Assembly: GCA_938030895.1 (NCBI GenBank)
Contig: CALHIV010000014.1
Coordinates: forward strand, 1 to 46,676
Direction: 5' to 3'
DNA length: 46,676 nucleotides
Origin: an uncultured Nitrososphaerales archaeon
GTDB taxonomy: Archaea > Thermoproteota > Nitrososphaeria > Nitrososphaerales > Nitrosocaldaceae
Part shown: piece by piece, positions 1-46,676 of the stretch
Layout: each line of letters starts with the position of its first letter
Numbering within the stretch: position 1 is the stretch's first letter
Position numbers and translations under genes: made by a program
The notes under the pieces: generated by a model
The model's input: only the letters and a program-made list of their open reading frames with translations
What the model was told of the DNA's origin: nothing
The model's database searches: none

Positions 1-1
1 T

Positions 2-577
2 GATAAGTGGGTATTCATAGAGGGGTGCAAGGATCCTAGAGCAGTCACTATACTGATAAGGGGAGGGTCTCAGAGGGTTGTTGATGAGGCAGATAGGAGC
101 ATACATGATGCTATAATGGTTGTAAAGGATGTTGTTGAGAAGCCATACATACTTGCTGGAGGTGGAGCTCCAGAGGCATTTGCTGCTCAGAGGCTAAGGG
201 AGTGGTCAAACACACTCTCTGGGAGGGAGCAACTAGCTGTTGAGAGGTTCGCTGAAGCCCTAGAGACTATACCATTGACCCTAGCAGAGAATGCTGGCAT
301 GGATCCTATAGATACACAGGTGCAGTTGAGAGCTATGCAAGAGAAATCGACGAAGCCAACATATGGTGTTAATGCATTAAAAGGCAAGATTGAGGATCTG
401 AGCAAGAGTAGTGTATGTGAACCATTGGTAGTGAAGGAGCAGATAATAGCATCTGCAACAGAGGCTGCATGCATGATACTACGCATAGATGATATAATAG
501 CAGCAAGCAAGCCAAAGGAGGAGAAGGGCGGTAAAGGGGCTGGCATGGGCGGAATGGGCGGAATGGGCATGGAGTAA
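2..577 (+). CDS. thsA: Thermosome (group II chaperonin) subunit, C-terminal part
   Basis: This is the last 191 residues of a thermosome subunit, cut by the left edge of the window; the frame is open from base 2. Group II chaperonins form a double-ring ATP-driven folding chamber in the archaeal cytoplasm. The visible part is the apical/equatorial C-terminal half. It contains ILIRGGSQRVVDEADRSIHD early on and the typical equatorial stretch with NAGMDPID. It ends in the flexible Gly-Met tail GMGGMGGMGME that lines the ring cavity. No promoter is visible. A T-rich run at about 597-608 just after the stop could end transcription. Identity is clear; which paralogue it is cannot be told, so the symbol is generic. 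Confidence 0.95.
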   Translation, partial: DKWVFIEGCKDPRAVTILIRGGSQRVVDEADRSIHDAIMVVKDVVEKPYILAGGGAPEAFAAQRLREWSNTLSGREQLAVERFAEALETIPLTLAENAGMDPIDTQVQLRAMQEKSTKPTYGVNALKGKIEDLSKSSVCEPLVVKEQIIASATEAACMILRIDDIIAASKPKEEKGGKGAGMGGMGGMGME

Positions 578-680
578 TAACTCGCTAACCCATCAAATTT
601 TATTTTTGAATGATCTTAACCATCTCATCTGATCAATTTTAACCTACTAAAGGGGATGATGGGCTGAGTTTAGAATGTAT

Positions 681-690
681 ATTTATACTT
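681..690 (+). promoter_or_regulatory. TATA-like promoter element of the 732 gene
   Basis: An AT-rich box (atttatactt) lies about 45 bases before the ATG at 732. A transcript starting some 25 bases downstream would have a short leader. Assigned by position and composition only. Confidence 0.35.
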
Positions 691-731
691 AAGCATAAAT
701 AATTTTAATAACCTATACATAAGTAATCACA

Positions 732-1205
732 ATGTCTGCAGATGAAGAGGCTAGGTCCGAATCAGAAATAGGTGGTGAGGGCGAGGTTAAGGGAAGAGAG
801 GGTGCAATCATGGAGAAGAGAGAGGGAGGAGAAGAAGAGAGGGTGATAGAGAAGAAGAGAGGGAGGAAGCCTAAGGCAAAGATAAAGGAAGAGGAAGAGA
901 TATCTACAGCAGGGGTGGAGTATACATACAAAGGCATTGAGCAGATCATGACAGTGCTTAAAAGGTATGAGAGGATACTGGACAAAATAGAGGATAGACT
1001 AGAGCCAGTAAAGAGGATAGAGAAGGATAGTAGTACTATCAGAATGTTGAGGAGGGAGGTCAAGGATCTGACTAAGCAGGTATCGAGGTTAGAGAAGAGT
1101 GTGAATAGGCTCAAGGTTGCTGGTAAGGGTAAGGGTAAGGAGAAGAAGGGTAGAGGGAGGAGAGGTAGAAAGGCTACAAAAAGATCAGCAAATAAGAGAG
1201 AATAG
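732..1205 (+). CDS. Charged coiled-coil protein with AT-hook-like motif
   Basis: A 157-residue hydrophilic protein of unknown function, with no membrane segment or signal peptide. Residues 1-60 are very rich in Glu, Lys and Arg and contain KKRGRKPKAK at 41-50, which resembles an AT-hook. Residues 66-127 form a predicted coiled coil with heptad-like spacing. The tail from 131 is strongly basic and low-complexity (KGKGKEKKGRGRRGRK). The arrangement suggests a nucleic-acid-associated or scaffold protein, but this is inference from composition. It stands alone between the thermosome gene and the convergent Bax1 gene. The region is purine-biased, as expected for a Glu/Lys/Arg-rich coding strand. 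Confidence 0.7.
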   Translation: MSADEEARSESEIGGEGEVKGREGAIMEKREGGEEERVIEKKRGRKPKAKIKEEEEISTAGVEYTYKGIEQIMTVLKRYERILDKIEDRLEPVKRIEKDSSTIRMLRREVKDLTKQVSRLEKSVNRLKVAGKGKGKEKKGRGRRGRKATKRSANKRE

Positions 1206-1394
1206 AGATGAAGGAATAGTATGATGGAGATGCTAGAATAGTGGATAGGCGGATAGATAGAATGCATATGTATTTACATAGGAGGTATAACCCTCTCCAT
1301 TTTTATTGAGTCTCATGTCTCCATTACCATCTACTGTCTATTATCATCCTATACCATCTCATCGTTGTAATCATAACCATCACTGCTATTATCA

Positions 1395-3098
1395 TTAACT
1401 CCTTGCTATAACTGCATCCTCAACGCTTATACCATTCCAGAGTATGGTGTAACCTAGCATAGATAAGAGTGAAGAGTAGCACTCCTCAGGCACGCCATAA
1501 CCTTCCAGTACTTTACATACATCAACGAACCTTTTATGCATACTTATCTTCATCCCTATATCTTTCAGTACCTCCCTTTGGATTAGGAATGTATTCATAA
1601 CAATCTCATATGAAGGGAGTTCATTCATCTGTACCATACTCGTTATGATAGATGATGCAGCATCATAGGTTATGTTAAACCTTTCTGCTATGCCCTTCAC
1701 ACTTATTATACCCTGGCTAGTATCATTCAAGCCTTTGATGTAAGCCTTAATCTTCATGAGCAGAGCATCATCGTTGATATTCCTAATAGTTATCTCATCC
1801 TCTATGCTCTTAAGGTGATCTATGATCTGTTTTATAGGCAGGTTCTTACCGTCATAGGTAACAACTCTCTTGATCTTCAAATTTGAGAGATGGTCCATAG
1901 GTATAGGGTCAGAGCATACAAGGTCTCTGTTAACTAGTAGGATTATATCATCATCCATGCCCTTACTCTTAACCTTCATAAGTTTCTGAACCTTCCTCTC
2001 TATGTACTCCCTTGTCCAGAAACCAACTATCTCGAGGTAAACCTTCTTCCCATACTTCTCTAACACAAAGTCTGGTATGAATGCTTGCCCTGAGAGCGAT
2101 ATAGGCTCAGGTTCTCTCCTCAGCCTCCATCCTGTATTGTACTGGTTGAATAGTACAGCAAACCTCTCCTCTATACTACTATCATATCTACTGTGCGCAT
2201 TATCGTATACATCCTCCCTGCCATCTACACTGCTGCTCCTGCTACTACTCATAGGCAGATAGATTCCAGTTGCGTCCCTGGATGAGAGCTTGAACTCATA
2301 GAGTCTCTTTGCATCTACACCTTTACTCATACCCTTTCTTACTATAGATGCCTTCATCCACCAACTTCTAGATCTGAGCAGTGTTGGTAGCAACCTTGCA
2401 ATAGAAACTCCATACCTATCTGTCAACCTGAATATGCTTGCTGGACCATCTATAATGCATACTATGTTTGAGGGTATATCATCATCTTCATGCCTAGAGT
2501 CATCAAGCATATACATCAGGCCTAGCCTCTTCACATCCCGCAGCAGATTCTTCCACTCAACACCTTGTGATACACTACACTCCATCCTGGTACAGTTCAA
2601 GAGTATGCCCTGAATAAGGGCTATGTTGTACTCTACTATCAATGATTCAGGGCTTATGGATCTAAACTCTTCAATGATAAGGTTCTCATCCATATCACTC
2701 CACATCATCTCTTCTATATATGATGGGTCTACCTTTAGTCTAGATGCTACATCCTCCATTATATGCTTCCTCTCTCCCTCAGTTAGTGCGTAACCCCTTC
2801 TGCTCGACTCCTTGAATACCTCCATCCTCAATACTGTAGGGTGTATAGTACTCTCCCTCGGCTTGAATACACACCTCCTCTCCAGTATCGTGTAGAATCC
2901 TCTAACCAGTCTGTAATCGTTGTAGTCCTCTAAACCTTTAATCCTATCTAGGAGAGAACCCTTCCTCTCCCTATTCTCATAAGCCTTATTAACCTCATCT
3001 ATCATAATGGATGCTAACCCTAGATCATCTTGTGAAGCGAATATAGGTATTAATCTACCCTTTCTAACCCTTGCTCTTATAAGAGATGTTGGTAGCAT
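1395..3098 (-). CDS. Bax1-type nuclease (DUF790), XPB partner
   Basis: A 567-residue protein of the DUF790 family, whose studied member Bax1 is a structure-specific nuclease that binds the archaeal XPB helicase in DNA repair. An N-terminal region of mixed helices leads to a PD-(D/E)xK nuclease core near residues 310-380. There FIPDFVLEKYGKKVYLEIVG supplies the Asp and Glu of the metal site, followed by the family-typical GFWT and a Lys-rich helix. The C-terminal 140 residues look like winged-helix DNA-binding modules. It lies 41 bases downstream of the XPB gene on the same strand, so the two are probably co-transcribed. The low-complexity stretch SSSRSSSVDG near 285 is probably a linker. The family call is strong. 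Confidence 0.9.
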   Translation of the reverse strand: MLPTSLIRARVRKGRLIPIFASQDDLGLASIMIDEVNKAYENRERKGSLLDRIKGLEDYNDYRLVRGFYTILERRCVFKPRESTIHPTVLRMEVFKESSRRGYALTEGERKHIMEDVASRLKVDPSYIEEMMWSDMDENLIIEEFRSISPESLIVEYNIALIQGILLNCTRMECSVSQGVEWKNLLRDVKRLGLMYMLDDSRHEDDDIPSNIVCIIDGPASIFRLTDRYGVSIARLLPTLLRSRSWWMKASIVRKGMSKGVDAKRLYEFKLSSRDATGIYLPMSSSRSSSVDGREDVYDNAHSRYDSSIEERFAVLFNQYNTGWRLRREPEPISLSGQAFIPDFVLEKYGKKVYLEIVGFWTREYIERKVQKLMKVKSKGMDDDIILLVNRDLVCSDPIPMDHLSNLKIKRVVTYDGKNLPIKQIIDHLKSIEDEITIRNINDDALLMKIKAYIKGLNDTSQGIISVKGIAERFNITYDAASSIITSMVQMNELPSYEIVMNTFLIQREVLKDIGMKISMHKRFVDVCKVLEGYGVPEECYSSLLSMLGYTILWNGISVEDAVIARS

Positions 3099-3139
3099 AT
3101 AACTATACTACTATCACACTCCCTTTTAATCCTAGTTCT

Positions 3140-4531
3140 CTAGTTCTGATCTTGCATCTTCATGCTTCCCATGCGCCTTACAGATCTCTTCCTCTTGCTA
3201 CTCATGAGCATCTCTCTCGTCTCCCTAGAGACTATCTCGATGAGGAGTGCGCTCTTGTTACCCTCCTTTGGTCTTAGCAGCCTTCCAAGCCTCTGAACAA
3301 ACTCCCTGCTGCTACCCGTACCACTAACTATAACACCGACTTCAGCATCTGGCACATCTATCCCCTCATCTAGAACCTTCGATGTTACTATCGCCCTATA
3401 CCTACCCTCCTTGAACCCATTGAGTATATCTGCCCTCTCATCCCTACCTGTGTTATGTGTTATCAACGGGATGAGGAACTCCCTTGCTATACTGTATGCT
3501 AGATCGTTATGCTGTGTAAATATTATCATCTTTGCACCATTGTACTCTGCAAGTATCTCCCTCAACTCCTCGATCTTTGCGCTGCTGTTGAGTGCTATGC
3601 TCAAAGCCTTGTTCCTTGCTAGCAGTGCTTCTCTTGCAACCTTGCTCTTGTTTGATAGCATTATCAACCTCTTGAACCCATCTATTCCAGGCACTATGCC
3701 TAGTGCATTCAATCCCTCCATATAGAGTTTATAGTTCTTCCTATACTCATCCATCTCATCCTCTGAGAGCCTCACGTACCTCCTCTCTATGGTGAATCTG
3801 GCAAGGTAACTCCTCTCTGCGAGTTCCTTAGTATCTACACTGAATACAACACCAGCACCTAGCAGTAGAGGTATATCTTGATGTAAGCCATCCTCCCTCT
3901 CTATGGTTGCTGTAAGCCCAAGCCTGTATGGTGCTGCCATAAACTCTGCTATACTCCTATACCCTGGTGCTGGGAGATGATGAACCTCATCGAACACAAC
4001 AAGAGCAAATCTATTACCTATCATCGGTGCCCTAATGTATGCAGAGTCGTATGTTATCACTGTTATAGCCTTGAGCCTATCATTGCCTCCTCCTATCATC
4101 CCTATCTCATCCTCGCTTAGTGAGAGCATACTTGTAAGGGATGAGGTCCATTGCTCCATAAGATCCAGTGTTGGTACTACTACAAGGGATGGAAGGTTGA
4201 CACTCTCTATAGCCTTTACTCCTATCACCGTCTTGCCAGAACCTGTTGGGAGTACTATACAGCCTTTCATCTTTGCATTGATCCATTGCTTCAACGCTCT
4301 GCTCTGGTAATCCCTTAACCTTAACCTTGAAGTTATCCTCTTGAGAGGTATAAGGTCTAGGACATGATCCTCATACTCTACACCACTTGCCTTAAGATAA
4401 TCTATTATAGAGGAGTAGTGCATAGCCAATGCCCTATACTTATTGATCTTTGGATCTAGCATAGTATAGGGTACATGTGCCAACCCATCCACTATTATTG
4501 TACCCTTATCGTAGTGGAGTGATACCCTCAC
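3140..4531 (-). CDS. xpb: XPB-family DNA repair helicase
   Basis: A 463-residue superfamily 2 helicase of the archaeal XPB type, acting in opening DNA for repair or transcription-linked processes. It shows the Walker A motif LPTGSGKT at 94-101, DEVHH at 181-185, the LTAT motif at 206-209 and the RED motif of XPB (EREDG) at 211-215. The second RecA domain carries the arginine-finger motif QRLGRLLRP near 420. The N-terminal 80 residues fit the damage-recognition-like domain. Length matches archaeal XPB. It is the upstream gene of the pair with Bax1 (DUF790), an arrangement conserved in many archaea. The 3' end runs to within 45 bases of the Bax1 start. Confidence 0.95.
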   Translation of the reverse strand: MRVSLHYDKGTIIVDGLAHVPYTMLDPKINKYRALAMHYSSIIDYLKASGVEYEDHVLDLIPLKRITSRLRLRDYQSRALKQWINAKMKGCIVLPTGSGKTVIGVKAIESVNLPSLVVVPTLDLMEQWTSSLTSMLSLSEDEIGMIGGGNDRLKAITVITYDSAYIRAPMIGNRFALVVFDEVHHLPAPGYRSIAEFMAAPYRLGLTATIEREDGLHQDIPLLLGAGVVFSVDTKELAERSYLARFTIERRYVRLSEDEMDEYRKNYKLYMEGLNALGIVPGIDGFKRLIMLSNKSKVAREALLARNKALSIALNSSAKIEELREILAEYNGAKMIIFTQHNDLAYSIAREFLIPLITHNTGRDERADILNGFKEGRYRAIVTSKVLDEGIDVPDAEVGVIVSGTGSSREFVQRLGRLLRPKEGNKSALLIEIVSRETREMLMSSKRKRSVRRMGSMKMQDQN

Positions 4532-4622
4532 TACAAGTAAGATAGCATCAATTATAGATAAAAGTAACTACTATGCTATGCTATACTATACCTTCACATT
4601 AACATAATTAACTGTTAACATC

Positions 4623-5015
4623 CTAGAATAGTCCATACTTGGACGACATCAAATCAGCCATGAGTACTACCCTTGCCTTTGAGCCTGCCTGCTTGAGGTG
4701 TCTTGCAAGAAGGTTCACGAACTTGTGCTCCATACTCTTGCCCTTGATGCTAAGGAACTCATTGCCTAGAAGGTTTGCAAGCCTGATTATCAGACTCTTG
4801 CTTACATATAGGGTGAAGAAGTGCCAGCCCATGTGGTTATCAGGGTCGCCTATAACGAATGAGTCGTAAGAGTGTACCATAGCCTCTATCCTCCTCATAA
4901 CCTTAACGAGTAGATCGTACTCCCTCTTGAAGTCTATGGCCTCAACCTGTATCTCAACCATCTCGCCCTCGCTATCATTACCCTCACTCCCATAATCGTT
5001 GTACGCCATCCCCAT
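4623..5015 (-). CDS. Conserved-looking hypothetical protein, 130 aa
   Basis: A soluble 130-residue protein I do not recognise. The first 20 residues are acidic and Gly/Ser-rich; a second start two codons in (MAYNDYG) is possible. The remainder is helix-rich, with VRRIEAMVHSYDSFVIG-like amphipathic stretches and a central WHFFTLYVSKSLIIRLANLL helix. There are no Cys pairs, no membrane segment and no catalytic motif. Codon use and the clean frame match the neighbours, so it is probably a real gene. It sits upstream of XPB on the same strand with a 91-base gap and could be part of the same transcription unit, though nothing in it shows a repair role. Confidence 0.65.
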   Translation of the reverse strand: MGMAYNDYGSEGNDSEGEMVEIQVEAIDFKREYDLLVKVMRRIEAMVHSYDSFVIGDPDNHMGWHFFTLYVSKSLIIRLANLLGNEFLSIKGKSMEHKFVNLLARHLKQAGSKARVVLMADLMSSKYGLF

Positions 5016-5143
5016 CCTATCTTATTATGTTGTAACATACTAATAAAATATTCCCCCTACAATAGACCTTTAGCACTATAATATATTCTAGAAAGAGTTG
5101 ATCATAAATCAAATAATTTAATTATCTATAATAACTTAACTTA

Positions 5144-5464
5144 TCATGTTCTTATACTTTCAAGTACCGATACTACCTGCCATAATGTTACTCTCATATG
5201 TGAGGGTACATTGGGAGATTGTGTGAGTTCATCCAACATACTTATAGCATTTGCAGCCCTCACCCCAGCATCCAACTTCTCATCCTTCAGATTATTGACT
5301 ATATCCTTTATGCTCTGCCTAACCTGTTTTGGTGTCATCGTGTTATCTGCTACGCTCATGAGTATGGATATTGCCCTCATTATCTTCTCTTTATTCTCCC
5401 TCTCCTTCTCCTGCTTCTCCTGCTGCTTCTTGCTAGACAAGGATATCACCACGTTACCTTCCAA
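5144..5464 (-). CDS. UPF0147 family protein
   Basis: A 106-residue protein whose residues 28-106 match the archaeal UPF0147 family, a small all-helical protein of unknown function found almost throughout archaea. Recognisable segments are ADNTMTPKQVRQSIKDIV, the central RAANAISMLDELTQSPNVP and the end TLWQVVSVLESIRT. The first 27 residues are a Lys/Glu-rich extension (KKQQEKQEKERENKEK) not usually part of the core. The ATG at 5464 is followed directly by VVISLSSKK, so some of the extension may be untranslated if a later start is used. It is transcribed away from the HAD phosphatase gene. Confidence 0.9.
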   Translation of the reverse strand: MEGNVVISLSSKKQQEKQEKERENKEKIMRAISILMSVADNTMTPKQVRQSIKDIVNNLKDEKLDAGVRAANAISMLDELTQSPNVPSHMRVTLWQVVSVLESIRT

Positions 5465-5551
5465 TCTACCCTCTTAAAAGTTTGAGTCTGTCTGTCTATT
5501 TATGGTAGGGAATAAATGAAGGGATAACTACTAGAGTAACGAGTCACGCAG

Positions 5552-6232
5552 ATGGATGAATGTGTAGAGAGGAGGAGAGCAGTAGTAGCATTCGATATGG
5601 ATGGTACACTACTCAATGGTAGGCTTGTATTTGCTTTGGCAGATAGATGTAATGTTAGAGAGCAGGTTATCAGCATAATGAGCGATACTAGTATGTATGG
5701 TTATGAGAAGAGTAGTGCTATAGCGAGACTCTGGAAGGGTCTAAGCAAGGATGATGTGCTAGAAGCGTTATCGAGCATAGAGTTGAGCAATAATGCAAAG
5801 GAGACTGTAGATGCTCTAAAGAGAGATGGTTATACTGTAGGGATAATAAGTGATAGTTATGATGTGGCAGTAGAGCATCTAGCATCCATATTGAATATGG
5901 ACTTTGGTATAGCAAACAGACTTGTGTATGATAGCAGTGCTATCCTTACAGGGGAGTTGGTGATGCCTCTAGGCTGGGAGAGGATAGGCTGTAGATGTAT
6001 GAACTCAGTATGCAAGAGGTTCCATCTTGAGAGTATTGTGAATGTATTAGGCATAGGCATGGATCGTACTGTTGCAGTTGGGGATAGTGACAACGATATA
6101 TGCATGTTAGAGCAAGCAAGTATAAGCATAACATATAAGCCAAAGAGCCTAGCCGTTAGAGGCAAGGCAATGTATATTATAGATGATCTCTACGATCTTG
6201 TAAGTATACTGAGTACAGCAACAGCAGAGTAA
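5552..6232 (+). CDS. HAD-superfamily phosphatase, phosphoserine-phosphatase-like
   Basis: A 226-residue cytoplasmic hydrolase of the haloacid dehalogenase superfamily. Motif I is FDMDGTLL with the nucleophile Asp15 and acid Asp17, motif II is GIISDS, and motif IV is GDSDND near 185-190, together giving the Mg-dependent aspartyl-phosphate site. The helical cap between motifs I and II resembles SerB-type C1 caps. This makes dephosphorylation of a small phosphomonoester such as phosphoserine plausible, but the substrate is not proven. An unusual CRCMNSVCKR segment with three cysteines lies near residue 150, where the motif III lysine is expected (Lys in the CKR). It is a single gene ahead of the Mat gene. 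Confidence 0.85.
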   Translation: MDECVERRRAVVAFDMDGTLLNGRLVFALADRCNVREQVISIMSDTSMYGYEKSSAIARLWKGLSKDDVLEALSSIELSNNAKETVDALKRDGYTVGIISDSYDVAVEHLASILNMDFGIANRLVYDSSAILTGELVMPLGWERIGCRCMNSVCKRFHLESIVNVLGIGMDRTVAVGDSDNDICMLEQASISITYKPKSLAVRGKAMYIIDDLYDLVSILSTATAE

Positions 6233-6407
6233 TTAGCCTAGTCATATGAGCAGTAGATTGAGGGTTACCTTTAAGAGGATGATTACACATATACTTCCCT
6301 TTCCCTTATCTACCCTTTACAAGGATAAGATAAATGTACATCATGTTATACAATGAAAACTCATGGGTTGATATATGGTGATGTATTAAATAAAGAAGGC
6401 GATCATA

Positions 6408-7625
6408 TTGATTGTAGAGGTTGAGAGGAGTAAGAGGGTAGCAACTCAGAGGAGAAGGTTTGAGATAGTTGAGAGGAAAGGACTGGGTCATCCAGATACC
6501 ATATGTGACCTTGTGGTTGATAGCATATGTGTAGAGTTAGCAAAACAGTATATGAGAGAGTATGGACAGTTGATGCACTTCAATGTAGACAAGGCATTAC
6601 TTGCTGCTGGAGAGGTAGAGAATAGGTTTGGAGGAGGCGTTATGAAGAGACCGATACGCCTCATAGTAGGGGATAGGGCAACATTCAATTCCTTGGATGT
6701 TGATGGTATAGTAAGAGCAACAGCAAGTAGATGGTTCAGTGAGAACCTCAAGCACGTCAAGGATGAGCATATACATATAGAACCCATGCTAGGCTCAGCA
6801 TCTGCAGAGTTGAGATCTCTCTTCATGATAGCACAACCATCATCAACAACATCATCAACAACATCAACATCAACAACATCAATACCATCAAATGATACAT
6901 CTGCACTGGTAGGATATGCACCATCGACCCTACTTGAGCAGGTAGTGCGTGATACAGAACTATTCATAAACTCTGCAAGGTTCAAGGCCGAGTTCCCAGA
7001 GGCTGGGGAGGATGTGAAGGTGATGGGCTTCAGATATGATGATAGCATAGAACTTACCATTGCAGTAGCGTTCATAGATGCTTATGTTGAGTCTGAAGAG
7101 CAGTACTTTGCTAGGAAGAGGGAGATGCTGAATGCTATAGATGAGCATATTAGAGAGAAGTTTGGTATAAAGCATCTAAGCATCGAGATAAATACACTTG
7201 ATAGAGAGGGCAAGGGGATAGAAGGGCTCTACCTTACGGTGCTAGGCACATCTGCCGATGGTTCAGACTCTGGTCAAGTAGGGAGGGGCAATAGAGCAAA
7301 CGGGCTCATCTCACTCATGAGACCAGCAGGCTCAGAGAGTTATGCTGGGAAGAACCCGTTGAGCCATATAGGCAAGGTATATACTGCACTATGCTTTGAG
7401 ATAGCTGAGGATCTGTATAAGATGCTTGGTGAAGATGATGAGGTACTAGTATGGATGTACAACAAGATAGGCAAACCTGTTGGAGAACCTATAGCGGTAG
7501 TTGTAGAGGTTACAGCAGACTCCATAGATGGTAATAATATTAGGGGTATTATAGATGAGCATCTTACCAGCATAGATGAGTTATACAAGAGGCTTATGAG
7601 CGGGGTTACAAGGTTAGGTTACTAA
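6408..7625 (+). CDS. mat: Archaeal S-adenosylmethionine synthetase (Mat)
   Basis: A 405-residue archaeal-type methionine adenosyltransferase that makes S-adenosylmethionine from methionine and ATP. The family signature ERKGLGHPDT lies at 22-31, followed by FNVDKALLAAG (58-68) and the Gly-rich RFGGGV. The second half has GSDSGQVGRGNR and the conserved PAGSESYAGKNP near 300. The start is a TTG at 6408, the only sensible start before the conserved N-terminus. Residues about 141-159 carry a Ser/Thr low-complexity stretch (PSSTTSSTTSTSTTS) encoded by a CAACATCA-type repeat, just before the conserved SNDTSALVGYAP. This is an apparent insertion relative to the family and probably a surface loop. Confidence 0.95.
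   Translation: MIVEVERSKRVATQRRRFEIVERKGLGHPDTICDLVVDSICVELAKQYMREYGQLMHFNVDKALLAAGEVENRFGGGVMKRPIRLIVGDRATFNSLDVDGIVRATASRWFSENLKHVKDEHIHIEPMLGSASAELRSLFMIAQPSSTTSSTTSTSTTSIPSNDTSALVGYAPSTLLEQVVRDTELFINSARFKAEFPEAGEDVKVMGFRYDDSIELTIAVAFIDAYVESEEQYFARKREMLNAIDEHIREKFGIKHLSIEINTLDREGKGIEGLYLTVLGTSADGSDSGQVGRGNRANGLISLMRPAGSESYAGKNPLSHIGKVYTALCFEIAEDLYKMLGEDDEVLVWMYNKIGKPVGEPIAVVVEVTADSIDGNNIRGIIDEHLTSIDELYKRLMSGVTRLGY
6835..6891 (+). repeat. In-frame CAACATCA-type simple repeat inside mat
   Basis: Degenerate repeats of caacatcat/caacatcaa run through this part of the Mat gene and encode only Ser and Thr. The frame is kept. Compared with the expected family sequence, this stretch is extra. Confidence 0.75.
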
Positions 7626-7677
7626 CAGGTAGAAATAATTATTTAACGTGCTCTATGAATATGAAGATACCCCATGT

Positions 7678-7776
7678 GGCCTCCGTCGTATAGTGGTAGT
7701 ATAGGGGGCTGTGGTTCGCATATCATACTATGCGAGTAGTGACCCCTTGGCCGGGGTTCGATTCCCCGCGGAGGCC
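7678..7776 (+). tRNA. tRNA-His (GTG) with intron
   Basis: A complete tRNA can be folded. The acceptor is GCCTCCG (7679-7685) with CGGAGGC (7769-7775). The D-loop contains AGTGGTAG, and the T arm is CGGGG-TTCGATT-CCCCG (7752-7768). The anticodon stem is GGGGG (7704-7708) with CCCCT (7743-7747). Anticodon GTG is at 7711-7713. The encoded G at 7678 can pair with the discriminator C at 7776; this G-1:C73 pair identifies tRNA-His. A 27-base intron (7715-7741) interrupts the loop after position 37, the standard archaeal site. It contains a perfect seven-pair hairpin TCGCATA/TATGCGA. No CCA is encoded. Confidence 0.95.
7715..7741 (+). other. tRNA-His intron (position 37/38)
   Basis: A 27-base intron between G37 (7714) and A38 (7742). 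Its centre forms a seven-pair stem TCGCATA with TATGCGA closed by TCATAC. The flanking bases can form the bulge-helix-bulge shape cut by the archaeal splicing endonuclease. Confidence 0.85.
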
Positions 7777-7876
7777 CTAACTAAATAAAGATGGCGAATA
7801 AGATATATGGTGAAGATATATACGCTGCAATACAATAAGTACAAAGATAAATATCAGAGGATGGTGGCAGAGCATT

Positions 7877-9292
7877 ATGCTCACAGTAGAGAGCATGCTA
7901 GATAGATGTAAGCGTACAGTAGATAAAGCATTGAGAATGGGTGCAGATGAGGCTGAGGCATACATGCTAGATAAGGAGATAATAACGATTAGGCTTGCAA
8001 GATCAAGGATAGTTGAGGCAAAGGGCATAGGTGATAAAGGTCTTGCTCTTAGAGTAGTCAAGGATAAGAGGGTATCTGGGGCAAGCACATCACTGATCGA
8101 TGATTATAGTATAGAGAAGGTTGCAGGGCACGCTCTATCCTCTGCACGTACCATCAATACAGATGGGGTTGCATGGCAGGGCTTACCAGTAAAGAGTATA
8201 CCAAGGGGCATCTTGGAGAAGGGTTACGATCCTGCATTAGATGCCATGAGCATAGATGACTCAGTTGAACTTGCATATGTAATGCTCGAATCCGCTAGAG
8301 CAGATACACTATCAGTATCAGTATCTGTATCTGGAACCTTACATGTTGTGAAGGAGCGTGTATGTATAGCAAACAGCAACGGCCTAGAGTTGAATGACAA
8401 GGCTACATACATAGTTGGCAATATAAATGCCGATCTAGAAGAGCAAGGTTCTAGCAACTATGAGAAGAGGGTCAGTGGTGTTGGGTTCAGGGCAGCAAGG
8501 ATGCTCAACTCATTCAATGCAGATGCTATAGGAAGAGAGGCAGCAGAGATGGCGCTGAACTCAAAGGGTGCTAGCAGGGCAGAGGAGGGCGAGTATAGCA
8601 TAATATTCGAGCCTTATGCATTGGGGGAGTTGCTATCCTTCGTCTTTGCATACAACTTCAATGCAAAAGCATATCAGGATGGGAGGAGTTGCTTCCATGG
8701 CAAGATGGGCGATAAGATTGCGGTAGATGGGTTCTCACTCGCAGATGAGCCTAGGAGGAAGGATGCTTTAGGTAGCAAGGTGTTCGATGATGAGGGTGTT
8801 GAGACCTACAACAAACATGTAGTGGAGGATGGAATCTTCAAGGGTATAATATATGATACATTCTACTCATCCAAGGATGGGGTAAAGAGCACAGGTAATG
8901 CTCTGAGGGCAGGGTATCCAGTTGGAAGGGGTATAGTAGCACTACCATATCCATCATTCCATAACATAGTGGTCAGGGAAGGTAAATTTGGTAGGGATGA
9001 GATCATCAAGGATACAAAGCATGGTATTCTAGTCAGCAGGCTATGGTATACATACCCTGTCAACCCAGAGCAAGGAGACTTTTCATGTACAGCAAGGAGT
9101 GGGATATTTGAGGTCAGTAATGGAGAGATCATAGGTGCAAGGAGGATGCTCAGGATGGTAGATAATCTGAAGAGGCTTATGCTCAATATCTCAGCCATAG
9201 GCAAAGAGAGCAGGCATGTGCTCCAATGGCATGCTATACCATGCACAACCCCAAGTATAAGGGTAGATAAGGTAAGGGTAGTGCCCCTTTAA
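7877..9292 (+). CDS. PmbA/TldE-like member of the TldD/PmbA family
   Basis: A 471-residue protein of the TldD/PmbA (modulator of DNA gyrase) family. Studied pairs form a TldD-TldE heterodimeric metalloprotease that trims peptides. The N-terminal domain starts with ALRMGADEAEAYMLDKE and the usual GDKGLALRVVKD. The C-terminal domain has FEPYALGELLSF, the GRSCFHGKMGDKIA region, DDEGVETYNKHVVEDGIFKG and the ending LVSRLWYTYPVNPEQGDFS. There is no HExxxH zinc motif, which TldD has and PmbA/TldE lacks, so this is the non-catalytic type. The partner TldD is not in the window. The ATG at 7877 is the first start in frame after the tRNA. Confidence 0.88.
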   Translation: MLTVESMLDRCKRTVDKALRMGADEAEAYMLDKEIITIRLARSRIVEAKGIGDKGLALRVVKDKRVSGASTSLIDDYSIEKVAGHALSSARTINTDGVAWQGLPVKSIPRGILEKGYDPALDAMSIDDSVELAYVMLESARADTLSVSVSVSGTLHVVKERVCIANSNGLELNDKATYIVGNINADLEEQGSSNYEKRVSGVGFRAARMLNSFNADAIGREAAEMALNSKGASRAEEGEYSIIFEPYALGELLSFVFAYNFNAKAYQDGRSCFHGKMGDKIAVDGFSLADEPRRKDALGSKVFDDEGVETYNKHVVEDGIFKGIIYDTFYSSKDGVKSTGNALRAGYPVGRGIVALPYPSFHNIVVREGKFGRDEIIKDTKHGILVSRLWYTYPVNPEQGDFSCTARSGIFEVSNGEIIGARRMLRMVDNLKRLMLNISAIGKESRHVLQWHAIPCTTPSIRVDKVRVVPL

Positions 9293-9365
9293 TCCATCGA
9301 CTAGGTTAATTATATTAATCAACCTTACCCATAACCTATAAATAAAAATCAGCAGATGCCAACTC

Positions 9366-9394
9366 ATATAATATGATATGATATGATATAATAA
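9366..9394. repeat. GATAT pentanucleotide repeat
   Basis: About four tandem near-perfect copies of atgat/gatat lie in the AT-rich intergenic region between the convergent PmbA-like gene and the membrane gene. No gene is overlapped. Confidence 0.6.
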
Positions 9395-9516
9395 AGGTGC
9401 TTAATAACTGTGTACTTATCACTATAATCTCTATTCTATATATGTTAGATTTAGTTCCTGCCTTCCATTCTCTATTTATTCATTTATAGATTGATGATCC
9501 CTTCCATGCTACTAAA

Positions 9517-11028
9517 TCACCTCCTCTCCCTTGCCATAGCATACATCGCTGTTAATGCTATGATGAATAGTACTATTATGTTGAAGCCCTTCAACGGATG
9601 CCCAGCAAACCATAGTGCGCCTATACCATTAGGTATCCCAAGCCATGCAAGGTATCTACCTATTGTATTGAAGAGCGGTGCCATTGGTATAGTGAATGCG
9701 ATAAGGTTGAGTAGACCTATCCTATCCCCAAACAGTCTATAACCAAATATGGTGAGTATTATAAGCCATGCTATAGCGACATGGAACCAGCTCCCAGGAC
9801 TGAGGTGTGCATTCTCTAATCCTCTAGGCGTACCCTTGACAGGGGCAGTACCTATATATTCAGATGGATACGGTCCTGGGTACTGTGAATCCTCTGGCTG
9901 TTTGTACGTCACTGTAGTGTATGGGCTTGTATCATAGGTTAGTGCTATATAGGCACCAGTAGCAACGAGTATCGCAAGTATAGAGAGGCATATAACTAGA
10001 GGAAGCCTAGTCAATGATGCTAGTGTAATAGCCTGTGGTGTAGATGGATCTAGTGATGATATAGGTGATGATACCTCCTTCCCTCCATGCCAATAACCCT
10101 TACCGCTGATGCTACTCCTTCTACCAGTCATAAATATTGTAGGTATAGATAGCAGTAATAAGATGTAATAAATCCCTGCAGGAGCAACCCATACAATGCT
10201 ATGCAATGCTAGCATATTGAATAGGAGTAGTCCAACAAGTATTGAAGGGAGTGATATGCGCATAAGGTTGTATGCCAATCTGAATATTCTAGAATCAACG
10301 TTAAAGATGCTCATTGCAATGAGTATTAGCATTGCACTAGTGGCCATCATAGCAGGATGGGTATGTAGTTGAACTAGGGCAGCAGGCTCGATTGGTGTAT
10401 GTGTAAGTTTGAATAACCCAGCTATTGCAAACCCCACGAATACGCCTGCAGATATGGTTAGTGTTGGTACAAGGAAGATCCTCCTTGGTACATACACATC
10501 AGATGTAATATCAAACCTTGATGGCTCAGGTTTATGGTATAGATATGGTATGTTTATCCCTGATGCAGATAGACCAACTAGTAGAAGCGATGCGAATCCC
10601 AACACCTCTAGTATAGATGCTGAAGCACCAAGTATAGGCAGTTCATAGTATGTCTGTACTGTTTCCTCTCCAAGGAAGAGCAGTATCTTTGGACCTCCTA
10701 TCTCATAGTACGTTGCAAGCATACCTATCCAGAGTGTTGGACCTATGAACGTACCTAACGTTATCAGCCTCTTGACCATTGGTCTGAGGCTTGCGTAGGG
10801 CATCAGAAGGGATGCGACCATTATAAGTATACTCCACCATGCTGTATGTGCATGCCCAACCTTCTCCCATTCAGGTACTGGCCTTCCCCATGCACTCGCG
10901 CCCCATATACCCAGCATCCCTACAAGGGTACCAGTTGCAAGTGAGAGTACAGCTGCTATGAAGAGTGGTATGCTAAGCCCAAGTCTTATATTGCCATCCA
11001 ATTCAATAATCTCTTCAACCCTTCTCAT
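9517..11028 (-). CDS. Polytopic membrane protein with conserved-type His, heme-copper/NnrS-like
   Basis: A 503-residue integral membrane protein with roughly 12 hydrophobic helices. Histidines sit in or next to helices: H59 and H61 in GHAHTAWWSIL, H222 and H224 in LHTHPAMM, H276 in NMLALHSIVWVAPAG and H416 in GSWFHVAIAW. This resembles heme-binding helices of the heme-copper oxidase subunit I or NnrS families. However, no complete binuclear-centre pattern can be seen, so catalysis is not claimed. Residues 370-410 are a Pro/Tyr-rich extra-membrane loop. The gene directly upstream on the same strand (74-base gap) encodes a small membrane protein with a Met/His-rich loop, which would fit metal handling. 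Identity below the broad class is uncertain. Confidence 0.6.
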   Translation of the reverse strand: MRRVEEIIELDGNIRLGLSIPLFIAAVLSLATGTLVGMLGIWGASAWGRPVPEWEKVGHAHTAWWSILIMVASLLMPYASLRPMVKRLITLGTFIGPTLWIGMLATYYEIGGPKILLFLGEETVQTYYELPILGASASILEVLGFASLLLVGLSASGINIPYLYHKPEPSRFDITSDVYVPRRIFLVPTLTISAGVFVGFAIAGLFKLTHTPIEPAALVQLHTHPAMMATSAMLILIAMSIFNVDSRIFRLAYNLMRISLPSILVGLLLFNMLALHSIVWVAPAGIYYILLLLSIPTIFMTGRRSSISGKGYWHGGKEVSSPISSLDPSTPQAITLASLTRLPLVICLSILAILVATGAYIALTYDTSPYTTVTYKQPEDSQYPGPYPSEYIGTAPVKGTPRGLENAHLSPGSWFHVAIAWLIILTIFGYRLFGDRIGLLNLIAFTIPMAPLFNTIGRYLAWLGIPNGIGALWFAGHPLKGFNIIVLFIIALTAMYAMARERR

Positions 11029-11101
11029 AACTATCTATCTCTAGTAGAAATATTAAAATGTTAAACATATTTTCACTATTAAGAATGAAAATTATATTTT
11101 A

Positions 11102-11512
11102 TTAGGTGTTTGGTCTAGACAGTATCAGAGCGCCACTTATTATGCCAAGTATAGAGCCTATTATGAAGCCTCCCATACTCAACAGACTCACTATAGATGC
11201 TACGAGTATGAGTATGCCCCATCCCCTCCGCTCATGTATCCTGTTACCAAGCATGATAGAGGCAAGTATTATTAATGAGCCTGAGATTAATCCAACTATA
11301 GATGGTATAGATGGCATACCAGATTGGTACCATTGCCATCCACTCATCATACCCATTCCTCCATGCATCATGCCCCATGGCGTATACATTAGGGGTAGTA
11401 GTGCTCCTGTAAGTATCAATGCTCCAGCAATAACAGAGAGTATCACTGGTGCATGACTATAGCCTATCTCACTCTCTCTTGATACCATAATGATAATTAC
11501 ATTGGCAAGCAT
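11102..11512 (-). CDS. Small four-helix membrane protein with Met/His-rich loop
   Basis: A 136-residue protein with about four transmembrane helices (near 23-43, 70-88, 95-112 and 115-133). The loop after the first helix, residues 46-61 (WGMMHGGMGMMSGWQW), is rich in Met, Gly, His and Trp, a composition seen in copper- or heme-interacting loops. No family is recognised with confidence. It is co-oriented with and upstream of the 503-residue histidine-rich membrane protein, suggesting an operon and a shared role in a membrane metal or redox process; this is inference. A start a few codons later (Met9, MVSRESE) would remove the odd hydrophobic N-terminus. Confidence 0.65.
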   Translation of the reverse strand: MLANVIIIMVSRESEIGYSHAPVILSVIAGALILTGALLPLMYTPWGMMHGGMGMMSGWQWYQSGMPSIPSIVGLISGSLIILASIMLGNRIHERRGWGILILVASIVSLLSMGGFIIGSILGIISGALILSRPNT

Positions 11513-11581
11513 TTAAATCGTTATATTGATTCCTAACTATGGAAATATGTTAATATAATTATTACTGTTACTACTACTAAT

Positions 11582-12232
11582 CTAATTGGTCAATGGAGAT
11601 CTCTTCAGCTCAACGAAGCGCATCCTCTCAACACTATAGTATATGACCTCACCTCTACGCTCTATAACAGCAATTATAGGCTCCTTACCCATGTTGCTTA
11701 TCTGCTCAACCATCCTGTTGAGATCATCTATCTTGACCTCTCTACCCTCGTTAAGCCCAAATACAATGTACCTTGCTGACTTTATATTGTAATCGCCCCT
11801 ATCGTATACCCTAAAGTCGTTACCAAACCCGAAGCCTTCCCTAGCAACGTATCCTTTACTCCTTAGATCTCTATAGATGAGAAACTTGGTCCATATGCTT
11901 GGATCGTACCTGAGTGCCTCACCAACCAACTCATCGAAACTTAGTGTCTCTGTTCTGTTGTTATTACTTTTGCTATTACTATCGCTATCATCCTTCCTGA
12001 TTATACTCATCCTCTTTGTGTAGAGTAGGTAGAGTGCCTCATACATGTAGAGGAAGTATCTACCATCATGTTCATCCCTATCCCCATAACCTCGCTTCCT
12101 CAACTCCTCTATGGCATGAGGATCATCCACCACTACCCTATCACCCTTGATCCTAGCTTTAATAGAACCCGCTATGCTCTCCTCATCTTCCTTCCCTCTC
12201 TTCTCCTCTCCTATCATATTCCTTCTCTTCAT
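11582..12232 (-). CDS. endA: tRNA-splicing endonuclease subunit, catalytic His missing
   Basis: A 216-residue protein of the archaeal splicing endonuclease family, which cuts introns at bulge-helix-bulge sites in tRNA. The C-terminal nuclease-fold domain is clear: YRDLRSKGYVAREGFGFG (120-137), NDFRVYDRG with the catalytic-type Tyr143, and IIAVIERRGEVIYY (186-199) preceded by Lys183 where the family Lys lies. The catalytic His of the family, expected about ten residues after the Tyr in an HSxYLV context, is absent: KSARYIV puts Ser152 there. This fits a structural (beta) subunit of a heterotetrameric enzyme. The N-terminal linker DDSDSNSKSNNNR (81-93) is low-complexity. The family call is firm; the structural role is inferred. 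Confidence 0.88.
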   Translation of the reverse strand: MKRRNMIGEEKRGKEDEESIAGSIKARIKGDRVVVDDPHAIEELRKRGYGDRDEHDGRYFLYMYEALYLLYTKRMSIIRKDDSDSNSKSNNNRTETLSFDELVGEALRYDPSIWTKFLIYRDLRSKGYVAREGFGFGNDFRVYDRGDYNIKSARYIVFGLNEGREVKIDDLNRMVEQISNMGKEPIIAVIERRGEVIYYSVERMRFVELKRSPLTN

Positions 12233-12310
12233 AGACCTTAACCTGTAGAGTAGGGTGATAATTTAAAGGTAAACGATAAGATTAAATTCATTGCTATAGG
12301 AGATATTGGC

Positions 12311-12808
12311 ATGAAGGGTAGGAACTATAGGGCTGCTGTAGGCATGGCATATGCTAGAAGGGAGTATATAGCAGGAGTACCTCAGCCAAAGATAGCGAAG
12401 TTCACTGGGGGTGCTGCTGGTAACTATAGCCATAAGGTTATGCTTGTATCTGATGATGGTAGAGCGCAGGTAAGGCATAACGCTCTAGAGGCTGCTAGAG
12501 TTGCAGCCAATAAGATACTCCAGAGCATAGGCGAGAGTTCCTTCTTTAGTGTACTAAAGGTCTATCCGCATATAGTGCTTAGGGAGAATAAGATGATAGC
12601 AGCAGCGGGTGCAGATAGGCTTCAGGAGGGGATGAGGAGAGCCTTTGGTAAACCAGTTGGGTTGGCAGCAAGGATAGATAATGGTCAAACGATAATAGAG
12701 GTTCATGTTAATGAGCAACATGTAAACATAGCAAAGGAGGCGTTAAGGATAGCATCGAGCAAGTTGCCTATAAAGACCAAGATAGTGGTAGAACCTCTCA
12801 ACAGATGA
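12311..12808 (+). CDS. rpl10e: 50S ribosomal protein uL16 (L10e)
   Basis: A 165-residue large-subunit ribosomal protein that lines the tRNA-binding side of the 50S subunit. It matches archaeal L10e/uL16 along its length: KGRNYRAAVGMAYARREYIAG and PQPKIAKFTGG at the start, VRHNALEAARVAANKIL in the middle, HIVLRENKMIAAAGADRLQE and MRRAFGKPVGLAARI toward the end. It is slightly shorter than some homologues. A purine-rich ggag lies eight bases before the ATG. It is divergent from the EndA gene, so the short gap of 78 bases holds promoters for both. Confidence 0.95.
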   Translation: MKGRNYRAAVGMAYARREYIAGVPQPKIAKFTGGAAGNYSHKVMLVSDDGRAQVRHNALEAARVAANKILQSIGESSFFSVLKVYPHIVLRENKMIAAAGADRLQEGMRRAFGKPVGLAARIDNGQTIIEVHVNEQHVNIAKEALRIASSKLPIKTKIVVEPLNR

Positions 12809-13193
12809 CTCATATTTGAGTGATAAAGTAGTTGCTTATATAGAGAAGATCAGGGCGTTGTGCTTATTTGATCATCTGATAACTGTTATGCTCTATCTTA
12901 TCGTCTTATATCTGTTGCTACTACATCTACAGATCGCTGATTGTACCTCCTATAACTTTCTGTGTGTTAGCAATAATTCTATCCATTGGATCTCAAACTA
13001 CACTTGGCACCTACATATCAGCCCTTCTGTTTAGTTCTCTCTTTTTGGTATTCTGTTTGGCTACCTTTGGGTATCTTCTCAACTCTCTGCTCTGAATTCG
13101 GTAAGCCTTTATCATTATACGCCTATTCCATTCATATAGAGGTCAATTAACTTTGTATTATAAAAAAGATATACATGGTAAGGAAGAGAGCAT
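12809..13193. other. Intergenic stretch without supported gene
   Basis: This 385-base gap between L10e and the cyclic diphosphoglycerate synthetase gene holds a short open frame starting with TTG at 12816. It has no family match, and its composition turns random after about 20 codons. A TATA-like tataaaaaag at about 13160 lies some 35 bases before the next gene and could be its promoter. Confidence 0.5.
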
Positions 13194-14516
13194 ATGATGA
13201 AGGTTAGGAAGGCGATAATCATGGGCGCTGCTGGAAGGGACTTTCACAACTTCAACGTATTCTTCAGGGATAATCAGGCTTATAGGGTTATTGCATTCAC
13301 AGCAGCACAGATACCATATATAGAGAATAGAGTATACCCTCCAGAGCTTGCTGGCTCTCTATACCCTCAAGGAATACCCATCTACCCTGAGCATATGCTC
13401 GAAGAACTTATAGAACAGAATAGCATAGATGATGTATTCTTCTCATACAGCGATGTCTCGCATGAGTATGTAATGCATATAGCATCTAGAGTACTTGCTT
13501 CTGGGGCAACATTCACACTCTTAGGGCCAAATGATACCCAGCTCAAGGCAAACAAGCCAGTTATAGCAGTGGTTGCAACTAGGACAGGTGCAGGGAAGAG
13601 CACCATAACAAGGCTTGTAGCAGATACAATAAGGGAGGAGAATCTGAGGCCAGTGATAGTTAGGCATCCTATGCCATATGGTAGGTTCTATGCTGTACAA
13701 CACTTCAAGAAGATGGATGATCTGGCAAGGTATGAACTTACGCTCGAGGAGGAGGAAGAGTACATAGTACATATAGAGCATGGATACGATGTGCTCTCTG
13801 GGGTTGATTATGCTAGAGTACTTGAGGAGGCTGAGAAGCATGGCGATATAATAGTATGGGATGGAGGAAACAACGATATGCCATTCTATAGGGCAGATCA
13901 TACCATAGTAGTTACAGATGCTACAAGGACAGGGCACGAACTGCTCTACCATCCTGGAGAGGCGAACCTTAGAAGTGCAGATACCATAGTCATAAACAAG
14001 ATCAACCTTGTCGATGGCTCCATAGTTAAGGGTATAGTTGAGAGGTGCAATGCTGTAAACCCAGATGCAGTTATCTTTCCTATGAGATCTGAAGCATATG
14101 TGGATGATCCAGATAGGGTTAGAGGAAGGAGGGTTGTTATAGTGGAGGATGCTCCAAGCATAACACATGGAGAGGTTCAAGAGGCAGCCGGCTTGTACAT
14201 TGCTAAGATGCTCAACTGCACAATAGTAGATCCTAGAGCATATGCTATAGGTTCTATAAAGGATACTTACAGCAAGTATCCATGGATAGACAAGGTTATA
14301 CCAGCGATGGGTTACAGTAAGGAGCAGATGCTTGAACTTGAGGCAACTATAAATGCGGTTGATTGCGATACTATAATACTTGCTACACCTGCAGATATAA
14401 CAAGGAGGTTGAGGATAAACAAGCAAGTAGCAAGGGTAAGGTACGCTGCTTTAGATGCAATGAAGCCTGGGTTAAGGGAGCATCTGAAGGATCTGGTTAT
14501 GAAGATAGTAAAGTAA
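13194..14516 (+). CDS. cpgS: Cyclic 2,3-diphosphoglycerate synthetase
   Basis: A 440-residue cytoplasmic enzyme of the COG2403 family. Its studied members close 2,3-diphosphoglycerate into the cyclic form, a thermoprotective solute of some archaea, using ATP. The N-terminal domain has MGAAGRDFHNFNVFFRDN typical of the family. A P-loop TRTGAGKST lies at 129-137, followed by the SIMIBI-like NTPase elements VWDGGNNDMPFYR and VINKINLV. Length is close to the methanogen enzymes. Some thaumarchaeal members are annotated only as predicted GTPases, so the solute role is an inference. It starts with two Met codons; the second is also possible. The gene stands alone. Confidence 0.85.
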   Translation: MMKVRKAIIMGAAGRDFHNFNVFFRDNQAYRVIAFTAAQIPYIENRVYPPELAGSLYPQGIPIYPEHMLEELIEQNSIDDVFFSYSDVSHEYVMHIASRVLASGATFTLLGPNDTQLKANKPVIAVVATRTGAGKSTITRLVADTIREENLRPVIVRHPMPYGRFYAVQHFKKMDDLARYELTLEEEEEYIVHIEHGYDVLSGVDYARVLEEAEKHGDIIVWDGGNNDMPFYRADHTIVVTDATRTGHELLYHPGEANLRSADTIVINKINLVDGSIVKGIVERCNAVNPDAVIFPMRSEAYVDDPDRVRGRRVVIVEDAPSITHGEVQEAAGLYIAKMLNCTIVDPRAYAIGSIKDTYSKYPWIDKVIPAMGYSKEQMLELEATINAVDCDTIILATPADITRRLRINKQVARVRYAALDAMKPGLREHLKDLVMKIVK

Positions 14517-14638
14517 AGTAGAGTTGGATAGAGACTATTCAACAGTAATGCATTGTAATGTAGCGTAGATGGCTAGTTAATGTATATAGCATAGCATCTA
14601 GCGTAGAATATAAATAGTTAAGGGATGATAAGAATATT

Positions 14639-14884
14639 GTGGGGGATAAGAACAACAGAAACATAGACAAGGCCGCATCTGTACTGAACTATATACTAGC
14701 AAATATGGCAGATACTAATAATAAGGATGAGGATATAGAGTTCATGTTATATCTTACGCAGGGGGTTGCTAAACTATATGATGTTGATGTTGAAGAGTTG
14801 ATCAAGGTACAGACTATACATATACAGGAGGCTAAACTTGTTGTAAAGATGCTCAGGGAGTTCTTTGTGGGTGTGAAGAAGTGA
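14639..14884 (+). CDS. Small hypothetical helical protein
   Basis: An 81-residue soluble protein starting with GTG at 14639. It is predicted all-helical, with an Asn-rich N-terminus and segments DIEFMLYLTQGVAKLYDVDVEEL and QEAKLVVKMLREFF. There are no Cys or catalytic motifs and no family that I recognise. The frame is clean and codon use matches the neighbours. An AT-rich region with taaatagtt about 28 bases before the start fits a leaderless archaeal promoter. Confidence 0.55.
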   Translation: MGDKNNRNIDKAASVLNYILANMADTNNKDEDIEFMLYLTQGVAKLYDVDVEELIKVQTIHIQEAKLVVKMLREFFVGVKK

Positions 14885-15363
14885 ACGAGGGAAGAGATAT
14901 ACCTCTAATATTTACAATATCCTAATTTATATTAAGATATATGCGTGTAGCCTGATTTAAATCCTCGTTACTACCTTCTTTTGTTGTTGCCGTCATTACC
15001 TTATAGAAGGAAGAGGCAAGATATAGGCTTTCCTGTACCATGCATGCACATATCTACCTCTCTGCCTACTATTATTACACTATAGCAACTAAAAATAAAG
15101 TATGCTTACCATGGAAAGGCAAAGGGTAGAAGGAGGAGAAGGGAAGGGAGAAGGAGTAGAAGGCTATAAGGTTACAAGAAGAGTAGTATAATATCTACGT
15201 ATAAGGTAAAGAGTATGTATAGGTATTTACGTATCCCTGCTACCTGCATGGACTTAATGTGGTAATGAACAACACTTTATTAGTAGAGGTTCCTCCTCTT
15301 CTTTCTAATTCCTTTCTAACATACATGCCTACTCTTATATACTGGCTAAGCATAATCCTGCTT
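14885..15363. other. Gene-poor stretch
   Basis: No frame with coding character could be followed through these 480 bases on either strand. There is a purine-rich run near 15115-15165 (aggagaaggg pattern) that looks like a decayed simple repeat. It precedes the broken coiled-coil nuclease gene. Confidence 0.45.
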
Positions 15364-15690
15364 ATGCAACAAGAGGAGTTGAAGAGACTCTAGATATGCT
15401 TGAGGAGGATAAGGAGTTCAGGTATGCTGTAGCAGGAGCGATAGGCTACAAAGAGATATAGATAGGATGATTGCATGAGGCTGAGATGAATGAGAGGTTT
15501 GCTAAGGTTGAATAAGAGATAAGGGATCTAAGGGAAGAGACGAATAGACTAAGGCAAGATATGAATGAAGGGTTCAGGAGGCATGATGAGGAGTTAAGTA
15601 TAGATGAGAGGTTGAGGCGTATAGAGGCATGCATGAAGAGAACCTCTCTAGCACTTGAATTTCTAACATCTTCCAATTCAAGTTATAACC
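15364..15690 (+). pseudogene. Coiled-coil half of a PD-(D/E)xK nuclease-like gene, broken
   Basis: Reading three frames gives a recognisable decayed protein. LEEDKEFRYAVAGAIGYKEI ends in a stop at about 15459. After a shift, AEMNERFAKVE is followed by an in-frame TAA, then EIRDLREETNRLRQDMNEGF, RRHDEELSIDERLRRIEACM and ALEFLTSS. This is the heptad-rich N-terminus typical of archaeal coiled-coil proteins that end in a PD-(D/E)xK-like domain (DUF3782 type). At least two stops and one frame change disable it. The following gene at 15744 could be the C-terminal half of the same ancestor. Confidence 0.6.
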
Positions 15691-15743
15691 TATGCTATAG
15701 ACTACATAGAGCCTCAACAGTAGTCTTATATAGCTAGGGTTCG

Positions 15744-16229
15744 ATGATAATAATTATGCAAGGCAATTATGATGATAAAGAAGAAGAGGAGGAGAAGGAG
15801 AAGTATGAGTCAGAGAATGAGTATGATAAACGCATAGAACGTATAATGAAGAAGATGATGCCAGAAAGTTTAGAGGATGAGGCAAGAGGCGTTATAGAGT
15901 ACTGCCTTAAACAGAAGGGTATAACTATGAGGGTGAGTAAACGTGTATTAGAAGATATAGATGATGTTATTCTCTTATATGCTAAGGGTAAAGGGTACTG
16001 TTTGATAGGATTGGCAAGGACAAGGGTCAACAAGAATGCTATACACCAGATAGATGAGGATATAGCAATGTTATGCAAGAAGCATCCTGAGTATCTGAAG
16101 GAGAAGATGGTCAAGGTTGTATATGCTATGCAGGCTATGCCAGATGCCATAGAGGAGGCAAAGAAGAGAGATATATGGCTGGTTACAGCAAAGGGAGAGC
16201 TTACAGAGTTTAAGATATCACAGACTTAA
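15744..16229 (+). CDS. Hypothetical protein, possible C-terminal half of a coiled-coil nuclease-like protein
   Basis: A 161-residue soluble protein. The first 40 residues are acidic and Lys-rich (DDKEEEEEKEKYESENEYDK). Residues 40-160 have a beta-alpha pattern: ARGVIEYCLKQKGITM, VLEDIDDVILLYAKGKGYCL, IGLARTRVNKNAIHQIDED, then a helix and RDIWLVTAKGELTEF. This order resembles the PD-(D/E)xK-like domain that follows the coiled coil in archaeal DUF3782-type proteins. The expected ExK pair is not there (IGLART occupies that strand), so it is probably inactive. It follows the broken coiled-coil half by 53 bases. It may still be translated or may be a remnant; function is unknown. Confidence 0.55.
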   Translation: MIIIMQGNYDDKEEEEEKEKYESENEYDKRIERIMKKMMPESLEDEARGVIEYCLKQKGITMRVSKRVLEDIDDVILLYAKGKGYCLIGLARTRVNKNAIHQIDEDIAMLCKKHPEYLKEKMVKVVYAMQAMPDAIEEAKKRDIWLVTAKGELTEFKISQT

Positions 16230-17460
16230 TTCTTGTTAATATTAAGCGTATAACAATGGCTAGGTCTTCACTCTACAATCTTATGATATTCAAATCTATC
16301 TGTTATCTCCGTAATAGTAGTACTAGTATCAGTTTAAGGCTATAGCAGTATATTGTCTTATATAGCCATGCTCTCTTGCAAGCAAAGATTGTAAGAGTAA
16401 CTCTTTCTTTAGCATAATCAGTAGCCTCATTCTTTACTTCACCATATTATTACTGTATTATCGAAGTGCATGTTGCTTACCAGTTCTATACTAATTATAA
16501 TTATTTCATGCTATACTAACTGCTATAACTTGCTATAGTGAGAGCACAACATACAATCACTATCCAATTCATCAATAAATAAAATAAGGTTAAATCTGAA
16601 GGGATTGTCAAGAAAGACTGATCATTGAATCGTTAATAGAATGGAATATGGTTAAGGAAGGGATTATGTTATTCTATTATACTAAATGTTCTAAAAGATT
16701 AGTAGTAATAAATAGGTTAAACGATCAACTAATAGGCAGATAATAACAGTAATAACAATTGTATGTACTAACGCCTTCTATCTACAAGTATCAATGGTTT
16801 ATTCCTACAGTATTGAAATATCTTCTTAAGGAATATTGTTTCCATCTAATATTCTAGTGTATGATACCCTTATAGACAGTAAGCAAGTATCTCTCTTCTT
16901 TCCTTGTGTTAATGAATATTCCTAACCATCCATATATACATATTACATATATCTACCCATAGAGATAGTCCATACTAGATAGATCTTATCTTCTTGAGGC
17001 TGAGTCTTGCTTATCTACTGCAATAACCCTTCTACTCTTTCTCTCCTCATTAAGATCACTTGATAGAAGACCATTAATTGTTTAACACTTATACTAGTGC
17101 TGCTAGTACCTTCTCCTCCAAAGTATTATTCTTCTTAAATATACAGTTATTACTGTACTAACAATATAGTCCACTCATAAGGTAATATAGAATAGTAAAT
17201 AAAAGGATTCTATAGCAGGAATGTTATCTTGACAATCCTCTAATAAGAAGAGGGGATCCTTATACATTTATTGTAAGTGAGGCTATAACAGTTAACGGAT
17301 ACTAACTAATGGGCATGAGCATAGAGGGTTACTATAATAGGTGTTGTACCTTTAATTTATTCTCTTAATCTCTTAAATATTACAAACATAGAGGGTTACT
17401 ATGTACCTGTAATGCATACTCTATTGGTATATCAAGCATATCATAGTGGTACTGATAAAG
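16230..17460. other. Long AT-rich non-coding stretch
   Basis: About 1.2 kb without a frame that looks coding on either strand; stops are frequent and codon bias is absent. The only structure noted is a 16-base direct repeat near 17320 and 17387. It may be the eroded remains of an integrated element beside the tRNA-Gly gene, but this is not proven. Confidence 0.5.
17320..17402. repeat. 16-base direct repeat pair
   Basis: The sequence catagagggttactat occurs at 17320-17335 and again at 17387-17402, both on the plus strand, 67 bases apart. The purpose is unknown. Confidence 0.7.
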
Positions 17461-17724
17461 TTAGGTTATGATGCTCAAAATAGTGATAAAAGCCTCTCCT
17501 TGCAACTCTTCCTCTACCTTGCCTAGCCAATGCTTTAGCCTCTCCTCTCTAGCATATATGTCCCTGATAGGAGTACTGATACTGCTATTGCTACTATTGT
17601 TCTTACTGCAATTGTTGTTATTATTACTGTTACCCTTACTACTATTATCACTATCATTGTTATTGCTACCACCTTTACCTTTGCTACTACTACTGCTATT
17701 AGCGCTATTATTCACTACCATCAT
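17461..17724 (-). pseudogene. Fragment with integrase-like N-terminus and poly-Asn/Ser repeat
   Basis: An 87-codon frame starting 47 bases beyond the 3' end of tRNA-Gly on the same strand. Residues 5-50 are almost only Ser, Asn, Lys and Gly, encoded by trinucleotide-like repeats. The last 35 residues read RDIYAREERLKHWLGKVEEE and LQGEAFITIL. They resemble the N-terminal helix of archaeal tyrosine recombinases, which often begin with a YxRRLKxxLxxI-type segment. No catalytic domain follows; the frame stops after SIIT. It could be the stub of an integrase left in a tRNA attachment site, or a chance frame in repeat DNA. Confidence 0.3.
17585..17710. repeat. Trinucleotide-like simple repeat tract
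   Basis: A run of degenerate attgtt/actact/gctatt triplets, pyrimidine-rich on the plus strand. It encodes poly-Asn/Ser on the minus strand and poly-Leu on the plus strand. Confidence 0.7.
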
Positions 17725-17771
17725 AGAATAGTGGTGAGAGGGAGAGGTGGAGTTCTGAAACGAGGAATTGG

Positions 17772-17846
17772 TGCGGTGGCCGGGATTTGAACCCGGGTCA
17801 GCAGCGTGGCAGGCTGCTGTCCTAGACCATGCTAGACGACCACCGC
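17772..17846 (-). tRNA. tRNA-Gly (GCC)
   Basis: On the minus strand the acceptor is GCGGTGG with CCACCGC, followed by discriminator A (17772). The T arm is CCGGG-TTCAAAT-CCCGG. The anticodon stem GCAGC/GCTGC closes the loop CTGCCAC, giving anticodon GCC (Gly). The D-loop contains the usual GG. There is no intron and no encoded CCA. The stem next to the anticodon can extend to seven pairs (CAGCAGC/GCTGCTG). Confidence 0.95.
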
Positions 17847-17973
17847 AGCGCAGATCAGCGCAATAGTACTGCAGTTGCATACTCATCTTTATTTATAACT
17901 TTGCTGATCAGGCTATTAACTAAACCCAGTATTATAAAGAGATAAATAGACTATCATTCTGAGTCTTTACCTA

Positions 17974-18279
17974 ATGAATAGGATAAGGAGAATAGCCATG
18001 CAGTTGCTCGAAAGGTACGATGGTATGTTCACTACAGACTTTGAGAGTAACAAGGAGTTGCTCGAGAGGATAGCAGTATTCAGATCCAAGGAGTTGAGGA
18101 ACGAGGTTGCAGGCTATATAACAAGGCATATAATGAGATCTTCAGATAAGGCTAAACAGAGTACTGTCGATGAGAGTAGTACGAGTACGAGTACAGGTAC
18201 AGGTACAGATATGGATGAGAGGGAGGTTATGAAGCAGGCAGAGGCTAGTAGCAATACTCCTATAGATGATAGAGCGTAG
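17974..18279 (+). CDS. rps17e: 30S ribosomal protein eS17 with unusual C-terminal tail
   Basis: A 101-residue protein whose first 57 residues match archaeal ribosomal protein eS17 of the small subunit: RIRRIAMQLLERYDGMFTTD, FESNKELLERIA and SKELRNEVAGYITRHI. Archaeal eS17 is normally about 60-70 residues. Here a hydrophilic Ser/Thr/Gly tail follows (SSTSTSTGTGTDMDE and on). Its start is encoded by tandem gagtac/aggtac repeats at about 18176-18210. The tail is in frame and ends in a normal stop, so it is probably translated. The gene is followed 31 bases later by a ubiquitin-like protein gene on the same strand. Confidence 0.88.
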   Translation: MNRIRRIAMQLLERYDGMFTTDFESNKELLERIAVFRSKELRNEVAGYITRHIMRSSDKAKQSTVDESSTSTSTGTGTDMDEREVMKQAEASSNTPIDDRA

Positions 18280-18310
18280 AGTGAATAGTTTACTAGTGTT
18301 GGGGCATGGT

Positions 18311-18586
18311 ATGGCCAAGATTAGACTGAGACTTCTTGGAGGTATGAAGAGGTTACTAGGGAGAGAGGTTATGGATATTGATGTTAATGCCGAGACCATC
18401 TCTTTAAGGAACCTACTAGCACTTTTAGCATCTATGAGTAATGCCTCCTATGATACACTGAACCCAACCAACCTAATAATAGTTATAAATGGAAGAGAGG
18501 CCTCGCTTCTTGGAGGATTGGATGCTGTTATCAATGATGGGGATCAAGTAAGTATACTTACAGTTGTACATGGTGGATGCTTATAA
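18311..18586 (+). CDS. Ubiquitin-like / MoaD-ThiS family protein (SAMP type)
   Basis: A 91-residue beta-grasp protein. Starting at the ATG at 18311 (MAKIRLRLLGGMKRLLG) gives the usual family length; an upstream in-frame start at 18266 would overlap eS17. The fold order strand-strand-helix-strand is visible, with the helix SLRNLLALLASM, the strand NLIIVINGREASLLGG and the C-terminal VINDGDQVSILTVVHGG. MoaD, ThiS and archaeal SAMP proteins act as sulfur carriers or protein modifiers through a terminal Gly-Gly. Here the Gly-Gly is followed by Cys-Leu before the stop, so the two residues would have to be removed or tolerated. The stop overlaps the next start (TAATG), indicating translational coupling to the Cgi121-like gene. 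Confidence 0.85.
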   Translation: MAKIRLRLLGGMKRLLGREVMDIDVNAETISLRNLLALLASMSNASYDTLNPTNLIIVINGREASLLGGLDAVINDGDQVSILTVVHGGCL

Positions 18587-19272
18587 TGATAAGAAGAGTA
18601 TTACGTAACAATAATCATACATATTATACATTGCTTACATATATAGATCTCTCTGTAGATGAGCCAGAAGAGTTCATGGGGAGGGTTAGGGCTCTCGCTG
18701 AAGAGTTACATAATGGTATCATAGTACAGATAATAAGTGCTGATAATATGGCTGGATTTGGGCATCTCCTAGAGGTTCTCATCCAATCATTGGAGGCTGA
18801 GAGGAGATCATGCCTTCTAGCAAAGAGGGTCGAGGTTGATATGTTACTAAGGTTAGCATGTACAAGACAGATATCAGATGCGATAGAGAGGGTTGGATTG
18901 AGGAGAGGGAGGAGCAGGGGAGTGCTCGTAGCTGTGATACATGAAGGGGAAGGGAATGATGAAGGTGAGGGAGGAGAGGATAAGAAGGATATGGCATCTA
19001 TTTATCATAACATACTCATGAGATTCAAAGATGAGTTGAAGGCAGTAGATGGAGTGATTAGCATATGTGATAGTGATGGTAATGAAGGAGAAGGAGAGGG
19101 GGAGGGAGAGGGAGAAAGAGAAGAGGAGGAGGGGGAGAGGAGCATGTATAAGCATAGATATGAGCATCTAACAAGCATGCATGGGTTGAGTGAGCAGGAA
19201 TTATCCTCATGTATAAGTGACAACAGGCTAGTGAGTATACTTGCAGAGAGGGCCAACCTTTTACATAGGTGA
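18586..19272 (+). CDS. cgi121: Cgi121-like KEOPS complex subunit
   Basis: A 228-residue protein of the Cgi121/TPRKB family, a KEOPS subunit that helps dock tRNA for N6-threonylcarbamoyladenosine (t6A) synthesis. Characteristic parts are HLLEVLIQSLEAERR, then EVDMLLRLACTRQISDAIER followed by VGLRRG and the strand VLVAVI. Two acidic low-complexity stretches interrupt the second half: EGEGNDEGEGGEDKKD and GNEGEGEGEGEGEREEEEGE. They are encoded by gga-rich purine repeats near 18950 and 19080-19140. The ATG at 18586 overlaps the stop of the upstream ubiquitin-like gene; an alternative ATG at 18577 would add three residues. TsaC, which supplies the t6A precursor, is encoded about 700 bases away on the other strand. 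Confidence 0.8.
   Translation: MIRRVLRNNNHTYYTLLTYIDLSVDEPEEFMGRVRALAEELHNGIIVQIISADNMAGFGHLLEVLIQSLEAERRSCLLAKRVEVDMLLRLACTRQISDAIERVGLRRGRSRGVLVAVIHEGEGNDEGEGGEDKKDMASIYHNILMRFKDELKAVDGVISICDSDGNEGEGEGEGEGEREEEEGERSMYKHRYEHLTSMHGLSEQELSSCISDNRLVSILAERANLLHR
19078..19140 (+). repeat. Purine-rich repeat inside the Cgi121-like gene
   Basis: Near-tandem gaagga/gaggga hexamers encoding alternating Glu and Gly, then poly-Glu. The reading frame is kept, giving an acidic insertion in a conserved family. Confidence 0.7.
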
Positions 19273-19278
19273 CTCGAC

Positions 19279-19863
19279 TCAAATATCTGCTAATGAACGT
19301 TTAATCCTTATGCTACTAAACAGATCATCATCCTTTAGTACTGATACGCCTGTAACTTTACCTATGACCTCTATAAGCACTAACCAATCGTAGTTCACAA
19401 GGTCTACACGTCTATCTATTCTAGATGCTACTACCCTTATTATATCCATACTATGAAGCGTATGCATCATCCTCTTCTCTACAGTTACCCTAAAGCTCTC
19501 ATCCTTACCAATCTTAACCCCTGCTAGATCACTACAGGCATCGCTTATCTCCTCTATACACGTATTAACTACCCTCTCGATAGGGATGAGTCTGAGTATG
19601 TATCTTACCCTCCATGGCTCCTCCATGACCTTACTCCTCAACGTTCTGATGACTTTGAATGGATCTACGCTCGATCTACACATAAGCAGGCCCGAGACCT
19701 CTGTATACCATACGTCTATAAGGCTGTGCTTCTCCCCTCCATTATCTCTGAACAGTTCATGCATAAGCATCGCCATCTCATCCTTTGCATCCCTCTCTCC
19801 ACGCCTATAAGTTGTCAGTAGCATGTTAAAGTCCGATCTCTTCACTTCCAATAACCCCTTCAT
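19279..19863 (-). CDS. THUMP domain protein (Tan1-like)
   Basis: A 194-residue protein fitting the small archaeal THUMP-domain family related to eukaryotic Tan1, which binds tRNA and assists base modification (acetylcytidine). The C-terminal half carries the THUMP pattern: SFRVTVEKRMMHTLHSMDII, then VDLVNYDWLVLIEVIGKVTG and the closing strand VSVLKDDDLF. The N-terminal half has LLEVKRSDFNMLLTTYRRG and ERVVNTCIEEIS. Catalytic residues are not expected, because these are adaptors. It converges with the Cgi121-like gene with only six bases between stops, so both transcripts must end in or overlap each other. Its neighbours also act on tRNA. Confidence 0.8.
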   Translation of the reverse strand: MKGLLEVKRSDFNMLLTTYRRGERDAKDEMAMLMHELFRDNGGEKHSLIDVWYTEVSGLLMCRSSVDPFKVIRTLRSKVMEEPWRVRYILRLIPIERVVNTCIEEISDACSDLAGVKIGKDESFRVTVEKRMMHTLHSMDIIRVVASRIDRRVDLVNYDWLVLIEVIGKVTGVSVLKDDDLFSSIRIKRSLADI

Positions 19864-19944
19864 TCTCTACTCCTTCTTATTCATATACTTCTCCTAATCC
19901 TCTTATAATGCAAGTGATCTAAACCATCATAACCTAATCAAATA

Positions 19945-20565
19945 CTACCCGTGATATATCATTAGACACCTCTCCAACTCCTCCCTTGGTATAACCCCTT
20001 CCCTTATAACCCTACACTCATCGACATCATACACTGTTGAGGCCTTGCCTATATACACTGCTCCACAGTCGAGTACAGCATCTAGCCCACTCAGCATAGC
20101 AGTAACCTGCTTTGCATCACTTGCTGGGTTCATACCAGATGGGTTCGCACTAGTACCTACCAGCACACCATCGCAGAGTCTTATGAGTCTCAGTGCATGT
20201 TCATGTCTTGGTACTCTTACCCCAACCTTCCCATCCTTGATGATCTTGCTTGATATCCTCCTATCCCTGAGCCTAGCAACTATTGTAAGTGCCCCAGGCC
20301 AGAAGTGCCTTGCAAGTATCAATGCCCTCCCATCCATGTAAGCCACCTTCATAGCATCGTCAATGCTTGCGCATAGTAATGGTACTGCCTTACCTTCCTC
20401 TCTACCTTTTATCCTAAAGATCCTTTCAACTGCACTATCATTGTATGGATCACAACCCAATCCATAGACTGTATCTGTAGGATATGCTATAACCCCTCCT
20501 TCTCTAACTATGGTAGCAGCCCTTGCTATACCCTGCTCATCGCACTGTAATATTAGCATCCTCAT
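19945..20565 (-). CDS. Threonylcarbamoyl-AMP synthase (Sua5/YrdC/TsaC)
   Basis: A 206-residue enzyme of the YrdC/Sua5 family that makes threonylcarbamoyl-AMP from threonine, bicarbonate and ATP, the first step of t6A tRNA modification. Signature parts are REGGVIAYPTDTVYGLGCDP with the substrate-binding loop, RIFRIKGREEGKAVPLL, the WPGALTIVA strand and the VGVRVPRH and GTSANPSG motifs. STVYDV near the end is also typical. At this length it is the single YrdC domain without the C-terminal Sua5 domain. The product would pass to KEOPS, of which a Cgi121-like subunit is encoded nearby on the other strand. Confidence 0.95.
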   Translation of the reverse strand: MRMLILQCDEQGIARAATIVREGGVIAYPTDTVYGLGCDPYNDSAVERIFRIKGREEGKAVPLLCASIDDAMKVAYMDGRALILARHFWPGALTIVARLRDRRISSKIIKDGKVGVRVPRHEHALRLIRLCDGVLVGTSANPSGMNPASDAKQVTAMLSGLDAVLDCGAVYIGKASTVYDVDECRVIREGVIPREELERCLMIYHG

Positions 20566-20615
20566 ACCTACATGAGCAAAATACTTATTAATAGATTGCT
20601 TACTGGTAAAGAGTC

Positions 20616-20729
20616 ATGTTAGAGGAAGAGGAGGAAGAGTTCGAGGAGGAAGAGTTCGAGGAGGATTTTGAGGAGGATTTTGAGGAAGAAGATTATGAGT
20701 ATGAGGAGGAAGTAGAAGAGGAGTACTGA
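20616..20729 (+). CDS. 37-residue extremely acidic microprotein
   Basis: A short frame starting with ATG at 20616 that encodes 37 residues: about 24 Glu, several Asp, and periodic Phe/Tyr spaced every four to five residues (EEEEFEEDFEEDFEEEDYEY). It begins 51 bases after the divergent TsaC start and is preceded by an AT-rich tacttattaatag box about 33 bases upstream, consistent with a promoter. No Cys, Lys or Arg is present. It may be a real small acidic protein, for instance a nucleic-acid mimic or a binder of basic proteins, or a purine-repeat frame. The regular aromatic spacing argues for selection. No family is recognised. Confidence 0.45.
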   Translation: MLEEEEEEFEEEEFEEDFEEDFEEEDYEYEEEVEEEY

Positions 20730-20818
20730 GCCTCGTCACTATTTTTATATTTACTTTTTACTACTATCGCGTTCTATAGATAAATTTAGTATTAGAGCAT
20801 AAATCACGATACTCATAG

Positions 20819-21457
20819 TTATCGTACGTTGATCCTCATAACCCTCCTTATAATCATGTATATGGTTATGAGTATTATAGATATGCTAGAGATCTTGATG
20901 GTATCTGCAAGGTAGGTATATAATGGATTATGAAATATCATCCCATACCATCCTATGAACTCTGCTACTGCTAGAAGGCTTATACCTGATGCTATAATGA
21001 GTGAAGTGACCTTTCTACTTGCTAGAGAGAGTATAACACCTTGAGTTGAGCCATAGACTATGAGTATGAACGCTATTGCTCTGATAACATACACCAACGA
21101 GTTACCGGGAATGGTGAAGAATGGGTATATAGCGAATGTAAGCAGTGTTAGTAGTGGCACGATATACTTGAACCCTTTCTGTACGCTATACGCTAATGCT
21201 ATAAAGGCATAGCCTACAGTATTGAATACAGTCGATACTATGCTGAAAGAGCCATCGATATAAAGGTCTATAGCACTAATCATGAAGCCTAGACCCATGG
21301 ATGTGAATGCTATCGATAATCTTAGCATCGTAGGACTCTTCGTAGTAGTATAGCCCCTGTATGTGAGCAGACCTATGGCTATACCTAAGAGCATCCCTAG
21401 AAGGTTGTGTAGACCTGCTACCCATGTAACTGCCACTTCACCTGCCATCCCTATCAT
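20819..21457 (-). CDS. Seven-helix membrane protein of unknown function
   Basis: A 212-residue integral membrane protein with about seven hydrophobic helices, starting after a short N-terminus (MIGMAGEVAVTWVAGLHNLL). Charged loops are few and the C-terminus IIRRVMRINVR is basic, placing it in the cytoplasm by the positive-inside rule. A His in helix 1 (GLHNLLG), Asp/Tyr in SAIDLYIDG and a Trp-Tyr pair in EFIGWYGMIFHNP might be functional, but no known motif is complete. Comparable small heptahelical proteins without assigned role are common in thaumarchaea. It is monocistronic here. Confidence 0.6.
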   Translation of the reverse strand: MIGMAGEVAVTWVAGLHNLLGMLLGIAIGLLTYRGYTTTKSPTMLRLSIAFTSMGLGFMISAIDLYIDGSFSIVSTVFNTVGYAFIALAYSVQKGFKYIVPLLTLLTFAIYPFFTIPGNSLVYVIRAIAFILIVYGSTQGVILSLASRKVTSLIIASGISLLAVAEFIGWYGMIFHNPLYTYLADTIKISSISIILITIYMIIRRVMRINVR

Positions 21458-21576
21458 CCATTATTAAGCCATCCATCTACTATCCCTTTACTCATCCCTT
21501 TACTCCTGCTTGCTTACCCATCCATCCCATCTCCTACTCTACCCCATACTGCCAAACTACAATACTTTAGATTATG

Positions 21577-21744
21577 CTAAGGGCTATAGTCGTTGAGCAC
21601 ATCTCTATACCTTGGATCGGTGTAGGCTAGTATCTTAACATACTCTCCATAGGTTACATCTAACATGCATTTATCACACCTCACACGGGAGAAGTTATTC
21701 TCCAGCACAGCTATCGAGCCGCACTTTGGGCATTTAACACGCAT
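21577..21744 (-). CDS. Small zinc-ribbon protein, 55 aa
   Basis: A short gene encoding 55 residues with two CxxC knuckles: C5-P-K-C8 (KCPKCGS) and C23-D-K-C26. They form a one-zinc ribbon of the kind found in many archaeal small proteins. The rest reads VTYGEYVKILAYTDPRYRDV. There is no signal or membrane segment. The frame starts with ATG at 21744 and ends with TAG at 21577. Role unknown; such ribbons often mediate nucleic-acid or protein contacts. Conservation of spacing and the absence of an overlapping better frame support it. Confidence 0.65.
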   Translation of the reverse strand: MRVKCPKCGSIAVLENNFSRVRCDKCMLDVTYGEYVKILAYTDPRYRDVLNDYSP

Positions 21745-21901
21745 ACCTTACAATCTATGAAGAAACTAATAACAGTTTTGTCAGGCTATAGCATGCTGCT
21801 ACCTCTACCTACCTTGCCCATATGAGTATGAGGAGTATAAGATGGGGTGGAAGTGGTAGAGGAGTAACAATATATAATCATCATGATCATCAAAGATTGA
21901 T

Positions 21902-22168
21902 ATGGCCAAATGTGTAAAGTGCGGTAGCGAGATAGATGAGAGTGTAGAGAGGAGTACGAGGGCAAAGAGTTATGGTAGTTGTAATAACTGCTGGAACGAG
22001 TGGACAAGGTATAGCATAATGGTCATAAACGATCTAAGGCTTGATATGTCTATACCGGAGCATAGGCAGATGCTCAAGAGGTATGAGAGAATCTTCTTTG
22101 GACTTGAGCAGATAGGAGAAGGTATGAGAGATGTTAGCAAGGAGGAGGGGAGGGTTCCAGATAAATAG
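21902..22168 (+). CDS. YggX-like (Fe2+-trafficking family) protein with zinc ribbon
   Basis: An 88-residue protein. Residues 31-68 (WNEWTRYSIMVINDLRLDMS, then IPEHRQMLKRYERIFFG) align well with the C-terminal half of bacterial YggX. There the same order W-x-x-W, MLIN, L, EHR and FLF is found; YggX is linked to iron handling and protection of Fe-S clusters from oxidation. Instead of the YggX N-terminus there is a zinc-ribbon-like pair: C4-V-K-C7 and C27-N-N-C30. The single conserved Cys of bacterial YggX has no exact counterpart, so the ribbon may replace it. A TATA-like aacaatatataatc lies about 30 bases before the ATG. The family link is by motif reading. Confidence 0.65.
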   Translation: MAKCVKCGSEIDESVERSTRAKSYGSCNNCWNEWTRYSIMVINDLRLDMSIPEHRQMLKRYERIFFGLEQIGEGMRDVSKEEGRVPDK

Positions 22169-22207
22169 TATACTGGTGCATATACCGGTATGGTAAGCTA
22201 TAGTGAG

Positions 22208-22714
22208 TCAAGTCAAGCCTAAGACTATCAGGATATTCGTTGGTATGCTCTTCAACAGCAGACCCTTCATCTTCTCATCCATATCCTGTAATACATGCTT
22301 TATACTTGCTATAGTTGCACTCCTTACACCATCATCCAAAGAGTTGAAGGCATCAAGCAACGGTGCAAAGTCTATCCTTGCTACATTATCTACATTACCT
22401 GCCATAACAGCAGCATATAATCTGAATATACTAGTCCTCTTCTCATCACCAAGCTCATGAAGCAGTTCGAGCCACGTCTTGAAGAGCTTTGCTGTAGTAT
22501 TCATATCCATGCTTGGGAGTGCATAGATAACATTCCTTATCATCTCCGCCTTATCCTCATCTTGTAGAGTAAAGAACTCGTTGAGTCTATTCCTCATCAT
22601 AGACTTCCTTAGGAACTCTGGTAGCCCAGCAAGTATGTATATTATATTGCCAGCGTAATTGGGAGTGCTCTGCCTATCACTAGCATGATCCTTACTATTA
22701 TAGATGCCCCTCAT
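22208..22714 (-). CDS. Helical conserved-type hypothetical protein, 168 aa
   Basis: A soluble, almost entirely helical protein of 168 residues without Cys pairs or known catalytic motifs. Segments include YAGNIIYILAGLPEFLRKS, EFFTLQDEDKAEMIRNVIYA and RSATIASIKHVLQDMDEKM. The repeating helical hairpins and the aspartate-rich turns resemble small repeat-helix adaptors, but this is only shape. It ends with a hydrophobic SIPTNILIVLGLT. It is divergent from the DUF373 gene (gap of 57 bases), so they may share a regulatory region. Confidence 0.6.
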   Translation of the reverse strand: MRGIYNSKDHASDRQSTPNYAGNIIYILAGLPEFLRKSMMRNRLNEFFTLQDEDKAEMIRNVIYALPSMDMNTTAKLFKTWLELLHELGDEKRTSIFRLYAAVMAGNVDNVARIDFAPLLDAFNSLDDGVRSATIASIKHVLQDMDEKMKGLLLKSIPTNILIVLGLT

Positions 22715-22771
22715 CTCTCATGTTATAACCCATAATGGTTATATCTATTTACCTTTATCATCATTACAGTA

Positions 22772-24013
22772 ATGCTAGGGAAGAGGGAGGGTGTAGAAGG
22801 AGGAGAGAAGGAAGGGAGAGGCAAGGTAGTAGGTAAGAACATACTAGTGCTCTGCATAGATAGGGATGATGATATAGGCTCTAAAGCAGGTATAGATACA
22901 CCAATACTAGGCAGGGATGAGTGCATAAATGCTGGTATAAGACTTGCAATAGAGGATCCAGAGGATGCAGATGCAAATGCTATATTCGCTGCAGTGAAGA
23001 TGTATGAAGAGTTGGTAAGCAAGGGTTATAGGAGTGAGATAGCCTTACTCTCAGGCTCATACAAGAGAGGGGTTGAGGCTGATGAGAGGATAGTAAGCCA
23101 ACTATATAGTGTGCTGAAGAGGTTCAATGCAGAGGGCGTGGTTATGGTCTCGGATGGTGAAGACGATGAGGCAGTGCTACCAGTGATACAGGGCATAGTG
23201 CCAGTTATATCTGTGCAGAGGATAGTCATAAAGCATAGCAGGAGTGTGGAGTACTCTTATGCCTTACTTGGTAGATACATTAGATCCCTAATATATGATC
23301 CTAGGTACTCAAAGTTCTTCCTGGGCATACCTGGAGCACTACTGGTAGCAGGGGGACTCTCGATAGTGCTAAACCTTGCAGATTATGCTCTTCCAGTACT
23401 CTCCATAATATTAGGGGCTATATTCCTAGTTAGGGCATTCGATGTTGATAGAACGCTGTTGAGCATAACCAAGAGCACTACACCATCAAGCTTCGTTAGG
23501 ATATTCTCCATAATAGCAGGTATAATAATCATCATAGCATCGATAGAGACTGGGTATGTTAGTGTGCAAAGCATGCTTGAAGGGCATGATGCATTAAGCA
23601 TTATATTAAACAAGGATATAATAGCATTATTCCTCATAAACATGCTCCCCTTACTATGGATAGGTATAGGTGTGATGTTAGGGGGCAAACTCCTGAGCGA
23701 TCTCTTCAGGAGTAATATAAGGGTGCTGAGCGATGCGCTAAGGCTAGTTGTTCTAGGGCTCTTCTACATACCAGTACAGCAGTTGATACTGATGATCAAG
23801 GGAGAAGTGAGCCCATTCGGTCTAGTCTCATCACTACTACTTGGATTTGCTATAACTCTGATAGCAGCAACGTTGGTCTATGAGTACTACAAGAAGAGGG
23901 TATCATCGGTAAAGGCAGATTCAAAGGTAGAGACAAAGGCAGGTAAGGATAAGATGGGTATAGAAGGAAAGAATAACGCTGATGATAGCGATGTTGAGGG
24001 AGAGGATAGATAA
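22772..24013 (+). CDS. DUF373 family membrane protein
   Basis: A 413-residue protein of the archaeal DUF373 family. The N-terminal cytoplasmic domain starts with ILVLCIDRDDDIGSKAGIDT and contains DPEDADANAIFAAVKMYEEL, LLSGSYKRGVEADERIVSQL and the Asp/Glu-rich MVSDGEDDEAVLP. These are all family hallmarks and suggest a nucleotide- or metal-binding alpha/beta fold. From about residue 172 there are five to six transmembrane helices. The C-terminus is a charged tail with a Lys/Asp-rich low-complexity stretch. The first 20 residues (KREGVEGGEKEGRGKVVG) are a variable extension encoded by a purine-rich run. Function of the family is not established. Confidence 0.88.
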   Translation: MLGKREGVEGGEKEGRGKVVGKNILVLCIDRDDDIGSKAGIDTPILGRDECINAGIRLAIEDPEDADANAIFAAVKMYEELVSKGYRSEIALLSGSYKRGVEADERIVSQLYSVLKRFNAEGVVMVSDGEDDEAVLPVIQGIVPVISVQRIVIKHSRSVEYSYALLGRYIRSLIYDPRYSKFFLGIPGALLVAGGLSIVLNLADYALPVLSIILGAIFLVRAFDVDRTLLSITKSTTPSSFVRIFSIIAGIIIIIASIETGYVSVQSMLEGHDALSIILNKDIIALFLINMLPLLWIGIGVMLGGKLLSDLFRSNIRVLSDALRLVVLGLFYIPVQQLILMIKGEVSPFGLVSSLLLGFAITLIAATLVYEYYKKRVSSVKADSKVETKAGKDKMGIEGKNNADDSDVEGEDR

Positions 24014-24095
24014 TAATATATGTGAATGAACGAAAGAACGGTTAGAGCTTTAATCATATATAAAATATATAAAAAGTCTCATCTTAGCATAATAT

Positions 24096-24524
24096 ATGCT
24101 AGAAGAGAGATCTGCTGGAGCAGTACTCTTCCGCCTACAGGATAGAGAGCCTATATACCTAATCCTACACTACCATGCTGGGCATTGGGACTTTCCCAAG
24201 GGCAATATAGAGCAGGGGGAGGATGAGTTGAGTACAGTTAAGAGGGAGGTAAGGGAGGAGACATGTATAGATGATATAGAGTTCATCCAAGGGTTCAGGA
24301 GGACCGTTGAGTATATGTACAGAAGGGCTGGAAGGTTGGTACATAAAGTAGTTATATTCTATCTTGCAAGGACCAGCAAGGATGGTGTTAAACTATCATA
24401 CGAGCATGACGATTACAGATGGAGTAGATTCGATGATGCCCTAGGCCTATTGACCTATGCAAACTCAAAGATCATACTTACTGATGCTGATTCCTTCCTT
24501 AGAAGGATCGTATCCTCCAAGTAA
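24096..24524 (+). CDS. Nudix hydrolase (Ap4A hydrolase-like)
   Basis: A 142-residue Nudix protein resembling diadenosine tetraphosphate hydrolases: RSAGAVLFR at the start, GHWDFPKGNIEQGE, and the metal-binding Nudix box at 36-58. The box reads G36xxxxxE42, then seven residues, R50-E51-V52-R53-E54-E55-T56-C57-I58. All acidic ligands are present, but the usual Gly after EEx is replaced by Cys57. Likely substrates are dinucleoside polyphosphates or other nucleoside diphosphate compounds; this is by family. A TATA-like tatataaaatatataaa lies just upstream (about 24057-24073), giving a short leader. It converges with pyrF. Confidence 0.88.
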   Translation: MLEERSAGAVLFRLQDREPIYLILHYHAGHWDFPKGNIEQGEDELSTVKREVREETCIDDIEFIQGFRRTVEYMYRRAGRLVHKVVIFYLARTSKDGVKLSYEHDDYRWSRFDDALGLLTYANSKIILTDADSFLRRIVSSK

Positions 24525-24549
24525 TATTATATGTAATTACGTATGAAGG

Positions 24550-25437
24550 TTATGCCCATGCAGGAGGGTAAGATGAAGATATCTTGGCAAGTCTAGATGC
24601 TTCCTTTACTGGATCATTAGAATAGAGTATACTTCTACCAACTATTATGTAATCTGCCCCGCTCCTAAGCGCTATAGATGGGTCTCCCCCTTGTGCACCA
24701 CTACCAGGTGAGAATATAGCGGTAATCCTATGCTTCTGCTTACCTACGATCTCTCTGCACTCCATTATAATCTCAGGCCTAGTTGCACCCACGACTATAC
24801 CATCAGCATCTGATGCTAGAGCCCATTCAAGGAATATCCTATATAGTTTAGTGGATGAGAGTGGATCTTGGTTACTAGCCCTCTCAGATGCTACTTTAAC
24901 CTGCATACCATAACTGCTCTCAGCGCTCTTATGACTCATATATACGAGCGCTATAGCACCCATGCCTCCTACCCCCCTACTATGTGCATGATTTATAGTA
25001 TCGTTAAGTGCATCTAATCCTATTATCGGATTAATCGTAAAGGCATCAAAGCCCGAATCTGTAAGACTGTCTATGGCAACCTTGTTAGTGCTAGGGATAT
25101 CATTCAACTTGATATCAGCTATACTCTGTAATCCATACGAGTGTGCATGATCATTCACATACTTTATATCATACATACTTGAGGGTAGGAGGAGGTGCAT
25201 GTTGATCTTTATACCACATATGTAACATGCTAATGCATCTATAGTTGAGCATACCCTATCCACAAGTGTATCTCTTGGCTCAAGGTCTAATGCAAGCACC
25301 ACTCTGCTACCATCATGCTCCTCTACAGATCTACTTAGCCTCTTCAGGAATGTAGGGATAGATGTAGATGTAGACATGAATCCTCTAGCATGCCGATCCT
25401 CACCTTGGTTATGATCCCTCTTCGATTCATCACTCAT
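24550..25437 (-). CDS. pyrF: Orotidine-5'-phosphate decarboxylase
   Basis: A 295-residue enzyme that makes UMP from OMP in pyrimidine synthesis. The catalytic Asp/Lys array is seen in VVLALDLEPRD (47-56), GIKIN (75-79) and DIKLNDIPSTN (108-118, family DxKxxDIPNT). The phosphate-binding end has FSPGSGAQGGDPS and ADYIIVGRSI. The N-terminal ~45 residues are hydrophilic and Ser/Thr-rich and not part of the core, so a later start at Met21 is possible. Only two bases separate its start from the stop of the upstream gene, so it is the second gene of a tight operon. It is longer than small archaeal PyrF, matching the longer type. Confidence 0.92.
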   Translation of the reverse strand: MSDESKRDHNQGEDRHARGFMSTSTSIPTFLKRLSRSVEEHDGSRVVLALDLEPRDTLVDRVCSTIDALACYICGIKINMHLLLPSSMYDIKYVNDHAHSYGLQSIADIKLNDIPSTNKVAIDSLTDSGFDAFTINPIIGLDALNDTINHAHSRGVGGMGAIALVYMSHKSAESSYGMQVKVASERASNQDPLSSTKLYRIFLEWALASDADGIVVGATRPEIIMECREIVGKQKHRITAIFSPGSGAQGGDPSIALRSGADYIIVGRSILYSNDPVKEASRLAKISSSYPPAWA

Positions 25438-25439
25438 AT

Positions 25440-26135
25440 CTACTGCTCATCCTTCATCCTTATAACCTTCATGTATATGTATCCATGTCCATCTATATCG
25501 TTTGTGAACTCTGGACCTTCTCCTATCTGACTTGAGTACTTTACAAAGTTGCCCTCTGGCATATGATCAAGAACGGTATAGCAGAAGTATGGAGCGCCAT
25601 CTTCATCACTACTCATGAACATGCCTATTATCGTTGTTGATGATGCATCTTGCTTATCCTTACCTTTACCCTTACCCTTACCATCTACACTGTGCTTCAT
25701 CAGGAACAATGGTGTTAGAACCTCTTCCCTCATGTACCTGTAGAGCACAAGCTTGGTTAGGCTACCAAGATCATCCATAACTATAGTCTCAGCATGCATC
25801 TCCTTCCTACCCTTGAACATCTTCCTTGGCATCTCTTTAACCCTTATTATTGGGGCATAAGAGTACGCTGGGTTACTTGCTGTATCTACCATATTAACCT
25901 CTTCACTGCTCATGTATACCCTGTATGCTATGAACTCGCCAGAGTGCCCTGTCTCTACATAGCAGAATAATGGTCTTGCTAAGCCTACACTGACCCCCAC
26001 TGCTAGCACATCTCTATTCTGTAACCTTAAGGCATATACTGGCAAAGGTACAACCTCTAGTGCAGCTGCTAACCTTGCAAGATCGTTAATGCCTGCTAGT
26101 TGTATGAAATAGGGTATCTTCACCATCAGAAGCAT
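25440..26135 (-). CDS. Hypothetical protein co-transcribed with pyrF
   Basis: A 231-residue soluble protein of mixed strands and helices that I do not recognise. It starts with KIPYFIQLAGINDLARLAAA and contains RPLFCYVETGHSGEFIAYRV and PEGNFVKYSSQIGEGPEF. A Lys/Gly low-complexity stretch (DGKGKGKGKDKQD) near residue 155 is encoded by a ttaccctta-type repeat at about 25657-25684. It is the first gene of the operon with pyrF and may have a role linked to nucleotide metabolism or regulation, but nothing in the sequence proves this. Confidence 0.65.
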   Translation of the reverse strand: MLLMVKIPYFIQLAGINDLARLAAALEVVPLPVYALRLQNRDVLAVGVSVGLARPLFCYVETGHSGEFIAYRVYMSSEEVNMVDTASNPAYSYAPIIRVKEMPRKMFKGRKEMHAETIVMDDLGSLTKLVLYRYMREEVLTPLFLMKHSVDGKGKGKGKDKQDASSTTIIGMFMSSDEDGAPYFCYTVLDHMPEGNFVKYSSQIGEGPEFTNDIDGHGYIYMKVIRMKDEQ

Positions 26136-26305
26136 AAATAAAGAGTAATTAAAGGGTTACATCATAGACCGAAACGCTTCACACATATGGTCTAAACCTA
26201 AGAATTATTGTTGTTATATACAATGTATATATAATCATCATACTCTATCCAGACCAGTTATGCCATATATGAATCTTTGTATAACAGAGAGTGGGTATGA
26301 GCATG

Positions 26306-27054
26306 CTAGTTGATCTGCTGGGTAGTATATGCTCCCTCATGCTGCAGTAAACCATCACTACTGGACCTCTTTATCTCATTATTACCAGTAACTATAACAT
26401 CACCATTGCTGTATGCTACCATTGTAGTATTAATTAGAGGAAAGTAATCTTCCACATACCTTATCATATACTGGTTTTGACCATGAATTTACAAACTCAC
26501 CATCATTGTTGAATATGGTGAGTAGGTTAGTCCAGACTAGATAGTCTATAAGTACGTAGATGTTACCATTACTATCAACAGCAATGGTATAGTTTGAATA
26601 ATAGCCAAACGATAATGGATAGAATATATCGACATCTATGCCTAATCCAATTGAGAATATCTTTCCACCATTGATATCTAACTTAACTATCTTGTCTGTT
26701 GCACTAACTATTATTATTATATTATATTATATTACCATCTTTATTGATGAATATACCTGCAGGATATATATCGTTATGATCATCATAACCTTGATTATCT
26801 ATAGCAATATATGAACCATAGAGCATGTACTGCCTCGTCTCAGAACCATAGAACAATGTATTTGATATATACTCATCAACAAGTTTGTTGACTATCTATA
26901 TCTGCTCAACAAGGGAGGAGTTCATGTTCTTAATCCTATCGTAAGATCTGCTATCTCCTTGTTGAGAGTAAACCTCGATAGAACTGAATATATATAGTAT
27001 TAACAATGCCTCGACAATTACAAGAATTATATACATACTAGTAACTCTGCCCAT
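26306..27054 (-). pseudogene. NHL-repeat surface protein, broken by stop and frameshifts
   Basis: Following three frames on the minus strand restores a signal-anchored protein with NHL-type beta-propeller repeats. It begins MGRVTSMYIILVIVEALLIL (27054 leftwards). An in-frame TAG follows VEQI at about 26894. The frame resumes with NKLVDEY and YPAGIFINKDGN. Frame is lost again in an AT-rich pentanucleotide tract (26707-26734) and continues with SATDKIVKLDINGGKIFSIG and YTIAVDSNGNIYVLIDY. A third lesion near 26470 precedes MVAYSNGDVIVTGNNEIKRS. DGNIYV-type motifs are diagnostic of NHL blades. Intact relatives are usually extracellular binding proteins. Confidence 0.75.
26707..26734. repeat. TATTA pentanucleotide tract in the NHL pseudogene
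   Basis: Tandem tatta/attat units. Removing two five-base units from the tract would put the codons on both sides in one open frame (reading DGNIIIIVSATDK), so expansion of the tract probably caused the shift. Confidence 0.65.
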
Positions 27055-27084
27055 ATTTATAAATATGAAGGCTAATATATATAA

Positions 27085-27924
27085 ATGATGAGATATGTTG
27101 GTTGCTGTAGTAGAAGGGTTACGTGGCAAGAGTACTCAAGGCTATTCGATGCCATAGAGGTTGATAGTACATTCTATAGATTGCCTAGGGTTGAGACAGC
27201 AAGGAGATGGTTTGAGAGCACGTCTGGGAGGGTAAGGTTCTGCATTAAGGCATTCCAATGTATAACACACCCAGCAACTAGTCCAACATGGAAGAGGGCT
27301 GGGTCACAGATGCCAAAGATGAATCAGGAGAGGTATGGGTATCTTAAGCCTACTGAGGAGAACTTTGAGTGCTGGAATTCCACACTTGTAGTATGCAAGG
27401 CAGTAAATGCTAAGATATGCTTACTACAGTTACCACCATCCTTCGAATGCAACGATGAGAATACTAGAAATGCCATAGCATTCATCTCAAGCATAAAGAG
27501 GGATGGTATAGTTATAGGGATGGAGTTCAGGCATAGATCTTGGATGGCTGAAGAGAATAAGAATAAGGTTATCAGCATACTGGATAGAGGTGTAGTGCAT
27601 GTTGTAGACCCATTCACATCTATGCCTGTAGAGTTGAGAGAGATAGCATACTTTAGGATGCATGGGAGACTCTTAGACAGAGGTTATTCAATATCATACG
27701 ACTATTCGTACAGGTACAGTGATGATGACCTTGCACGCCTTATACAGATTGTAAATGAGGTAGATGCAGAAGTCTTCATCATGTTCAACAACACACATAT
27801 GCATGATGATGCCCTCCGCTTCAAGTCACTTATGCGTGATGATACGTGTAGAATCAGTAGCACAAGTATAGACCCAACGGCAAGGGGGATAGATATAGGA
27901 GAAGGAAACTCTGGTATAACGTAA
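27085..27924 (+). CDS. DUF72 family protein
   Basis: A 279-residue protein of the DUF72 family, a TIM-barrel-like fold of unclear biochemical role found in bacteria and archaea. Family parts are RYVGCCSRRVTWQEYSRLFD, AIEVDSTFYRLP, the FCIKAFQCITHP strand, KICLLQLPPSFE, VIGMEFRHRSW, AYFRMHGR and the C-terminal FIMFNNTHMHDDAL. The core normally ends soon after the last motif (about residue 250). Here about 29 hydrophilic residues follow. Those last codons lie opposite the C-terminal sorting signal of the convergent secreted-protein gene. A TATA-like ataaatatgaag lies 27 bases upstream of the ATG. Confidence 0.9.
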   Translation: MMRYVGCCSRRVTWQEYSRLFDAIEVDSTFYRLPRVETARRWFESTSGRVRFCIKAFQCITHPATSPTWKRAGSQMPKMNQERYGYLKPTEENFECWNSTLVVCKAVNAKICLLQLPPSFECNDENTRNAIAFISSIKRDGIVIGMEFRHRSWMAEENKNKVISILDRGVVHVVDPFTSMPVELREIAYFRMHGRLLDRGYSISYDYSYRYSDDDLARLIQIVNEVDAEVFIMFNNTHMHDDALRFKSLMRDDTCRISSTSIDPTARGIDIGEGNSGIT

Positions 27925-28673
27925 GTGCCTATGATCTCCACTACTGCAGAGCCATCACTATCGTAATCCTTGATAACAATATCAACAACCCTGATATTGG
28001 TTGATGCAAGATATTCTCTATGCTCAATGTCCATACCATCGACCATTACTAAGAACTTGGCTGGAGAGTCTATCACATTAGATGGTAGTGTAAGTATCAC
28101 ATTTGCCCTATCCCCAACATTCTTGAATCTCATCACCAATCTATCATCATTACTGGCAAAAACCATAGCATCGTTATCGATATCAGAGTCTATACTCATG
28201 ATGGTTATAGCAGGATCTATACTTATACACTCATCTCCAACACATATGCTATCAACTATCCTCTCCTCATATACTGCAACATCAAGCATGGTGCTCTGGT
28301 AAGTGCATATAGATCTATGCACGTCCATGCAATGACTTGTGGCTATTATTGTATAGTATCCCTGAATCATAGGTCTGAATTTTATACTGAATCTACCATC
28401 ATTAGCACTCCTAACCATCAAATGCTCAGACGATCCATCTGGATAGCCTACCATAACATCAACCAGTACATCAGATGCTGGCTTATCGTTGTAGAGTACA
28501 ATACCTTTAAGATCATAAATCCTCCCTGCTATGTACCTCTCCTCGGGTTCTATAATTGGCAGAGAGGTATGTGTTGCATATGCATGATCAACTGTAGCGA
28601 TTATGAGCGTAAATATACAGATGTACATACAGGCGTAAAGTATCTGTGTAGATGGTAGCAATAACATCTCCAT
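27702..28673 (-). CDS. Secreted protein with PEF-type C-terminal anchor
   Basis: A 323-residue exported protein. An N-terminal hydrophobic segment (ILYACMYICIFTLIIATVDH) serves as signal peptide. The ectodomain is beta-rich, with a carboxypeptidase-regulatory-like fold (GIVLYNDKPASDVLVDVMVG, GRFSIKFRPMIQGYYTIIA) and cysteines in CMDVHRSICTY and CVGDEC. A second domain has the CARDB-like VILTLPSNVI. Residues 252-280 (VIPEFPSPISIPLAVGSILV and on) form a PEF-CTERM-like tripartite signal, recognised in archaea by archaeosortase-type enzymes. After the basic SSRISDLKRR another 35 residues precede the stop. The last 223 bases overlap the DUF72 gene on the other strand. Confidence 0.75.
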   Translation of the reverse strand: MEMLLLPSTQILYACMYICIFTLIIATVDHAYATHTSLPIIEPEERYIAGRIYDLKGIVLYNDKPASDVLVDVMVGYPDGSSEHLMVRSANDGRFSIKFRPMIQGYYTIIATSHCMDVHRSICTYQSTMLDVAVYEERIVDSICVGDECISIDPAITIMSIDSDIDNDAMVFASNDDRLVMRFKNVGDRANVILTLPSNVIDSPAKFLVMVDGMDIEHREYLASTNIRVVDIVIKDYDSDGSAVVEIIGTYVIPEFPSPISIPLAVGSILVLLILHVSSRISDLKRRASSCICVLLNMMKTSASTSFTICIRRARSSSLYLYE

Positions 28674-28701
28674 AGATCACCCATCCCATCATTCGTCCAC
28701 T

Positions 28702-29712
28702 CTAATCTCTATCACTTCTCCTATCTATCATATCATACACCTCTTCACCGGTACCTATGAGTGTTACGTCAACTCTCAGCTCATCCTCTATCTGCTCTAT
28801 GAACCTCCTTGCATCACTGCTCAACTGCTCATATACCCTAACATGCTTACACTCAGGGAAGAGTACATCGAGCTTGGTTACCGCTATCTGTGTTGCGCTG
28901 TTAAGCATAACTGCCCTCTTTGCAAGTTTCATGTTGAATGGTGCTGCCCTCCTCTCCCTACCTGTTACAGTTGCAACCTCAAGCCAGCCTCTCTTCTTTG
29001 CCTCCTCCCTATCTAGTTCGCCCTCAAGAATGCCTGAACCTACCCTAGTAACATAGGCCTTGAACACAACCAGAACATCATCGACCCTCTTGGGACCTAT
29101 ACCAACATCTGAGCATATAGCAGATGCTGTAACATCCTTTGAGGTTACAAATGGGTAAGTACCATGATAAAGGGATAAGAAGGTACCTTGTGTGCCCTCT
29201 ATCAACACATTCGCCCCTCTATCAAGTGCATCATTAACCAATGCAGGTACATCACCTATAAGGGATCTCAGTGCATCGATATCTTTAGCCAGTCTGAGTA
29301 TCCTTGATGCTCTATCTGAATTTGCTGGACCACTACCTGAGCCTGTTGTACCTATAACCTTTGAGTGTTCACCAACCTTATCCATCTCCTTATGCCTCTG
29401 CTCTATTATCCCTACCTGAGGATCTATTACAACCCTGTTAAATGCATCGAACTCCCTTATCTCATTCAAGAGTACATCTGGGTCTATGAGCACGCCAGCG
29501 CCTATCATCAATCTACATCCTTTATATGCTACAGCACTAGGAAGCATCCTGACCTTGTATGCTCTTCCATCTATAGTGAAGGTATGCCCAGCATTGGGTC
29601 CAACGCCTCCCCTCACGGCTATACTAGGCTTATCATTCAGGGCTAGATAGGCTATGATCTTACCTTTGCCTTCATCGCCAAAGAACCCACCTACAACTAC
29701 AGTTGAGGGCAT
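28702..29712 (-). CDS. purA: Adenylosuccinate synthetase
   Basis: A 336-residue GTP-dependent enzyme joining IMP and aspartate, the first committed step to AMP. It shows GGFFGDEGKGKI (P-loop and catalytic Asp, 8-19), the IMP-site GGVGPNAGHTF, GTTGSGSGPANSDR, LIEGTQGTFLSLYHGTYPF and the ending TKLDVLFPECKHVR. Length is that of the short archaeal/thermophile type, lacking about 90 residues of the bacterial enzyme. Palindromic sequence lies 39 bases before the start and could bind a regulator. It is followed closely by the secreted-protein gene on the same strand, with a 28-base gap. Confidence 0.95.
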   Translation of the reverse strand: MPSTVVVGGFFGDEGKGKIIAYLALNDKPSIAVRGGVGPNAGHTFTIDGRAYKVRMLPSAVAYKGCRLMIGAGVLIDPDVLLNEIREFDAFNRVVIDPQVGIIEQRHKEMDKVGEHSKVIGTTGSGSGPANSDRASRILRLAKDIDALRSLIGDVPALVNDALDRGANVLIEGTQGTFLSLYHGTYPFVTSKDVTASAICSDVGIGPKRVDDVLVVFKAYVTRVGSGILEGELDREEAKKRGWLEVATVTGRERRAAPFNMKLAKRAVMLNSATQIAVTKLDVLFPECKHVRVYEQLSSDARRFIEQIEDELRVDVTLIGTGEEVYDMIDRRSDRD

Positions 29713-29750
29713 TACTCACTCACCTACTAATAATTAGATCAATCGCAGGC

Positions 29751-29762
29751 CAGATCGATCTG
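29751..29762. promoter_or_regulatory. Perfect 12-base palindrome upstream of purA
   Basis: The palindrome CAGATCGATCTG lies 39 bases before the purA ATG, just upstream of an AT-rich taattatta box. It could be an operator or part of the promoter; nothing shows which protein binds. Confidence 0.4.
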
Positions 29763-29884
29763 CGTGTACTGGCTTATACAATCAGATACCTGGGTATTCT
29801 TGCAATAATAATGTGCACTAGGTAGCATACATAACATCATATATCAATACCAATTATAGTTTTCTATACTTCAAGAGTTGGTGT

Positions 29885-29907
29885 ATCGTTAGTTAACCTC
29901 TAACGAT
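29885..29907. promoter_or_regulatory. Eight-base inverted repeat in the purA / radical SAM gap
   Basis: ATCGTTAG and CTAACGAT form perfect arms around a seven-base spacer. A second, shorter pair (TGACA/TGTCA) encloses the AT-rich segment just to the right (about 29908-29937). It is a candidate regulator site between the divergent purA and radical SAM genes; the rest of the 335-base gap holds no gene. Confidence 0.4.
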
Positions 29908-30020
29908 TGACATATCTATATATTATATAAATTGTCAGTTTTTAGTTAAGTATTTTTATATAATAACGGAATAAAGATTATAACTATATTATACAAGCAG
30001 ATTCAAAGTAATTCATCAAA

Positions 30021-30034
30021 ACTTATATATTATA
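30021..30034 (+). promoter_or_regulatory. TATA box of the radical SAM gene
   Basis: cttatatattataa lies about 25 bases before the ATG at 30048, the position expected for a leaderless archaeal transcript. Confidence 0.5.
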
Positions 30035-30047
30035 AATCGAGCAGGAT

Positions 30048-31117
30048 ATGCTAAAAGAGCTCAAGGTACTTGGTTCATACTCATTGAGCAGATTACAAGG
30101 CAGAAAGAGACCGTTGGTTGCAACATTTGCATTAACGGGGTATTGTAACTTCTACTGCCCTATGTGCCCCTTTGGGATAAGCGATAAGGAGGCTCAGATG
30201 GAAGATGCGCTAGCGAAGGATCTGAAGAGCGAGCAGTGGAAGCATGTGATGAGCAAGGTTGCCCCTTATGTTATATGGAGCATAGTTGAAGGGGGCGAAC
30301 CCACTACGAGGAGAGATATAATGGAACTGTTGAGGCATCTACACTCTATAGGACTACCATTCACACTTATAACCAACGGATCGTTGCTACATACACTTGA
30401 CCTTAAAGAACTTGCATCATATGGTGTTGTATGCTGTAGCATAGACTCAGTGAGAGAGGAGTCATACTGCAAGATAAGAGGTGTATCACCAGCCATGTAC
30501 AAGAGGGTATGGAGAATGTTAGGCTATTAAGTAAGTACGATATCAAGCGTGCAATAAACACTGTTATAACGAAGTATAATTGTGATGAGTTAATAACAAA
30601 TGAGTACTTTGATTTCGTTAGGAAGGAGCTGGATGTGCATGCGGTGAACTTCTCATTCGTTGAGGATGTATTCCCAAGCAAGTATAGATTGGCACCTGAT
30701 AGAGAGAGTAAGAGCAGGGTAGCAAAGGCTATAATGGATTATGCTAAGAACCATGACGATCCATTCATAGCAACCCCATTCAGATACCTCAAGGATATGA
30801 TCGAATACGGTAGGGCTATGTATGATACATGTGCAACATGGAAGGTTATATTTGTGCAGGCTGATGGTAGTGTCATAATACCATGCTATAGATTTGACGC
30901 TCCTGAGAATAGGATGAGCATGCTTGAGCATAGCATTGATGAGATATATAGACATAGGGGATGGGAGATAACAGATAGGTGCAATGAGTGTGAGAGTTTC
31001 TCATGTGTATGGTACCTTTCACAGAACCCGCTCAACATAGCAGATGCATACATAAGGGGATTGATCTCCCTAATCAAATACTTTGCTATAAGCAGAATTA
31101 AGATAAAAGGTTGCTGA
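30048..31117 (+). pseudogene. Radical SAM protein split by a frameshift
   Basis: Two overlapping frames make one radical SAM enzyme of about 355 residues. The first (30048-30530) has ATFALTGYCNFYCPMCPFG, with the CxxxCxxC cluster ligands at 33, 37 and 40, then EGGEPTTRRDIMELL and LITNGSLL. The second (30509-31117) continues with VRLLSKYDIKRAINTVITKY, the strand VNFSFVEDVFPSKYR and a Cys-rich end CNECESFSCVWYL that resembles a SPASM-like auxiliary cluster site. The break is near 30510-30525 and one base would repair it. Both halves keep good codon bias, so it is either a very young pseudogene, a sequencing error or programmed frameshifting. The substrate is unknown; such proteins often modify lipids or peptides. 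Confidence 0.75.
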
Positions 31118-31226
31118 TTCTCTACTAATAACAACCTATTATATATTCTCTTTTTACTATATCTCTTGAGATATAGAGCACGTATTATGTATGCTATACA
31201 TATCATGGGGTAACATCTTTATAATG

Positions 31227-32012
31227 TTAAGCATCATAAAGATATCTCATAGAGTTCTCAAGGAGCATGGATGTAGTAGAGTTATAGTCTATACCAAGCG
31301 TGTTAGCAACTGCATACGCAACACTAACAAGGAATGATGGTACTGCCATTCTATTGCTAAAGCATGAACCATATCTTACCGGTCCATCAGTCTCTATAAG
31401 TATGAGATCCCTTGTTGTGTTGCTTAAGAGAACTTGCTTCTCCTTAGAGTAAACAAGTACCGGTCCATAGGATACATAGTAGCCCTTGTCATTTGCCATA
31501 GCAAGTTGCTTCTTGCTCCCAGAGAACCAGTGAAGGAGAACCTTTAACCTGTATGAGCCTAAAATGTTTATAACATCGTCGACTGCCCTTCTGGAGTGTA
31601 TCGATACAGGCTTATCGTACCTCTCCGCTATACTCAGCATCTTCTCGAATACCTTCACCTGTGCCTTGAACTCATCTTCATCCTTTACTATAGCCCTATC
31701 AAGCCCTATCTCCCCTATGCCCTTGATCCTCTCTATATTAGAGTGTATGAATGAGCATATATTCTCCAACCTCTCATTATAGTCAGATCCATCACCTTTC
31801 TCATTCACACACCATGGATGCAGTCCTACGAATGGGATGATAACATCATTATGCTTCTCTGCTAATGTAAGGTTCTTCCTCCCCGTCTCTATATCCATTG
31901 ATACAGATACCGCTATTATGCCCATACGTCTGAGCATATCTGCTATGATATCCTCCATCCCTTCATACTCCCCATCGGTGAGGTGTACATGTGCATCTAC
32001 CAGTACTCTCAA
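31227..32012 (-). CDS. TatD-family metal-dependent hydrolase
   Basis: A 261-residue amidohydrolase-fold protein of the TatD family; members act as DNases with two metals. Ligand motifs are DAHVHL (6-11), FVGLHPW, KGIGEIGLDR with the bridging Glu, PVSIHSRRA, LLHWFSG and ETDGPVRYG. Length is the family norm. N- and C-termini are intact. It is transcribed toward the radical SAM gene and is divergent from the histone gene, with 50-65 bases between the two starts. Confidence 0.93.
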   Translation of the reverse strand: MRVLVDAHVHLTDGEYEGMEDIIADMLRRMGIIAVSVSMDIETGRKNLTLAEKHNDVIIPFVGLHPWCVNEKGDGSDYNERLENICSFIHSNIERIKGIGEIGLDRAIVKDEDEFKAQVKVFEKMLSIAERYDKPVSIHSRRAVDDVINILGSYRLKVLLHWFSGSKKQLAMANDKGYYVSYGPVLVYSKEKQVLLSNTTRDLILIETDGPVRYGSCFSNRMAVPSFLVSVAYAVANTLGIDYNSTTSMLLENSMRYLYDA

Positions 32013-32076
32013 TACTATTAGCAGTTATATCGTTAAATAAATAGATTTTAATATTTAGCATGTGCTATGCTTATGG

Positions 32077-32307
32077 ATGCCAGAAGAGAGTGTAGAGTTG
32101 AGCCTTGCGCCAATGTATAGGATAATAAAGAAGGCTGGAGCGGAGAGGGTAAGCGATGAGGCTGCAGATGAGTTGAGGAAGGTACTGGAGGAGGTCGGGA
32201 GTATGATAGCGAGGCATGCAATAGAGCTTGCAGGACATGCAGGGAGGAAGACAGTAAAGGCTGAAGATATAAGGTTTGCAGCAAAGTCCATGCTTAAGAT
32301 GAGTTAA
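32077..32307 (+). CDS. Archaeal histone
   Basis: A 76-residue histone-fold protein from the ATG at 32077: [40 protein letters not shown] and [18 protein letters not shown]. These form the three helices of the minimal archaeal histone that dimerises and wraps DNA. A GTG at 32062 in frame would add five poorly fitting residues (MLCLW). Key positions (the Arg of RKTVK and the loop Lys/Arg) are present. A TATA-like taaataaatag lies about 40 bases upstream. It is followed by tRNA-Cys. Confidence 0.95.
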
Positions 32308-32359
32308 GCATTCCAACTTTACATGGTTTAAATTATTCATAGTATACAATATTGATGGT

Positions 32360-32431
32360 GGTGGGGTGGCAGAGCGGCTATGCGCCCGCCTGCAGAGCGG
32401 GTATACAGGGGTTCGAATCCCCTCCCCACCT
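32360..32431 (+). tRNA. tRNA-Cys (GCA)
   Basis: The acceptor is GGTGGGG (32360-32366) with CCCCACC (32424-32430) and discriminator T (32431). The anticodon stem CCCGC/GCGGG closes CTGCAGA, anticodon GCA (Cys). The T arm is AGGGG-TTCGAAT-CCCCT. There is no intron and no encoded CCA. Confidence 0.95.
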
Positions 32432-32585
32432 TTAGCCATGGTGACCAACTCTGAAAAGAGGATAAAGATTAACCCAACTCTCCAATTGCCTCCATTCACC
32501 GTCTATATTGTATATACGATCTGATGTTATAATGGAGCAAGTTACAACTAGATTGCATATCCTAGATTACAGGATCTCTCTCAAC

Positions 32586-32786
32586 TCACTTGATATAGAC
32601 CTGTACTTTGTATGGTCTTCTCTCATTCTTATGATAATAGAGTACCTTTATGCCATGCTTGAAGTGTACAACCTCTATGCTATCATCTTCCTTAACTATA
32701 CTATCATAATCTCTTACATAGTTCAGTAGTTCATCGCTACTCATATTGATGAGCTCATCACTTGACCTTATCCATATCCTCTTCAT
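32586..32786 (-). CDS. Small hypothetical protein, 66 aa
   Basis: A 66-residue charged protein (MKRIWIRSSDELINMSSDEL and on) with an ending strand pair HGIKVLYYHKNERRPYKVQV. The ATG at 32786 fits an AT-rich box (aaatatttatta on the minus strand, near 32805-32818) at the distance of a leaderless promoter. No family is recognised. The frame on the opposite strand is Leu/Ile/Tyr-rich noise. It lies between tRNA-Cys and the broken Cas4-like gene. Confidence 0.5.
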   Translation of the reverse strand: MKRIWIRSSDELINMSSDELLNYVRDYDSIVKEDDSIEVVHFKHGIKVLYYHKNERRPYKVQVYIK

Positions 32787-32939
32787 GAGTAATATCCAAT
32801 ATCGCAATTAATAAATATTTTTTAGCATAACCTTCCATTTAGAATATATTGTTAAAGTGGGTATCTTTGTTATATTTTGTTCCATTGCTATCTTTTATAA
32901 GAAACATTTATAGCAAAAATCTTATAATCAATAAGTATA

Positions 32940-33700
32940 TTGAAGAGAGAGATCATCAACAATATTTATGAGAAGATAAGGAAAGGAATAGAAAATTACA
33001 GAGCTGCTGCGGATGCTGTTACAAAGACTGATATATTAGAGATTGTAGAGGATGCATTCAACTCCATGCTTAAGGTTGAAGATGATGATACTATATCTGT
33101 AGAAGAGGTAAGCAATTGCCTTAGAGAAGCATACTTTGAGCGTAAGAGTCCAATGGAGCGTACCCAGAAGCAGATGCTTGAGGCTATAATACAGAGGGGT
33201 ATACTGAATACATTTGCTAGACCAGTTAGAGGCGAGGTAAGCATAGAGATCAACGATAAATATGGAGATAGGGATGGGAGTATAAGGCTTGTAGGAACTG
33301 CAGATAGAGTTGAAGATGATGCCATTCTAATGTTCAGAATTGTTAAGGAGTTGCCAGAGATGCCATATGCAGAACACTTCATGCAGATGAATGCGTATCT
33401 ACATATATTCAATAAGGAGGAAGGGGTAATAGCATACTTCGATAACGATGGTAATGAGATAGAGTTCATAGTGCCAAGGAATCAAGCTTTATACAAGGAG
33501 ACCATTAGGAGGGTTAGGATACTCTGCTTAAGAATGGTATGATTCCAGCGATTGAACCATCTAACAGATGTAGCACTTGTCCCTATAATGAGATATGCTA
33601 CTATCCATCTGAGAACAAAGAAAGGATTGGATTCTGGTCAAGGGGTAGATGGAGCGAGCTGAGGAAGCAGGATAGCAGTAGAGGGGAGAGGGTATGGTAA
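32940..33700 (+). pseudogene. Cas4-like (RecB-type) nuclease, frameshifted and active site altered
   Basis: A PD-(D/E)xK family gene of the Cas4/RecB type. The first frame (32940-33542, TTG start) has the first iron-sulfur Cys60 (SNCLREAYFERKSP), motif II GTADRV (119-124) and the QxxxY motif MQMNAY. The catalytic ExK expected after motif II is replaced: ILMFRIVKELPE has Met where Glu and Arg where Lys should be. A one-base shift near 33515-33525 moves the frame to LLKNGMIPAIEPSNRC and then STCPYNEICYYP, the other three cluster cysteines, ending at 33700. Two independent lesions suggest loss of function. There is no CRISPR array or cas1/cas2 nearby, so it was probably a stand-alone repair or mobile-element nuclease. 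Confidence 0.7.
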
Positions 33701-33769
33701 GGGCATGTATAATTGGATATTATATGCAGATGTAGGCTATGAGTTAACAAGCGATATGATGTTGGTATG

Positions 33770-34135
33770 ACGTTAAGTTTAAAGAGAAAAGAGGGGGAGA
33801 GGAGAAGAGGGGGTATATCATAACTATTAGTGTAGCGGTATTAGCACTAACAGTAGCGGTATACTATGCAAAGGAGAGTGGTACATACAAGAATAGCAGA
33901 GTATGGAACTTTGACTCATATATAAAAGGGATAGTACCTGAAGGCTTCTCTTCAACCGATAGATATTGGGTGTAGCAGATTATGACCTTGCATACTCCAA
34001 GCCAAATGTGATGATGTATGTAGGTAGCAATGATGATAGCAATAGCTATGGCAAGGAGAGCAGTGGTGACAGCAAGACTGGTGTTGATACCTCACTGCTA
34101 ATAAACTCTGAGGGGATTTATACCTATATCGATGA
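33770..34135 (+). pseudogene. Membrane-anchored protein, frameshifted
   Basis: Three frames together read a short basic N-terminus, one hydrophobic anchor (YIITISVAVLALTVAVYYAK), then an ectodomain start with NSRVWNFDSYIKGIVPEGFS. The frame stops at DRYWV. A neighbouring frame continues with LGVADYDLAYSKPNVMMYVG and SNDDSNSYGKESSGD. At least two shifts break it, one near 33825 and one near 33965. The original protein was probably a single-pass exported protein of unknown function. It lies directly before the broken amt. Confidence 0.55.
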
Positions 34136-34141
34136 AAAAAT

Positions 34142-34153
34142 CATTTATAATAT
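34142..34153 (+). promoter_or_regulatory. TATA box before the amt pseudogene
   Basis: tttataatatat lies about 28 bases before the ATG at 34172, so the promoter may survive although the gene is broken. Confidence 0.45.
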
Positions 34154-34171
34154 ATTTTGGTTATAAGCATA

Positions 34172-35433
34172 ATGAAGATACCGTTTAGTAAACTAATAAT
34201 AATAACGGTGATAACGGTTGTAGTTGCTACAATGCTACTTATAGGCTATATTAGCACTCATGTATTTGGACAGTTTGGTGAACTGCGTCTTCCCAAGCCT
34301 GAAGAGATAACAGAGTATCACTGCTCTGGTAACCCTACACCATGTATAGATCACGGGGATACAGCATTCATGTATACAGCAGCACTAGTCATGATAATGA
34401 CCCCTGGAGGTGTTGGCTTCCTATACGGTGGCTTGACAAGGAGGAAGAACGCTGCTACGGTTATACTTCAGGCATTCCTAGTCTATGCTATAGTAAGCAT
34501 ACAATGGGTTATATGGGGTTACTCGCTTACATTTGGACCTGATGCTACTGGACATGGCTTCATAGGCTCATTTGATTGGGTAGGGCTCAACAACGTGCTA
34601 CACAATGCACCAGCAGATGTATATGCTCCAAGCATACCCCATATAGCATTTGTTATGTTCCAGTTGATGTTTGCAGCAATAACACCAGCGCTGGCAGTTG
34701 CAGGGTATGCAGATAGGGTAAAGATGAGCGTATTCATGATACATGTAGTGCTATGGAGTACATTCGTATATGACTTCGTTGGACACTGGAACTGGTCTTG
34801 GGAAGCCAAGGTACATCACTTGGCTGGTTGGCAAGTCTAGGCGCACTTTGCTGGAGGAACAGTTATACACATAACATCTGGCTTTGCTGGCCTAGCATCT
34901 GCAATGTATATTGGTAGGAGGATAGGCTATGGGAAGGTCCCATTCACTCCCCATTCAATACCATTCGTACTCCTTGGAGCAACACTTCTCTGGTTCGGTT
35001 GGTTTGGATTCAACCCTGGTAGTGCTGGGGCAGCTGGTGCACTTGAGAGCCAAGCATTCCAGAATACTAACGTTGCAACAGCAGTTGCAGCACTATGGTG
35101 GATGTTCCTGAGCTGGGCTCATACAGGGAAGACCAGTGCTGTTGGTGCTGCAAGTGGTGCTATAACAGGTTTAGTTGCTATAACACCAGCCTCAGGCTTT
35201 GTAGGTACATGGGCATCTATAATATAGGCTTTGCTGCAGGGACTGTATGCTTCTACTGCTTGCTTATAAAGAATAGAGGTAGGATAGATGATGCTCTGGA
35301 TACCTGGCCTATACACGGTATGGGCGGTGTTGTTGGTGCACTTCTAACAGGTACATTTGCTGAGAAGCGTATAAACCCACTAGGCGATGATGGTATATTC
35401 TTTGGCAACCCATGTATTATGCAGTATCCTTGA
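34172..35433 (+). pseudogene. amt: Amt/AmtB ammonium transporter, decayed
   Basis: A membrane channel for ammonium uptake, now broken. The first part is good Amt sequence: an export-type N-terminus, DTAFMYTAALVMIMTPGGVG, FLYGGLTRRKNAATV and SIPHIAFVMFQLMFAAITPA. Near 34805-34850 two compensating shifts and an in-frame TAG spoil the sequence: the conserved [10 protein letters not shown] is only readable in another frame. Then [15 protein letters not shown] and [20 protein letters not shown] continue up to a stop at 35227. A third shift leads to [14 protein letters not shown] and PIHGMGGVVGALLTGTF. The frame ends with GNPCIMQYP, about 80-100 residues short, so the last helices are lost. An intact copy may exist elsewhere. 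Confidence 0.85.
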
Positions 35434-35439
35434 TCTACA

Positions 35440-35715
35440 ATACATTATGAATGCATACTTACCATCTCCTCCCTTATACCTCTCTTTACCATCCATTACA
35501 TCAAGACTGTAATCTCTTCCACCGACTTCAACATATCTTATCTTTATCTCATCATCTGGTCACCATTTGATTGCCTTATCCCATGCCTCCTTTAGCCTCT
35601 TCTTATTGTCAAATAATAAAAGTATGCATGGGTATACATAACGAAAACTGTAACCTACACCTACGAATCCATCGAGCCATATAGGCTGAGAGCTGAGCAT
35701 GGTTATTATACAATA
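35440..35715 (-). pseudogene. Unrecognised gene fragment with in-frame stop
   Basis: On the minus strand the frame reads SSQPIWLDGFVGVGYSFRYV, then LFDNKKRLKEAWDKAIKW, an in-frame TGA, and PDDEIKIRYVEVGGRDYSLD. Both sides of the stop have protein-like composition. No family is recognised, and no start or natural end can be fixed. Confidence 0.4.
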
Positions 35716-36020
35716 GATGTGCTCGAGGTTACTATTAATTTTTGTGTCTCATTATGAGTCGTGCACAATTGAGTTAATTCATACAACAGAAGAATAATTG
35801 ATGAAGAAGCTGTTGCTTCATTACTTAAGGATGTTTAGAGGATGAGAGTAAAGGTTACGGTTTACGAAAGTCTAAAGGTTAAGATGCTGCATCTACAACC
35901 TTGGAGATATGTATTAAATAACCTACGAGTATTCTCCAATGCGTTGGTATAATGCAAGTTCTATTGATGAATATACAATGACATGTTAATTAACCTAGAA
36001 TATCGCTCTAGAGATTATGC
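35716..36020. other. Gene-poor stretch
   Basis: AT-rich sequence between the fragment and glycerate 2-kinase. Short plus-strand pieces such as RIIDEEAVASLLKDV look like coding remnants but cannot be joined. Nothing else is seen. Confidence 0.4.
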
Positions 36021-37397
36021 CTACATAACAAGCACGATAACCACATCGTTAAGATTCGTACCTGTTGGACCTGTGATTATGCTATCGCCAACTGCGTCGA
36101 AGAACCCTGCAGAGTTATTACATGCAAGGTAAGAGTCTAGATCCAAACCACTTGCAAGAGCGGATGAGAGTGTAACCTTATCTATTATTGCTCCTGCATT
36201 CATACTATTCCCATCTATCCCATCAGTACCAATTGCAAGCATAGCCCAATTCATGTTGCCTAGCATCTTTGCAGATATTAGTGTAGAGAGTGCAAGTTCC
36301 TGGTTCCTTCCTCCCCTTCCATCACCAGTTACCTTGACATGAGTCTCTCCTCCTACTATAATTGCTACTGGTTTAGAGAATGGTCTATCATATTCAGCAA
36401 CCTCATATGCTATAGATGCTATGAATGAGCCTATATCTCTAGCCTCGCCATGCATCTTCGTGCTCACTATCTTAGCATCTATGCCCTTTGTGGTAAAGTA
36501 CTCCTTGACCTTCATGCAAGCATATGTGTTATCTCCAACTAAGAAGTTTCTAACCCTCTTGAATATAGGGTTATCAGGCTTTGGTGTCTCCCTTATAATT
36601 CCTGCCACTCCATCCTCTATAACCTTCCTTACCCTCATGCTGACCCTATCCCATAGGTTGTACTTCTTGAGTACAAGCATAGCGTCCCTGAACGTTGTAC
36701 TATCCCCTACTGTTAGACCAGAGGCTATCGTATCAAGCCTATTGCATGGTACATCGGATACTATTATCGATACCATCTCTGCATCAAGCATCTCCACCAA
36801 TCTACCTCCTTTTACATGGGATAGATGCTTCCTAACAGCATTGATCTCATCTATCCTTGCACCAGCATTCAGGAGCAGTCTTGTAACCTCCTGTTTCTCC
36901 TCAAGCGTTATACCATATGGCTTAACTACAAGAGAAGAGCAGCCACCAGATATAAGGAAGAGTAGGAGATCATCCATTCCAGTATCCCTTGCAACCTCAA
37001 GCATCTTCTCTGTAGCCTCTAGACTTTCAATACTAGGGATTGGATGCGTACCTTTGAGCACGTCTATCCTTCCCTCTCCTATACTTTTATCACACTCAAC
37101 ATAATCTGGTACTACTATAACCCCAGATGTTATCCTATCTGCAAGAATCTCATCTATAGCATAGGCCATATCTAGTGCTGCCTTACCACAACCTATGACA
37201 TGTATAGATCTATATTTGCCAATATCTATGTGCTCATCGTTTATTACTAGAGAACCATCACTAGCAACCATAATAGCATGCCTTATCAGATCTCTAGCAT
37301 TACAGGATTCAAACATGTACTCTACAGCATCTAGTAGAATAGTCCTCTCCCTAACATTACCTCTGCTCAGCAGAGAATCCCTATTTTTTATATGCAT
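36021..37397 (-). CDS. Glycerate 2-kinase (MOFRL family)
   Basis: A 458-residue enzyme of the type II glycerate kinase family that phosphorylates glycerate to 2-phosphoglycerate, feeding lower glycolysis in non-phosphorylating Entner-Doudoroff or serine-linked pathways. Hallmarks are HVIGCGKAALDMA, KGTHPIPSIES, LLFLISGGCSSLV, NAVRKHLSHVKGGRL with the catalytic Lys/Arg, VSDVPCNRLDTIASG and, in the MOFRL domain, GGETHVKVTGDGRGGRNQEL and LAIGTDGIDGNS. Length and ends are normal. It is a single gene flanked by gene-poor DNA. No regulatory site is evident beyond an AT-rich upstream region. Confidence 0.93.
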   Translation of the reverse strand: MHIKNRDSLLSRGNVRERTILLDAVEYMFESCNARDLIRHAIMVASDGSLVINDEHIDIGKYRSIHVIGCGKAALDMAYAIDEILADRITSGVIVVPDYVECDKSIGEGRIDVLKGTHPIPSIESLEATEKMLEVARDTGMDDLLLFLISGGCSSLVVKPYGITLEEKQEVTRLLLNAGARIDEINAVRKHLSHVKGGRLVEMLDAEMVSIIVSDVPCNRLDTIASGLTVGDSTTFRDAMLVLKKYNLWDRVSMRVRKVIEDGVAGIIRETPKPDNPIFKRVRNFLVGDNTYACMKVKEYFTTKGIDAKIVSTKMHGEARDIGSFIASIAYEVAEYDRPFSKPVAIIVGGETHVKVTGDGRGGRNQELALSTLISAKMLGNMNWAMLAIGTDGIDGNSMNAGAIIDKVTLSSALASGLDLDSYLACNNSAGFFDAVGDSIITGPTGTNLNDVVIVLVM

Positions 37398-38040
37398 ACC
37401 ATCTAATATGATATTAGAGAAGACCCATTATCATAGTTATCTCTCGCTATTTGTAGTTACTAACAAGCCTAGCTGCTAGTAGTAAAAGATGAAGATGTAA
37501 AAATATAGTAATATCAATCTTCGTCATACTTGTGCTAATTATCTGCTATAATAGCAGTGCTTTGCCTTTATATATTTGCCTTTATATACAGCTTAAGCAT
37601 ACCTGTTCGTATAATCAAACAAGGGTTGAAGGTCTTGCTTAACCTACATATTACTGGCTTATCGTGAATATATGCAGGGATCAACCCACATAGTTATGAT
37701 ATAGATATCAGATATAGATAAATCAGGGTGTATGTTGGTATACTGAAGTGCAAGCCATATAAGTTTAATATAGTTCGATGGCTATACTGATATGAATATT
37801 AATCATATATGAACTAGGATGAGGATATTATTACATTTATGAGAAGGTTAACAATATAAAGCCAATTATAGGATATACCATGAGATTTATAGCAAGTATA
37901 TTAAGATAGGGTAGATAAGGCCAAAACGTTAGGATTAGAATGTATATGGATACATTGGTAGGATTAATAATAATCATCTAGAGGATCATAATTCATAATA
38001 AAAATAAGTGGGTGAAGTTCGAAGACTAGTTAGGTTATAT
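37398..38040. other. Intergenic region without gene
   Basis: About 640 AT-rich bases without a convincing frame in either direction. A 12-base duplication (tttatatatttgcc / tttatatacagc area near 37565-37592) is the only local feature. Confidence 0.5.
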
Positions 38041-38674
38041 AGCCTAACTAGATACCCATTCTCCACCATCTATCCTGTAGAATATCTTTGCTACTCCACA
38101 ACCATCATCAGTAGCAGTTATGGTTATAACACCACTATCTGTTAGTGTAGCACCATCCTCTATGTTTATACTTACGCTTGGCGGAGTATTATCTAGTGCT
38201 GCTGTTATACTCTTAACACTACCAAATCTATTGCAAGAGAGCCCTGTAGAATACTGTGTATGAACCATCTTGGAGCGTTGTTGGGAGATTGAATGTCACA
38301 CTATTACCTGTAGAGGTTATCCATGCTGTATCCGATGGACTGCTACCAGCAGGCACTATTTGGTATTGTACTTTAAGTGAGTTGTATGGTGTACTCACAG
38401 TTATTGGTGTTGCTGAGGATATGAACATTGTACCATCCCTAACCACTGTAGGGTTACCTAACTCTATGGAGACGGCATCAAGGGAGATCCTTATAATTAT
38501 AAACCTCATAAACCTTACGCTGCCCCTTGCACTAAGCATATATGTAGCATAGAACTCAACAGTATGTTCTCCCTCGCTTACGCCTCCAGCAGGTATGTTG
38601 AGGCTATTATTGCTTGACATAGTATTATGATTGTTATTGCTGTATTGAAGAATAAAGTATGAAAAGTAACACAC
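38041..38674 (-). pseudogene. Fragment of a surface protein with OmpL47/Ig-like repeats
   Basis: Two frames join. The upstream one (38228-38674) reads NIPAGGVSEGEHTVEFYATY, then beta-rich text with SSATPITVSTPYNSLKVQYQ and DGSYTVFYRAL. The downstream one (38044-38268) reads LDNTPPSVSINIEDGATLTD and GVITITATDDGCGVAKIFYR. The motif TATDDGxGVAKIxYRIDGGEW is typical of OmpL47-type Ig-like repeats found in large archaeal and bacterial surface proteins. The frame stops right after GGEWVSS, in the middle of a domain, and a shift lies near 38270. Thus it is a truncated, frameshifted remnant without signal peptide or anchor. Confidence 0.65.
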
Positions 38675-38724
38675 ACAAGGCTTAATAATAAATATAGGTA
38701 AATCTAGAAGAGGTAAGTATAGTA

Positions 38725-39663
38725 ATGACTGAACAAGTGGGGTATAAACAAGATAGACAGGATCAAAGTAATGATAAACACTCTAGTCCACATATAATAA
38801 GGATTAATAGGCATGAGAGGAAGAGGCTTGTATTTGCGCTACCCCTGCTTGCAGTAGGGGGTATAGCATTACTCTTCTCCTACATATATAGTTCGTTGAT
38901 CCTTACGTTCATAGGCCTTGGGCTAACATTCTGGGGCTCAGTGTTATACTACATAACCTCATCACGCTATTATCCTGCTGATCTATTTAGGGTAGTGGTA
39001 GAGGTATATAGTGAGAGCATGAGTACTATACTATCAAGGCTTGGCTACAGCATCAAGAACACAGCAACAGTACTCTTCTACCCAAGGCAGCTCAGGCTTG
39101 GAGGCTTGACGCAAGGCTACATCTTCGTATACAAGGATGGCATAGGACCAAAAGAGAACACTATTCAACTTCAATACCTTGAGGGGTGGGATGGAGATAG
39201 CAGTAGCAAGGGTATGGATATACATGGCAGAGGTGCAGCAATCCCGATATCATCTACACCTCCACCAGATGCAGATAAGCACTCAGGTGTGCTTATAAAA
39301 GCGCCAGCGCAAGGCTTGATAGACCTCTTTGAGAGTAGGCTCGATACCAACTTTGCATTAATGAGTATAGATGAGTTGAGCATGAGCATAGAGAGGCTAT
39401 TCTTGGAGGAGTTTATGCTTGCAGATAGTGTTGAGATAAGCATGGATGATGATAATAATTATATAGTGAGGGCTACTCTGAGGGGCAAGGACGCTGCAAG
39501 TATATGCTCTAGTATGCATTCTATAAGTACAGCGCTATGCCCTATCTGCTCAAGTATAGCATTGGCGATAAGCAAGAGCACAGGCAAGGCAGTCATGGTT
39601 AAGGAGAGCAGTGTTGGTAAGAGGAGGGTTGATACCGTGTATTCTTTGCTAGAGATGGTGTAG
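38725..39663 (+). CDS. Membrane protein, first gene of a five-gene surface/membrane cluster
   Basis: A 312-residue protein. After a hydrophilic N-terminus (about 35 residues) come two close transmembrane helices (LVFALPLLAVGGIALLFSYI and LILTFIGLGLTFWGSVLYYI). A large C-terminal domain of strands and helices follows, containing FYPRQLRLGGLTQGYIFVYK and APAQGLIDLFESRLDTN. The domain has no known catalytic motif. Cysteines in SICSSMHSISTALCPICSS are near the end. It is followed closely by four more membrane-associated genes on the same strand with gaps of 0-16 bases or overlaps, so they form an operon. I do not recognise the family. Confidence 0.65.
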   Translation: MTEQVGYKQDRQDQSNDKHSSPHIIRINRHERKRLVFALPLLAVGGIALLFSYIYSSLILTFIGLGLTFWGSVLYYITSSRYYPADLFRVVVEVYSESMSTILSRLGYSIKNTATVLFYPRQLRLGGLTQGYIFVYKDGIGPKENTIQLQYLEGWDGDSSSKGMDIHGRGAAIPISSTPPPDADKHSGVLIKAPAQGLIDLFESRLDTNFALMSIDELSMSIERLFLEEFMLADSVEISMDDDNNYIVRATLRGKDAASICSSMHSISTALCPICSSIALAISKSTGKAVMVKESSVGKRRVDTVYSLLEMV

Positions 39664-39679
39664 AGGTGCTTATAGAAGG

Positions 39680-39889
39680 ATGTACTCATTTGCATTCAAT
39701 CTCTGGGATATAGGTTTATGGCTTGCTATATCCTCAATAATACTGCTAGTAACATCTGAACTGCTTGCACCATATTATGGTAGGATAAAGATGGTGATAG
39801 ATGTGAAGAGGCTTAGGATAATTGCAATAGGCTCTGGTCTAGCATTCCTTGTTATAGCAGCAGTAAGGATATCTACAGTAATAGGGTGA
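39680..39889 (+). CDS. Small two-helix membrane protein
   Basis: A 69-residue protein with two transmembrane helices (near 10-30 and 46-66) separated by a short basic/Tyr loop (YYGRIKMVIDVKRLR). Sixteen bases separate it from the previous stop, and eight bases later the next gene starts. It probably acts as a subunit or assembly partner of the membrane cluster. No family is recognised. Confidence 0.6.
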   Translation: MYSFAFNLWDIGLWLAISSIILLVTSELLAPYYGRIKMVIDVKRLRIIAIGSGLAFLVIAAVRISTVIG

Positions 39890-39896
39890 TGTAGAG

Positions 39897-40439
39897 ATGG
39901 TTAGCGTAGAAAGAACTATTAGGAATAAGAGGATATATTTCAATTACTGCTGCTTAACATTGCCTACTCTACTGTTACTTGCCATTCAGATCCAGCAGCA
40001 ACAACACCATCTAACATATGAAATAATTCCTACTGTGTATGCAATAGAAGTGGATGATTTGGTACATCAAGCACTAGTTAGTATAAAGGAGGCAGATTCT
40101 GTTGGCGTAGATACCTCACACCTTGTCACTAAACTTAACGATGCGCTCAACATTATAAGAGATGTAGAGCGTGATGATGGCTCAGAATCATGCACTGACA
40201 GGGATGAGTGTATTGCAACTGCTGCTGGTATGCTCAACTCAATAGTGGATGAGGCTAAAAGACTGCATAGACAGAAGGTGAAGGAGGATGCAGATAGGTT
40301 CTATATTAACATGCTTGTTTATGCGCCAATGGGCGCTCTTATATCATCCATAACCTTAGTTCTATTATACACTAACCTGAAGGGTTACATGCATACAAAG
40401 TTGATGGAGATGGATGTGAAGGAGGTTAAGGAGGAGTGA
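39897..40439 (+). CDS. Exported helical protein with C-terminal anchor
   Basis: A 180-residue protein with an N-terminal signal-like hydrophobic segment (LTLPTLLLLAIQIQQQQ). An extracytoplasmic helical domain follows, rich in acidic residues (VDDLVHQALVSIKEADSVGV, then SESCTDRDECIATAAGMLN with two cysteines). A membrane helix near 143-163 (NMLVYAPMGALISSITLVLL) leads to a short Lys/Glu cytoplasmic tail. The domain resembles helical bundle parts of DUF1616-linked proteins. The stop TGA at 40437-40439 directly abuts the next start, indicating translational coupling. Confidence 0.65.
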   Translation: MVSVERTIRNKRIYFNYCCLTLPTLLLLAIQIQQQQHHLTYEIIPTVYAIEVDDLVHQALVSIKEADSVGVDTSHLVTKLNDALNIIRDVERDDGSESCTDRDECIATAAGMLNSIVDEAKRLHRQKVKEDADRFYINMLVYAPMGALISSITLVLLYTNLKGYMHTKLMEMDVKEVKEE

Positions 40440-41114
40440 GTGTGGATGGGTATAGACATGCAGGATAAGTCTGGTCTAGAGTCATACATACTAAGACCTC
40501 TCAGATCCAGAGAGTTCCTTATCATCCTTGCCGTACTTGTAGCTATAAGCATGAGCGTAGCATATGTTGTATCCGTACCTAGAGATTACGAGAGGTTCAT
40601 GAGCCTTAGCACCCTAGGTAAAGGGATGATGGCATCCGATTATTATCCTTCAAATACACCAGATATAAGCAGCGGGGATAAGATCCTCTGGCATATTCAG
40701 GTATACAACAGGATGGGAAGTGCAGAGTATATAGCCATAAGGGTTAAGTTGCTCAATGCTGAGATGCCTATACCAGATGATAATACACATGATCCAAGTC
40801 CATTACAGCACATATATGAGGTTAGGCAGGTAGTAGCAAATGATTCAACCATAACCATACCATTAGAGTGGAGCATAGCAACTGTAGCAAGGGAGAGTGG
40901 TGAGGATGGGAGTATGTACGTTACTGTGAAGGAGTTGGTAATAAACGGGGAGAGGGTAAGCGCTGATGTGAAGAGCAAAGATGGTAAGAACTTTAGACTC
41001 ATAATGGAGTTATGGAGGTACAACCCAGCTAGCAAGGTATTCGAGTTCTCATGGCTCGATAGAATGAATGAGAGGAGGAGTGCGTGGAATCAGATATGGT
41101 TCAACGTAAAGTAG
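40440..41114 (+). CDS. DUF1616 C-terminal-like exported domain protein
   Basis: A 224-residue protein with one N-terminal membrane helix (FLIILAVLVAISMSVAYVVS) and a beta-rich outside domain. The domain order YERFMSLSTLGKGMMASDYY, then GDKILWHIQVYNRMGSAEYI and TITIPLEWSI, matches the C-terminal extracytoplasmic part of DUF1616 proteins, an Ig-like fold. The start is a GTG immediately after the previous stop; the ATG two codons later is an alternative. In typical DUF1616 proteins this domain is fused to the helices encoded by the next gene, so here the family is split and inverted in order. Confidence 0.7.
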   Translation: MWMGIDMQDKSGLESYILRPLRSREFLIILAVLVAISMSVAYVVSVPRDYERFMSLSTLGKGMMASDYYPSNTPDISSGDKILWHIQVYNRMGSAEYIAIRVKLLNAEMPIPDDNTHDPSPLQHIYEVRQVVANDSTITIPLEWSIATVARESGEDGSMYVTVKELVINGERVSADVKSKDGKNFRLIMELWRYNPASKVFEFSWLDRMNERRSAWNQIWFNVK

Positions 41115-41806
41115 AGGAAAAGGTAAAGGTAAGCAATGATAAGTATAAGAGCAAGAGTATAGAGCAGATACTCAAGATAGAGGATAGGGATGAGATGCTT
41201 GAACAGCTAGTGCTATATGCTGTTAGGAGTAACTGTAGCAAGGTCAAGGATATTGTGAATATGCTAATGGAGAGTGATATAGCAAAGTTAATGAGTTCAT
41301 CCAAAAATAGTATAAATATCGATGATATTCTGGATGCTGTTAAGAGGCTTGCGCGCAAGAAGACTATAATACTCTACAACTCAAGCATAGTATCATTCAA
41401 GGATTACATAAAGAACATGTATCTTAGTATGACGCTCTGGATAACTGCTATAGTAACTGCTGTAACCATCTTGACCATATACATACTCCCAGATACGATA
41501 CCATGGAGTATTGTAAGGATAGTGGTAGGGGGAGCATTCGTACTCTTCATCCCTGGATATACACTTGTACAACTGCTCTTCCCTAGCAGAGAGATGGATA
41601 TTATAGAAAGGATTGCCTTGAGTATAGGCCTGAGTCTTGCAGTTGTTCCCTTAACAGGGTTCCTGTTGAACTACAGTCCATGGGGTATAATGCTAGATCC
41701 AATAGTCATATCAATCAGTATTTTAAGCATAGCACTAGCTACAACGGGTGTATATAGAATGTATGTAATGAATGTTAAGATGGTGAAGGGGGAGGATGAA
41801 GATTAA
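41084..41806 (+). CDS. DUF1616 N-terminal membrane domain protein
   Basis: A 240-residue protein whose start overlaps the previous gene by 31 bases (the ATG at 41096 would shorten the overlap). The N-terminal 120 residues are soluble and helical (IEQILKIEDRDEMLEQLVLY and VKDIVNMLMESDIAKLM, a winged-helix-like pattern). Four transmembrane helices follow. Helix 2 has IVVGGAFVLFIPGYTLVQLL followed by FPSREMDIIERIALSIGLSL, the hallmark of the DUF1616 family. Members are linked to surface or polysaccharide gene clusters in archaea, but their biochemical role is unknown. It is the last gene of the five-gene operon. Confidence 0.78.
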   Translation: MESDMVQRKVEEKVKVSNDKYKSKSIEQILKIEDRDEMLEQLVLYAVRSNCSKVKDIVNMLMESDIAKLMSSSKNSINIDDILDAVKRLARKKTIILYNSSIVSFKDYIKNMYLSMTLWITAIVTAVTILTIYILPDTIPWSIVRIVVGGAFVLFIPGYTLVQLLFPSREMDIIERIALSIGLSLAVVPLTGFLLNYSPWGIMLDPIVISISILSIALATTGVYRMYVMNVKMVKGEDED

Positions 41807-42114
41807 AGGAGCAGGATTAAAGGAGCGAAAGAGTTGTATAAATATGCAGTCTCATAAGATTAGACTATCAAACTTTGCACTTGCTTCATCTTGAGGAACG
41901 AGAACCCTCATACATAATTAGAATTAGATAAAGAACAAAGAAGATTAGAACATGCTCCTTCTTGACGATACTTTAGTATAGTAAGAAGAGAAGAGAAGAG
42001 AAAATGATAATTAAAAAAGATCAAGGTTTCTAGATTAGATATCTACAAGTCCCATAGATCTAATAACTATTATAATATAACCGCAATATCCTAATTTTTG
42101 CATCAGCTAATCAG
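41807..42114. other. Gene-poor stretch after the membrane operon
   Basis: About 300 AT-rich bases with agaagag repeats near 41985-42001 and no frame of note. It separates the operon from the decayed region to the right. Confidence 0.45.
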
Positions 42115-43331
42115 ATCCTTTATATCACCCATGGTAAATATACCTGCCTCATCCTCAAGAAACTCACAACAGTGCTCTTGTCTAAAGAGTCTTCCTTTAA
42201 CCTTCTTCTGCACTTCTGTGTAATGTTCATCAAACAGTAGGTTTAGGGCAACTGTGTAAGGTAGTGTAACTGCATGGTAACCATTCTTCCCTTCTAGAGC
42301 ATCTCTATATATCTAATAGAATGCCCCTACTCTTCTAGGCTTAGACTATGTATGGATTGGTCTTGGCTATGTAACGCTCAATAGCCTCTCTTACCCTATT
42401 ATGGTTATAAACTCCCTGTTAACCTCATCTATGCTTAGCACTCTAACGAGTGCTATGTTCCTCACTCTACATGACGGTGCTGGCATACTATACACAATAA
42501 CCCCAATAACCTCTCCTTGAAGCGTTGCGATGAACACATGCCTTATACCGTATGGTCTATTACCTCTGTAATGGTACTCCTCGAGCCTATACCAATCATC
42601 TATACAACCCTTCTCTATCCTTACATGCTTTAGGAGTGAACACATGCGTTGAGTACTCATCGCCCCCTGAACTATGATTACTCTTACTGGTATACTCTAT
42701 CTTATACTTGATCCATAACCCTTACTTATAAGTACATCTGGCATGAGATCATCAAGGTCATCATGTGCAGTAGCAACCAGTAATGTCTTCCTACCTGCTC
42801 TTATAACCTTCTGGAGCATATACGCTACAACCTTTGCAGTATCTCTATCCAGCATAGAAGAGAACTCATCGAATACAAGGACGCCTTTCTCATTAGATGA
42901 GTGGGCAAGGGCTTTAGCTATCCTATATCTATACTTCTGACCATCGCTCAACTCCCTACGTCAGAGAATAGATATGCATCGTTGAGTCCAACTCTACTGA
43001 GTAGTTGAATTGCTTCATCAGTGCTTGAGCCTATGCTATCTACAAGTACTTCATCATCATCTATCTTAACCTCATCTGCAAGTAATATATCGCCGAGTAC
43101 GCCTTTCTGTCTTGCAGTACATTCTGTTAGTCTTTTAAGAAGTATCGATTTACCAGAACCGGACTCTCCGATTATATACACAATATCTCCAGGTTTTATA
43201 TCAATATCCACATTATTCAATACCTTGAATACCCTTGTATCTAGAGCAATTCCAAAGGCCTGGGCTACATCTATTGCTATTTCTGTAACAGGGTATCCCT
43301 GCTCAAATGCAACATCTAGGGAGAATAACAT
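42110..43331 (-). pseudogene. ABC-ATPase fused to GNAT acetyltransferase (COG2401 type), decayed
   Basis: Four frame pieces on the minus strand restore one gene. The ATPase has VDIDIKPGDIVYIIGESGSG with the Walker A lysine at 43331-42948. After a shift, LSDGQKYRYRIAKALAHS (signature), VLVFDEFSSMLDRDTAK (Walker B) and VATAHDDLDDL follow at 42951-42697. Then comes an acetyltransferase-like domain, HVFIATLQGEVIGVIVYSMP, at 42660-42391, and after more stops a C-terminal tail, NGYHAVTLPYTVALNLLFDE and FRQEHCCEFLEDEAG, ending near 42110. The order ATPase then acetyltransferase matches COG2401 proteins. At least three frameshifts or stops disable it. The original role is unknown; these fusions are often found with mobile DNA. 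Confidence 0.7.
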
Positions 43332-43429
43332 AGTATAGTAATAAGCATGGTAGCAAATAATTTAATAATATATAAAAATTAAATTCCCTTCTGTGATTTA
43401 TTTATATTGAGACGGTATAGGCATAGTTA

Positions 43430-43920
43430 TCATTCTTCTTCCTGCTTCTTCCTTTTGTATAACGCTATGGCATAAGGGAGTATATCTATCTCTTCCCCTG
43501 CCTTGATATCCCTATCAACCTTTATGTACATGCTCGGTAAATACTCTATACTCCTATCTCTTACTATCTTACACACTTTGCTGATATACCAAATATCTTC
43601 GCTATATGCCTGTAAGAGTATGAGAGCGAGAGCAAATGTATGCATACCTGTTGTACCTCTCTTATGTATGACCTCATATCCAGGTCCTTCTTACTCTTGA
43701 TCTCATCAAGTACTGAGCGTATAGCCTTGATGCTCTCATTCATCTCTGCTATACATGACCTAACCTCATCTTCTTGCTCAAGTTGCTTAATCAGTGCAGG
43801 ATTGTTCCTTAACTTACCTGTAAGGTCCTTGACCATAGACAATATATCCTCTATAGTTATCTGGGCAACAGCCATAGTCCAGAATACGCCCTTGTTACCA
43901 CCACTGCCACCATCCCTCAT
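43430..43920 (-). pseudogene. Helix-turn-helix protein split by a frameshift
   Basis: Two frames make one protein of about 160 residues. The first (43920-43564) is helical with TIEDILSMVKDLTGKLRNNP, then IREVQQVCIHLLSLSYSYRH leading into the helix-turn-helix HIAKIFGISAKC. The second (43645-43430) continues with KIVRDRSIEYLPSMYIKV and ends KRKKQEEE. The lesion is a single-base shift within the recognition helix. The start overlaps the stop of the upstream gene by four bases (ATGA), so the two were translationally coupled. Likely a DNA-binding protein of a plasmid or integrated element. Confidence 0.6.
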
Positions 43921-44135
43921 ACCTCTTCTCCGTCAACATAAGCAACTTCCCCTATACTATCTCTGTTATGTCCTTCTATGAGATCATAGCTATCGTTGTT
44001 AATCCTATTGCTGTTCTTTGATCTCAGATACTCCTCAGGAAGCGCCTTGAGTATAACCACTTTAGAGATCTCTTCCCCTAAATCTCTAAGCAACTTGTCA
44101 ACTATCTTATCTATAGGGTAGCCCATCGGCTCCAA
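43917..44135 (-). CDS. Small hypothetical protein coupled to the broken HTH gene
   Basis: A 72-residue frame from a TTG at 44135 (MEPMGYPIDKIVDKLLRDLG and KVVILKALPEEYL), followed by a low-complexity Asn/Ser linker (SKNSNRINNDSYD). The open frame extends upstream to RLKASDIAEIAEE without ATG, so the true start may be lost or non-canonical. The pattern of two helices followed by VILKALPEEY resembles the N-terminal helix-turn-helix of thaumarchaeal mobile-element proteins. Its stop overlaps the next start. It could be intact or a stub. Confidence 0.4.
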   Translation of the reverse strand: MEPMGYPIDKIVDKLLRDLGEEISKVVILKALPEEYLRSKNSNRINNDSYDLIEGHNRDSIGEVAYVDGEEV

Positions 44136-44422
44136 CTCCTCTGCAATCTCTGCAATATCACTAGCCTTTAATCTGTTGAACCTCCTTTACTCTTGGAGTT
44201 GCTGCTTCTTTATGTTGTATGATGCTAAAGCCTCTAATGTCATGTCTATACTTTATCCTCCTGTAATATGGGAACTTTCTCATTTTTATCCTTTATCAGC
44301 GTATATAGAAGCGATAGTAGCATCTTTTGCATAGATTGCTGGTATATATCTCCTTTTTGAGAGAACATTTACACCTCCTAATATGAGGAACGTTAATATT
44401 ATTTACCATTCTATTGCACCAC

Positions 44423-44895
44423 CTAACAGTACTTCCAACGTTCTATCCTCTTCACTATCTGTATCATCTCTGCTACTGCTACTGCAACCTCTTTCTCTGT
44501 CACCTCTGGCTCATTTATCATTATCCATTCCTCAATGATCATGCATATGGCCTCTGGATCATCTAAGCCTTTACCTATAAGTACCCCTAGATAATGCCAT
44601 TTGCATCATCATCCTCATTCAGTACGTGTATTTATGCTACCATAATAGCATCTCATCCCATATATCCATCACAACATTCAACATCTCAACCAGCTCATTC
44701 TCCCTTATAGTGCCTATCCAAGGGGTTATCGCGTACGCATTGCTATCTAGCATGCAGGAGTACGAATTACCTCATATACTTGCTTGATAATGTTACAACT
44801 CCATCGTCACTCTTTTCCACTATACCCAGGTTCATGAGTCTAGTTATCACATCAATATCCATATGCGGTTTATTTGCTATGATAACTGTTGAATG
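44423..44895 (-). pseudogene. Winged-helix-type gene remnant
   Basis: Minus-strand pieces in different frames look protein-like: DIDVITRLMNLGIVEKSDDG with VVTLSSKYMR (a winged-helix-like segment) ending in a stop, then AYAITPWIGTIRENELVEML, and GKGLDDPEAICMIIEEWIMI with a helix ending ERWKYC and a stop at 44423. At least three lesions lie between. The intact protein would have been a small DNA-binding or regulatory protein. The AT-rich 270 bases to the right (44896-45167) hold no gene. Confidence 0.45.
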
Positions 44896-45167
44896 AACTA
44901 TCTGTTCCCATTATCATATATAAATTCTAATTAAGATAGAATTAACGCTTTCTTTATAGAGAATAGAAAATTATCTAAATCTAGAAAGAATCTTCTATAA
45001 TCTCATATTCTTGTATTTTATATCCATTATTAGCAATTTTATTATATTTATAACCAAATTTAGTAATCATACTCATATATTTCTCTAATTTGTCAAAATA
45101 TTTAAACTATAACGTTAATATATACAAATTTAGGAGTAAAAATCTTGTTAAAACTTGTTTGAAAGAT

Positions 45168-45386
45168 TTAACCTTTGTCTATATTACTAGTCTGGTTATG
45201 CTGTTTAACTTGGATCGACTCTAACACATGCTCGTGCTCGTCTATGAATCGTCTGACTATGAATCTAAGCAGTTCTGCTCTACTCCTTATCCCATAACGC
45301 TTAGCCTCGTTGCTAGCAAGGTATCTATCGAGTTCTTTGAGCATCCCTTTAGGCAAAGGTATGTAATCCCAGTCTTCTCTTGCCAT
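45168..45386 (-). CDS. Ribbon-helix-helix (CopG-like) regulator
   Basis: A 72-residue DNA-binding protein. Residues 6-50 form the ribbon-helix-helix fold: WDYIPLPKGMLKELDRYLAS then KRYGIRSRAELLRFIVRRFI. The strand YIPLP would lie in the DNA groove and the SRAEL turn between helices is typical. The tail from residue 55 is hydrophilic. Such proteins are usual in plasmids and integrated elements of this archaeal group, often with a longer YGIxSRAEL helix. It starts at ATG 45386 and looks intact, unlike its left neighbours. It could regulate genes of the surrounding island. Confidence 0.82.
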   Translation of the reverse strand: MAREDWDYIPLPKGMLKELDRYLASNEAKRYGIRSRAELLRFIVRRFIDEHEHVLESIQVKQHNQTSNIDKG

Positions 45387-46063
45387 GCATATACATATCT
45401 TCTGAGCGTATTTTAAGTTTTGTGTATTAATTACATATTTATGTTAAATATTCTATAATTAATCGTCGCCAGATTATTATCTATTTATCTATCCTATTTA
45501 GGGTATAATTATTAGAAATTACCTTAACTAGTGAGTAGACAAGACCTAAATAAGTATAACACACGAGCCTAGCAGTATCATTGCATACTGTTGAACAAGT
45601 GTAACATTGCCCTTGGATTTGTCCAACTCTATTAAGTTGTTCTAGAATGGAAATTAAAGATGTAGAATATAGTACTAGTGAATTAACCTTGTACACTACC
45701 AACTCAAGATATAGTACTCCTTGCATTATCATGCGTCCTTGCTGAATAAAGTATGTTCCAATACACATATCTCAATAGATTAATTACTGAGATACAGCTC
45801 TCATGCTGGCTAGCCAGTAACAGTACCCCTCTTTACCATATTGTCTCTACCTGATCTATATATACTCTATACCCAATATCTGCTTATTGTAATGTCAAGA
45901 TTGACTATATTAAGGCATGCTATATACCACATAAAACCCTCTATACCGGTATTATAAGGATTAAGTTCAGATACTCTTCGATACCAATATATAATATTAC
46001 TTACCAAAATGGGATACCTTATTGGTAATCTCTATATGTTACCGTTGTCGGATAGTTAACATT
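45387..46063. other. Non-coding stretch beside the TnpB-like relic
   Basis: About 680 AT-rich bases. A 95-codon minus frame (45481-45768) lacks coding character. A 10-base palindrome ATACCGGTAT lies at 45943-45952, and a hairpin TTACCAA...TTGGTAA (46001-46028, 14-base loop) stands just beyond the end of the TnpB-like relic. Confidence 0.45.
46001..46028. repeat. Seven-base inverted repeat next to the TnpB-like relic
   Basis: TTACCAA and TTGGTAA pair perfectly around a 14-base loop, 36 bases beyond the relic's stop. It could be a subterminal hairpin of an IS200/IS605-type element end. Confidence 0.35.
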
Positions 46064-46454
46064 TTATAACGGCCCGTTCCCCCTCAGCCTTGAAGGCATT
46101 AGGTGGCTTTCTGGAACAACGGTAAAGGACGGCACATCGGGAGTTTCATGGCTATGGCTATATTCCATCGAGACTAAGTGCCTGTCAGCTTTCCGCTTGG
46201 AATCCACACTTTCTACACGTAAAGGTATGCCCATTCGGCTTACTCTACTCAATTCGCCACATATCGGGCACTTACCTACCAATATAGGTACATGGGGATG
46301 TAGTATATAGGGTTTTGATTGATTGATTGGTTGATTGGTTACTTGAGCAAGTGATGAGCAAGTCTCCATACGAGTTTTACTCTGTTTGGTGTAGAATTAA
46401 GAAAGAAGAGGGCTAGTTACCTTTCACAGGCTTCACTACACTAAGCGTCAACAT
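46064..46454 (-). mobile_element. Internally deleted IS605-type TnpB relic
   Basis: On the minus strand a TnpB-like start at 46454 (MLTLSVVKPVKGN then a stop) is followed within 150 bases by the C-terminal zinc-finger zone. This reads KCPICGELSRVSRMGIP in one frame and PFTCRKCGFQA in the next, with DRHLVSMEY and HETPDVPSFTVV after it. Two CxxC pairs in this order, followed by an ADR-like segment and a Pro-rich tail, are typical of TnpB/OrfB. The catalytic RuvC core is missing, so this looks like an internally deleted, mobilisable-type remnant. GC is near 50 percent and CGN arginine codons are used, unlike the rest of the window, pointing to foreign origin. One frame of 101 codons (46369-46064) remains open. 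Confidence 0.5.
46313..46341. repeat. GATT tetranucleotide repeat
   Basis: Tandem gattgattgattggttgattggtt in the middle of the TnpB-like relic, at the apparent deletion junction. Confidence 0.6.
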
Positions 46455-46530
46455 CTTTTCAACCATAATATAAAGAAATGGTAAGAATTGTTATACAAAG
46501 TTATCTATTCAGGAACTGCGCACCTTACCC

Positions 46531-46550
46531 ATTAGGTTATTAAACCTAAT
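46531..46550. promoter_or_regulatory. Perfect 20-base palindrome before the last gene
   Basis: ATTAGGTT and AACCTAAT form perfect eight-base arms around ATTA. The site ends 24 bases before the ATG at 46575, where a repressor would block transcription start. It is a candidate operator, perhaps for the nearby ribbon-helix-helix protein or the gene's own product. Confidence 0.5.
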
Positions 46551-46574
46551 AAGTAGCGATATGTAACATAGTAC

Positions 46575-46676
46575 ATGCAAAGAGCAAAACCAAGACGTTG
46601 CCCTATCTGTGGGTGCACTAAGCATTATATAGTTGGTTGCGTTAGCCATTGGTTGCACCATAAGGATGAGGATGAA
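46575..46676 (+). CDS. N-terminus of a small zinc-finger protein (partial)
   Basis: The first 34 codons of a gene cut by the right edge: basic start MQRAKPRRCPICGCTKHYI, then VGCVSHWLHHKDEDE. Cysteines at 9, 12 and 14, further on Cys24, and His residues could form a zinc site. It starts 24 bases after a perfect palindrome. The family cannot be named from so short a piece. It is oriented away from the TnpB-like relic. Confidence 0.5.
   Translation, partial: MQRAKPRRCPICGCTKHYIVGCVSHWLHHKDEDE

Follow-up and report, generated by a model that had tools for sequence, protein, structure and literature searches.

The window, by which we mean the entire 46,676-nucleotide stretch of a contig analysed here from Candidatus Nitrosocaldus, a thermophilic ammonia-oxidising archaeon, carries between positions 38725 and 41806 of its + strand a set of five intact and closely packed open reading frames (ORFs), P1 to P5. 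The intergenic gaps are 16 bases (P1/P2), 7 bases (P2/P3) and 0 bases (P3/P4), and P4 and P5 overlap by 31 bases. The five genes are as follows:

38725-39663, + strand: P1, 312 aa, two transmembrane (TM) helices followed by a predicted cytosolic C-terminal domain, V4R/Bet3/H-NOX-like
39680-39889, + strand: P2, 69 aa, two TM helices, of the P2A type
39897-40439, + strand: P3, 180 aa, N-terminal signal or anchor, extracellular helical part and one C-terminal TM helix
40440-41114, + strand: P4, 224 aa, C-part of DUF1616, with one TM helix and a predicted extracellular Ig-like beta-sandwich
41084-41806, + strand: P5, 240 aa, N-terminal membrane part of DUF1616, four TM helices

The real start of P4 may lie several codons further 3', and P5 may start at a methionine at about 41096, downstream of the called start; judged by eye, the N-domain of P5 appears cytosolic and winged-helix-like. 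P5 matches positions 3-118 of the DUF1616 profile (PF07760) with an E-value of 2.3e-29 and 103 bits against a cut-off of 31.6, and 16 of its residues are invariant among 20 homologues. On its own, P4 aligns to positions 157-236 of the same profile below the Pfam cut-off (E-value 1.6e-3, 18.1 bits). This weak match to the C-half of DUF1616 is nevertheless real, because orthologues encoded at the same place score far better, matching the C-half of PF07760 down to 1e-20 and passing the cut-off, and because the structure model of P4 comprises a TM helix and a beta-sandwich. Matches of P4 to Wzz and Wzy were weak, below cut-off and without support from the structure model, and were rejected. The initial annotation had placed three membrane proteins of unfamiliar family beside DUF1616, and P1, P2 and P3 indeed matched no family in Pfam or NCBIfam. 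Several genes neighbouring the operon in the window are broken.

That DUF1616 is split here, with its Ig-like part encoded 5' of its membrane part in an overlapping gene, was read correctly from the start, but the split and reordering are not remarkable in themselves. DUF1616 was detected in 144 of 397 Thermoproteota genomes, and among the matches listed in that search only three genomes (G251, G269 and G346) carry the whole profile in one frame, the remaining matches listed being separate N-parts or C-parts. Across 59 loci examined gene by gene, the C-part comes first in 33 of 34 same-strand DUF1616 pairs, 28 of which overlap, and the sole pair with the N-part first belongs to G008. The split is old and represents the normal state of DUF1616 in Thermoproteota: no close strain carries a fused version, and a recent split is ruled out by the distribution of split genes across the phylum.

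Four further Nitrosocaldus genomes keep the order P1-P2-P3-P4-P5, and so do the sister genus (G006) and an order-level relative (G007), the latter adding one further family that retains five-gene synteny; in a fifth congener (G003), the operon locus is interrupted by a contig end. Named relatives include Ca. Nitrosocaldus tengchongensis, Ca. Nitrosocaldus schleperae and a Ca. Nitrosocaldus sp. Between the window and the four congeners, dN/dS ranges from 0.18 to 0.26 for P1, 0.11 to 0.22 for P2, 0.29 to 0.34 for P3, 0.11 to 0.13 for P4 and 0.14 to 0.20 for P5, and no complete Nitrosocaldus locus has a broken copy of any of the five ORFs. Because dN/dS spans 0.11-0.34, we conclude that the five genes are under purifying selection and functional, and synteny and dN/dS together rule out chance ORFs. 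The five-gene membrane operon proposed initially is thus real, and a survey of close relatives found its genes conserved together and not scattered. At larger distances, DUF1616 is patchy within the order (16 of 61 relatives) and P1 is present in 95 of the 397 Thermoproteota genomes, with P3-P4-P5 and P1-P2 recurring as blocks across the phylum. Profile comparison links P3 to the gene preceding P4 phylum-wide (probability 97%), and P3 and P4 are adjacent in 27 loci. This combination of synteny and recurrent blocks upholds the view of one conserved membrane module.

The folds of P1 and P4 are predicted. The AF2 model of P4 (pLDDT 92.8) consists of one TM helix and a beta-sandwich, whose counterparts in the PDB are sandwiches of the Ig-like or arrestin kind, with no specific relative among them. 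For P1, residues of about 190-311 are modelled with a pLDDT of about 90 and a helix-strand order aabbaabb, and nearly all best PDB matches share one fold, namely that of YslB, TRAPPC3/Bet3, TPC6, H-NOX and the PoxR sensor (probability up to 0.98, E-value 0.03, with a TM-score of about 0.25 that refers to the whole query). A sequence family match of this C-domain to the V4R/Bet3/H-NOX fold was not obtained. In its model, the domain resembles a V4R/Bet3-like ligand-binding domain anchored in the membrane, and the topology of P1 would place it in the cytosol. The proteins listed above bind hydrophobic or aromatic ligands or haem. The PDB entry title of Naegleria TRAPPC3 describes it as covalently bound to palmitate. 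A pseudoazurin match in the middle part of P1 (E-value 0.0025) was judged to be due to chance, because the model has low confidence over this stretch and cupredoxins are missing from the listed fold matches.

The system had first been put forward as a candidate for an undescribed envelope system. This part of the proposal does not stand, because Makarova, Galperin and Koonin 2015 already described the DUF1616 neighbourhood: that paper (PMC5898192, section 3.2) presents a neighbourhood with DUF1616, DUF4350, MoxR and vWA as a putative novel secretion system, whose components include arCOG01314 (DUF4350), arCOG02884 and arCOG03442 (both pfam07760) and two to three TM proteins, and lists both key families as missing from most Thaumarchaeota. 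In our data, several families show the order P3-P4-P5-P1-P2B-large Ig protein-DUF4350-MoxR-DUF58 (L124, L126, L138 and L141), and profile comparison connects the window proteins to those of such loci with probabilities of 97% for P1, 97% for P3, 99% for P4 and 100% for P5. P2 and P2B share place and size only; their profile comparison gave a probability of 0.2% and thus no support for treating P2A and P2B as a single family. DUF4350 (arCOG01314) and DUF58, the latter being the only vWA family searched, are absent from both the window's genome and the Nitrosocaldaceae. A close MoxR was likewise not found in the window's genome, in which the best match lies outside the locus and reaches 45.9 bits, whereas the operon MoxR of G046 scores 185 bits, and a search for a complete MoxR system elsewhere in that genome was negative. 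The window operon is a pared-down version of the DUF1616-DUF4350-MoxR-vWA system, of which the Nitrosocaldaceae have the DUF1616 half, and it demonstrates that the module is able to persist in the absence of the MoxR, vWA and DUF4350 parts.

A second set of associations connects the module to exosortases. Among the 397 genomes, exosortase matches were divided into large ones, with open frames of 500 aa or longer, and short ones. P1 or DUF1616 is found no more than 12 kb away from 27 of the 39 large ones, compared to 3 of the 60 short ones (Fisher p about 7e-12). Presence counts are biased because loci were chosen by DUF1616 or exosortase matches; adjacency and gene order are less affected. The operon of the sister genus G006 continues with an exosortase-family gene (L041, 9532-11541; PF09721, 4e-24), whose start lies within the stop of P5. 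The order exosortase-P1-P2A or near variants of it occur in L139, L140, L152, L155-L157, L159 and L161-L165, and exosortase-P1-P2B is found in L148 and L149, this second order being that of the genomes G036 and G051. Two genomes (G330 and G322) carry exosortase-P1-P2A-secreted protein(s)-P5-flippase, and others flippase-secreted protein-GT2-secreted protein-exosortase-P1-P2A with no DUF1616 profile match nearby. In exosortase loci, the gene that follows P1 is matched by the P2A profile (1e-9 to 1e-23), which identifies the P2 of the window as the exosortase-linked type, and glycan genes (GT2, flippase and epimerase) are recurrent around these loci. In five Thermoproteota loci (L167-L171), DUF1616, MoxR and a 550-aa exosortase-like gene occur together, the one in L171 having been identified by Pfam search. 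Several observations count against the link: 14 of 94 P1 matches have an exosortase within 5 kb, many P1/DUF1616 loci have none close by, the exosortase of Nitrosocaldus G001 lies approximately 40 kb from the module, and the chief partner across the phylum is MoxR/DUF58/DUF4350 and not exosortase. In the literature searched, archaeal DUF1616, DUF4350 or MoxR loci were not found joined with archaeosortase, and within that scope the exosortase and sorting-signal context of DUF1616 is new.

Proteins with C-terminal sorting signals are encoded in the same places. C-terminal VPE signals (VPE followed by a hydrophobic stretch and basic residues) were found in 9 of 295 ORFs from 17 exosortase loci and in 1 of 577 ORFs from control loci. 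All nine lie within 2.2 kb of the exosortase, L139 having two VPE-signal proteins between P2A and P5, and a tenth candidate (L140, 7797-8531) fell slightly under the hydrophobicity cut. Within the genus, the complete Nitrosocaldus genome G001 encodes 14 PEF-CTERM-like proteins, compared to 0.04 expected from shuffled tails. One of these, a PQQ-dehydrogenase-like protein of 637 aa, is encoded 0.9 kb ahead of the operon, with a counterpart also present in G005 (loci L036 and L040), and in G002 (L037) a 161-aa PEF-CTERM-like protein is encoded directly downstream of them. Neither a sorting-signal protein nor an exosortase-family enzyme was found within the window itself. The window's genome encodes a thaumarchaeosortase (TIGR04297, 406.9 bits, cut-off 250), and a search across it found no large exosortase, a query family that is present in four of five congeners. 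The site of the G001 exosortase, beside methylthioadenosine phosphorylase, is empty in the window's genome, with syntenic genes on one side. For the window, the link to exosortases is thus one of homology (P1, P2 and DUF1616) and not of local gene arrangement.

Taken together, we consider it somewhat more probable than the converse that P1-P5, as a reduced member of the Makarova system, form an accessory membrane complex which assists exosortase/archaeosortase-type enzymes in processing surface proteins that are secreted and glycosylated. The five proteins would assemble into a single complex, with P5 (four TM helices and invariant polar residues) and P2 as its membrane core, and P3 and the Ig-like P4 outside the membrane, where they may hold or guide the exported protein. 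On the cytosolic side, the V4R/Bet3-like pocket predicted for P1 might accept a hydrophobic ligand, e.g. a lipid or a dolichol-type carrier. The platform would then present this ligand to an exosortase-type enzyme, putatively an archaeosortase partner encoded in the window's genome, and this exosortase-family enzyme would cut the C-terminal tag and move the protein onto a lipid or other anchor. Tag cutting and anchoring is what ArtA does in Haloferax (PMC7157517). A wider version of this proposal, which we put forward tentatively and regard as doubtful, is that DUF1616, P1 and P2 are a general membrane partner of large archaeal exosortases, with a Bet3-like supply of lipid or glycan acceptors, and that the partner in Nitrosocaldaceae is an exosortase with a catalytic Cys->Ser change.

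Plain secretion is the main rival to an accessory role in surface-protein processing. Under this alternative, a MoxR ATPase would drive Makarova-type secretion or envelope remodelling, proximity to exosortases would reflect common surface-gene neighbourhoods, and in Nitrosocaldus another ATPase would take over or the process would be passive. The recurrence of the P3-P4-P5-P1-P2-Ig protein-DUF4350-MoxR-DUF58 order in several families (the loci given above) speaks for this alternative, as does the published prediction (PMC5898192). However, DUF58 and DUF4350 are absent from the genome and the family, the best MoxR-like match scores far below an operon MoxR, many loci have P1-P2 directly beside an exosortase without any MoxR, and sorting-signal proteins sit inside exosortase-P1-P2 operons; we judge plain secretion unlikely. 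A complex that assists N-glycosylation or the export of surface polysaccharides, partnered by a flippase or glycosyltransferase and not involved in protein sorting, could explain why GT2, flippase and epimerase genes recur as neighbours, why the G007 and G008 locus lies within a glycan cluster, and why HVO_2173, the DUF1616 protein of Haloferax, itself carries N-glycans at four sites (PMC8241124). It appears improbable, given that glycan genes vary more than the rest of these operons, which also hold exosortase and sorting-signal proteins, that they are not adjacent to the operon in the window, and that being glycosylated is no proof of a role in glycosylation. Finally, the possibility that the five genes are a functionless relic, to which the missing close MoxR, DUF58, DUF4350 and large exosortase in this assembly and the broken neighbouring genes might point, is disfavoured to the point of being very improbable by the intactness of all five ORFs wherever a Nitrosocaldus locus is complete and by their dN/dS.

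If the wider version of the proposal, regarded above as doubtful, is correct, the pan-archaeal DUF1616 family would be part of C-terminal surface-protein anchoring. DUF1616 (arCOG02884) ranks among the top-priority uncharacterised archaeal genes, with a presence in 293 of 524 genomes (PMC6393860 Table 1), and its system had so far been predicted from gene context alone. The links to exosortases, tripartite signals and glycan genes turn an "unknown secretion system" into a concrete and testable hypothesis, to which a likely fold for P1 is added, and Haloferax volcanii, which possesses both ArtA and a DUF1616 gene, offers a test organism.

Compared to known systems, the C-domain of P1 resembles V4R, TRAPPC3 (Bet3) and H-NOX proteins in its predicted fold and helix-strand order, and P1 differs from them in having two TM helices and no sequence family match. 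Fused DUF1616 proteins (PF07760; HVO_2173, arCOG02884) have the same four-TM N-part and the same TM plus Ig-like C-part, but on one chain, whereas the window encodes them as two overlapping genes in reversed order. The Makarova 2015 system resembles the window in combining DUF1616 membrane and Ig-like proteins with two to three TM proteins in one neighbourhood, and Makarova-type loci with DUF4350, MoxR, DUF58 and the Ig protein also hold relatives of all five window genes. Unlike that system, the window lacks DUF4350, DUF58 and a close MoxR and carries P1-P2A of the exosortase-linked type, and the published description (PMC5898192, section 3.2) makes no exosortase or sorting-signal link. As for exosortase/archaeosortase systems (PF09721; ArtA of Haloferax, PMC7157517; PEP-CTERM/XrtA), DUF1616, P1 and P2 are not among their recognised parts and the window operon is without an exosortase, but exosortase-family genes do occur in operons of the module's relatives, together with tripartite C-terminal signals, flippase and GT2, in a manner that resembles bacterial exosortase-exopolysaccharide loci.

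The operons that join an exosortase to P1, P2A and DUF1616 (P1 being the first of the window's five membrane-protein genes, and P2A the P2 type found beside exosortases) contain secreted proteins with tripartite C-terminal signals, in which a VPE(L/I)xT-type motif is combined with a hydrophobic stretch and basic residues:

L139:7688-9217, secreted protein, VPE(L/I)xT type
L140:7797-8531, secreted protein, VPE(L/I)xT type
L152:9446-10111, secreted protein, VPE(L/I)xT type

Because the two tested proteins (L139 7688 and L152) matched no NCBIfam model, this type possibly represents an unnamed CTERM class.

Variant architectures occur in relatives. P1 of the order-level relative G007 carries a fused additional N-terminal region of about 330 aa (L042:3027-4820), for which a family match was absent. 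A glycan locus in G008 begins with a DUF1616 pair in reversed order, N-part first (L043:8513-10083), the C-part being preceded by an additional region of about 180 aa.

Within the window, a frameshifted Ig-like ORF (38044-38674, minus strand) lies immediately upstream of P1 and divergent from it; it is a single frame in the congeners G001 (244 aa) and G005 (214 aa), and it resembles a truncated surface protein. The gene for an ammonium transporter (PF00909; 34157-35433, plus strand) is split over three ORFs in different frames, reflecting either a pseudogene or assembly indels. At 42391-44135 (minus strand) lie the fragments of two genes whose G001 counterparts are intact (L036 11184-13629), one ABC-ATPase-like and of 505 aa, the other of 285 aa.

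In Nitrosocaldaceae, and in the genomes G036/G051, which pair an exosortase with P1 and P2B, the large exosortase-family proteins carry Ser at the catalytic Cys position of exosortases:

L041:9532-11541, Ser type
L057:1432-2400, Ser type
L147:8779-10950, Ser type
L148:3564-5711, Ser type
L149:11945-14137, Ser type
L150:14089-15906, Ser type
L151:15848-18097, Ser type

The NxxR motif was also not found in the G036/G051 proteins. Where exosortases have CSG, these Nitrosocaldaceae and G036/G051 proteins read PSSG or ASSG; homologues from other classes retain CSG.
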